33,643 bases of DNA from Thermofilaceae archaeon (GTDB taxonomy: Archaea > Thermoproteota > Thermoprotei > Thermofilales > Thermofilaceae). This document shows, piece after piece, positions 1 to 33,643 of the stretch; the first letter of the stretch is position 1; every line of letters starts with the position of its first letter. Location of the stretch: positions 1-33,643 of the forward strand of contig JAVYQJ010000013.1 of assembly GCA_038731975.1 (NCBI GenBank). Reading direction: 5' to 3'. Made by a program: the position numbers and the translations under genes. The notes beneath the pieces are model-generated. The model did no database searches, was not told the DNA's origin, and worked only from the letters and a program-made list of their open reading frames with translations.

Positions 1-457
1 AGATCGCCCGGTAGTTCCATCAAGGATGTTTCCCAATGCGAGGCTGTCCCCCCTCTTTTCTAGGTTACTTTGGGGGTTACGTTGGAGCTATACCATCGAT
101 GCGTCCGCGCTTCTTTATCCATTGCTATCCCTTCTCGCGTGAGCGCGTTTCACTTCTTCAGAGCACCAAAGACTCCCTTCTCTACGTTATCCGCCCCTAG
201 CTTGCTCGGGTTAGGAGTGCCTTCACGCTCAACCATTACCGGTGAAATCGGTTTTAATGTGCTTGGAAATGCATCGCTCTGAGCGTGGTTGCGAGCAAGG
301 CATGGTCCGATGGTCACCTCTTTCGCGAGTCTTAGCAACATCTTTTGATCGACGCCGGTTACGTATTGCCGCGGGAATCCTGCAATTTGACTAGGGTCAC
401 GCGTGGGTGACTGCGGGTTGGGAAACGTTTTTCAAGTATTGCTTCCTGGCGGGTTGA
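1..457. other. Upstream region without a supportable gene
   Basis: I find no convincing gene in this stretch. On the minus strand one frame is open from about 430 down to a stop at 150, with its only ATG at 341. The 63 residues from that ATG match no family I recognise. They could be the tail of a decayed gene, because codon use is only mildly GC-rich at third positions, or could be chance. A T-rich, TATA-like stretch at about 428-440 lies some 20-30 nt before the flippase start at 458 and probably belongs to that gene's promoter. Confidence 0.4.
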
Positions 458-2020
458 ATGGGGGGGCAGAGCAGGATTTCCGATGCGGCGAGTGAGAGCG
501 CTCTAGTCGCGTTCTCGCTGTTTGGGGGGCAGGTGCTGGCTACGTTTGTAGCGGGCATCTCGTCCATCATTCTGGCGAGGATACTGGGCCCTGAAGGCTA
601 CGGCAGGTACTCGCTTGCCCCCACCGTTGCGGGCCTGCTGATGCTGGGTACGGGTTTCGGCACAACCGCGGCTCTGACTAGGGAGGTGTCTAGGGCGGTG
701 GCGCAGGGGGATTCCAGGTCGGCGGCGCAGCTCGTCGGTGTGGTCCTCCGCTTCAACCTTCTCGCCTCGCTCGGTGCAGCTGCTGTCGGTTTCGCGCTGG
801 CTGAGCAGCTCTCGCAGGCGCTCCTCAACCGGCCGGATTTAGCCCCGCTTGCCCGCTTAATGCTCCCCCTGGTGATTGTTGATACGCTCTTCAACGTGGC
901 TTCCGCAGCGCTGCTGGGCCTCAGCGACGCCAAGGCTTTAGCTCTGCTGCCGGTGGCTCGGGACGCGGTGAGGAGCGTAGCTTCGCCCCTCCTCGCGCTG
1001 AGGTTCGGCTGCGAGGGGGCTCTGGCGGGCTTCGTAGCGGGTCACGCTGCAGCTGCGGCTCTGGGGGTAGCGATGCTGAAGGCGAGGTTTCGGGAGCTGA
1101 GGGCTGCGCCGTGGGGGGAGCTGCGGCCCTTGCTGAGGTACGGCCTCCCCCTCTACACCTCGGTTGCGTTGAGCACCTCGCTGGCGACGTACCAGAACTC
1201 CATCATAGCGTGGGTTGCTACGGATGAGGAGGTGGGCAACCTGAAGGTGGCCGCCAACTTCGTCGCGCTCCTCCAGCTGGTCTCCTTCCCCATATCGTCG
1301 GCCCTCTTCCCCGCGTTCTCAAGGATGGAGAAGGGAGAAGCGGGGAGGGCTTTCCGCTACGCGGTCAAGTACTCCTCCCTCGTCCTAGTCCCCGCAGGTG
1401 CCTTCACGATTGTCGCGGCTAGAGACCTAGTGAGGCTCGTCTACGGGGGGGCGTACGCTCTCGCTCCAGCCTACCTTTCCCTCAACGCCGTCAGCCTCCT
1501 CTGGAGCGGTCTCGGCAGCGCCGTTCTAGCGAGCTTCTTCCAGGGGATCGGCGAGACGCGCGTCCTCTTTGCGGTGACGCTCACCAACGCCGCTCTCTTC
1601 GTGCCTCTATCGGCCGCGCTCGCGCCGTGGCTCGGCGTCTTCGGCGTCATTATCGCCACCCTCCTCTCAAACCTCGCTTCCACGCTCTACGGTTTGAGGG
1701 AAGCTGTCAAGAGGGATGCGAGCATCGATTGGAGAACCGCGGTGCTGGTGTGCGCGTCCGCCCTCTCGGCCGCAGCGGTGGTAGTCGTGCTCGGCCACCT
1801 TAGGGCCCACTACATCCTCCGCCTCGCCGCCTCAGCCGCCGCTTTCCTGGCCGCTTACGGTGCCCTACTGCCACTAACAGGCTGCCTCGAGAGAGCGGAT
1901 CTAGAGTCACTAGAGGCGGCGTTCTCGCGCGAGCCCCTGAGAACCCTCGCTCGACCAGTGCTTAAGCTGGAGAGCGTTTTACTCCGAGCTACTGAAAACC
2001 TCCTGCACAAAACACCGTGA
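458..2020 (+). CDS. Polysaccharide/oligosaccharide flippase (MOP superfamily, Wzx/RfbX-like)
   Basis: A 520-residue polytopic membrane protein, probably a lipid-linked oligosaccharide or polysaccharide flippase that moves glycan precursors across the cytoplasmic membrane. The N-terminus (residues 15-55) has the typical first helix followed by ILARILGPEGYGRYS, the hallmark LGxxxYGxY-like motif of the polysaccharide biosynthesis family. Hydrophobic segments then recur throughout, about 12-14 in all, with a conserved-looking middle region around FPISSALFPAFSRM (about residues 275-290). Length is normal for the family (450-520). The ATG at 458 is preceded by a TATA-like sequence 20-30 nt upstream and no strong ribosome binding site, so the mRNA may be leaderless. 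Sugar-nucleotide genes occur further downstream (7.8, 13.2 and 15.1 kb) but not in the same operon. The substrate is unknown. Confidence 0.85.
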   Translation: MGGQSRISDAASESALVAFSLFGGQVLATFVAGISSIILARILGPEGYGRYSLAPTVAGLLMLGTGFGTTAALTREVSRAVAQGDSRSAAQLVGVVLRFNLLASLGAAAVGFALAEQLSQALLNRPDLAPLARLMLPLVIVDTLFNVASAALLGLSDAKALALLPVARDAVRSVASPLLALRFGCEGALAGFVAGHAAAAALGVAMLKARFRELRAAPWGELRPLLRYGLPLYTSVALSTSLATYQNSIIAWVATDEEVGNLKVAANFVALLQLVSFPISSALFPAFSRMEKGEAGRAFRYAVKYSSLVLVPAGAFTIVAARDLVRLVYGGAYALAPAYLSLNAVSLLWSGLGSAVLASFFQGIGETRVLFAVTLTNAALFVPLSAALAPWLGVFGVIIATLLSNLASTLYGLREAVKRDASIDWRTAVLVCASALSAAAVVVVLGHLRAHYILRLAASAAAFLAAYGALLPLTGCLERADLESLEAAFSREPLRTLARPVLKLESVLLRATENLLHKTP

Positions 2021-2139
2021 GGAGAGGGGGGCGCCCGTTCGTTCCCTCTAGACAACCTTCACGGGAGCGACGCGGTAGCGAGAGTTTTCCGGGTTGGTCT
2101 CAAGCAGCCTCGCGCAGAGTTAAAGAGGGGCGGTGACTG

Positions 2140-2964
2140 GTGCATCACGTGCCCCGTAGAAGGGCGCCGAGGAAGGCTTTGAGGAAGCTTGGCCTATGGG
2201 CGGCCGCAACGTTGCTCGCGGCGCTCCTGGTAATCTTGATCGCTGTGCTGCTCACTCCTCCCCGCCGGCCGAGCACTGGCGTTGGGAAGAGCGCGTTGAT
2301 CATCGACTCCCTTTACGATTGGACGCCTAACGATCGGCTGCTAGCGCGGCTCGTACAAACTTTCTCAGACGCTGGGTACAGCGTGAAGGTGATCAAGGGC
2401 AGGGACGCCACTGTGGACGCCTTCAGGAACCTGACCGCTTACGACGTTGTAATCGTGCGCTGCCACGGTGCCTACTTCAAGGCCGGCGAGGTTCTAGGGG
2501 GGAGGGTTCTCGGCGATGCTGCGCCAGTGGTATTCACGGGGGAGGAGTTCAGCGAGTGCCTACCCCTCTCCTGCAAGTACTACTTCGAGAGGTTGAGGGA
2601 GGAGGTTGTCAGGGGGGATTTCCAGCTCGGCGAAAACGCGGTCTCCGTCTTCGCTCTCACCCCGATCTTCTTCGAGGGGTTGGAAGGGAGGTTCAGGGAG
2701 GGTTCGGTGGTCATAGTGGCCTCCTGCTACGGTCTCGCGGGAAGGCTGCTAGCCGATGCCCTCCTAAGCAAGGGGGTGACCTACTTCATCTCCTGGGACT
2801 GGAAGGTATCCCCCGAGCACATGGACGAGGGCCTTGAGGCGCTCGTCGAGGAGGCCGTGGCGAAAGGGGTTGGGTGGGTAAAGGCCGTTGAGAACGTCAA
2901 CAACCGGCTCGGCCCAGACCCCCTAGGAGGGGGGAGGCTGAGGCTCGTCTCAACGAGCGGGTAA
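2140..2964 (+). CDS. Membrane-anchored caspase/CHAT-like (clan CD) putative cysteine peptidase
   Basis: A 274-residue protein starting at GTG 2140, with a GGGGCGGTGA purine run just upstream. Residues 1-20 are basic and residues 19-39 form one hydrophobic helix, giving an N-terminal anchor with the rest probably outside the cell. The soluble part looks like the clan CD fold. A strand (ALIIDSLYD, 52-60) is followed by a helix, and a strand ends in His109-Gly110 (YDVVIVRCHG). A later strand ends in Ser195-Cys196 (VVIVASCYG). Then comes a FISWDWKVSPEHMDEGLEAL segment (216-235), resembling the Trp and Ala/Asp pattern after the catalytic Cys in CHAT and C25 peptidases. His109 and Cys196 would be the catalytic dyad. 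It has 120 bp to the flippase and no obvious operon partner. Family assignment rests on motif spacing only, and substrate and activity are unknown. Confidence 0.5.
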   Translation: MHHVPRRRAPRKALRKLGLWAAATLLAALLVILIAVLLTPPRRPSTGVGKSALIIDSLYDWTPNDRLLARLVQTFSDAGYSVKVIKGRDATVDAFRNLTAYDVVIVRCHGAYFKAGEVLGGRVLGDAAPVVFTGEEFSECLPLSCKYYFERLREEVVRGDFQLGENAVSVFALTPIFFEGLEGRFREGSVVIVASCYGLAGRLLADALLSKGVTYFISWDWKVSPEHMDEGLEALVEEAVAKGVGWVKAVENVNNRLGPDPLGGGRLRLVSTSG

Positions 2965-3152
2965 CAGAAGGTGGCAGTTTCTACCAAGCCCTACCGACGC
3001 CGCTCAACGTGGAATTGAGGTGTAATGGTTGCAATGGAGAGCCAAGAAGGCTGAATGAACCGGAATTCGGTATCAGCAGCTTCGGGGCGCTAGCGACACC
3101 TTCATTTTGCTTTGCCCCGCTCTTACCGCTTAGGGGAGGGCGGTTCGCAAGT

Positions 3153-3512
3153 ATGGGTTTAACGAGTGTGAAGGTGACCATCTCTAATCCCGTGAATCCA
3201 GAGCTCAGGGAGGATGTGGAGCTCACAGTAGATACTGGCGCGATGCTGCCTTGGATACCGCGAAAAGTACTGGAAAGGATTGGTGTGAAACCGGAGTATA
3301 AGAAGCTCTTCAGGACGATAGAGGGCAAGGTCATCGAGCGTTCGACGTCTTTCGCCAGGATAAGGTACGGGGAGCATGAAACAGTGGTGGAAGTCGTGAT
3401 GGCGGAGGAGGGGGATGCTGCAGTCCTAGGCGTCGTAGCGCTGGAGAGCATGGGCTACCGGGTCAATCCCGTCACCGGCGAGCTGGAGTACGTCGGGCTG
3501 CTAGCCGTATAG
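3153..3512 (+). CDS. Clan AA (retropepsin-like) aspartic protease family protein
   Basis: A 119-residue soluble protein with the flap-and-active-site pattern of single-domain retropepsin-like aspartic proteases. Residues 23-30 read ELTVDTGA, where Asp27-Thr28-Gly29 is the catalytic triplet. The second half carries a hydrophobic AAVLGVVALESMGYRVNP segment, equivalent to the LLGxxxLE-xxG motif near the C-terminus of this family. Length is normal for archaeal clan AA proteins (about 110-130). I chose ATG 3153 because GGGGAGGG at 3133-3140 is a good ribosome binding site. An upstream in-frame start at 3009 would add 48 residues without recognisable features. Members act as dimers in other proteins of this fold, and the natural substrate here is unknown. 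The gene lies next to a decayed VapBC module. Confidence 0.75.
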   Translation: MGLTSVKVTISNPVNPELREDVELTVDTGAMLPWIPRKVLERIGVKPEYKKLFRTIEGKVIERSTSFARIRYGEHETVVEVVMAEEGDAAVLGVVALESMGYRVNPVTGELEYVGLLAV

Positions 3513-3923
3513 GGGAAGCCCGACCCCAACTTGCAGCGTTATGCAGAAAACAACACAAGAAGGGGTTTTACCCCCTATCTACCTAACGACACTAACCCTT
3601 GCATATCTAGGGACTCGTAGAGGCTGCTGCGGTTGCGAAAGCCGATAAAACAAGCACCTTCGATGCCCACGCGTTCTTAATCTCTCTTACGCTCTGATCG
3701 TCGGTCGATGGTCAGCCTAGCTCGCGAGCCGAGATGTGCAATCAATACAAGGCGTAAAGCATGCTTGGCCTAAAGTCCTCGCCTTAAAGCGCCCTAGTAC
3801 AGTTGACGGGTTTTTGCTGCCCCTGACGTCGATGCCCGATCCAGAGCAACAGTTACGACCACGTACTTGGCTAACTGTTATCACCCTTACTCCCAGAGGG
3901 AGAAAGCTGCGAGAGCTGATGCG
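3513..3923. other. Decayed intergenic stretch after the aspartic protease
   Basis: No intact gene is visible. The minus strand contains the broken continuation of a VapC-like reading frame (separate entry) and then only short open frames. At 3561-3573 an A/T core is flanked by AGGGG and CCCCT, an inverted repeat that could act as a terminator for the gene ending at 3512. Short plus-strand open frames here and at 3949-4137 overlap the antisense remnants and look non-coding. Confidence 0.4.
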
Positions 3924-3937
3924 CTAACTGCTATCAC
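3770..3937 (-). pseudogene. VapC (PIN-domain) toxin remnant
   Basis: Directly overlapping the end of the VapB remnant, GTG at 3937 opens a frame reading MIAVSASALAAFSLWE before a stop at 3887-3889. This matches the N-terminus of archaeal VapC PIN toxins (M-I-x-V-D-A-S-A-L-A-A-F), but the first catalytic Asp is replaced by Ser. In another frame the sequence continues with KYVVVTVALDRA, which resembles the next part of a VapC, before another stop. Farther on no reliable match remains, so the 3' limit given is arbitrary. Known family role: Mg-dependent ribonuclease toxin. This copy cannot be functional as read. Confidence 0.5.
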
Positions 3938-4156
3938 GATCCTCCCTCATGGAGCTTACAGAAAAGCCGAGGGGACAGACCACTCCCCCTCCTTCCAGCT
4001 CCTTAGCCACGAGCCTTAAGCTCTCCTCTGCCTTCAGCCCCCTATCCTCCTTCCAATGGATCCTCTCACGTTCTCTGCCCAGTTCGTTCTACTTGCATGC
4101 CTCCGCATTTTGGCTTTCAGCTCCCCGCCGATCTTAACGTTGAACGAAGCGCTCAT
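3924..4156 (-). pseudogene. VapB-type antitoxin, frameshifted remnant
   Basis: ATG at 4156 opens 40 codons whose translation (SASFNVKIGGELKAKMRRHA, then NWAENVRGSI) has the form of archaeal VapB antitoxins: a beta strand, then ELKxKM, then an NW-x-E-x-V-R-x-x-I helix. The frame hits a stop at 4034-4036, next to a GGGGG run. In a neighbouring frame the protein continues as DRGLKAEESLRLVAKELEGG and ends ...SSMREDRDSS at a stop at 3924-3926. That is a plausible VapB C-terminus, running into the vapC start as in real operons. A single indel in the G-run therefore explains the break. A sequencing error cannot be excluded, but the partner toxin is also broken, which favours real decay. Confidence 0.65.
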
Positions 4157-4400
4157 AGTGGGGAGGCTTGCATCTCTGCGGAGCTCATGCAGCATCTAGC
4201 TCCACTTAAACCCGAATGCTGCTCCTACCCGTGTTAGACACGCAAAGCCTGCGTACCCTAACTGACTCGGTACTAGAGGAGGTGCGTAGGTTCCCTCCAA
4301 ATTGACCCTATAGCGCCCACCCCGGCGATCTAAGGTGTTGCTGGAGAGCGGGGCCGCCTCTGTTGAACCGGAGAAGTGGGGGGTGCCCGAGCGTGGATCG

Positions 4401-4408
4401 ATAAATAG
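4401..4408 (+). promoter_or_regulatory. TATA box of the HEPN/MNT operon
   Basis: ATAAATAG lies 28-35 nt upstream of the GTG start at 4436, preceded by a purine-poor GGATCG. The spacing predicts transcription starting within a few nucleotides of the start codon, so the mRNA is probably leaderless or nearly so. Confidence 0.6.
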
Positions 4409-4435
4409 AATAATTGTGAGCTAGTGCTCTGAGTC

Positions 4436-4858
4436 GTGAGTGGCGAGTACGTGGAGCTTCTTAAGAGGAGATCGCGATCCATGCTCAGACTAGCTAAGCA
4501 GCTCCTTTTTAGTGGCGAATACGACTTGGCAGTTCTGAACGCGGAGTACGCCGCTCGGTTACTCGTTAAAGCGATCCTGTACAGAGTCGCTGGCGAAGAG
4601 GTGAGGGGGCATAGCATCCGGGCACTGATTGGGCTTTTGGTCTCCGTTCTCGAGGAGAAGGGGTTCCGCAAGGAGGCGGAGGAGCTCATCGAATACGTAA
4701 GGAGGAACAGGAGGGTCATAGCGGAGCTTGAGGAAGGCCACGTGCGCTCAATCTACGGAGTCTTCAGCTACAGCAGGGAGCAGGCGGGGAAGCTCGTAGA
4801 GGCTGCTGAAAGTATTGTCGGTGTGCTCGAGAAGATCGAGAAGGAGGTGTTCGGGTGA
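4436..4858 (+). CDS. HEPN domain protein (toxin-like partner of MNT)
   Basis: A 140-residue, all-helical HEPN protein of the archaeal PF05168 type. Residues 13-50 show the typical first helices (LAKQLLFSGEYDLAVLNAEYAARLLVKAILYR). A GHSIRALIGLL segment (58-68) follows, corresponding to the HDL..LL region, and the C-terminal helix starts YSREQAGKLVEAAESIVGVL (about 112-131). It overlaps the nucleotidyltransferase gene by one or four bases, the classic HEPN/MNT toxin-antitoxin arrangement. The canonical RNase motif R-x4-6-H of active HEPN toxins is not evident: His102 is present, but the nearest upstream Arg spacing (Arg93) is nine. It may be a non-nuclease member, or act in nucleotide binding with its partner. 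GTG 4436 fits the TATA box. Confidence 0.85.
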   Translation: MSGEYVELLKRRSRSMLRLAKQLLFSGEYDLAVLNAEYAARLLVKAILYRVAGEEVRGHSIRALIGLLVSVLEEKGFRKEAEELIEYVRRNRRVIAELEEGHVRSIYGVFSYSREQAGKLVEAAESIVGVLEKIEKEVFG

Positions 4859-5184
4859 TGCTTAGGGCACTGGTTCGCTGGAAAATGTACCTAGGCGTCG
4901 TAGTTGAAGCCGTAGCCCGCGCTGCACCTGGCGCCAGGGCTTACCTGACGGGTGGAGCTGCGGAGGGGAGGCTCACAGCTTTGAGCGATGTTGACGTGGT
5001 TGTAGTGCTGCCGCGCGAACCGACGTTTGAGGAGGCTGTGGAGCTGAGGGCTAAGATCCACGAGGAGATGGATAAGCTGGGAGTACCTCTAAACCTACCC
5101 GTAGAGCTGCACATCGTCGGGCCCGAAAGCGCCAAGCGGTACCGCGTGCTGATCCCGCTGGCCCACCCCAGCGAAGGGGCCTAG
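4858..5184 (+). CDS. MNT-type nucleotidyltransferase (antitoxin-like partner of HEPN)
   Basis: A 108-residue minimal nucleotidyltransferase. The signature is at about residues 32-50: GGAAEG, then a short spacer, then SDVDVVVV, matching GS-x(5-8)-SDxDxxV with Ser replaced by Gly. The two metal-binding Asp residues are retained. The third acidic strand appears as PVELHIV, with Glu in place of the usual Asp. In HEPN/MNT pairs the MNT protein can neutralise its HEPN partner by adenylylating it; that is known for other members and inferred here. ATG 4858 overlaps the HEPN stop (TGATG), and GTG one codon earlier is also possible. The pair ends 102 bp before the convergent cbiO gene. Confidence 0.85.
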   Translation: MLRALVRWKMYLGVVVEAVARAAPGARAYLTGGAAEGRLTALSDVDVVVVLPREPTFEEAVELRAKIHEEMDKLGVPLNLPVELHIVGPESAKRYRVLIPLAHPSEGA

Positions 5185-5286
5185 GTACTAGCTGGTTCAA
5201 CATTCCGGGAAAAGCGCTCCGGACCCGGGCGTCTCCGCCGGATGATCGTGGAGAAACTGTTTCGGGTCGTGGTTCGTGGCGTGTGT

Positions 5287-6009
5287 TCAGCTGCAGGGGG
5301 TAAAGTGCGCGAGCATCCCGCTTCTCTCAAGCACTTCGCGGGGAAGGGGTGGAGGCCCTTCCCACGCGATGGTACCCTCGTTGAGCAAGATCACTCGATC
5401 GGCGAGGCTCTCAGCTAGCGTAGTGTCTTGCGTCGCGATGAGGATGGCTTTGCCCTTGCTCCTAGCTTTGCATACCGTCGAGACGAGCAGGGCTGTGGTC
5501 GCAGGGTCGAGGTTAGCGGTTGGTTCGTCGAGGAGGAGGATTTCCGGCTCGTACACCAGGATGGAGGCGAGCGCGACGCGCTTCTTCTCACCCGCGCTAA
5601 GGGCGAAGGTGGGGCGGTCGAGCAGATGAGCGACGCCCAGCTCCTGCGCAACCTTCTGAACCCTCTCCCGCTTCTCGCCCTCCGGTAGACCCAGCTGGTT
5701 TAGCGTGAAGAAGAGCTCATCCCTCACGGTCGGGTTGAAGAGCTGATCGTCAGGGTTCTGGAAGAGGACCCCAATCCTCCTTCGAGCCCCGGGTATCTGC
5801 TCCCAGAGGCTCCTCCCATCCAGGAGCACTTCGCCGCGGTCGGGCTTCAGCAGGCCGGCGAGGGTGAGGAGGAGTGTCGTCTTTCCGGCTCCGTTGGGGC
5901 CGATCACGAACGCGATCTCGCCCCGCTTAAGACGCAGCGACACCCCCTTCAGGACGACCCCGGTACCGGGGTAGCTCACCCACAGATCCCTGCACTCGAG
6001 CACGGTCAC
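5287..6009 (-). CDS. cbiO: ECF transporter ATPase for nickel/cobalt (CbiO/EcfA)
   Basis: A 240-residue ABC ATPase that powers the CbiMNQ nickel/cobalt importer. Walker A is GPNGAGKT (37-44), the Q-loop is FQNPDDQLF (83-91, Gln84), the signature is LSAGEKKR (137-144), Walker B is ILLLDEP (157-163) and the D-loop is NLDPA (166-170). The QNPDDQ Q-loop is characteristic of ECF-type CbiO/EcfA proteins. The H-loop reads IATQDTTLA, so the switch His is replaced by Gln194. It is the last gene of a minus-strand operon, and its GTG start at 6009 overlaps the cbiQ stop (GTGA). Two copies would normally form the ATPase dimer, since only one ATPase gene is present. Confidence 0.9.
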   Translation of the reverse strand: MTVLECRDLWVSYPGTGVVLKGVSLRLKRGEIAFVIGPNGAGKTTLLLTLAGLLKPDRGEVLLDGRSLWEQIPGARRRIGVLFQNPDDQLFNPTVRDELFFTLNQLGLPEGEKRERVQKVAQELGVAHLLDRPTFALSAGEKKRVALASILVYEPEILLLDEPTANLDPATTALLVSTVCKARSKGKAILIATQDTTLAESLADRVILLNEGTIAWEGPPPLPREVLERSGMLAHFTPCS

Positions 6010-6737
6010 GCACCCGCGATGAAGAGCGCGGTGGTCAACGCAGCGTAGCCCATGAGCGCAGCCTCACTCCAGCTCAAGCGCGGCCGGAAGTTGAGCGGTT
6101 GGGGCTTGTCCACGAAAGCCCTTGCTGCCACAGCCATGGATAAGGCCCTCGCCCTCCTGTAGCCTTCGAGCAGCAGATCCCCCAGCGTGCTGCCGGCTGC
6201 CTCAAGCGCAGCCTTCCTGCTGCTGACGAATACTCTCGCTTCGCGTGCCGCCAGCATTCTCGCCGCAGCCCTTGAGAACGCGGGTATCATCCGGATCGTC
6301 AACCACAGCTGCCAAGTCAAAGGGTTGAGGAGCCTGAGCTGGCTCAACCCGAAGAGCAGCCAGAACCAGCCTAGGGAAGCCACAGCTCCAATGAAGGCTC
6401 CTGCCGCGCCGGAAGCCCGAGCCAGTAGTAGTAAGGCCTCAGGTAGCCCTCCCTGCAAAGCCGCTGGAGCCGCTACAACCGAAGTGAAGGCCGCTACGAG
6501 CAGCGTAGTCTTCAGCCAAGCCTTAAGCTTACGCGAGATCGATGAGAGGAGGGCTCCGAAGGCCAGCGCCAGCACTGGTACCAACGGGCTGCGAGCGAAG
6601 GACGCCACTACGTTCAGTAGCAAGCCCGAGAGGAGGACGATCCACGGGTCCGCCGGAGGCTTCCCCGTCGAGCTCAGCTCGTCGAGAATCGCGCCCAACT
6701 GCTCGAGGAGCGCTGGGGCTAAAGGCCGGTACCTCAC
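6006..6737 (-). CDS. cbiQ: ECF transporter transmembrane (T) component CbiQ
   Basis: A 243-residue membrane protein, the T component that couples the ATPase to the metal-binding CbiM. Hydrophobic segments lie at about residues 32-62, 75-130 and 220-243. A conserved cytoplasmic coupling region contains ARMLAAREARVF and LLLEGYRRARALSMAVAARAF (about 160-209). The A-R-A/G type coupling helix motifs of CbiQ/EcfT correspond to ARMLAAREAR and YRRARALSMAVAARAF. The GTG start at 6737 lies 6 nt after the preceding stop. Its place between the PDGLE protein and cbiO makes the assignment secure; metal specificity cannot be read from it. Confidence 0.85.
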   Translation of the reverse strand: MRYRPLAPALLEQLGAILDELSSTGKPPADPWIVLLSGLLLNVVASFARSPLVPVLALAFGALLSSISRKLKAWLKTTLLVAAFTSVVAAPAALQGGLPEALLLLARASGAAGAFIGAVASLGWFWLLFGLSQLRLLNPLTWQLWLTIRMIPAFSRAAARMLAAREARVFVSSRKAALEAAGSTLGDLLLEGYRRARALSMAVAARAFVDKPQPLNFRPRLSWSEAALMGYAALTTALFIAGA

Positions 6738-6743
6738 GCCCAG

Positions 6744-7034
6744 TCACTTCAACAGCTTGAGGAACAGGTAGCCTAAGGCGAGGACTAGGGCTGCGCCGAG
6801 CAAGCCGGAAACCGCGTAGCCGAGCCAGTCCGGAAGCCCCGGCACCGTGTAATCCGCGAGCGGGGTCCACGTGATCTTCTCCGTCAACTCCTCGAGGCCT
6901 AGAAGCGCGGCGGCTAAGTCTAGGGGTTCGTGGTAACCCACGAGCTCGGACAGGAACACGCCGAAGATGGGGCTGGCGAGCGCGAGCACTATGATCACGG
7001 TGAGAGCTCTCCTATGCTCCTTAAGCGCGCGCAT
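6744..7034 (-). CDS. PDGLE/CbiN-like small membrane component of the Ni/Co transporter
   Basis: A protein of about 96 residues with two transmembrane helices, one near the N-terminus (VIIVLALASPIFGVFLSEL) and one at the C-terminus (GLLGAALVLALGYLFLKLL). Between them are LADYTVPGLPDWLGYAVSG and an upstream acidic loop. This is the architecture of CbiN and PDGLE-domain proteins that accompany CbiM. I prefer ATG 7034, preceded by AGGTGGG four nucleotides upstream, over an in-frame GTG at 7043 that abuts the cbiM stop. It sits between cbiM and cbiQ in the same operon. Its known role is as an accessory needed for full activity of the CbiM substrate-binding component. Confidence 0.8.
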   Translation of the reverse strand: MRALKEHRRALTVIIVLALASPIFGVFLSELVGYHEPLDLAAALLGLEELTEKITWTPLADYTVPGLPDWLGYAVSGLLGAALVLALGYLFLKLLK

Positions 7035-7043
7035 CAATCCCAC

Positions 7044-7661
7044 CTACCTTGATCCCGCCGAAAGAGGTAGGCGCCCCCTCAAGTACGAGTACACGGCCGC
7101 TGTGGCGGCCCCTTCGATTACCCCGAGCACCGCGTGCCACCCAGCCATCACCGGAACCGTAACCGCTAGGCCGTAGAGGAACTGTGCCGACAATCCCAGC
7201 TCGATCCCGCACGCTAAACCGGCCAAGGTAACGCTGAGCCAGCCCGCTAGGAACGGCCTTGCCGCACCAAAACGCTCGGGGAGGGCCTTGTAGACGTAGT
7301 ATCCCGTGAGCACGGCTACCACAGCCATGTTGAGCAGGTTCGCCCCCAATGTTGTGATCCCACCGTCGTGAAACACGAGCGTTTGAACTAGCAGCACCAG
7401 CGTCATCGTGAGGAAGCCGAGCCAGGGGCCCAGCAGGATGCCGGCTAGCGCGGCGCCGAGAAAGTGGAGGGAGGTACCTCCGGGCAGAGGCCAGTTGAGC
7501 ATCTGGGCCACGAAGATGGCTGCCGCTAGGACAGGCAGTAGATGCTTCCGCTCCTCCCCCTCCAGCTTGGCCCTCTTGACCGCAAAAAACGCGAAAACTA
7601 GGGTGATCAGGTACGTGGCAGCGCAGCTAACCGGGTCCAAGTAGCCGTCCGGGATGTGCAC
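7044..7661 (-). CDS. cbiM: Nickel/cobalt-binding S component CbiM
   Basis: A 205-residue integral membrane protein, the substrate-specific component of the ECF Ni/Co importer. The mature-type N-terminus is Met-His-Ile-Pro-Asp-Gly, in which the amino terminus and His2 coordinate the metal. It also has GGTSLHFLGAALAGILLGP (61-79) and the FHDGGITTLGANLLNMA segment (about 97-113), both conserved in CbiM and both contributing histidines near the binding site. Six or seven helices are expected. The start is GTG 7661 and must be exact for metal binding, because the second residue is a ligand. It is first in the operon and has a TATA box and a palindrome directly upstream. Confidence 0.92.
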   Translation of the reverse strand: MHIPDGYLDPVSCAATYLITLVFAFFAVKRAKLEGEERKHLLPVLAAAIFVAQMLNWPLPGGTSLHFLGAALAGILLGPWLGFLTMTLVLLVQTLVFHDGGITTLGANLLNMAVVAVLTGYYVYKALPERFGAARPFLAGWLSVTLAGLACGIELGLSAQFLYGLAVTVPVMAGWHAVLGVIEGAATAAVYSYLRGRLPLSAGSR

Positions 7662-7681
7662 GGCAGGCGGGTGTGATGGGC

Positions 7682-7713
7682 TTTATAAATATTACTTTAT
7701 TCAAGTAAAGTAA
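7682..7713 (-). promoter_or_regulatory. cbiM promoter (TATA) with adjacent 8-bp inverted repeat
   Basis: An AT-rich TATA element at 7682-7691 (TTTATAAATA) lies 21-30 nt upstream of the GTG start, predicting a leaderless transcript. Immediately upstream, 7692-7699 (TTACTTTA) and 7706-7713 (TAAAGTAA) form a perfect inverted repeat with a 6-nt spacer. The repeat covers the position of the transcription factor B recognition element, where a bound regulator could block or assist initiation. A metal-responsive repressor is an inference from the gene it controls. Confidence 0.6.
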
Positions 7714-7833
7714 CACCAGAGTTGAGGCATAAACTTTGCATTCAGCTTCCATCAAGGCACAGCCCATTCGGGCGCGTGTGGTTAACCCAAAGCGTTTTAA
7801 TCCGAGCTGCCTTTACCGAGCGGTGGCTTAAAG

Positions 7834-8793
7834 ATGAGCGGTGGGCTACTCGTTGTCACCGGAGGGGCGGGGTTTATTGGGAGCCACCTGGTGGACCACT
7901 TGGTCGCGAGGGGTTGGCGGATCCGCGTCGTTGATAACCTCAGCAGCGGAACCCTTGATAACATCAAGCATCACCTCGAGAGCAGCAACGTTGAGTTCCT
8001 GAAGCTGGATCTAAAGAGCCCTGAGGAGGCATACGAGGCTGTCAAGGGGGCTCAGGCGGTTTTCCACCTGGCTGCGAATCCGGAGGTGCGCGTAAGCACG
8101 ACGAATCCGGAGGTGCACTTCAGCGAGAACGTCGTAGCCACCTTCAACCTCCTCGAGGCTATGAGGAAGAGCGGCGTTCGCGACCTAGTCTTCGCCTCGT
8201 CGAGCAGTGTCTACGGGGAGCCGGACGAGATCCCCGTGGGTGAAGATGCGCCTGTGAGGCCCGTTTCCGTCTACGGGGCGAGCAAAGCCGCCTGCGAGAA
8301 CCTAATGCACGCGTACTCCAGGCTCTACGGCATCAGAGTTGTGGTGCTCCGTTACGCCAACGTTGTTGGACCGAGGTTGAGGCACGGAGCCGTTTACGAC
8401 TTCATAGTCAAGTTGAGGGGGAATCCCAGCGTGTTGGAGATCCTGGGCGACGGGACGCAAACCCGCAGCTACATCCACGTTAGCGACGCAGTGGAAGCGA
8501 CGATTACAGCGTGGGAGAAGTCGGCGGGGGGCTATGAAGTGTACAACGTGGCTAGCGAGGATTGGATAACGGTTAGGGAGGTTGCTGAAATTGTTGTGGG
8601 CGCTATGGGGTTGAGGCGCGTAGAGTTCGTCTACAAGCCGGTTCTACACGGTGTGGGGTGGCCTGGCGACGTCAAGCGCGTCGCGTTGAAGATCGAGAAG
8701 CTCAAGAGCCTCGGATGGAAACCCAAGCTGAAGAGCAGGGAAGCTGTAGCCGAAGCTGCGAGAAGCATCCTGCGCGAAATCCAGAAGGCCTAG
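7834..8793 (+). CDS. NAD-dependent sugar-nucleotide epimerase (GalE-like, extended SDR)
   Basis: A 319-residue extended short-chain dehydrogenase, probably a UDP-glucose 4-epimerase or a closely related UDP-sugar epimerase in glycan precursor synthesis. The Rossmann motif is TGGAGFIGSH (9-18), with the NAD-ribose Asp at VVDNLSSG (32-39). The catalytic Ser is in ASSSSVYG (121-128), and Tyr147/Lys151 form YGASK. RYANVVGPRLRHG and GDGTQTRSYIHV match the substrate-binding regions of archaeal GalE-like enzymes. The ATG at 7834 follows a weak TATA-like GTTTTAATC at about 7794-7802. The gene stands alone. Exact substrate cannot be fixed from sequence, and dTDP-glucose dehydratase or UDP-GlcNAc epimerase are less likely alternatives. 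Confidence 0.87.
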   Translation: MSGGLLVVTGGAGFIGSHLVDHLVARGWRIRVVDNLSSGTLDNIKHHLESSNVEFLKLDLKSPEEAYEAVKGAQAVFHLAANPEVRVSTTNPEVHFSENVVATFNLLEAMRKSGVRDLVFASSSSVYGEPDEIPVGEDAPVRPVSVYGASKAACENLMHAYSRLYGIRVVVLRYANVVGPRLRHGAVYDFIVKLRGNPSVLEILGDGTQTRSYIHVSDAVEATITAWEKSAGGYEVYNVASEDWITVREVAEIVVGAMGLRRVEFVYKPVLHGVGWPGDVKRVALKIEKLKSLGWKPKLKSREAVAEAARSILREIQKA

Positions 8794-8927
8794 CAGAGGG
8801 TTCAGCTCGTCTGGGCGGCAAGCGCACCACTATTAGTTCCCCGCCGCCCGCTGGGAGTTCCGCGTTCTGAGCTGATTGAGCGCCCCAGCGCAGGGGTAAC
8901 CTTTAAGCAAAGTCGCGGGGGCATACT

Positions 8928-10364
8928 GTGGACAGGAGTAAGCTCTTAAACGTGGTTCTCTCCATCGCATTGGTGGTAGCCTTAACGGCTTTCACCCTCA
9001 AACGGGAGAGTGGAGGTGCTGCTACTCAAGTTGAACTGAGCCTCGGCTTGGATCGCTACAACATCTTCGGGGGGCACCGCGGGATGTGCTGGTTCGAGGC
9101 CCGGGGCTTCTTCTACGTGGCTCAGCGTAACGGGACCTACTGGCTTGTCGACCCGCTCGGCTGCGCCTTCGTATCGAAGGGGGTGAACCACGTTAGCCCG
9201 TACGGGGACTACTCGCCGGCCCTGGGGTATTCCCCCTACGAGAGGGCTGTGCGAGGCAAGTATGGGAGCTTCGATTCGTGGCTGGAAGCAACGGTGTTGA
9301 GACTGCGCAGCTGGGGCTTCAACACGATCGGTTCGTGGTCCTACGAGCCGCTCTTCACCCAGATGCCGTACACGCTGATACTCGACGTAATGGCCAGCTA
9401 CGGTTTCGATTGGGTCACGGGAAGGGTTCCAGACATCTTCGACCCAAAGTTCGAGGAGCACGCGAGGAGCGTAGCAGCTAAGAAGTGCGCTCCTAGGGCT
9501 CGCGACCCGCTGCTGATCGGCTACTTCCTGGACAACGAGCTGAGGTGGGGTCCCGACTGGCGGTCCCCGAGGCATCTCCTCGACGACTTCATCAAGCTGC
9601 CCGCTGACGCGCCGGGCAAGAGGGTTGCCGCTGAAGCTCTGGTCGAAGCGTTTGGCGGGGATTTGGAAAGGCTCGGTGCGTCACTCGGGGTAACTCTTCG
9701 AAGCTTTGACGATCTACTCCGCTTCACGGGCGATCTCCCCGCCGGCGGGCCTTTCGATTCTGCCCGCAGCCTCTTCCTGCGCGCCTTCGCTGAGCGCTAC
9801 ATGAGCGTGGGGGTGAACGCTGTTAGGAGCTACGATCCCAACCACCTGATTCTAGGAGTACGGTTCGCAGGTCCTCCACCCCGAGAGGTTCTTGAGGTGG
9901 TTGGCAGGTACGCCGATGTAGTCACGCTGAACTACTACACTTACGGGAACCACGAGCCGCCGGTCGGCGTGCTACGCTGGGTGTACGAGGTGACGGGTAA
10001 GCCGGTGATGGTGACTGAGTTCTCATACAAAGCCATGGACTCGGGGCTCCCCAACACGAGGGGCGCTGGCCAGCCCGTTCGCGACCAGAGGGAGAGGGCC
10101 TACTACACGGCCCGCTACGTGCTCAGCATCGTCGAGCTCCCCTTCGTTGTGGGCTACCACTGGTTCCAGTACACCGATCAGCCCGCGCAAGGCCGCTTCG
10201 ACGGCGAAAACAGCAACTTCGGCCTCGTCAAGATCGACGACGAGCCGTGGGATCTCCTCACCAGGATCTTTACGTTCGTGAACACGCGCGTCGAGGACGT
10301 TCACTCCGGCTCGCTGAAGGCCGAAGATCTACTAAAGCAAGTGGTGGAGCAGCTGAAAGCTTGA
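8928..10364 (+). CDS. Secreted or membrane-anchored GH-A clan glycoside hydrolase (GH50 agarase-like)
   Basis: A 478-residue enzyme with an N-terminal signal anchor (residues 6-24). A (beta/alpha)8 glycosidase domain begins near WLVDPLGCAFVSKGVNHVS (72-90). The acid/base candidate is Glu204 in YFLDNELRWG (199-208), and the nucleophile candidate is Glu364 in PVMVTEFSYKA (359-369). This is the Asn-Glu on strand 4 and Glu on strand 7 arrangement of clan GH-A. The GYFLDNELRWG block and the WLVDPxGxxF/SKGVN opening resemble GH50 beta-agarases and related families. The GTG start at 8928 lies about 26 nt after a TATA-like CTTTAAG at 8900-8906, suggesting a leaderless mRNA. Substrate is unknown; a cell-surface glycan or scavenged polysaccharide are both possible. 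Confidence 0.7.
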   Translation: MDRSKLLNVVLSIALVVALTAFTLKRESGGAATQVELSLGLDRYNIFGGHRGMCWFEARGFFYVAQRNGTYWLVDPLGCAFVSKGVNHVSPYGDYSPALGYSPYERAVRGKYGSFDSWLEATVLRLRSWGFNTIGSWSYEPLFTQMPYTLILDVMASYGFDWVTGRVPDIFDPKFEEHARSVAAKKCAPRARDPLLIGYFLDNELRWGPDWRSPRHLLDDFIKLPADAPGKRVAAEALVEAFGGDLERLGASLGVTLRSFDDLLRFTGDLPAGGPFDSARSLFLRAFAERYMSVGVNAVRSYDPNHLILGVRFAGPPPREVLEVVGRYADVVTLNYYTYGNHEPPVGVLRWVYEVTGKPVMVTEFSYKAMDSGLPNTRGAGQPVRDQRERAYYTARYVLSIVELPFVVGYHWFQYTDQPAQGRFDGENSNFGLVKIDDEPWDLLTRIFTFVNTRVEDVHSGSLKAEDLLKQVVEQLKA

Positions 10365-10395
10365 AAGACCCTGCCTGCGCGTAATGGGGGAGGCC

Positions 10396-10599
10396 ATGCC
10401 TGTCGTGCACGTCTACGTGTGGAAGGGTCTATCGGACGAGGCGAAGAGAAGGATTATCGCCGGTATAACTAGGGTGTTCACCGACCTGGGAATTCCTGAA
10501 AGCGCTGTAGAAGTGCTAATACACGAAGTTCCGAAGGAGAACTGGGGGGTAGGCGGCGTTCAAGCCAGCGAGAAGTTCAAGGGGGTGCAGCAGCCTTAG
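10396..10599 (+). CDS. 4-oxalocrotonate tautomerase family protein
   Basis: A 67-residue protein that begins Met-Pro-Val-Val-His-Val once the start is placed at ATG 10396. Pro2 becomes the N-terminal catalytic base after Met removal, as the family requires. GGGGGAGG at 10386-10393 is a strong ribosome binding site just before this ATG. An earlier in-frame ATG at 10384 would bury the proline. The rest matches the family: KGLSDEAKRRIIAGITRVF helix, then VEVLIHEVPKENWGVGG, as in 4-OT proteins. It usually works as a hexamer of beta-alpha-beta units. Substrate is unknown. The gene follows the glycosidase by 31 bp and could be co-transcribed with it. Confidence 0.9.
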   Translation: MPVVHVYVWKGLSDEAKRRIIAGITRVFTDLGIPESAVEVLIHEVPKENWGVGGVQASEKFKGVQQP

Positions 10600-10610
10600 C
10601 GCTTTTCCCG

Positions 10611-11357
10611 CTAGATAGCACTCGTGACCTTCACACCTCTTTTCTCTATCCTAGCCGATGCCAGCTTGATTAGGGCTAGCGCGAGAGCCAGGAGAGGAGC
10701 GGCCAAGGCGGCCGAAGCGGCGAGAGCAGTAAGCGGCGGAGGGGCTGCAGCTGAGGCCTTCAGCAGGTACGCGGGGCCCACGATCGGCAGCCAGGCGAGC
10801 TTCTCGACCTGATCTGGTGGGAGTGGGAGCAGGAGTATGCCAAGGAAGGCGAAGCTGATGAAGTCCAACAAGTAGCTGGGGATTAGCACCGTGAGGGATA
10901 GAGCTGCGAGGGCTCCGCCGTAAGCGAGCGAGTGGAGTGCTAGCGCAAGTAGCGCAAGCACCGCGTGAGGTATCGAGGCTGGGGTCAGCGCGTCCCGCAG
11001 AAGCAGTTGCGCACCGATGTAGGTGAGCAGTGAAGAGAAGCCGGCAGAGATGAAAGTCGTTAGGGCTCTGCACAGCAACAGGCGGGAGAGTGCTACTCCG
11101 CGTATGAGGTGCTCCTCAACGAGCCCCAGCGACGCAAGGTAGTCGAGCCAGCCCCCCAGCATCCACGTGACGTTCACGACAAGTATCCATGCGATAAGGG
11201 CCCAGAACACCTCCCTAGCCGGTGCACCCGATACTAGGGCGCCGGCCAGCACAGCCAGTGCCCAAAGAGCATCGGTGAGCGAGCCGGCTATGGTCGCGAG
11301 AGCGTTCCTTCTCATCCTGAGGAGGTTCAACCAGAGTAAAACGCGTAGCTTCCTCAC
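10611..11357 (-). CDS. ABC-2 type exporter permease
   Basis: A 248-residue membrane protein with about six hydrophobic helices and a basic N-terminus (RKLRVLLWLNLLRMRRNALA), the pattern of ABC-2 type transporter permeases. I place the start at GTG 11357, which overlaps the stop of the preceding permease (GTGA), rather than at an upstream in-frame start at 11468 that would add 37 hydrophilic residues lying inside the neighbouring gene. It is third in a minus-strand operon of ATPase, permease, permease. It probably pairs with the permease encoded upstream to form a heteromeric exporter. Substrate is unknown. Confidence 0.8.
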   Translation of the reverse strand: MRKLRVLLWLNLLRMRRNALATIAGSLTDALWALAVLAGALVSGAPAREVFWALIAWILVVNVTWMLGGWLDYLASLGLVEEHLIRGVALSRLLLCRALTTFISAGFSSLLTYIGAQLLLRDALTPASIPHAVLALLALALHSLAYGGALAALSLTVLIPSYLLDFISFAFLGILLLPLPPDQVEKLAWLPIVGPAYLLKASAAAPPPLTALAASAALAAPLLALALALIKLASARIEKRGVKVTSAI

Positions 11358-12124
11358 GTTAACCCACCCTGCTTGAAAAGCCTGCGCTCGACACGCGTGG
11401 ACAGCAGGCCTCCGGCTGCGTTGTGAACCGCTGAGAGGGCTAGGGCGGCTGCAAGGCTCGCTGCCCACCCCTCTCTGCCGCTGAGCAGCGCGGCTGAAGC
11501 CTCCATCAAGTGTGTCAGCGGTATTGCGCTGGAGAGCGCCCTAACCCAGCCGGGTAGCAGGCTGACGGGGTAAAGGACGCCGGCTAGCAGGAGTAGCACC
11601 GGTGTCACCCATTCAAGCCACAGCGCGTCTTCCTTGACGGCCAGTGTTGCTGATGCTACAAGCATGCTAAACCCTAGGAGCGGTAGTAGGCCGAGCGTAA
11701 CGAGGAACAGCGAGAGGAGGACGATCTTGAGCGCCTCCGGGGCTGCTAGCTCGAGGAAGAGGAGAGGCGATAGTGCGAGGGCCTTCAGAAGGCTCTCGAT
11801 AACGTAGCGGGGCACGTACGTGAGGACGAGGACGCTGCTCAAGCTGGAGGGGGTAAGCGAGAGGTAGGGTAGGCTGCCGGTCCACCTAGCCAACAAAGCC
11901 AACCCGGCGATGTCCCAGACAGCATCGATCGAAGCTAGCAGGGATAGGCTCTGGAGGAAGTAGGAGGAGAGCGTGCCTGAGCGGTCCAGGGAGTACGTCA
12001 AGAGCAGTGCGACGTACGGTCGAAGGACGAGCAAGGCCAATACCCCCGGGTTGTTCTTCAGGAGTTTAACTTCGTAGTAGGCGCCAGCTTTGAGCAGGTT
12101 GAGCTCCTTCCTCATGCCGCTCAC
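11354..12124 (-). CDS. ABC-2 type exporter permease
   Basis: A 256-residue permease with six predicted hydrophobic helices. It ends in a characteristic ABC-2 segment: WLEWVTPVLLLLAGVLYPVSLLPGWVRALSSAIPLTHLMEA (about 170-210), where the GVLYPVSLLPxWVRxLSxxxPLTHLMEA pattern is typical of DrrB/NatB-like permeases. Its start at 12124 overlaps the ATPase stop by 4 nt, and its stop overlaps the next permease start. The three genes thus form a tightly coupled operon. Exporters of this class move drugs, lipids or glycans, and nothing here identifies the cargo. Confidence 0.83.
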   Translation of the reverse strand: MSGMRKELNLLKAGAYYEVKLLKNNPGVLALLVLRPYVALLLTYSLDRSGTLSSYFLQSLSLLASIDAVWDIAGLALLARWTGSLPYLSLTPSSLSSVLVLTYVPRYVIESLLKALALSPLLFLELAAPEALKIVLLSLFLVTLGLLPLLGFSMLVASATLAVKEDALWLEWVTPVLLLLAGVLYPVSLLPGWVRALSSAIPLTHLMEASAALLSGREGWAASLAAALALSAVHNAAGGLLSTRVERRLFKQGGLT

Positions 12125-13113
12125 CTCGCACCGACGAGCTCGATGAAGACGTCCTCAAGCGTTGGCTCCCTCAAGCTGACACCCCTCACCTTGTACCCGG
12201 AGCTCCTCAGAGCGCGGAGGATGTTGATTAGCGCCTCGTCGGCTCCCGAGAGCGGTGCGGAGATGAGCACTCGGTCGGCTTGAGCCCCCTTGTGAACGGC
12301 GGACACCGTCACCTCCGGCATCCTCTTTAGGAGGGATATCGCTTGCGAGCTCTCCCAGCTAGGCAGCCTAAGCTCCAGGAAAACTGTGCCGCTCACCCTT
12401 CGTCGAAGCCCCTCAACTGAATCAACAGCGACTATCCTCCCCTCGCTCATTATCGCGACTCTATCGCAAACAGCCTCGGCCTCCGCCATGTTGTGCGTGG
12501 TCAGCAGGATGGTCTTGCCCTGGCTACGAGCTAGGTTGACGAGAAGGGCTCTCACGCGCCTAGCCGTCACGGGGTCGAGGCCAAGCGTAGGCTCATCCAG
12601 GATTAGCACTTCAGGGTCGTGAAGGAGGGCCCTAGCGATGCTCAGCCTGGCCTTCATGCCCAACGAGAGTTCCTCGTACATTTTGTCTGCGTGCTTCTGC
12701 AAGCTTAGCGCCTCAAGAGCTTCTTTCACCCTTCTATCGAGCTCTCTCCCACTCAAACCGTAAAGCATTCCGAAGTACTTCAGGTTCTCTCGTGCCGTCA
12801 ACCTCGGGAAGAAACCCTTCTCGACGCTAAGGGATACGCCGATGATCCTTCTAACCTCATCTCTCTCCCTAACCAGGTCGAGGCCGAGAATCTCGGCCTC
12901 GCCGCTGTCCGGCAGCAGGAGCGTGGCTAGTATCTTCACGAGTGTACTCTTGCCAGCCCCATTATGGCCCAGAACCCCCAAAATCTCGCCCTTCTTGACG
13001 GTGAGCGAGACTCCTTTCAGCGCCTCGACTACCTTCTTCTCCCACGTGAGCAGGCCTTTCCTCGTGCGGACGACATACGATTTTCTGAGTTCACGAGCTA
13101 CGATCGCGAGCAT
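12121..13113 (-). CDS. ABC exporter ATPase (DrrA/CcmA-like)
   Basis: A protein of about 330 residues that drives the two downstream permeases. Walker A is GHNGAGKST, the signature is ELSLGMKARL (variant of LSGGQ), Walker B is VLILDEP with GLDP after it, and the H-loop is LLTTHNM. A C-terminal extension of about 95 residues (from VEGLRRRVSG onward, ending EPTLEDVFIELVG) is typical of DrrA/NatA exporter ATPases. I prefer ATG 13113, with a GGGTGATCC purine-rich stretch before it, over GTG 13122 in the same frame. TATA-like sequences at 13164-13172 and 13175-13184 on this strand supply a promoter. Confidence 0.88.
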   Translation of the reverse strand: MLAIVARELRKSYVVRTRKGLLTWEKKVVEALKGVSLTVKKGEILGVLGHNGAGKSTLVKILATLLLPDSGEAEILGLDLVRERDEVRRIIGVSLSVEKGFFPRLTARENLKYFGMLYGLSGRELDRRVKEALEALSLQKHADKMYEELSLGMKARLSIARALLHDPEVLILDEPTLGLDPVTARRVRALLVNLARSQGKTILLTTHNMAEAEAVCDRVAIMSEGRIVAVDSVEGLRRRVSGTVFLELRLPSWESSQAISLLKRMPEVTVSAVHKGAQADRVLISAPLSGADEALINILRALRSSGYKVRGVSLREPTLEDVFIELVGAR

Positions 13114-13163
13114 GAGGATCACCCGGAAGCAGTGTTTAGGGGGCTGGAAAGGCGGGAGAAAAC

Positions 13164-13184
13164 GTATATAACCAGTTTATAAAC
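13164..13184 (-). promoter_or_regulatory. Promoter of the ABC exporter operon
   Basis: On the minus strand GTTATATAC (13164-13172) and the palindromic GTTTATAAAC (13175-13184) lie 50-70 nt before the ATPase start. Either could be the TATA box. The nearer one would give a leader of about 25 nt. The stretch directly follows the stop codon of the DegT gene on the same strand. Confidence 0.45.
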
Positions 13185-13188
13185 TTTT

Positions 13189-14301
13189 CTATCGATGCTC
13201 TCTCGAGGCAGCCTCCTTGAGGCAATCGACTACGTACCTCAGTTGCTGCTCGGCGAGGGCCGGGTGCACTGGGAGGCTGAGAACCCTCCTGCTGGCTTCG
13301 ATTGAGTTGGGGCACATGTCCGAGGGGTATCCGAGCCGCCTGTACAGGGGCTGCATGAACACGGGGAGGGGGTAGTGGATCGCGGTACCCACACCCCTTT
13401 CCGCGAGGAACTCCTTCAGCTCGTCTCGTGTTAGCGGGAACTCGTCCTCGACCCGAACCACGTACTGATGGTAGACGTGCTTAACCCTGGGGTCCTCGTA
13501 AGGTGGGGTGAGGCCCCGGATGCTCGAAAGGCTCTCGGTAAGGAATTTAGCGTTTCTCCGTCTAATCTCGTTGAAGCGGTCGAGCTTGCGGAGCTGGACG
13601 CGGCCTATTGCCGCCTGGATGCTGGTCATCCTCAAGTTGTACCCTAATTCGACGTGGAGGTACTTCTCGGCTTGCCCGTGGTCCCTCAGCAGCTTTACGC
13701 GCTCGGCAATCCTCCGGTCGTTCGTGGTCACCATACCCCCCTCACCGGTCGTCATGTTCTTCGTGGCATAGAAGCTGAAGATCGCCGCGTCACCGAGGGA
13801 GCCGGCCTTTTTCCCCTCGAACTCGGCTCCATGGGCTTGCGCCGCGTCCTCGATTAGAATCAGCTTGTGGTCGTCGGCTATCTCCCTTAGCGCCTTCATG
13901 TCGGCGGGCTGCCCGTACAAGTGCACTACAATGATAGCTTTCGAGCGCGGAGTGATCGATTCGAGGACGCTGTTGGGGTCGATGTTGTAGGTCTTAGGGT
14001 CGATATCGGCGAAGACCGGCTTCGCCCCCTGGTAGAGGATCGCGTTGGCAGTGGCTACGAACGTGAAGGGGGTTGTGATGACCTCGTCGCCCGGCGCTAT
14101 GCCGTAAGCCTTCAGCACCAGGTCGAGGGCCGCTGTGCCGTTCGCCACGGCCACGGCGTACTCGACGCCCACGTACTCAGCGAACTCCCTCTCGAAGCTC
14201 TCAACCTCAGGGCCGTGAGCGATGATCCCGCTCTCGAGAACCCTTCTCACAGCCTCAAGCTCCTCCTCGCCCATGAGGGGCCTGGCGATGGGCACCTGCA
14301 A
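13189..14301 (-). CDS. DegT/DnrJ/EryC1 family sugar aminotransferase
   Basis: A 370-residue PLP enzyme of the sugar aminotransferase family, which converts keto-sugar nucleotides to amino-sugars for surface glycans. PLP lysine is Lys181 in FSFYATKNMTTGEGG. The ring-stacking and Asp region is IEDAAQAHGA (150-159, Asp152). Phosphate-binding residues lie in ANGTAALDL (53-61). The opening PIARPLMGEEELEAVRRVLESG is the family's standard N-terminus, and length is normal. The TTG at 14301 is six nucleotides ahead of an in-frame GTG (14295), and either could initiate. The gene is divergent from the MBL-fold gene. Together with the epimerase, UDP-sugar dehydrogenase and flippase it suggests local glycan synthesis. 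Confidence 0.9.
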   Translation of the reverse strand: MQVPIARPLMGEEELEAVRRVLESGIIAHGPEVESFEREFAEYVGVEYAVAVANGTAALDLVLKAYGIAPGDEVITTPFTFVATANAILYQGAKPVFADIDPKTYNIDPNSVLESITPRSKAIIVVHLYGQPADMKALREIADDHKLILIEDAAQAHGAEFEGKKAGSLGDAAIFSFYATKNMTTGEGGMVTTNDRRIAERVKLLRDHGQAEKYLHVELGYNLRMTSIQAAIGRVQLRKLDRFNEIRRRNAKFLTESLSSIRGLTPPYEDPRVKHVYHQYVVRVEDEFPLTRDELKEFLAERGVGTAIHYPLPVFMQPLYRRLGYPSDMCPNSIEASRRVLSLPVHPALAEQQLRYVVDCLKEAASREHR

Positions 14302-14395
14302 GCTTCATCCCGGCGGCGCCCGCGAAGCGATAGCTAATAAGCTTGATTTAGCAAAGCAAATTAACGACTAACACCTTATTCGGACTGGTGATGGT

Positions 14396-15037
14396 GTGGG
14401 ATCCGCGAATCGCGTGGTTTTCTCCTTCATGGGGGGAGCCTGCGTGGTGCTTACGGTTCAGGATTGCACGCTCGTGTTCGACCCCGCCGACCACCTCTCG
14501 GACGATGACATTGTTAAGCTGAGGGGGACGGTGATCACCCTGTTTACGCACCACCTGGACGATCATTTCCACGAGAGGACGGTCATGAAGCTCGTGGAGA
14601 TGAAGAGCTCGCTGATCGTGGGTACCAGCGAGGTTTGCAGAGCTGTAGCGAGCTTCGTACCCTCGATCAAGCTGATGGAGCTGAAGCCGAGGCGCGGTTT
14701 CAGAGTCGGCGAGCTAAGGATCTACGCGCTTGAGGGTAAGCACGAGGTCCCCACAAACCTGTACTACGTGACTTGGGGGCCATCCGTGCTATTCGCGGGC
14801 GACACGGGTTACGTGCCGCTTCAGAAGTTGAAGGCTAACCTAGCTTTCCTGCCCGCGGGAGGCTCGGCTTTCTCAACGCCTGAGAGCGCTTCGATGATGG
14901 CCACAGAAGTGGGAGCCCAGCTCGTCGTACCCGTTCACTGCAGCTTGGAGGAGGCAAAGCGGTTAGCCGAGCTGCTCGCTGGCAAAACCACCGTCGTCAT
15001 CCTCCGACCCCGCGAAGTCTACGAAGCGACGCTGTAG
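14396..15037 (+). CDS. Metallo-beta-lactamase-fold hydrolase (UlaG-like)
   Basis: A 213-residue MBL-fold protein. The metal motif is HHLDDH (52-57), the HxHxDH pattern with Leu between the first pair and Asp. SVLFAGDTGY (about 127-136) supplies the bridging Asp, and VVPVHCS (about 182-188) the last His. The overall order fits small UlaG-like or YycJ-like metal-dependent hydrolases. The predicted GTG start at 14396 follows GGTGATG closely; GTG 14411 is an alternative that would trim five residues. The gene is divergent from the aminotransferase and 94 bp before the UDP-sugar dehydrogenase. Substrate unknown. Confidence 0.75.
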   Translation: MGSANRVVFSFMGGACVVLTVQDCTLVFDPADHLSDDDIVKLRGTVITLFTHHLDDHFHERTVMKLVEMKSSLIVGTSEVCRAVASFVPSIKLMELKPRRGFRVGELRIYALEGKHEVPTNLYYVTWGPSVLFAGDTGYVPLQKLKANLAFLPAGGSAFSTPESASMMATEVGAQLVVPVHCSLEEAKRLAELLAGKTTVVILRPREVYEATL

Positions 15038-15131
15038 TGGACCAGGCGGAGATTTCCTTCTGCTGCAAGAACCTGCGCAAGCCTCTCCTAAAGCGGGGCA
15101 AAGGTTAAGTGCTGTGGAGGCTTGATCGCAC

Positions 15132-16478
15132 GTGATCGAAAGGGATCGAGTAGCGGTTTACGGGATGGGATACGTTGGGAAAGCCGTAGCGGCGGTCTTC
15201 CTGAGAGCGGGTTTCCGGGTCGTAGGTGTTGATGTATCGGAGGAGCGTGTTAGCGAGCTAAACAGGGGGGTTGTCAGGTACGCTGAATCGAAGGTTCGCG
15301 AAGCCATCCTAATGGGGCTGCGGGAGGGCAGGTTTCAAGCTACGTCCGACGGCGTAGAAGCGTCGAGTAGGTGCAGGGTCAAGATAATCACCGTCCCCGT
15401 ACACCTTCGATCTGACGGCACACCGGATTTCGCAAGCTTAGAAGCTGCGGTTGAAGCCGCTGGCAGAGGTGCCCGGGAGGGGGATCTCGTCGTCGTGGAA
15501 TCCTCTGTGCCACCAGGCACGACTCTGGAGGTTGTTGCACCAACCCTCGAGAAGGCTAGCGGGCTCAACGTTGGAGACGAGCTCCTCCTAGCTTACAGCC
15601 CCGAACGGGTCTACGTGGGCAGAGCGGTCGAAGATATCGAGGAGAGATACCCCAAAGTCGTGGCCGGTGTGGGGCCCCGTAGCGCCGAAGCCGCCCGCGC
15701 CCTCTACGAGAGGGTGGCTAGGAAGGGGGTGATCGTAATGACCAGCCCGACGGCCGCCGAGTTCGAGAAGCTGGCCGAGGGTGTTTACAGGGACGTGAAC
15801 ATCGCACTCGCCAACGAGTTGGCCAAGCTGGCTGCGGCTCTGGGTATCGACTACTCGGAGGTGAGGGCGGCTGCAAACAGCCAGCCCTACTGCCACTTGC
15901 ACATGCCGGGCGTAGGTGTCGGGGGCTACTGCATACCGGTCTACCCGCGCTTCCTAATCCACGTGGCCAGGAGGCTTGGGCTCGAGTTGCCCCTCATCGA
16001 GCTTGCACGGCAGATCAACCTATCCATGCCGGGGTACACAGCCGAGTTAGTGGATATCGTCGCGCGAGAGCTGGGGTCGCTCAAACCGAGGATCGCTGTA
16101 CTGGGGCTAGCGTTCAGAGGCGGGATAGACGACACCCGCCTCTCTCCCACGTACGATCTCATCGACCACCTCATGAAGAAGGGTTATGAGCTGATCACCG
16201 TCCATGACCCCTATGTTGCGGAGGATCGGACTCTGAGGGATCTTGGACTCCCCCTTACCCACGATCTCGCGGAGGCGGTCAGGGGGAAAGAGGTAGTCGT
16301 CATAGCGACCGATCACCCCGAATACGCGGATCTCACTCCGACGCTCCTGAAGAAGCTAGCCGGAACCGATCGACTGGCGATAGTTGACGGGCGGCTCGTG
16401 GTCAAGGAGTGGCGATCACCCCCAAAGGGCGTTATCTACGTCGGGGTCGGCAGGCCTCTCGTGAAAGCCTCCGCCTAG
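15132..16478 (+). CDS. UDP-sugar 6-dehydrogenase (UDP-ManNAc/UDP-Glc dehydrogenase family)
   Basis: A 448-residue NAD-dependent four-electron dehydrogenase that makes a UDP-uronic acid. The Rossmann motif is VYGMGYVGKAVA (9-20), followed by AYSPERVYVG (154-163). Catalytic Cys267 lies in GVGGYCIPVYP (261-271). Lys213 in EFEKLAEGVYRDVNIALANE is the conserved lysine, though the usual Asn in AENxYRDVN is Gly here. The C-terminal UDP-binding domain contains LGLAFRGGIDDTRLSP (about 323-338). The short hexapeptide GYCIPVY and PERVYVG favour the WecC-like UDP-ManNAc group over classical Ugd. GTG 15132 is preceded by GGAGG about 10 nt upstream. It probably supplies an acidic sugar for surface glycans. 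Confidence 0.87.
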   Translation: MIERDRVAVYGMGYVGKAVAAVFLRAGFRVVGVDVSEERVSELNRGVVRYAESKVREAILMGLREGRFQATSDGVEASSRCRVKIITVPVHLRSDGTPDFASLEAAVEAAGRGAREGDLVVVESSVPPGTTLEVVAPTLEKASGLNVGDELLLAYSPERVYVGRAVEDIEERYPKVVAGVGPRSAEAARALYERVARKGVIVMTSPTAAEFEKLAEGVYRDVNIALANELAKLAAALGIDYSEVRAAANSQPYCHLHMPGVGVGGYCIPVYPRFLIHVARRLGLELPLIELARQINLSMPGYTAELVDIVARELGSLKPRIAVLGLAFRGGIDDTRLSPTYDLIDHLMKKGYELITVHDPYVAEDRTLRDLGLPLTHDLAEAVRGKEVVVIATDHPEYADLTPTLLKKLAGTDRLAIVDGRLVVKEWRSPPKGVIYVGVGRPLVKASA

Positions 16479-16846
16479 CGGGGGAGCCAGCCTTTAAACT
16501 CGACGATGCCAAGCGTCCTCGCCGCCTCCAGCGCCCATCCAGCGACGATCTCCGCGATCCTTCTTCGCGCTTCGCTAGCATCGAGTTGGATGCCCAAGCT
16601 GCCGAACGCCTCTCTAGCGGCATCCGGGTCCACGCGCGGCAAGAAGCGCTGCACTAACTCGTTCTTTAGCTGAAGGAGCGAGATCCTCCCCTCCTCCCTA
16701 ACCCTCCTCTCGATGAGCTCCAGCTCCTCGCGACCGATGGTCAGTTCTTCGCCACCCTTCTCTTTTACGCGCTCCCAATACCTGAAGAGGGGCTCGTAGC
16801 TGCCTACTATGCTACCGTTAGCCAGCAGCGGTCTCCTCTCGCCCAC
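16475..16846 (-). CDS. Conserved-looking helical protein of unknown function
   Basis: A 123-residue soluble protein that I do not recognise. It is charge-rich and predicted almost entirely helical, with ELTIGREELELIERRVREEG and LLQLKNELVQRFL (about residues 34-70) followed by a second helical block with the sequence ASEARRRIAEIVAGWALEAARTLG (about 90-113). No membrane segment or metal motif is seen. GTG 16846 fits a minus-strand TATA-like element (rc of 16866-16874) about 24 nt upstream. It ends four bases inside the convergent dehydrogenase gene and is divergent from the membrane protein gene starting at 16921. Confidence 0.65.
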   Translation of the reverse strand: MGERRPLLANGSIVGSYEPLFRYWERVKEKGGEELTIGREELELIERRVREEGRISLLQLKNELVQRFLPRVDPDAAREAFGSLGIQLDASEARRRIAEIVAGWALEAARTLGIVEFKGWLPR

Positions 16847-16920
16847 AGGTTTTGTGCTTGAAGGCGCTTAAAGGATTGCCTACCGCTAACGCTTTAATAA
16901 GGGAAAGGTCTGAACCATCA

Positions 16921-18003
16921 GTGGCGCCGTCACCGGTTAAAGCGAGCATCTTGCTAGCGATCGCTGTTGGCGCAGTGCTCGTAACCCTAGCCTTCATCTT
17001 GAGCGACCCTTGGGCAGTGGTTATCAGGATAGCCAACGCAAACCCCCTGTACGTTGCGCTAGCCTGCCTCTTCGATTTCGCATCGATCGCCTTCTTCGCC
17101 TTCGCTTGGGTCGCTGCAGCGAAGGCCGCCGGCGTCGAGATAGGCTTCATTGACGGTTTCGTAGCCTCAGTGCTCGGCCTGATAGCTGATAAGCTGGTGG
17201 CTTCAGCGTCGGTCTCCGGGGAGCTAGTTCGCCTCGCTTACGTCAGGAGCAAGAGGAACGCGGGGTACGCCGAGTTCCTAGCGACGATCGTCGTCCACCG
17301 CTTCCTCTACAACGTCGCGTTCATCCTCCTCCTAGCTGCCGCCTCGATCGATATTGCGGCTAGGGGGGCCCTTCCGCAGGCCGTTTCGATCGTGACCGCG
17401 ATGGCGATCCTCAGCACCCTCATCGCATCTTACGTGCTCGTAAGGCCTGAGAGCCTGAAAGGGGTCTCTCGGAGGTTGGCTAGGTACGCCGATAGGCTCG
17501 TAGCCCGCCTCTACAACGTCCACAGCCTGAACTTAGGGGAGAGGGTTGACAGCTTCGTTGAAGCAGTCGCCATGTCCGTTAGAGGGGCTTGGGGGAGGAA
17601 GGGTTACATGATTCTTGCAACAGTGCTCATGCTCTTCCAATGGCTGGCCGGAGCGCTTGAGCTGAACGTCCTCTTCACCGCTGTAGGGTACGATGTCGAC
17701 TTCTGGGTCGTCCTGCTATCGTTTCCGCTCCACTGCTACCTGACAGCTCTACCCGTGGGGATTCCCGCCGCGCTCGGCGTTACAGAGGTTGGAACCCTAG
17801 TCATCCTCAGCGCTCTCGGCGTAGAAAGGTCGGCGGCGATGGCCGTGACGATACTGGTTCGGTTCGTTGAAGTTTGGTTTGAGCTCGCTTTAGGCGCAAT
17901 TGTGGCAGCCGCTGCAGGAGTCACCCTGCTGACATCGCGGCTCGAATGGACGCAAAACCTTCTAGCGAGCCCAGAGGTGGTCCACGGTGGAAGTAGAAAT
18001 TGA
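16921..18003 (+). CDS. Lysylphosphatidylglycerol synthase TM-like (UPF0104) membrane protein
   Basis: A 360-residue membrane protein with about eight helices, of the lysylphosphatidylglycerol synthase TM region family (often annotated as a flippase or UPF0104). Family features: a first helix with AVGAVLVTLAFILSD, a SVSGELVRLAYVRSK motif (about residues 94-110) where the S-x-G/GE-x-x-R pattern is conserved, and PVGIPAALGVTEVGTLVILSALGV with the PxGxGxxE-like turn (about 277-305). I start at GTG 16921, as a TATA-like CTTTAATAA lies at about 16891-16899 (leaderless). The in-frame TTG at 16852 would add 23 residues overlapping the divergent gene's promoter. Archaeal relatives include AglD-type glycosylation proteins. 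Actual role unknown. Confidence 0.8.
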   Translation: MAPSPVKASILLAIAVGAVLVTLAFILSDPWAVVIRIANANPLYVALACLFDFASIAFFAFAWVAAAKAAGVEIGFIDGFVASVLGLIADKLVASASVSGELVRLAYVRSKRNAGYAEFLATIVVHRFLYNVAFILLLAAASIDIAARGALPQAVSIVTAMAILSTLIASYVLVRPESLKGVSRRLARYADRLVARLYNVHSLNLGERVDSFVEAVAMSVRGAWGRKGYMILATVLMLFQWLAGALELNVLFTAVGYDVDFWVVLLSFPLHCYLTALPVGIPAALGVTEVGTLVILSALGVERSAAMAVTILVRFVEVWFELALGAIVAAAAGVTLLTSRLEWTQNLLASPEVVHGGSRN

Positions 18004-18505
18004 AGTGAAGGCTAGGGCGGATCCGGAAAACGTGCGAGAAAAGCTGGCGAAGCTCGGCGCCCGACTACTTGGGATCGAAACGCAGGAGGACATCTACTTC
18101 GAGCATCCATGCCGCAGCATGCTCGAGGTAGACGAGGCTCTCAGGCTACGCGTGGCAGAGGGGAGGGTTGAACTCACCTATAAGGGTCCTCGGTCGCATA
18201 GCCTGGCGAAGTCGAGGCTGGAGATCACAGTCGGGCTTGACGATGCGCAGGCCGCTAAACTCCTGCTTGAACAGCTGGGGTTCAGAGAGGCCGTAAAGGT
18301 GAGGAAGAGGCGGGAATCGTACGCGCTAGGCAGAATCACCGTGGCTCTCGATGAGGTAGAGGGGTTGGGCTTCTTCGTTGAGGTGGAAGGGGATAGCGAG
18401 AGCGAGGTGCTATCGATACTTTCTGAGCTCGGGGCTGTTGAGATCGTGAAGGAGACCTACGCGGAGCTAGCAGCCAAACTTCTGGCTCAGCGCCGCCCCT
18501 CCTAA
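17987..18505 (+). CDS. CYTH-domain protein (class IV adenylate cyclase/thiamine-triphosphatase family)
   Basis: A 172-residue CYTH protein. The N-terminal signature EIEVK (residues 4-8, ExExK) binds the triphosphate and metals. Later strands give LRLRVAEGRVELTYKGPR, RLEITVGL and VRKRRESYALGRITVALDEVEGLGFFVEVEG, the alternating Arg/Lys and Glu tunnel of the fold. Archaeal members are variously adenylate cyclases (CyaB), triphosphatases or phosphohydrolases, and substrate is not decidable from sequence. GTG 17987 lies inside the end of the membrane protein gene (17-bp overlap), with GAGGTGG at 17974-17980 as ribosome binding site. The two are therefore one transcript. Its 3' end overlaps the convergent HTH gene by 39 bp. 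Confidence 0.88.
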   Translation: MEVEIEVKARADPENVREKLAKLGARLLGIETQEDIYFEHPCRSMLEVDEALRLRVAEGRVELTYKGPRSHSLAKSRLEITVGLDDAQAAKLLLEQLGFREAVKVRKRRESYALGRITVALDEVEGLGFFVEVEGDSESEVLSILSELGAVEIVKETYAELAAKLLAQRRPS

Positions 18506-18838
18506 TTTCCCGCCTCTTACGATCTCCATGGCTCTGTCCAGGAGACCCCTGTCTCTCATCTCCCTACATAGGTCGCATATCGAGAGGTTCTCCCCCTTCT
18601 CCAGCTTCGCTACCGCCCCCTCGAGTAGGCTCCTCATCTCGGGCAGCTCATCGACCATCCTCCTGTACAACCCTCGCTCCATGTTAATGTAGCGGCTTAC
18701 AGCGCTCTGGCTAATGCCTACAAGCCTCGCTATATCCACCTGTCTCATCCTCTTTTCCGCGTACATGAAGGTTACCAATGCGCCCCTCAGCGCTGGTAGC
18801 ACGTACCTTACAAGCTCCTCACACGGCGCCCTAAGCAT
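18467..18838 (-). CDS. Archaeal XRE-like HTH regulator (COG2522-type) with CxxC
   Basis: A 123-residue DNA-binding regulator. An N-terminal block MLRAPCEELVRYVLPALRGALV precedes a helix-turn-helix (about residues 32-54, RQVDIARLVGISQSAVSRYI), exactly the order in the archaeal COG2522 family. A second half carries ICDLCREMRDRGLL, so Cys88 and Cys91 form CxxC; with Cys6 they could bind metal or an iron-sulfur cluster (inference). The ATG at 18838 has the TATA box AAATAAATAC (18859-18868) about 25 nt upstream, so it is probably leaderless. Target genes are unknown. Confidence 0.82.
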   Translation of the reverse strand: MLRAPCEELVRYVLPALRGALVTFMYAEKRMRQVDIARLVGISQSAVSRYINMERGLYRRMVDELPEMRSLLEGAVAKLEKGENLSICDLCREMRDRGLLDRAMEIVRGGKLGGAALSQKFGC

Positions 18839-18858
18839 GCGTTTATCTTATGACAGCT

Positions 18859-18868
18859 AAATAAATAC
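18859..18868 (-). promoter_or_regulatory. TATA box of the COG2522-type regulator
   Basis: On the minus strand GTATTTATTT lies 21-30 nt before the ATG at 18838, in an AT-rich island within GC-rich surroundings. It is among the clearest TATA boxes in the window and predicts a leaderless mRNA. Confidence 0.65.
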
Positions 18869-18886
18869 CTTTTGCTCGAGGCAGCA

Positions 18887-19099
18887 TTACCTTCTCTTTA
18901 GCAGGATCTTGAGCAGCTCTCTCTTTCCGCTTCTAACCTTCGCTATCGTGATGAGGCCGTACTCGTTCAATCTCCTCGCCATCCTCCAAGCAGACGTATG
19001 GGGGATGTTGAGGGCGTGGCGAATCTCGAAGAGGTAGGCGCTGCCCCCCTTCGTATGCAGGTAATTGAGGAAACGCCGCTCCTCCTCACTCAGCCTCAT
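18887..19099 (-). CDS. Small winged-helix transcriptional regulator
   Basis: A 70-residue protein consisting of a single winged-helix domain. RLSEEERRFLNYLHTKGGSAYLFEIRHALNI forms helices 1-2, PHTSAWRMARRLNEYGLI is the recognition helix, and TIAKVRSGKRELLKILLKRR is the wing and tail. It resembles archaeal MarR/TrmB-like mini-regulators. ATG 19099 has a TATA-like AACCTTTAAGG on the minus strand at 19125-19134, about 26-35 nt upstream. It stands between the COG2522-type regulator and the HD-like gene, each with its own promoter. Regulated targets unknown. Confidence 0.8.
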   Translation of the reverse strand: MRLSEEERRFLNYLHTKGGSAYLFEIRHALNIPHTSAWRMARRLNEYGLITIAKVRSGKRELLKILLKRR

Positions 19100-19148
19100 T
19101 ACGTTTACCCTATCCGCACGCCCCCTTAAAGGTTGCCTTTGAAGCTGG

Positions 19149-19589
19149 CTAGGAGGTGAGGAGCTCGTGCACCAGCTGGGCTAAACGATCTTCAGCGATG
19201 CTTGCTGCCGCCTTGAGGGCCTCCTGCACGTGCCTCTCGAGTGCCTCTTCAACCCTGAACCCCATTCTCAAGTACCTTTTCGCTTGGAGAACCCGAGCCA
19301 GCTCATGGGAAAGCTTCACCAGGAGAGCCTCACGGTCCCCCGATTCCAGGTTCACCTGCAGCTCCTGAAGCTCCCCGCCCAGCTCGTGCGCTAGAACGAG
19401 CTTCAGCACCTTGCTCAAGTCGCAGCCGGCTGCCGTAGCGACTTTCACGGAGATCGCCAGCTCCTCGATGATGTGAGCAGCCCACGTTTCAAGAAGCTGC
19501 GGTGGGACGCCGTAATCGCTCCACTCGCAGACCACCCTACACCTAACCCTTTCAAGGAGCGCTACTAATCGACTTACAGGTGTTCCCAC
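19149..19589 (-). CDS. Degenerate HD-domain protein (YfbR-like)
   Basis: A 146-residue helical protein that looks like a YfbR-type HD phosphohydrolase whose metal site has changed. TWAAHIIEELAISVKVATAAG (30-50) is the first His helix. Helix 2 gives DLSKVLKLVLAHELGGEL (57-74), where the canonical His-Asp is His-Glu. REALLVKLSHELARVLQAKRYLRMGFRVEEAL (85-116) mirrors the LVKxADKLxxLLQAxEY segment with the metal Asp replaced (SHEL). Loss of both Asp residues suggests either altered metal use or a non-catalytic role. GTG 19589 has a minus-strand TATA box (CTTATAAG, 19611-19619) 22-30 nt upstream. Confidence 0.55.
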   Translation of the reverse strand: MGTPVSRLVALLERVRCRVVCEWSDYGVPPQLLETWAAHIIEELAISVKVATAAGCDLSKVLKLVLAHELGGELQELQVNLESGDREALLVKLSHELARVLQAKRYLRMGFRVEEALERHVQEALKAAASIAEDRLAQLVHELLTS

Positions 19590-19808
19590 GCGGGTACAGC
19601 GCGCAACCTCTCTTATAAGTTAGCCAGAAGCGGCAACGGTATGCACCACCACACAATATCCGATCCACTGGAGCTGTTTCTCTGCTAATTTGGAACCTCG
19701 TAACGGGAGTAGTGGCGCGATGTGGTGATTGGACACCGTGCGAATGAGGGAGCATGGGGGTGGTGCGGGGGCCGGGATTCGAACCCGGGCAGGCCTACGC
19801 CAGCGGAT

Positions 19809-19830
19809 ACCTTAGCACCCGTTCGAAGCC
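19809..19830 (-). other. tRNA-Leu intron 2, canonical position 37/38
   Basis: A 22-nt intron after nucleotide 37. Its TAAG pairs with the exon CTTA of the anticodon loop to make the four-base-pair central helix, flanked by AGG and GTA bulges that are cut after their second nucleotides. This is the standard archaeal splicing substrate. Confidence 0.85.
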
Positions 19831-19837
19831 CTTAAGT

Positions 19838-19855
19838 TTAGGCCTACGCGATAGA
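19838..19855 (-). other. tRNA-Leu intron 1, non-canonical position 30/31
   Basis: An 18-nt intron between nucleotides 30 and 31 in the anticodon stem. Its ends pair as CTA/TAG to form the inner helix of the bulge-helix-bulge motif. Removal converts a T-T clash at 31-39 into an A-T pair, completing the stem. Confidence 0.8.
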
Positions 19856-19911
19856 CCGCCCCCTTTGTCCTAGCTCGGGCACCCCCGCTGGTGAAAATAC
19901 GCTCTCCACGG

Positions 19912-19919
19912 CTTAAAAG
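19912..19919 (-). promoter_or_regulatory. tRNA-Leu promoter TATA box
   Basis: CTTTTAAG on the minus strand lies 24-31 nt before the first tRNA nucleotide, the expected distance. It falls just inside the intergenic gap after the NadK-HTH gene end. Confidence 0.6.
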
Positions 19920-19926
19920 CTCTCCG

Positions 19927-20916
19927 CTACCTTAACGCCTCGTAGAAGAACTGTCGCGCGTCCCTCAGATTCACGATCCTCCTGACAAGCCCCCTTCTCT
20001 GCAGCTCCGATAGCGCCCTTCTCACAGTTCTCTCTGGCAGCATTGTTTCTTCCGCGAGCTCACGGGCACTCATCGGCCCTCTAAGCTCCAGCATCTTCAG
20101 CACGAACTTCGCGCTGGGCGGTACGTCGAGGGTTTCCGCGAGCTTTTCCCTCAGGGTTTCGCGAACGGAAGGCTTCGAGAAGAGCCTCACTATCCGTACG
20201 TCGGTTTCAGCCCGCGCGACCGTAACCCTTTCCCTCACTCTAACCCTAATCCCTCCGTCGGCGACGATCTCGCACGGGTACTTACTTGCAATGCCGCGAA
20301 CTTCAACGGTCGAGGTATCGGGTATCACTAGCGGGCGCTTCGCTACATCGACGCTATTTACGGGAACCACTTCGAGGACTCGAGCCCCCTCGAACACGAT
20401 GGCTCCTCCAGCTGAGAGGGCATAAGCGGTTGAGCCGAGAGGGGTCGCTATGATCACTCCGTCGGCTCTATCGCTCCAGACCGGTTCACCATCGATTAGG
20501 AGCTCGTAACTCATGAGGGCTGCGCTTTTAGAGGGGAACACGGCGATCTCGTTGAGCGCGTACACAACCAGAGAGCCGTCAACGACGCCCTTCAGCTTGG
20601 TGTACGTAGCCAGCTCATACTCCCCGCGGACGACAGCCTCGAGAGCGACGCCCAGCTCCTCCACGCTAATGGAGGTCAGGTAACCGGCCCCACCTGTGCT
20701 TACGCCAAGGATCGGCAAGTCCCTCTCGCCAACCGCTTGGACCGCGTCGAGAACGCACCTGTCGTCGCCCAAGGCTATGACCAGGTCAGCCTCGCCAACG
20801 TTATCGACCTCGCGCAAGCCGTGGAGCGCTAGCAGCTTCCTTGCCTCCTCAACTTCCTCAAAGTGGCTGTTAATCACCACGAAGACCCTCAGCGGCAAAC
20901 CTTGTTCACCCCCCAC
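19927..20916 (-). CDS. NAD kinase-like domain fused to a C-terminal winged helix
   Basis: A 329-residue two-domain protein. Residues 10-250 are an ATP-NAD kinase-like domain: GVSTGGAGYLTSI (71-83), ALNEIAVF (120-127) and DGVIIATPLGSTAYALSAGG (152-171) are all standard NadK motifs. The catalytic GGDG-T/L loop is changed to LGDDRCVL (49-56); the Asp is kept, but the second Gly, the fourth Gly and the Thr are not. Residues 266-329 form a winged helix (SARELAEETMLPERTVRRALSELQRRGLVRRI). The gene is divergent from nadA-nadC-nadX with 66 bp between, so it may sense NAD(P) and regulate that operon, or be a working NAD kinase with a DNA-binding tail. GTG 20916 is taken as start; TTG 20898 is possible. 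No other NAD kinase is in the window. Confidence 0.85.
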   Translation of the reverse strand: MGGEQGLPLRVFVVINSHFEEVEEARKLLALHGLREVDNVGEADLVIALGDDRCVLDAVQAVGERDLPILGVSTGGAGYLTSISVEELGVALEAVVRGEYELATYTKLKGVVDGSLVVYALNEIAVFPSKSAALMSYELLIDGEPVWSDRADGVIIATPLGSTAYALSAGGAIVFEGARVLEVVPVNSVDVAKRPLVIPDTSTVEVRGIASKYPCEIVADGGIRVRVRERVTVARAETDVRIVRLFSKPSVRETLREKLAETLDVPPSAKFVLKMLELRGPMSARELAEETMLPERTVRRALSELQRRGLVRRIVNLRDARQFFYEALR

Positions 20917-20982
20917 CCGTCGTACCTGACATATTTGCCGGTAAAACCCCCCTTAAAAAGCCGAATGCAAGGGCTTGCTCCG
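20917..20982. promoter_or_regulatory. Divergent promoter region of NadK-HTH and nadA
   Basis: This 66-bp gap holds the nadA TATA box (CTTAAAAAG, about 20952-20960) 23-31 nt before the ATG at 20983, hence a leaderless nadA. A CAAATATG element on the minus strand at about 20930-20937 is the likely TATA region for the opposite gene. Between them lies CGGTAAAACC (20939-20948). The same ten bases recur at 24735-24744 in the divergent promoter region at the far end of the NAD cluster. One protein bound here could control both directions. Confidence 0.5.
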
Positions 20983-21909
20983 ATGGTCTCGATCGAGGAG
21001 ATCAGGAGGCTGATGGACGAGAAGAAGGCCGTGCTCCTGGCGCACAACTACCAGCGCCCTGAGGTTCAGGATGCAGCGGACTTCGTCGGCGACAGCCTAG
21101 AGCTCTCCCTGAAAGCTGCAGAGCTTGAAGCGAAAACCGTCGTGTTCGCGGGCGTCGACTTCATGGCGGAGCAGGCTGCCATCCTAAACCCCGGAAAGGT
21201 GGTACTACACCCCGAGCGGCTGGCGAGGTGCCCCATGGCCGCCATGCTGACCTTAGAGCTCGCGAAAGAGTACAAGGAGAAGTACCCGGGAGTCCCCTTT
21301 GTCGTCTACGTCAACAGTTGGGCGGAGGTTAAGGCTTTAGCGGACTACGTGGTTACGAGTGCCAACGCCGTTAAGCTCGTTTCCCAGCTTGAGGCGGATA
21401 GGGTGCTCTTCGGCCCCGACAGGCACCTCGCGGAGTACGTCGCTGAAGCAACAGGGAAGGAGGTGATACCCGTGCCGAGCGATGGGCACTGCCCGGTCCA
21501 CTTGGCCATTACGCGGGAGGAAGTTGAGGGCGCGAGGAAGAGGTATCCGGCAGCAAAGGTGCTGGCCCACCCCGAGTGCGTCCGAGAGGTTCGCCGCTTG
21601 GCCGATTTTGTCGGAAGCACGAGTCAGATGATTAGGGCGGCATCCGAGCTGGGAGCGAGGGAGTACGTAGTGGCAACCGAAGTGGGTTTGCTCCACCGGC
21701 TGGAGAAGCTGGGTTTCAAAGCTCATCCCGCAAGCAGCTATGCGGTCTGCGTCGAAATGAAGAAGATAACCCTGAGCAGCATCCTGAGTAGCCTAGTAAA
21801 CGGCAGAAACGTTGTGAAGGTTGACGCGAAGGTCGCTCGACGGGCTCGAGAAGCTATAGGTAGGACGTTCGAGCTGCTGGGGGTGCCCCCACCATGGTCG
21901 AGGAGCTAA
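20983..21909 (+). CDS. nadA: Quinolinate synthase NadA
   Basis: A 308-residue enzyme that condenses iminoaspartate with dihydroxyacetone phosphate to quinolinate, the first dedicated ring of NAD. Iron-sulfur ligands Cys83 (ARCPMAAM), Cys170 (DGHCPVHLAI) and Cys256 (YAVCVEMKKITL) match the three known ligand positions of thermophile NadA. HNYQ (21-24), DSLELS (37-42) and HPEC (196-199) are further conserved motifs. I chose ATG 20983 because the TATA box lies about 27 nt before it; the in-frame ATG at 20965 is too close to that element. The first gene of nadA-nadC-nadX, overlapping nadC by 16 bp. Confidence 0.95.
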   Translation: MVSIEEIRRLMDEKKAVLLAHNYQRPEVQDAADFVGDSLELSLKAAELEAKTVVFAGVDFMAEQAAILNPGKVVLHPERLARCPMAAMLTLELAKEYKEKYPGVPFVVYVNSWAEVKALADYVVTSANAVKLVSQLEADRVLFGPDRHLAEYVAEATGKEVIPVPSDGHCPVHLAITREEVEGARKRYPAAKVLAHPECVREVRRLADFVGSTSQMIRAASELGAREYVVATEVGLLHRLEKLGFKAHPASSYAVCVEMKKITLSSILSSLVNGRNVVKVDAKVARRAREAIGRTFELLGVPPPWSRS

Positions 21910-22751
21910 TCCACCAGAAGATGCTCGAGTGGCTGGCTGAGGATATTCCGTTCTGGGATGCCACGGCTAGGCTCATTCCAGAGGGCTGCAAGTGCAGGGC
22001 TGTCGTTACCGCGAAGGAGCGCGGCGTAGCCGCCTGCGTGGAAGAGGTGGCCGGCTTCCTGAAGCGGTTAGGCTTCAACGTGCGGGCCAACGTAGCGAGC
22101 GGTGACGAGTTCCAGAAGGGTAGCGCACTGCTGGAGATCGAAGGTGACTTGAGGAAGCTGCTCCAGGTGGAGAGGCTCGTACTCAACATCCTCTCGCACG
22201 CCTGCGGGGTGGCCACCGCGACGCGGGAGGCCGTGAGGCTAGCCAAGGCGGTCAACCCCAACGTAAGAGTTGCTGCCACGAGGAAGACGCTCCCTGGTCT
22301 CCGCTACTTCGAGAAGAGAGCCGTCGAAGCGGGCGGCGGCGACCCCCACAGGCTCTCTCTCAGCGACATGATCTTGATCAAGGACAACCACCTCAGGTAC
22401 TTCGGCTCAGTGGAGGCGGCTGTGAGGGCTGCGAAGAGGGCTGCCAGCTTCACCACCAAGGTCGAGGTGGAGGTCTCGAGCCCGGAGGAGGCGCTTGAGG
22501 CTGCTCGAGCCGGTGCGGACATCATCATGCTCGACAACTTCACCCCAGAGGAGGTGGAGGAGGCGATAAGGCTCCTCGAACGCTCCGGGCTGAGGGGCAA
22601 AGTTGTCGTAGAGGTCTCCGGAGGGATTAACCTCGAAAACCTTGCAGCGTACGCGAGGGCGGGGCCCGACGTGATCAGCATGGGCTGGCTCACGCACTCG
22701 GCGAAAGCGATCGACATGTCTCTCGAGGTCGTGGAGGTGGTCAAGCCGTGA
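21894..22751 (+). CDS. nadC: Quinolinate phosphoribosyltransferase NadC
   Basis: A 285-residue enzyme that converts quinolinate and PRPP to nicotinate mononucleotide, CO2 and pyrophosphate. Family blocks in order: ILSHACGVATAT (about 101-112), VAATRKTLPGLRYFEKRAVEAGGGDPHR (about 124-151) with the substrate-binding Arg and Lys, SDMILIKDNH (about 155-164), DIIMLDNF (about 207-214) and VVEVSGGIN (about 239-247). Length is normal. ATG 21894 lies within the nadA end, and nadX overlaps its stop, so the three are translationally coupled. Confidence 0.95.
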   Translation: MVEELIHQKMLEWLAEDIPFWDATARLIPEGCKCRAVVTAKERGVAACVEEVAGFLKRLGFNVRANVASGDEFQKGSALLEIEGDLRKLLQVERLVLNILSHACGVATATREAVRLAKAVNPNVRVAATRKTLPGLRYFEKRAVEAGGGDPHRLSLSDMILIKDNHLRYFGSVEAAVRAAKRAASFTTKVEVEVSSPEEALEAARAGADIIMLDNFTPEEVEEAIRLLERSGLRGKVVVEVSGGINLENLAAYARAGPDVISMGWLTHSAKAIDMSLEVVEVVKP

Positions 22752-23554
22752 AGGGGGTCTCCCTGATAGGGTGCGGGGCGATAGGCGGCGTGATCGCCAG
22801 GGCTATCGATTCCGGGCTGGTCAACGCGGAGCTGCGCTACCTGTTGGACGCCGATCGCGCGAGAGCGGAAGGCCTCGCTCGCAGCTTAACGAGGCAGAGG
22901 CCCAAGATCGCTGCGGGCGTGGAAGAAATCGCCGCTGACCCCTTAACGCAGGTGGTCGTGGAGGCGGCGAGCCAGGATGCCGTGCTCCACTACGGGCGGC
23001 GGCTGCTCGAGGCAGGTAAGGAGCTAGTTGTGCTGAGCGTGGGTGCGCTGCTAAGGCCGGAGGCCAAGCCAATCCTAGAGCACTTCGGCAGCAGAGTCCA
23101 CGTCCCCGCGGGAGCTATCGCTGGACTGGATGCGGTGAAAGCGATGGCGCTCGCCGGGATCGATGAGGTCTTCCTCGTGAGCCGCAAGCACCCCGCCAAG
23201 CTCGCCGATGAACCCTACGCGAGGGAGAAAGGAATGAGGCTGGAGGGCTTAGAGGAGCCTCTCGTGGTCTTCGAGGGCACAGCGGAGGAGGCGGTCAAGT
23301 GTTTCCCCAGGACTCTGAACGTAGCTGCAGCCCTATCGCTGTGCGCGCGTGCTCCGGTGCGAGTCAGAGTTGTGGCCGATCCGAGAGCGGATCGCAATGT
23401 GCACGAGGTACTCGTGAAGTCGAAGGCCGGAACCCTCTACGTTAGGGTGGAGAACGTACCCCACCCCAGCAACCCGAAGACGAGCTACCTAGCCGCTCTC
23501 TCGGCCGTCGAGCTGCTGAGGGAGCTTTGCTCTAGGCCCTCCCCAGCCGTCTGA
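22748..23554 (+). CDS. nadX: L-aspartate dehydrogenase NadX
   Basis: A 268-residue NAD(P)-dependent enzyme that oxidises aspartate to iminoaspartate, feeding NadA directly. The N-terminal Rossmann motif is IGCGAIGGVIA (7-17). EAASQDAVLHYG (about 73-84) is the family's active-site loop. PAGAIAGLDAVKAMA (about 120-134), VSRKHP (about 143-148), CFPRTLNVAAALSL and DRNVHEV (catalytic His region) follow. Choice of NadX rather than the flavoprotein oxidase NadB suits an anaerobe. The GTG start overlaps the nadC stop (GTGA). The 3' end overlaps the convergent alcohol dehydrogenase by 23 bp. Confidence 0.93.
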   Translation: MKGVSLIGCGAIGGVIARAIDSGLVNAELRYLLDADRARAEGLARSLTRQRPKIAAGVEEIAADPLTQVVVEAASQDAVLHYGRRLLEAGKELVVLSVGALLRPEAKPILEHFGSRVHVPAGAIAGLDAVKAMALAGIDEVFLVSRKHPAKLADEPYAREKGMRLEGLEEPLVVFEGTAEEAVKCFPRTLNVAAALSLCARAPVRVRVVADPRADRNVHEVLVKSKAGTLYVRVENVPHPSNPKTSYLAALSAVELLRELCSRPSPAV

Positions 23555-24686
23555 GGAGTGCTCTCCGACCCTCGTAGCACTCCGCGTAGATCTGCTTGAT
23601 CTCATCGAGACTAGGGATCACCGGGCCATTCTCGATGTTCCTCCGGTAGAACATCGCCTCCTCAGCCATGCGGTCGAGCTCACTCTCAGTTACCCCCACG
23701 CTTGCAGCGCTGTCGGGGATCCCCACCTCGTCCGCGAGCTTGCAGACGCGCTCAACCAGCTCCTCCCAGCTCCTGAAGTTCAGCAAAGCGGCCAGCTCAT
23801 CGACTTTACCAACCCTTTCCGCGTAGAAAGCGAGGACGTGCGGGAGCAGAAGCGCGTTGGCTACGCCGTGGTGAAGGTCGTGGTGCACAGTCAGGTAGTA
23901 ACCGAGCCCGTGCGCTAGCGTCGAGCCGGCTTGGTTGATCGCTACGCCGGCCAGCATACTCGCGTACAGCATCAGCTCCCTGGCTTCACGCGACCCCTTA
24001 ACGGCTGAGGGGAGGTTGGAGAGGATGATGCGGGCAGCCTCCAACGCGAAGAGGTTTGAGAGGGGTGAAGCCCTCCTGCTGATGAACGCCTCGAGCGCGT
24101 GCGATAGCGCGTCGAACCCCGTGCCGGCCACGAGGCGCCCCGGCATGTAATCGGTCACGTCCGCGTCCAGGATCGCCACCCTCGGGACTAGGGCGGGCCC
24201 CTGCATCACCACCTTCTTCCTCGCATCCGGATCCACAAGAACCGAGTACTGGGTCACCTCGCTCCCGGTCCCGGTGGTCGTGGGGAGGGCCACTACCGGC
24301 AAAGCCTTCTCCACAGCCTTGGGGTATAGGTGGTCGGAGGGTGCGCCCCCCAGCGCCAAGACGGCCGCGATCGCCTTCGCCGCGTCGAGAGGGCTTCCGC
24401 CCCCAAACCCCACCACTACATCCACACCCTTGCTCGCCGCTAAGCGCGCGCCCCGCTCGACGGTTCTGAGAGAGGGGTTCGGTTCCACTTCGGGGAAGAC
24501 AACGACGTCCATGTTGGCCTCCCTCAGGGAATCCACGAGGCGTTGAAGCAGACCGCTACTAGCCGCGAAGCTCCTCCCCGTTACTAGGAGGGCGCGCGAG
24601 CCGAGAGAGGCCGCGTAGCGCCCCACCTCGGGTAGGGTGCCTCGGCCGAAGACGATTCTACCGCTCTGCTCAAAGGCGAACCTCAT
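23532..24686 (-). CDS. Iron-containing (group III) alcohol dehydrogenase
   Basis: A protein of about 384 residues in the Fe-dependent alcohol dehydrogenase family. The NAD(P) site has GFGGGSPLDAAKA (94-106, numbering from GTG 24689) and ALPTTTGTGSEVTQYSV (134-150). The metal ligands are Asp193 and His197 in GTGFDALSHALEAF, a His in LAHGLGY and a His in DLHHGVAN. Length is normal. ATG 24686 and GTG 24689 are both near the position predicted by the TATA box CTTTTTAAAG at 24708-24717, so the mRNA is leaderless. Likely reduces aldehydes or ketones in fermentation; substrate unknown. Confidence 0.92.
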   Translation of the reverse strand: MRFAFEQSGRIVFGRGTLPEVGRYAASLGSRALLVTGRSFAASSGLLQRLVDSLREANMDVVVFPEVEPNPSLRTVERGARLAASKGVDVVVGFGGGSPLDAAKAIAAVLALGGAPSDHLYPKAVEKALPVVALPTTTGTGSEVTQYSVLVDPDARKKVVMQGPALVPRVAILDADVTDYMPGRLVAGTGFDALSHALEAFISRRASPLSNLFALEAARIILSNLPSAVKGSREARELMLYASMLAGVAINQAGSTLAHGLGYYLTVHHDLHHGVANALLLPHVLAFYAERVGKVDELAALLNFRSWEELVERVCKLADEVGIPDSAASVGVTESELDRMAEEAMFYRRNIENGPVIPSLDEIKQIYAECYEGRRALLRRLGRA

Positions 24687-24707
24687 CACAAGCCTCTATG
24701 ACCTCAC

Positions 24708-24744
24708 CCTTTTTAAAGAGGAAGCCCGGCATCACGGTAAAACC
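24708..24744. promoter_or_regulatory. Divergent promoter region of Fe-ADH and HTH operon
   Basis: CTTTTTAAAG at 24708-24717 serves the minus-strand alcohol dehydrogenase at the right spacing. CGGTAAAACCG at 24735-24745 is an inverted repeat (CGGT, AAA, ACCG) about 20 nt ahead of the HTH gene ATG at 24762; its first ten bases recur in the nadA promoter region. It could be an operator, possibly with an overlapping weak TATA for the plus-strand gene. Confidence 0.45.
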
Positions 24745-24761
24745 GGCCCCCGGTGTGCTGG

Positions 24762-25169
24762 ATGAGCCTGAGGGATCGCGTTGTAAAGCTCGTGCAGGAG
24801 TACTACGCTAGAGAGGGTAGCCCGCCGAGCATGAGGTACGTCGCTAGGACGTTGAGGATCTCTACGAAGACCCTCTACAAGCTGTTCCCCGGCGGCGCTG
24901 AGGAGGTGTACAGGGCTGCCGGGATAAAGCGGGAGGATAGCGTTCCCAGCAGCTTTACAGAGTTCCTGCAGCTCTACACCGAGTACCTCCGCTTAAGCGG
25001 TCGCTCGGAGAGCGCTGAATCCCTGTGCGGCTTCATCTCGGACGTGCTCGAGCACGTTAGAAGCAGGTTGGGGCGCGCTGCAGCCGAGAGATTGGCGCAG
25101 AGCCCTCTCTCCGTGTTCAATAGGGTAGCTAAACTCTACTTGGAGGCGAGGAGGAATGAGAACGGTTAA
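24762..25169 (+). CDS. Helix-turn-helix protein, first gene of a KaiC-like operon
   Basis: A 135-residue soluble protein. The N-terminal 50 residues contain a helix-turn-helix (SMRYVARTLRISTKTLYKLFPGGAEEVYRAAGI), resembling TetR-type or sigma-like HTH domains. The C-terminal part is helical (FLQLYTEYLRLSGRSESAESL, then DVLEHVRSRLGRAAAERLA) and unlike anything I can name. ATG 24762 is chosen over the in-frame GTG at 24753, as the family-like sequence starts at MSLRDRVVKL. It overlaps the next gene (25156) by 14 bp, so it is in an operon with a membrane protein and a KaiC-like ATPase. Confidence 0.7.
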   Translation: MSLRDRVVKLVQEYYAREGSPPSMRYVARTLRISTKTLYKLFPGGAEEVYRAAGIKREDSVPSSFTEFLQLYTEYLRLSGRSESAESLCGFISDVLEHVRSRLGRAAAERLAQSPLSVFNRVAKLYLEARRNENG

Positions 25170-25560
25170 GCTTGCGGCGCTGCTGCTGGCGCTGGCAGCA
25201 CTCCCGGTACCGTGGTTCCGCGCCGGCGGGAAGAGCGTCCGAGTCTACGAGATACCCGTCCTTTTCACGGTCACCTACTACGTCGGGCTTGCAGCCTCGG
25301 TCCTGGCCCTCGTGAGCAGGGAAAGCATGGCTCTCTTGGCGGCCGCTGTTCTGCTCTCCACGTCGCCCATCTACGCCTACTTCGCGCTAAGGATCGCCGT
25401 CCACCAAGTGTCAGTGGCTGGGGGCCCGGTCCTCTGCATCGCCTCGGCGTTTCTCTACGCGCTCGAGTGGGCTAGGGGGCTGAAGAGCAGCAGCGAGCTT
25501 TTAAGCGGGGAAGAGGCTGATGAGTGGAATGGTGACGAGGCTGTCAACCGGCATCCCTAA
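25156..25560 (+). CDS. Small integral membrane protein of unknown function
   Basis: A 134-residue protein with about four hydrophobic segments: KLAALLLALAALPVPWF (5-21), a region near IPVLFTVTYYVGLAASVLALV (33-53), SMALLAAAVLLSTSPIYAYFALRIAV (57-82) and SVAGGPVLCIASAFLYALEWA (86-106). The C-terminal tail is acidic and soluble (LLSGEEADEWNGDE). No family recognised. It overlaps the upstream HTH gene by 14 bp and the downstream ATPase by 41 bp, so the three are probably made and used together. Confidence 0.75.
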   Translation: MRTVKLAALLLALAALPVPWFRAGGKSVRVYEIPVLFTVTYYVGLAASVLALVSRESMALLAAAVLLSTSPIYAYFALRIAVHQVSVAGGPVLCIASAFLYALEWARGLKSSSELLSGEEADEWNGDEAVNRHP

Positions 25561-26308
25561 GCTGGACGAGCTGCTCTCAGGCGGTGTACCGGAGGGCTTC
25601 CTCACGGCTCTAGTCGGGATGCCCGGTACGGGTAAGACCGTCGCCTGCCTGCACTTCGCTTGGGCCGGTTTGAGGCAGGGTGAGAGCTGCATCTACGTGA
25701 CGACGGAGGAAAGCCGCGAGAGCATCGTCAGGCAGGCTTCGCAGTTCAAGATGGACTACCAGGCCGCGCTGAAGGAGGGTAGGCTGGTGATAATCGACGC
25801 GTTGATGAGGGAGAAGGAGGACGAGTGGAGCCTCCGCGAAGTAACGGTCGAGGAGATGCTCGATAAAGTGATCGCGGCCAAGAAGACGCTGGGGAGGGGG
25901 TGCAGAAGGTTGATCATCGACTCGATGAGCGCCTTCTGGCTGAGGGCTCCCGTGAGAGCGAGGGAGCAGAGCTACATGGTGAAGCGCGTGCTCAACAGGT
26001 GGGGCTTCACGATATACGCAACCAGCCAGTACGCGATCACGACTGGCTCGGCCTTCGGGTGGGGCATCGAGCATGTCGCCGATGGAATCATCCACTTCAA
26101 GAGAACCATCGCCAACGGCGTCCTACGCCGCTACCTGATCATCGAGAAGATGCGGCAGACGCCGCACGACCTCAGAGCCTGGGAGCTCGATATCGTGGAC
26201 GGGCAGGGCCTAGTCCTCCGCAGACCCCTAGCGCGCAGGATCGAGGATGAAGCGCTACCCCCCGAGGTGATAGAACGCATTCGAAAAGCAGCTTCAAGAG
26301 AGGGGTAA
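25520..26308 (+). CDS. KaiC-like RecA-superfamily ATPase
   Basis: A 262-residue single-domain KaiC-like ATPase. RLSTGIPKLDELLSGGVPEG (7-26) is the family opening. Walker A is GMPGTGKT (33-40). YVTTEESRESIVRQA (about 55-69) has the catalytic Glu pair, and the Walker B is RLIIDSMSAF (about 130-139). Archaeal relatives regulate motility or signalling or act as accessory ATPases and can bind ATP as hexamers; function here is unknown. ATG 25520 is preceded by GAAGAGG; a GTG/ATG three codons on is possible. The end leaves 28 bp before a C/D-box sRNA. Confidence 0.88.
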   Translation: MSGMVTRLSTGIPKLDELLSGGVPEGFLTALVGMPGTGKTVACLHFAWAGLRQGESCIYVTTEESRESIVRQASQFKMDYQAALKEGRLVIIDALMREKEDEWSLREVTVEEMLDKVIAAKKTLGRGCRRLIIDSMSAFWLRAPVRAREQSYMVKRVLNRWGFTIYATSQYAITTGSAFGWGIEHVADGIIHFKRTIANGVLRRYLIIEKMRQTPHDLRAWELDIVDGQGLVLRRPLARRIEDEALPPEVIERIRKAASREG

Positions 26309-26325
26309 AAAGCGGGAGAGTGTAC

Positions 26326-26388
26326 AGGCAGCACGTTGATGAAGCCTCGCATAGCTGAACCGTGAAGAGGAACCCGAGGCTGATGCCT
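26326..26388 (+). ncRNA. C/D-box guide sRNA
   Basis: All four boxes occur in order and at archaeal spacing: C box TTGATGA (26336-26342, one mismatch to RUGAUGA at its first base), a 12-nt guide, D' box CTGA (26355-26358), C' box GTGAAGA (26362-26368, one mismatch), an 11-nt guide and D box CTGA (26380-26383). AGGCA (26326-26330) and TGCCT (26384-26388) can close a terminal stem. Such RNAs direct 2'-O-methylation of rRNA or tRNA with L7Ae, Nop5 and fibrillarin. The guides (AGCCTCGCATAG and GGAACCCGAGG) were not matched to targets, since no rRNA sequence is available here. A TATA-like TAAAAAG at 26306-26312 may be its promoter. Confidence 0.75.
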
Positions 26389-26519
26389 TTCCCAGCTCTT
26401 CCAGAGCCCCTGAACCAGCTTGCCTGTCCTGGACATTAGAACATATGGGTGAGCCTCTGAGGTAATAATGTCAACGGCATGCATTGGCATGTCATAGGCA
26501 TTCTTCCCACGCCGTTCAT

Positions 26520-26536
26520 TAATGTCCCGGACATTA
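26520..26536. repeat. Inverted repeat TAATGTCC-N-GGACATTA
   Basis: A perfect 8-bp inverted repeat around one central base. A shorter version, TGTCC-T-GGACA with ATTA to its right, occurs at 26425-26438, and a half-site TAATGTC at 26466-26472. Recurrence upstream of the tRNA suggests a binding site for a dimeric regulator. Confidence 0.5.
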
Positions 26537-26568
26537 TAGGAAAACACCCGTCGCCAAGCTGGAGAAAG

Positions 26569-26577
26569 GTTAAAAGG
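26569..26577 (+). promoter_or_regulatory. tRNA-Gln promoter TATA box
   Basis: GTTAAAAGG lies 22-30 nt before the first nucleotide of the tRNA, the expected distance, following a purine-rich AGAAAG that could be the TFB recognition element. Confidence 0.6.
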
Positions 26578-26598
26578 CCGGCTCCGAAGGAGAAGCGA

Positions 26599-26693
26599 AG
26601 CCCGGTGGTGTAGCGGTAAGCATGCGGGGCTCTGAGCCGAAAGGCACGGCGAGTACGCCCCCGAGGACCGGGGTTCGAATCCCCGCCGGGCTA
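26599..26693 (+). tRNA. tRNA-Gln (anticodon CUG) with one intron
   Basis: Acceptor AGCCCGG (26599-26605) pairs with CCGGGCT (26686-26692). Discriminator A is at 26693 and CCA is encoded at 26694-26696. The D-arm (GTGTAGCGGTAAGCAT) and T-arm (CGGGG-TTCGAAT-CCCCG) are standard and resemble archaeal tRNA-Gln. The anticodon arm is CGGGG-CTCTG, then a 22-nt intron (26635-26656), then GC-CCCCG, giving anticodon CTG at 26632-26634 and a mature length of 73. Bulge-helix-bulge pairing (GCTC with GAGT, bulges TG|A and AC|G, inner helix GCCG/CGGC) places the intron at 36/37 rather than the usual 37/38. Confidence 0.92.
26635..26656 (+). other. tRNA-Gln intron, position 36/37
   Basis: A 22-nt intron whose GCCG and CGGC form the inner helix. 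The predicted cut after TG in TGA and after AC in ACG leaves G37, which agrees with the CTCTGG loop of other archaeal tRNA-Gln. Boundaries are inferred by fitting. Confidence 0.7.
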
Positions 26694-26716
26694 CCAAGCT
26701 TTCACCTACCACCGGC

Positions 26717-27208
26717 TCACGCTTTTCCGAACACTACTACGACGTCTTTCAGGGCCGGATCATCGTGGAGTTCCGCGTTGGGCAGCTTCCCCAGCAGCTC
26801 GGGTAGCAGCTCAACCCGCTTCCTCAGCATCGTTACGGCGGCTCTACCGTGAGGTTTCAGGAGCCTCAGGATCCCGTCCAGCGCGAGAGGGGCTTCGTGC
26901 AGAACAGTCACCGAGTAGATTGTGCGGAAGGACAGCTCCCTAAAGGGCATCCTCTCCGCATCTCCGCAGACCAGATCCCCATGCTCGACCCTCCCCCTCA
27001 CCTTAGCCACCCTGAGCATCTCCATCGAGAGATCGAGGCCCACGCAGTAGCACGGCACTCGCACGAGGAGGAGGCCCGTACCGCAACCCACGTCTAGAAC
27101 AGGCTCCTCCGGCGCCACGCGGGTTAAGACAGCTTCATGCTTCAAGGCCTGCTCTCCGCCATAAAGCTCATCGTAGACGCCCGCGAGCAGGGAGTAGTCG
27201 AGGCTCAC
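26717..27208 (-). CDS. Class I SAM-dependent methyltransferase
   Basis: A 163-residue methyltransferase. Motif I is VLDVGCGTGLLL (37-48) and the acidic strand 2 end is GLDLSMEMLRVAK (about 57-69). DLVCGDAERMPF (about 78-89) is motif II and SVTVLHEAP (about 98-106) motif III; later LLKPHGRAAVTML follows. It is short for the fold but complete through the core strands. The GTG start at 27208 is the only good one. It is divergent from the surface protein gene and convergent with tRNA-Gln. Methyl acceptor unknown. Confidence 0.88.
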   Translation of the reverse strand: MSLDYSLLAGVYDELYGGEQALKHEAVLTRVAPEEPVLDVGCGTGLLLVRVPCYCVGLDLSMEMLRVAKVRGRVEHGDLVCGDAERMPFRELSFRTIYSVTVLHEAPLALDGILRLLKPHGRAAVTMLRKRVELLPELLGKLPNAELHDDPALKDVVVVFGKA

Positions 27209-27266
27209 GTCAAAAGCCTAACCAACTTCAGTTAAAAGCCCACCTTCTAAGTTTCGGAACAAAGGC

Positions 27267-27279
27267 GCGGATAAATACC
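27267..27279 (+). promoter_or_regulatory. Promoter of the giant surface protein gene
   Basis: GCGGATAAATACC contains a strong TATA element centred about 34 nt before the ATG at 27308, allowing a short leader of a few nucleotides. The 11-mer GCGGATAAATA is repeated just after the gene's stop codon (32509-32519). Confidence 0.6.
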
Positions 27280-27307
27280 CCTCAACCCATCACCACTACG
27301 ACCCCAG

Positions 27308-30300
27308 ATGAAGGGGATAGCAAGTAAGAAGGTCTTAACCCTAGCCCTCGGGGCCGTACTCGTAGCAGCGCTGTTAGCCACTGCACCCCTCGCAACAGCC
27401 GTTCCAATTAAAGTCTGGCGGATACAGGTTGTAGACCAGACCGGCAGACCCCTTGCCAACGAGGAGATTCTAGTAGCTGTATGGAACGAAACCGGGAACT
27501 GCGCCATAGCCTACTTTAAGGGTAAGACTGACGCTGAAGGTAAAGCTACACTAACGATCCTACCCGAGTACGTTCTCGATACCGCGCAGCCCTACACTGG
27601 ACAGACCTTCAACATCACTGTAGCTATCAACAAATATGGTAGGTGGCTGCTGCTCCACACGAATAAAGGACTAGACTGGAGCACTTTCGTGGCGAACTAT
27701 ATTAACAAGACTGTTACTGCTGACCACTGGTGGTCCTTAAGATTTACAGCGTACACGGACCCCGACGGTGACGGAACCTTCGATACCCCCTTATACTTCA
27801 GCACCGGTTTAGGTGAGGATCTGGCGAGCTTCCAAGTGTTTTGGAACGATACGCGCGTGTTCATAACAGAGATCTGGGCTAAGTCAGGCACAGCTACAGC
27901 TAAAGCGCTCTTCAACATCTCTGACACAGAGGTTACGTTCACCGAAGTTGGCACGGGATGCTTCATCTTCAAGTTCAAGCCTGTCGTACTTTATAAAGAG
28001 GTAATCTGGAACCTGTTCGTAAACAAGGGCGAGTACACGCCCGTGAAAGCAGGTGCTGAAATCCTCAAATTCAATGCTACCGCCAAAACATTAAGCATCA
28101 TAAATGCAACTCCGATTGGGAAGATTGGTCCAACGATTGCAACAGTGGGATTGACTCCTGTCACTGATGTGACGGATTACGCATACACGGTCTTCTTTAG
28201 GGTTAATGTGCTCGACGCCTGCGGCAGCTTGATCGACACTGGTGCCTTTGAGACGTGGAAGGTTTTCATTCAAGCGTTGATTGACAACCGTAACGTGATC
28301 CTGAGGAGCGGTACGCCAGCCAAGGGCGTTGCACCGGCTTTCGGCGCTGTTGCGCCGGACTTGAAGTTCGCCTTCTGGGTTCCCGACGTAACGAAAGTTT
28401 ACGGCAAGAAGTATAACGTTACGGTGAACATCAACTACTACAACGTTCAGGTGTTCACCGCCACCATACCCACCAACGTGACTAGCCTCCCACCATTGAC
28501 TGATCAGCTCGGTACCTACATGGTTCTAACCACAACTCCTCAAAACGTAAGAGTAATTGACGCTTTCACCTCGGTCGTAAAGACGCGTATTATTGTAAAG
28601 GACATGCAGCCCACACCGCAGCCCCTATCCGGTGCCAGACTGATCATCGCCACGGTGGTGGGCGATCCGATCTACTCGGCTACGGGTCCCGGAGGTGCAG
28701 CATACCTGCCACCCTTCACAACAACTGCTGTCGCCGAGACGTCCGGAGACTTCGGGAGGGCGTATGCATCGGTCTACAGCGAGAACGGAGTGCCCTACGG
28801 CTACCTACCAGTACCTTTCACCTATCGAGCTAGGAGGGATCTCGTTGCAACATACGCTGTGAGAATCTTCTGGGTAATGCCTGGCGGCGAGAACTGGGTG
28901 GATGTTACACCGGATCAAAACACGTTTACGCTCAATATTACGGCTCAGATAACACAGGGCTGCCCGATTACGACGTTCACGTTCTTCGCGAAAGTGTTTG
29001 AGGTGAAGGTGCGCGTCCTCGATCTATGCAACCAGCCGATTACGCCTGCAGCCTACCCTGGAGCCTACCTGGTAGCCTACCTCGACGGTAAGCGGATTGG
29101 AGTTGTCGGCTTGGGAGCGGACGGTACTATGGATGTTGGCCACATACCTGCTGGGAAACTGAAGTTCAGGCTGTACTGGAAGGGCATGTTCCTGAGGGCT
29201 AACGTAACGCTACCCGTGGAGCCTGAAATCGACGTTACCAAGAACGTTGCAACGGCTGTAACGCTGGTGTTCCCGATCGGCAACTTGAACATCACCCTCA
29301 CGATGTGGGACATCAACTACCCGATCTACAATTTGAGCGTGAAGCTGCAGTACATAAAGGATGGTAGAGTTGTGTATGAGGAGCCAGCCAAGGTGACCGA
29401 CTGTTACGGCAAAGTGACCTTCACTAAAGTGCCAATTCAGCCGCTCACAGTAGACGAGGGTGCCGGCCATACTTACGAGCTGAGGGTTATCGCCTACACG
29501 AGGAATGATACACCGTACATTAGGAAGCCGCAGGACGCTGGCTTGCTGGTAGCGAACGAAACGATCAAGTTCGATGTTCTGAAAGTTCACTGCTGGAACG
29601 AATACGTCGTACCGACCTGGATCTACAGCTTCAGGGTCATCGCTGTCGACCATACGGGAGCTACGCTGAAGGGCCTGCCGACCGATATTGGCACCATACC
29701 TGTAGCAGTACTGCTGAACGACACAGCTTATGGTAAACAGAAGATGTGCTGCCCCGAAATCTGCGCACCACCGACGTGCGTCTGCCCAGCGCCCGGCGAG
29801 GTAACTGTAGACTTCCGCATCCTAAACGAGACAAAGGATGAGGCGATCTTCATCTACTACTCGCAGCAGTACTACGACTCCGACCCCGAGAAGGACACCA
29901 TCGGCATACAGCCTCACATGTTCGTTGCTGGCGCCAAGTACCACTTCATGGTCTTCCACGGCGGAGTCCTCGTCTACAACTACACGATAACGCTGCCCAA
30001 GCCCTTCGAGACGAAGACTGTGTTCTTCAACGAGACCTCCATGGAGGTGACCGAGGTCGAGGGTGAAACCTACACTTACACTTGGTTGACGGACGGTAAG
30101 GGCAGCATCACCCATCCGATACTGGTGTTCAGGGGAGCTAAGAGCTGGAAGGACACGGGTAAGAGGGCTGACGCGCAGCTGAGGCTTGTAACATGGGTGC
30201 AGACGCTCGAGGTGAAGACGCTCACCAACGCCGGCAAGTTCGCTGTACCGTTCCTCAACTTGACGCTCATCAGAACCGACGTGCTCAACTGGACGCTCGT

Positions 30301-32506
30301 CGGCGGCAAGTACGATGTGTTGTCCAAGCCCGCGTTATGGGCTGGTAAGTGGACCAACTACGCATGGAACGCTGTTGGCGGCGCTGACGGCGTGATCAGG
30401 ATACAGGTGCCGGTCTGGGTGCCCAGCAGAACAGGTGAGGCGTGGATAAGAAACGTTAAGTTTGGCGCCGAAATCACCAAGGTAGCTGTGCTCGCCGGCA
30501 GCAAGTGGAAGAGCCCCGGTGTACCTGACACGCCGAAGGCTTACACTGTAAAGCTCCAGAATGCTACAGGCTTCGATATAACTCACACGCTGTTCGGTTA
30601 CATCGTTAACTGGAACCACACCGAGAAGAAGATAGTGATCGACGCGAAAGAGTTCTACCCGGAGTGGACTAAGGCTGGCGTAACGTTCAGGGGCAATAAC
30701 ACCTGGTTCTTGGGCGACTTCTGGAACATGACCTACTGGAGCGGTGCGAGCAAGACCGTTAGGACGGTGGCGATGGACGGCTTCTGCGTCACCGTGATTG
30801 AACCGCCACCGTGCCCAGGTGAGGCAGAGAGAGGTTTAGCCAACGTACCTGTCTGGGTCACTGCTGTCGGTGAGACTGGCGCGACCTTAGACCTTGCCTC
30901 CGGCAGAACCGACACTACGGGCACTGTAAAGTTTGGTCCGCCGGCCGTGTTCGCCTACAAGTTCAGGGTAGACAACTTCACTGGAACTCAGGGCGGATTG
31001 CCTGAGATAGATTACACCATCTCTACAAAGCAGAACTTCGAGGATATATTAAAGCCGTACGGGCTTGACGAGGCGAAGGCTAACCTCTGCCCAGAGACTT
31101 TGAGTACTACTGTGAAGTTCGGCGAGGAGCACAATGACTTCGAGACTTGCGTCACGTTGAGATGGGAGGCAATTTACCTGTACATCGAGGACTGGAGCGG
31201 TAAGCCGCTCGTCAACATGATGGTGGCGGCGACGAAGATGTACCCGACTCCGAGCGGTGGAATCACGACCTTCGCCTTCAGCAGGTCCTTCGCTGGCTCC
31301 GCGATCGCTAGGCTGCTGGTCACTCCTGGTAGTGCTTACACGGTGACTGTGTTCTGGCGCGACAGCTACTTGCTCGCTGCTGCTGGAGCGATACCGAGGT
31401 ACATAAACATCTACGACAGCTTCGCTGACGAGATCACGCCAAGGCTCTTCGCAAGCAGCGTCTTCACAGTGCCAGGCGGCTTCGTAACCTCAGCTGGCGG
31501 CACGATAAAGACGTTCGTGTACATCGGCCTGATCGAGTTGAAGACGAAGGAGGGCAAGACGCTGAGCCCGGAGGCTCTGGCCAAGATAACAGTCACTATC
31601 ACGTGGCCCGACGGTGTGGTCACCCAGGTGAAGCCGGGCACTGACGGCGTTGCCCCGATCATCCTCAACGCGGGCACCGTGAAGAGCTGGCCGCACCCGG
31701 CTAGCGCCGCCTACAACCCCGAGTCGCCGCACCCGCAGAGCCCGGCCGGCGACTACAAGGTGGTTGTCGAGTGGGCAGGAGTCGGTAAGATCGCTGAGAA
31801 GACGCTGAGGATCCACAGGGCTAAGCTCGACACGCCGGAGGTTAGGGAGCCAGTCTACGTCGACGTGACCGACGTTACGATCACGCTGAGCACGCCGTTC
31901 AACACACCGATGGCCGGCGCGACGGTCACCGCCACGAAGCTGGACGGCACCACGCTAACGCTCACCGCTGACGCCCAGGGTAGGATCACTGTACCGGAGG
32001 CGCCGCTGGGCAAGGTCGACGTAACTGTGACGACGTGGAACGGCATGCCGATCAACTTCAAGGCTACCGGCGTCACAGGCACTGTCACCGTCGGCAACAT
32101 CGGTAGGCTGATCGTAACCGTGGTCGGTGCGAGAGGGCAGGGCTTGGAGGGCGCTAGAGTCTCGATAAGCGGCGCAGGCGTCACAGTAGTCGGTACCACG
32201 GACTCCGCCGGCAAGTTCGCTCTGGAGCTGCCGGCTGGCAGCTACACTGTGACCGCGGAGAAGGGTGGTAGGACTGCGAGCACGAGCGTAAGCGTGGCTG
32301 GCGGCCAGACCGCTGAGACCACTCTGAAGGTCGACGTGTTCATGACGCTGGCCGGCTGGGAGATGAGCTTCAGCGAGTTCGTCGGCCTGCTACTGCTCAT
32401 CGCGCTGCTGGCGATAGTGCTGTTCATCATCGCCCACGAGTACGCTGTCTGGAGGCGCAGGAGGCTGGCTAGGGCTATCGTCCCTGCCAGGCCCGAGGGC
32501 GCATAA
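27308..32506 (+). CDS. Giant secreted, membrane-anchored surface protein (probable S-layer)
   Basis: A 1732-residue protein. An N-terminal signal peptide (residues about 8-32, LTLALGAVLVAALLATAPLA) would be cleaved near ATA-VP. A C-terminal helix (about 1687-1711, VGLLLLIALLAIVLFIIAHEY) is followed by a basic RRRR stop and tail. Between lie many beta-rich repeats with the VxVxDxxGxPLxGAxVxV pattern of carboxypeptidase-regulatory/CnaB-like domains, clearest at about 36-60, 405-440, 1520-1570 and 1590-1670. N-x-S/T sequons are numerous in the middle part. A cysteine-dense stretch, MCCPEICAPPTCVCP, lies at about 812-826 with further Cys pairs. Length, anchor and strong promoter suggest an S-layer or other main envelope protein. 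No enzymatic motif is seen. Confidence 0.8.
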   Translation: MKGIASKKVLTLALGAVLVAALLATAPLATAVPIKVWRIQVVDQTGRPLANEEILVAVWNETGNCAIAYFKGKTDAEGKATLTILPEYVLDTAQPYTGQTFNITVAINKYGRWLLLHTNKGLDWSTFVANYINKTVTADHWWSLRFTAYTDPDGDGTFDTPLYFSTGLGEDLASFQVFWNDTRVFITEIWAKSGTATAKALFNISDTEVTFTEVGTGCFIFKFKPVVLYKEVIWNLFVNKGEYTPVKAGAEILKFNATAKTLSIINATPIGKIGPTIATVGLTPVTDVTDYAYTVFFRVNVLDACGSLIDTGAFETWKVFIQALIDNRNVILRSGTPAKGVAPAFGAVAPDLKFAFWVPDVTKVYGKKYNVTVNINYYNVQVFTATIPTNVTSLPPLTDQLGTYMVLTTTPQNVRVIDAFTSVVKTRIIVKDMQPTPQPLSGARLIIATVVGDPIYSATGPGGAAYLPPFTTTAVAETSGDFGRAYASVYSENGVPYGYLPVPFTYRARRDLVATYAVRIFWVMPGGENWVDVTPDQNTFTLNITAQITQGCPITTFTFFAKVFEVKVRVLDLCNQPITPAAYPGAYLVAYLDGKRIGVVGLGADGTMDVGHIPAGKLKFRLYWKGMFLRANVTLPVEPEIDVTKNVATAVTLVFPIGNLNITLTMWDINYPIYNLSVKLQYIKDGRVVYEEPAKVTDCYGKVTFTKVPIQPLTVDEGAGHTYELRVIAYTRNDTPYIRKPQDAGLLVANETIKFDVLKVHCWNEYVVPTWIYSFRVIAVDHTGATLKGLPTDIGTIPVAVLLNDTAYGKQKMCCPEICAPPTCVCPAPGEVTVDFRILNETKDEAIFIYYSQQYYDSDPEKDTIGIQPHMFVAGAKYHFMVFHGGVLVYNYTITLPKPFETKTVFFNETSMEVTEVEGETYTYTWLTDGKGSITHPILVFRGAKSWKDTGKRADAQLRLVTWVQTLEVKTLTNAGKFAVPFLNLTLIRTDVLNWTLVGGKYDVLSKPALWAGKWTNYAWNAVGGADGVIRIQVPVWVPSRTGEAWIRNVKFGAEITKVAVLAGSKWKSPGVPDTPKAYTVKLQNATGFDITHTLFGYIVNWNHTEKKIVIDAKEFYPEWTKAGVTFRGNNTWFLGDFWNMTYWSGASKTVRTVAMDGFCVTVIEPPPCPGEAERGLANVPVWVTAVGETGATLDLASGRTDTTGTVKFGPPAVFAYKFRVDNFTGTQGGLPEIDYTISTKQNFEDILKPYGLDEAKANLCPETLSTTVKFGEEHNDFETCVTLRWEAIYLYIEDWSGKPLVNMMVAATKMYPTPSGGITTFAFSRSFAGSAIARLLVTPGSAYTVTVFWRDSYLLAAAGAIPRYINIYDSFADEITPRLFASSVFTVPGGFVTSAGGTIKTFVYIGLIELKTKEGKTLSPEALAKITVTITWPDGVVTQVKPGTDGVAPIILNAGTVKSWPHPASAAYNPESPHPQSPAGDYKVVVEWAGVGKIAEKTLRIHRAKLDTPEVREPVYVDVTDVTITLSTPFNTPMAGATVTATKLDGTTLTLTADAQGRITVPEAPLGKVDVTVTTWNGMPINFKATGVTGTVTVGNIGRLIVTVVGARGQGLEGARVSISGAGVTVVGTTDSAGKFALELPAGSYTVTAEKGGRTASTSVSVAGGQTAETTLKVDVFMTLAGWEMSFSEFVGLLLLIALLAIVLFIIAHEYAVWRRRRLARAIVPARPEGA

Positions 32507-32556
32507 AAGCGGATAAATAACCTATTTTTTACCTCTTTTTCTTTTCTTATCCGCTT
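32507..32556 (+). terminator. Terminator after the surface protein: 10-bp inverted repeat with T-rich loop
   Basis: AAGCGGATAA at 32507-32516 and TTATCCGCTT at 32547-32556 are perfect complements enclosing about 30 nt that contains several oligo-T runs (TTTTTT, TTTTT, TTTT). Oligo-T tracts alone terminate archaeal transcription, so this is a strong stop for a highly expressed gene. Confidence 0.7.
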
Positions 32557-32594
32557 CCCAGTTAATCTTATCAGCCTTCCCTCAGAGGTGTGCT

Positions 32595-33434
32595 GTGAGA
32601 GTCTACCTGAGTAGGGGTGTGAAGTCTAGGCTACGAAGGCTGGGGGCTCAATCCCCTCTTGACGCAGCCCTCCTCGACCCGGATCTCGGGAGGCATGTTG
32701 GGAGGGTTCGGCTCAGCTTGGAGCCCAAGGTTGTCAGTGGGGTTGAGGTTTCCGCGTGGAGAAGGGGTTTGGAGCGCCTCAGCACGGGATGCCGCATGTT
32801 AGACCGGCTGCTGGGTGGGGGGCTGGAGGTGGGCTACGTGTACGAGCTGGCGGGCGAGTTCGGCGCTGGTAAGACTCAGCTTTGCCACCAGTTGGCTGTG
32901 ATGGTTCAGCTTCCGCGGGAGAGGGGTGGTCTCTCGGGTAGGGCTCTCTACATCGACACTGAGGGCACCTTCAGGCCCGAGAGGATCATCAGCATGGCCA
33001 GGTACAGGGGACTCGACCCGGAGGAGGCTTTGGACGGGATTGAGTACGTGGAGGCTAGGAGCGAGGGGGCGCTGCTGGCCGCCGTTCTTGCGGCTCGCGG
33101 CTCGAGTGCTCGGCTCGTCGTGGTGGATACTCTCGTGGCTCCGCTGGAGGCGGGTGGTGGGGTGGAGGCGCTGGCTAGGAGGCAGCGCGCGGTCTCCAGG
33201 CTGCTCTCGATGCTGCGGGAGGCCGCCTCGGGCGGCAGGGTGGTGGTTGTGGCGAACAGGATGTCCGCCGACCGGCCCGCGGGGGGCTTGGCGATGGCTC
33301 TGGGCTGCCAGTACAGCCTGCTGATGAGGAAGCTGGGGGGTAGCAGGAGGCTCGTGGAGCTGGTGCGCGCCCCCCACCTGCCCCCCGGCTCCACCGCTGT
33401 GGTTCTGGCTGAGGAGGGGGTGCTGGATGCTTAG
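32595..33434 (+). CDS. RadA/RecA-superfamily recombinase paralogue
   Basis: A 279-residue RadA-like protein lacking the full N-terminal helix-hairpin-helix domain of Rad[28 protein letters not shown] (61-87) leads to Walker [14 protein letters not shown] (87-99). [19 protein letters not shown] (117-135) is the classic Rad51/RadA motif with the catalytic Glu, and LVVVDTL (174-180) is Walker B. The family's role is ATP-dependent strand exchange or its modulation (archaeal RadC/RadB-like paralogues). GTG 32595 follows AGAGGTG at 32584-32590. It overlaps a second paralogue at 33427, with which it shares 127 identical bases. Confidence 0.88.
32868..32994 (+). repeat. 127-nt exact direct repeat, copy 1 (inside first RadA-like gene)
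   Basis: Identical to 33517-33643 base for base, starting at the GGT of the Walker A region. The second copy runs into the window end, so the true length may be longer. Confidence 0.97.
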
Positions 33435-33643
33435 CACGGGCTGCCGCTGCCTGGACTCGCTGCTGGGCGGTATTGAGCCTCCGCTGGTGCTCGAGGTCGC
33501 TGGACCCCCGGCCTCCGGTAAGACTCAGCTTTGCCACCAGTTGGCTGTGATGGTTCAGCTTCCGCGGGAGAGGGGTGGTCTCTCGGGTAGGGCTCTCTAC
33601 ATCGACACTGAGGGCACCTTCAGGCCCGAGAGGATCATCAGCA
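33427..33643 (+). CDS. Second RadA-like paralogue, truncated by the window end
   Basis: The first 72 codons of another RecA-superfamily protein, beginning [15 protein letters not shown] and then [20 protein letters not shown] with Walker A at about 30-37. It continues to [12 protein letters not shown] at the window edge. The ATG overlaps the preceding stop by 8 nt (ATGCTTAG). It starts directly at the core domain, without any N-terminal extension. From Walker A onward (33517-33643) its DNA is identical to 32868-32994 of the upstream gene, while the preceding part is clearly diverged. It cannot be judged complete. Confidence 0.85.
33517..33643 (+). repeat. 127-nt exact direct repeat, copy 2 (inside second RadA-like gene)
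   Basis: Copy of 32868-32994 at an offset of 649 bp, in the same codon frame relative to the Walker A motif. Confidence 0.97.

Follow-up and report, generated by a model that had tools for sequence, protein, structure and literature searches.

A NAD kinase-like protein fused to a winged helix, a likely regulator of NAD synthesis in Thermoproteota and Asgard archaea

Beside the NAD synthesis genes of a Thermofilaceae archaeon lies a gene that joins a NAD kinase (NADK) fold to a C-terminal winged helix-turn-helix (wHTH). This fusion is likely an NADK-derived, probably noncatalytic, NAD(P)-sensing transcription factor that controls NAD synthesis or uptake and often its own gene. The architecture, its conservation, a change in a signature loop, the gene context, and an operator shared at nad promoters are shown here, while binding to that operator, the identity of the ligand, and the loss of kinase activity are inferred. 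The window referred to throughout is the whole stretch of DNA analyzed, 33,643 nucleotides of contig JAVYQJ010000013.1 (assembly GCA_038731975.1).

An NAD kinase fold with an altered loop and a winged helix

The fusion gene occupies positions 19927 to 20898 of the minus strand and encodes 323 amino acids from a TTG start at 20898. An alternative GTG start at 20916 would give 329 amino acids, but TTG is favored because relatives, which have ATG at this codon, start M-P-L at the same point. Pfam matches on the protein are NAD_kinase_C (1.1e-22), NAD_kinase (2.9e-12), and the MarR_2 wHTH (1.1e-7, residues 263 to 321), with a TrmB match also covering the C-terminal tail; none of the NCBIfam NAD kinase equivalogs reaches its cut-off. 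The sensor-like domain, approximately residues 1 to 240 (20179 to 20898, minus strand), is delimited by Pfam PF01513/PF20143, by PDB sequence matches to NAD kinases, and by Foldseek. An AlphaFold2 model computed from a 25-row alignment of fusions has a mean pLDDT of 90 and places an NADK fold ahead of the wHTH. The best Foldseek matches to its N-terminal part are the NAD kinases 7mh7/7qvs (E of about 2e-26), and the fusion thus qualifies as an NADK fold both by Pfam and by AlphaFold2 with Foldseek.

The wHTH spans approximately residues 258 to 323 (19930 to 20127, minus strand), with the recognition helix LPERTVRRALSEL. Its modeled helices cover residues 261 to 273, 278 to 285, and 289 to 301, and the wing strands cover residues 305 to 309 and 317 to 321. 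Across 76 fusions, one Arg of the recognition helix is invariant (76/76) and a second is present in 70/76. Pfam, the model, and the Arg conservation show that the tail is a winged helix with a basic recognition helix; that the protein binds DNA through it is an inference.

The sensor domain is changed in the GGDG loop of NAD kinases, which reads GDDR in the window (20758 to 20769, minus strand), with the Asp kept, the second residue changed, and the fourth now Arg. One of the 76 fusions is truncated at the loop; the 75 that cover it all read GxDx and none reads GGDG, whereas GGDG is found in all 63 stand-alone NADKs covering the loop. The Gly and Asp of the fusion loop are invariant, and the fourth residue is R in 47, K in 18, S in 6, G in 3, and C in 1, so that Arg or Lys closes the loop in 65/75. 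A canonical P-H region (Pro in 50/64, His in 38/64) is likewise replaced by N-S (75/76 and 74/76, respectively). The residues of the NAD pocket are kept, namely, the N of NE/D, DG, and the GS and Y of GSTAY, each in 76/76, and the window fusion has the NE, DG, TPLGSTAY, and SAGG motifs. This pattern is compatible with a domain that preserves a dinucleotide pocket while its handling of ATP and phosphate is altered, although loss of kinase activity is inferred without an assay, and residual activity is not excluded because the GGDG Asp is retained. As a guess, the Arg or Lys replacing the last Gly may recognize the 2'-phosphate of NADP(H).

These results bear on an earlier note made from the sequence alone, which had claimed NadK motifs, an altered GGDG loop, and a C-terminal winged helix. 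All three held, with the retained Asp as a refinement of the second, and the basic recognition residues on which the DNA-binding claim depended are present in homologues.

Could the protein be a bifunctional enzyme-regulator, whose domain still phosphorylates NAD while it also regulates? In favor, the loop Asp, NE, DG, and GSTAY are invariant or nearly so, and there is a reported archaeal precedent in RbkR (PMC8305020). Against it stand the loop counts for GGDG (0/75 fusions versus 63/63 stand-alone NADKs), the exchange of P-H for N-S, and a separate canonical NADK in nearly all fusion-bearing genomes. In the window's own genome (95% complete), such an enzyme, stand-alone and with GGDG, is encoded on contig 25. 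Many of 60 relatives carry the fusion, nearly all of them together with the canonical enzyme, G006 being the only fusion-carrying relative with a single NADK-type match. We regard the bifunctional reading as unlikely and prefer a sensor without efficient catalysis.

Thermoproteota and Asgard archaea both retain the two-domain architecture, often encoded next to nad genes. It recurs in many families across 398 Thermoproteota genomes; f17, f52, and f54 are families that we take to be ammonia-oxidizer-like and f32 one that we take to be Sulfolobaceae-like, these labels being inferred. Carriers include a Nitrososphaeraceae metagenome-assembled genome (MAG) (L116) and a Thorarchaeota MAG (L117). 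A pattern search of genome contigs returned mostly bacterial NADKs, because the pattern hit only the shared GSTAY motif. In the phylum of the Thorarchaeota genome, 39/119 genomes have strong matches, 37 of which extend into the winged helix. A tree of 72 NADK domains, built with the loop columns masked, groups all 41 fusions together behind a single branch with an SH-aLRT of 99. The fusions are one clade spanning Thermoproteota and Asgard archaea.

Gene context and the link to nadA

In the window, the fusion is divergent from nadA (quinolinate synthase; 20983 to 21909, plus strand; Pfam NadA, 2e-104), nadC (quinolinate phosphoribosyltransferase; 21894 to 22751, plus strand), and nadX (L-aspartate dehydrogenase; 22748 to 23554, plus strand), the last two identified by Pfam and NCBIfam and all three well above Pfam cut-offs. 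The divergent arrangement had been claimed earlier and held, but the accompanying gap of 66 bp applies only to the GTG start (20916 to the ATG at 20983) and becomes 84 bp with the conserved TTG.

The same divergent pairing is seen in f1, f5, f16, f20, f55, one f9 genome, and Thorarchaeota, while in three other f9 genomes the fusion lies directly upstream of nadA in the same direction. Among Asgard loci, nadA is divergent from the fusion in 23/30, and in some of the remaining 7 the contig ends within the locus or the flanking sequence is short. We reject chance adjacency of the two genes, since the pairing recurs in many families as well as in Asgard archaea. Across 61 genomes, 24 have both genes, 13 only the fusion, 2 only nadA, and 22 neither (p = 1e-5); the Fisher p-values given here are optimistic, since they take no account of kinship between the genomes. 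The two genes also decay together in two lineages, as G034 (L063) has a nadA relic and a fusion with an internal stop, and G015 (L057) has a truncated fusion and nadX and is missing nadA and nadC.

nadA is absent from 13/37 fusion-bearing relatives. At loci lacking an adjacent nadA, the divergent neighbor of the fusion is an MFS transporter of the aromatic-acid symporter type in f8, f9, and f40 and an APC permease in f32. Uptake of niacin by the MFS transporter is plausible.

Other neighbors were also recorded. Downstream of the window fusion, an open reading frame of 146 amino acids without a Pfam match (19149 to 19589, minus strand) is 44 to 48% conserved beside the fusion in the closest relatives (L033 to L037). 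A tRNA-like gene with a TTCGAACCC T-loop and a possible intron, not called by ARAGORN, lies at about 19766 to 19865 (minus strand). A small HTH_3 protein of 123 amino acids (18467 to 18838, minus strand) is conserved near the fusion in close relatives and is a possible further regulator. In genus g24 (L058, L059, L060, L232, and L233), the fusion adjoins purB (adenylosuccinate lyase), usually divergently. In the ammonia-oxidizer-like loci L201 to L203, L209, L210, L116, and L230, a PfkB-family kinase gene lies directly upstream of the fusion, with pyrG convergent.

A palindrome shared at nad promoters

Inspection of intergenic regions had revealed a recurring dyad. To define a candidate operator, every dyad with 5-bp arms and a spacer of 0 to 12 bp (13,312 in total) was enumerated over 28 regions. 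The 13-bp palindrome GGCAA-N3-TTGCC, written out as the consensus site GGCAATTATTGCC, ranked first, occurring within one mismatch in 14/28 regions, compared with 5 for the best of any dyad in 12 shuffles. As 8 of the 28 were nadA regions hand-picked after inspection, the test was repeated on all nadA loci. Scores of at least 9/10 are found at 22/40 nadA upstream regions of fusion-bearing genomes versus 0/632 other upstream regions (p = 1e-30). At least 2 of these 22 (L093 and L110) match in or over neighboring coding sequence and may be false.

Further support comes from 10 ammonia-oxidizer-like genomes that had no part in defining the motif and in which the fusion lies away from nadA. All 10 have a palindrome upstream of nadA, at -80 to -98, that scores 8 to 10 of 10, and seven of these sites are perfect. 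In one of these genomes, G159, the fusion and nadA are about 290 kb apart. Perfect palindromes number only 2 in the whole genome of G159, 1 in G342, and 6 in G395, and the nadA promoter is among them each time. The Asgard loci, fetched last as a replication, have a perfect intergenic palindrome in 14/23 nadA-adjacent cases, with variable spacer bases and, in most of the 14, a second copy 29 bp off. In f20 genomes, TTGCC half-sites are 30 bp apart.

In the window itself, the sites are degenerate. Putative operator O1, TGACATATTTGCC (20927 to 20939, no strand assigned), matches GGCAA-N3-TTGCC at 7/10, and its TTGCCGG is invariant across the 7 closest loci. Putative operator O2, GGCAAACCTTGTT (20894 to 20906, no strand assigned), matches at 8/10 and overlaps the fusion start codon; a counterpart 32 to 33 bp from O1 is present in 7/7 of the closest loci, but one arm partly coincides with coding sequence, and this conservation may be partly coding. 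O1 ends 12 bp upstream of a TATA-like box, CTTAAAAAG (20952 to 20960, plus strand), which is about 30 bp upstream of the ATG at 20983, a spacing consistent with an inferred leaderless nadA mRNA. The position of O1 is compatible with activation or with repression, and the direction is unsettled. Relatives do not conserve a 21-bp TACC...GGTA palindrome (20923 to 20943), the site first suspected, and the 13-bp dyad took its place.

Two rivals meet this evidence. In the first, the wHTH serves only as a structural element or a contact for other proteins, and the palindrome belongs to another regulator. Direct binding evidence is indeed absent, and G044 breaks the pattern, having a related palindrome at nadA and no detected fusion. 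Against this are the recognition-helix Arg residues (76/76 and 70/76), the presence of the palindrome at the promoters of divergent fusion and transporter genes where the genome lacks nadA, and its absence from the nadA of G060, which lacks the fusion. We consider this reading very unlikely. In the second, the protein regulates nothing and is an ordinary second NAD kinase, kept near nad genes by their common function in supplying NAD(P). Its homology to NADKs and its place next to the pathway genes speak for this reading; the loss of GGDG in every fusion, the conserved wHTH, a placement that is divergent rather than operonic in most loci, and an operator shared even with nadA located in trans speak against it. 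The ordinary paralogue was rejected on the universal loop loss, the wHTH, and the operator and is all but excluded. A regulator acting through GGCAA-N3-TTGCC remains the preferred reading.

Not every occurrence of the palindrome fits a regulon. Of twelve perfect palindromes inspected elsewhere, about half lie inside, or away from, plausible targets and look like chance, and the one in the window's genome (C8:47636) has no identifiable nad gene beside it. In two f32 genomes without nadA (L264:3184-4443 and L265:3496-4761), a perfect GGCAATATTTGCC lies 81 to 86 bp upstream of a gene for a radical-SAM protein (NCBIfam variant_rSAM), possibly a further regulon member. Separately, the recognition helix of g24 fusions has E where other fusions have R, and in two g24 genomes, of which one has no detected fusion, the site at nadA is CGCAA-N3-TTGCG. 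A pairing of this substitution with the variant site is not claimed, as it rests on one or two genomes and has a counterexample in G361.

Proposed regulator and its relation to known systems

We propose that the protein is a transcription factor that arose by duplication of a NAD kinase. Because the dinucleotide pocket is kept but the GGDG signature is lost, the NADK domain would most likely bind NAD(H) or NADP(H) while transferring phosphoryl groups inefficiently or not at all. The C-terminal winged helix would bind GGCAA-N3-TTGCC, often as two copies 29 to 33 bp apart, next to the nadA(-nadC-nadX) promoter and, in many cases, that of the fusion gene, and NAD(P) in the pocket would change this binding. 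NAD kinases form tetramers, which paired sites at this spacing would suit. In the window, the protein would sit between two divergent promoters and adjust both NAD synthesis and the expression of its own gene to how much NAD(P) is present; in genomes without nadA, an uptake transporter would probably be controlled instead.

The earlier note had proposed an autoregulated, NAD(P)-responsive regulator. The regulator is supported, and the palindrome at nad promoters, including those of nadA far from the fusion, adds evidence, with binding and the NAD(P) response still inferred. Autoregulation held only in part: it is not universal, because the promoters of several fusions (many f13, f7, f10, and ammonia-oxidizer genes) lack a clear operator. 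A bolder reading, which we judge fairly likely, is that of an ancient factor family common to Thermoproteota and Asgard archaea, in which a repurposed NAD kinase senses NAD(P) and controls de novo NAD synthesis or precursor uptake via GGCAA-N3-TTGCC. If true, ammonia oxidizers, hyperthermophiles, and Asgard archaea would have an NAD regulator with a candidate operator, and the family would be a clear example of an enzyme converted to a sensor. Genes annotated as NAD kinase in these archaeal genomes may not encode kinases.

No description of an NADK-wHTH regulator, and no archaeal counterpart to the bacterial NAD regulators, was found in the open-access literature searched, most subscription papers being outside its scope. 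The closest enzymes are the NAD kinases themselves (PF01513/PF20143; Pseudomonas aeruginosa 7mh7/7qvs and Archaeoglobus fulgidus 1suw), which have the fold and the NE, DG, and GSTAY motifs in common with the fusion; the fusion differs in having mostly GxD[R/K] for GGDG, N-S for P-H, an extra C-terminal wHTH, and a separate clade. MarR- and TrmB-type winged helices share only the DNA-binding module, the rest of the fusion being the NADK domain.

The nearest parallel in kind is RbkR, an archaeal riboflavin kinase with an HTH that is reported as both an enzyme and a regulator of riboflavin genes (PMC8305020). Both proteins join a cofactor-pathway kinase to an HTH controlling the pathway, in archaea. 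They differ in pathway and kinase, no riboflavin kinase match being among the Pfam hits listed for the fusion, and in the HTH, which is N-terminal in RbkR and C-terminal in the fusion; RbkR is also said to keep its enzyme activity, unlike the role proposed here. In bacteria, the Nudix-related NrtR, NiaR, and NadR regulate NAD genes. NrtR and NadR also pair DNA binding with a domain resembling an enzyme (PMC6800001 and PMC7221760). No Nudix, NiaR, or NadR family domain is among the Pfam or NCBIfam hits listed for the fusion, whose sensor is instead an NADK fold and whose archaeal operator is GGCAA-N3-TTGCC. The principle of fusing a sensor derived from an enzyme to a DNA-binding domain is thus already known, and what is likely new here is the NADK fold in the role of a regulator's sensor, together with a new regulon.
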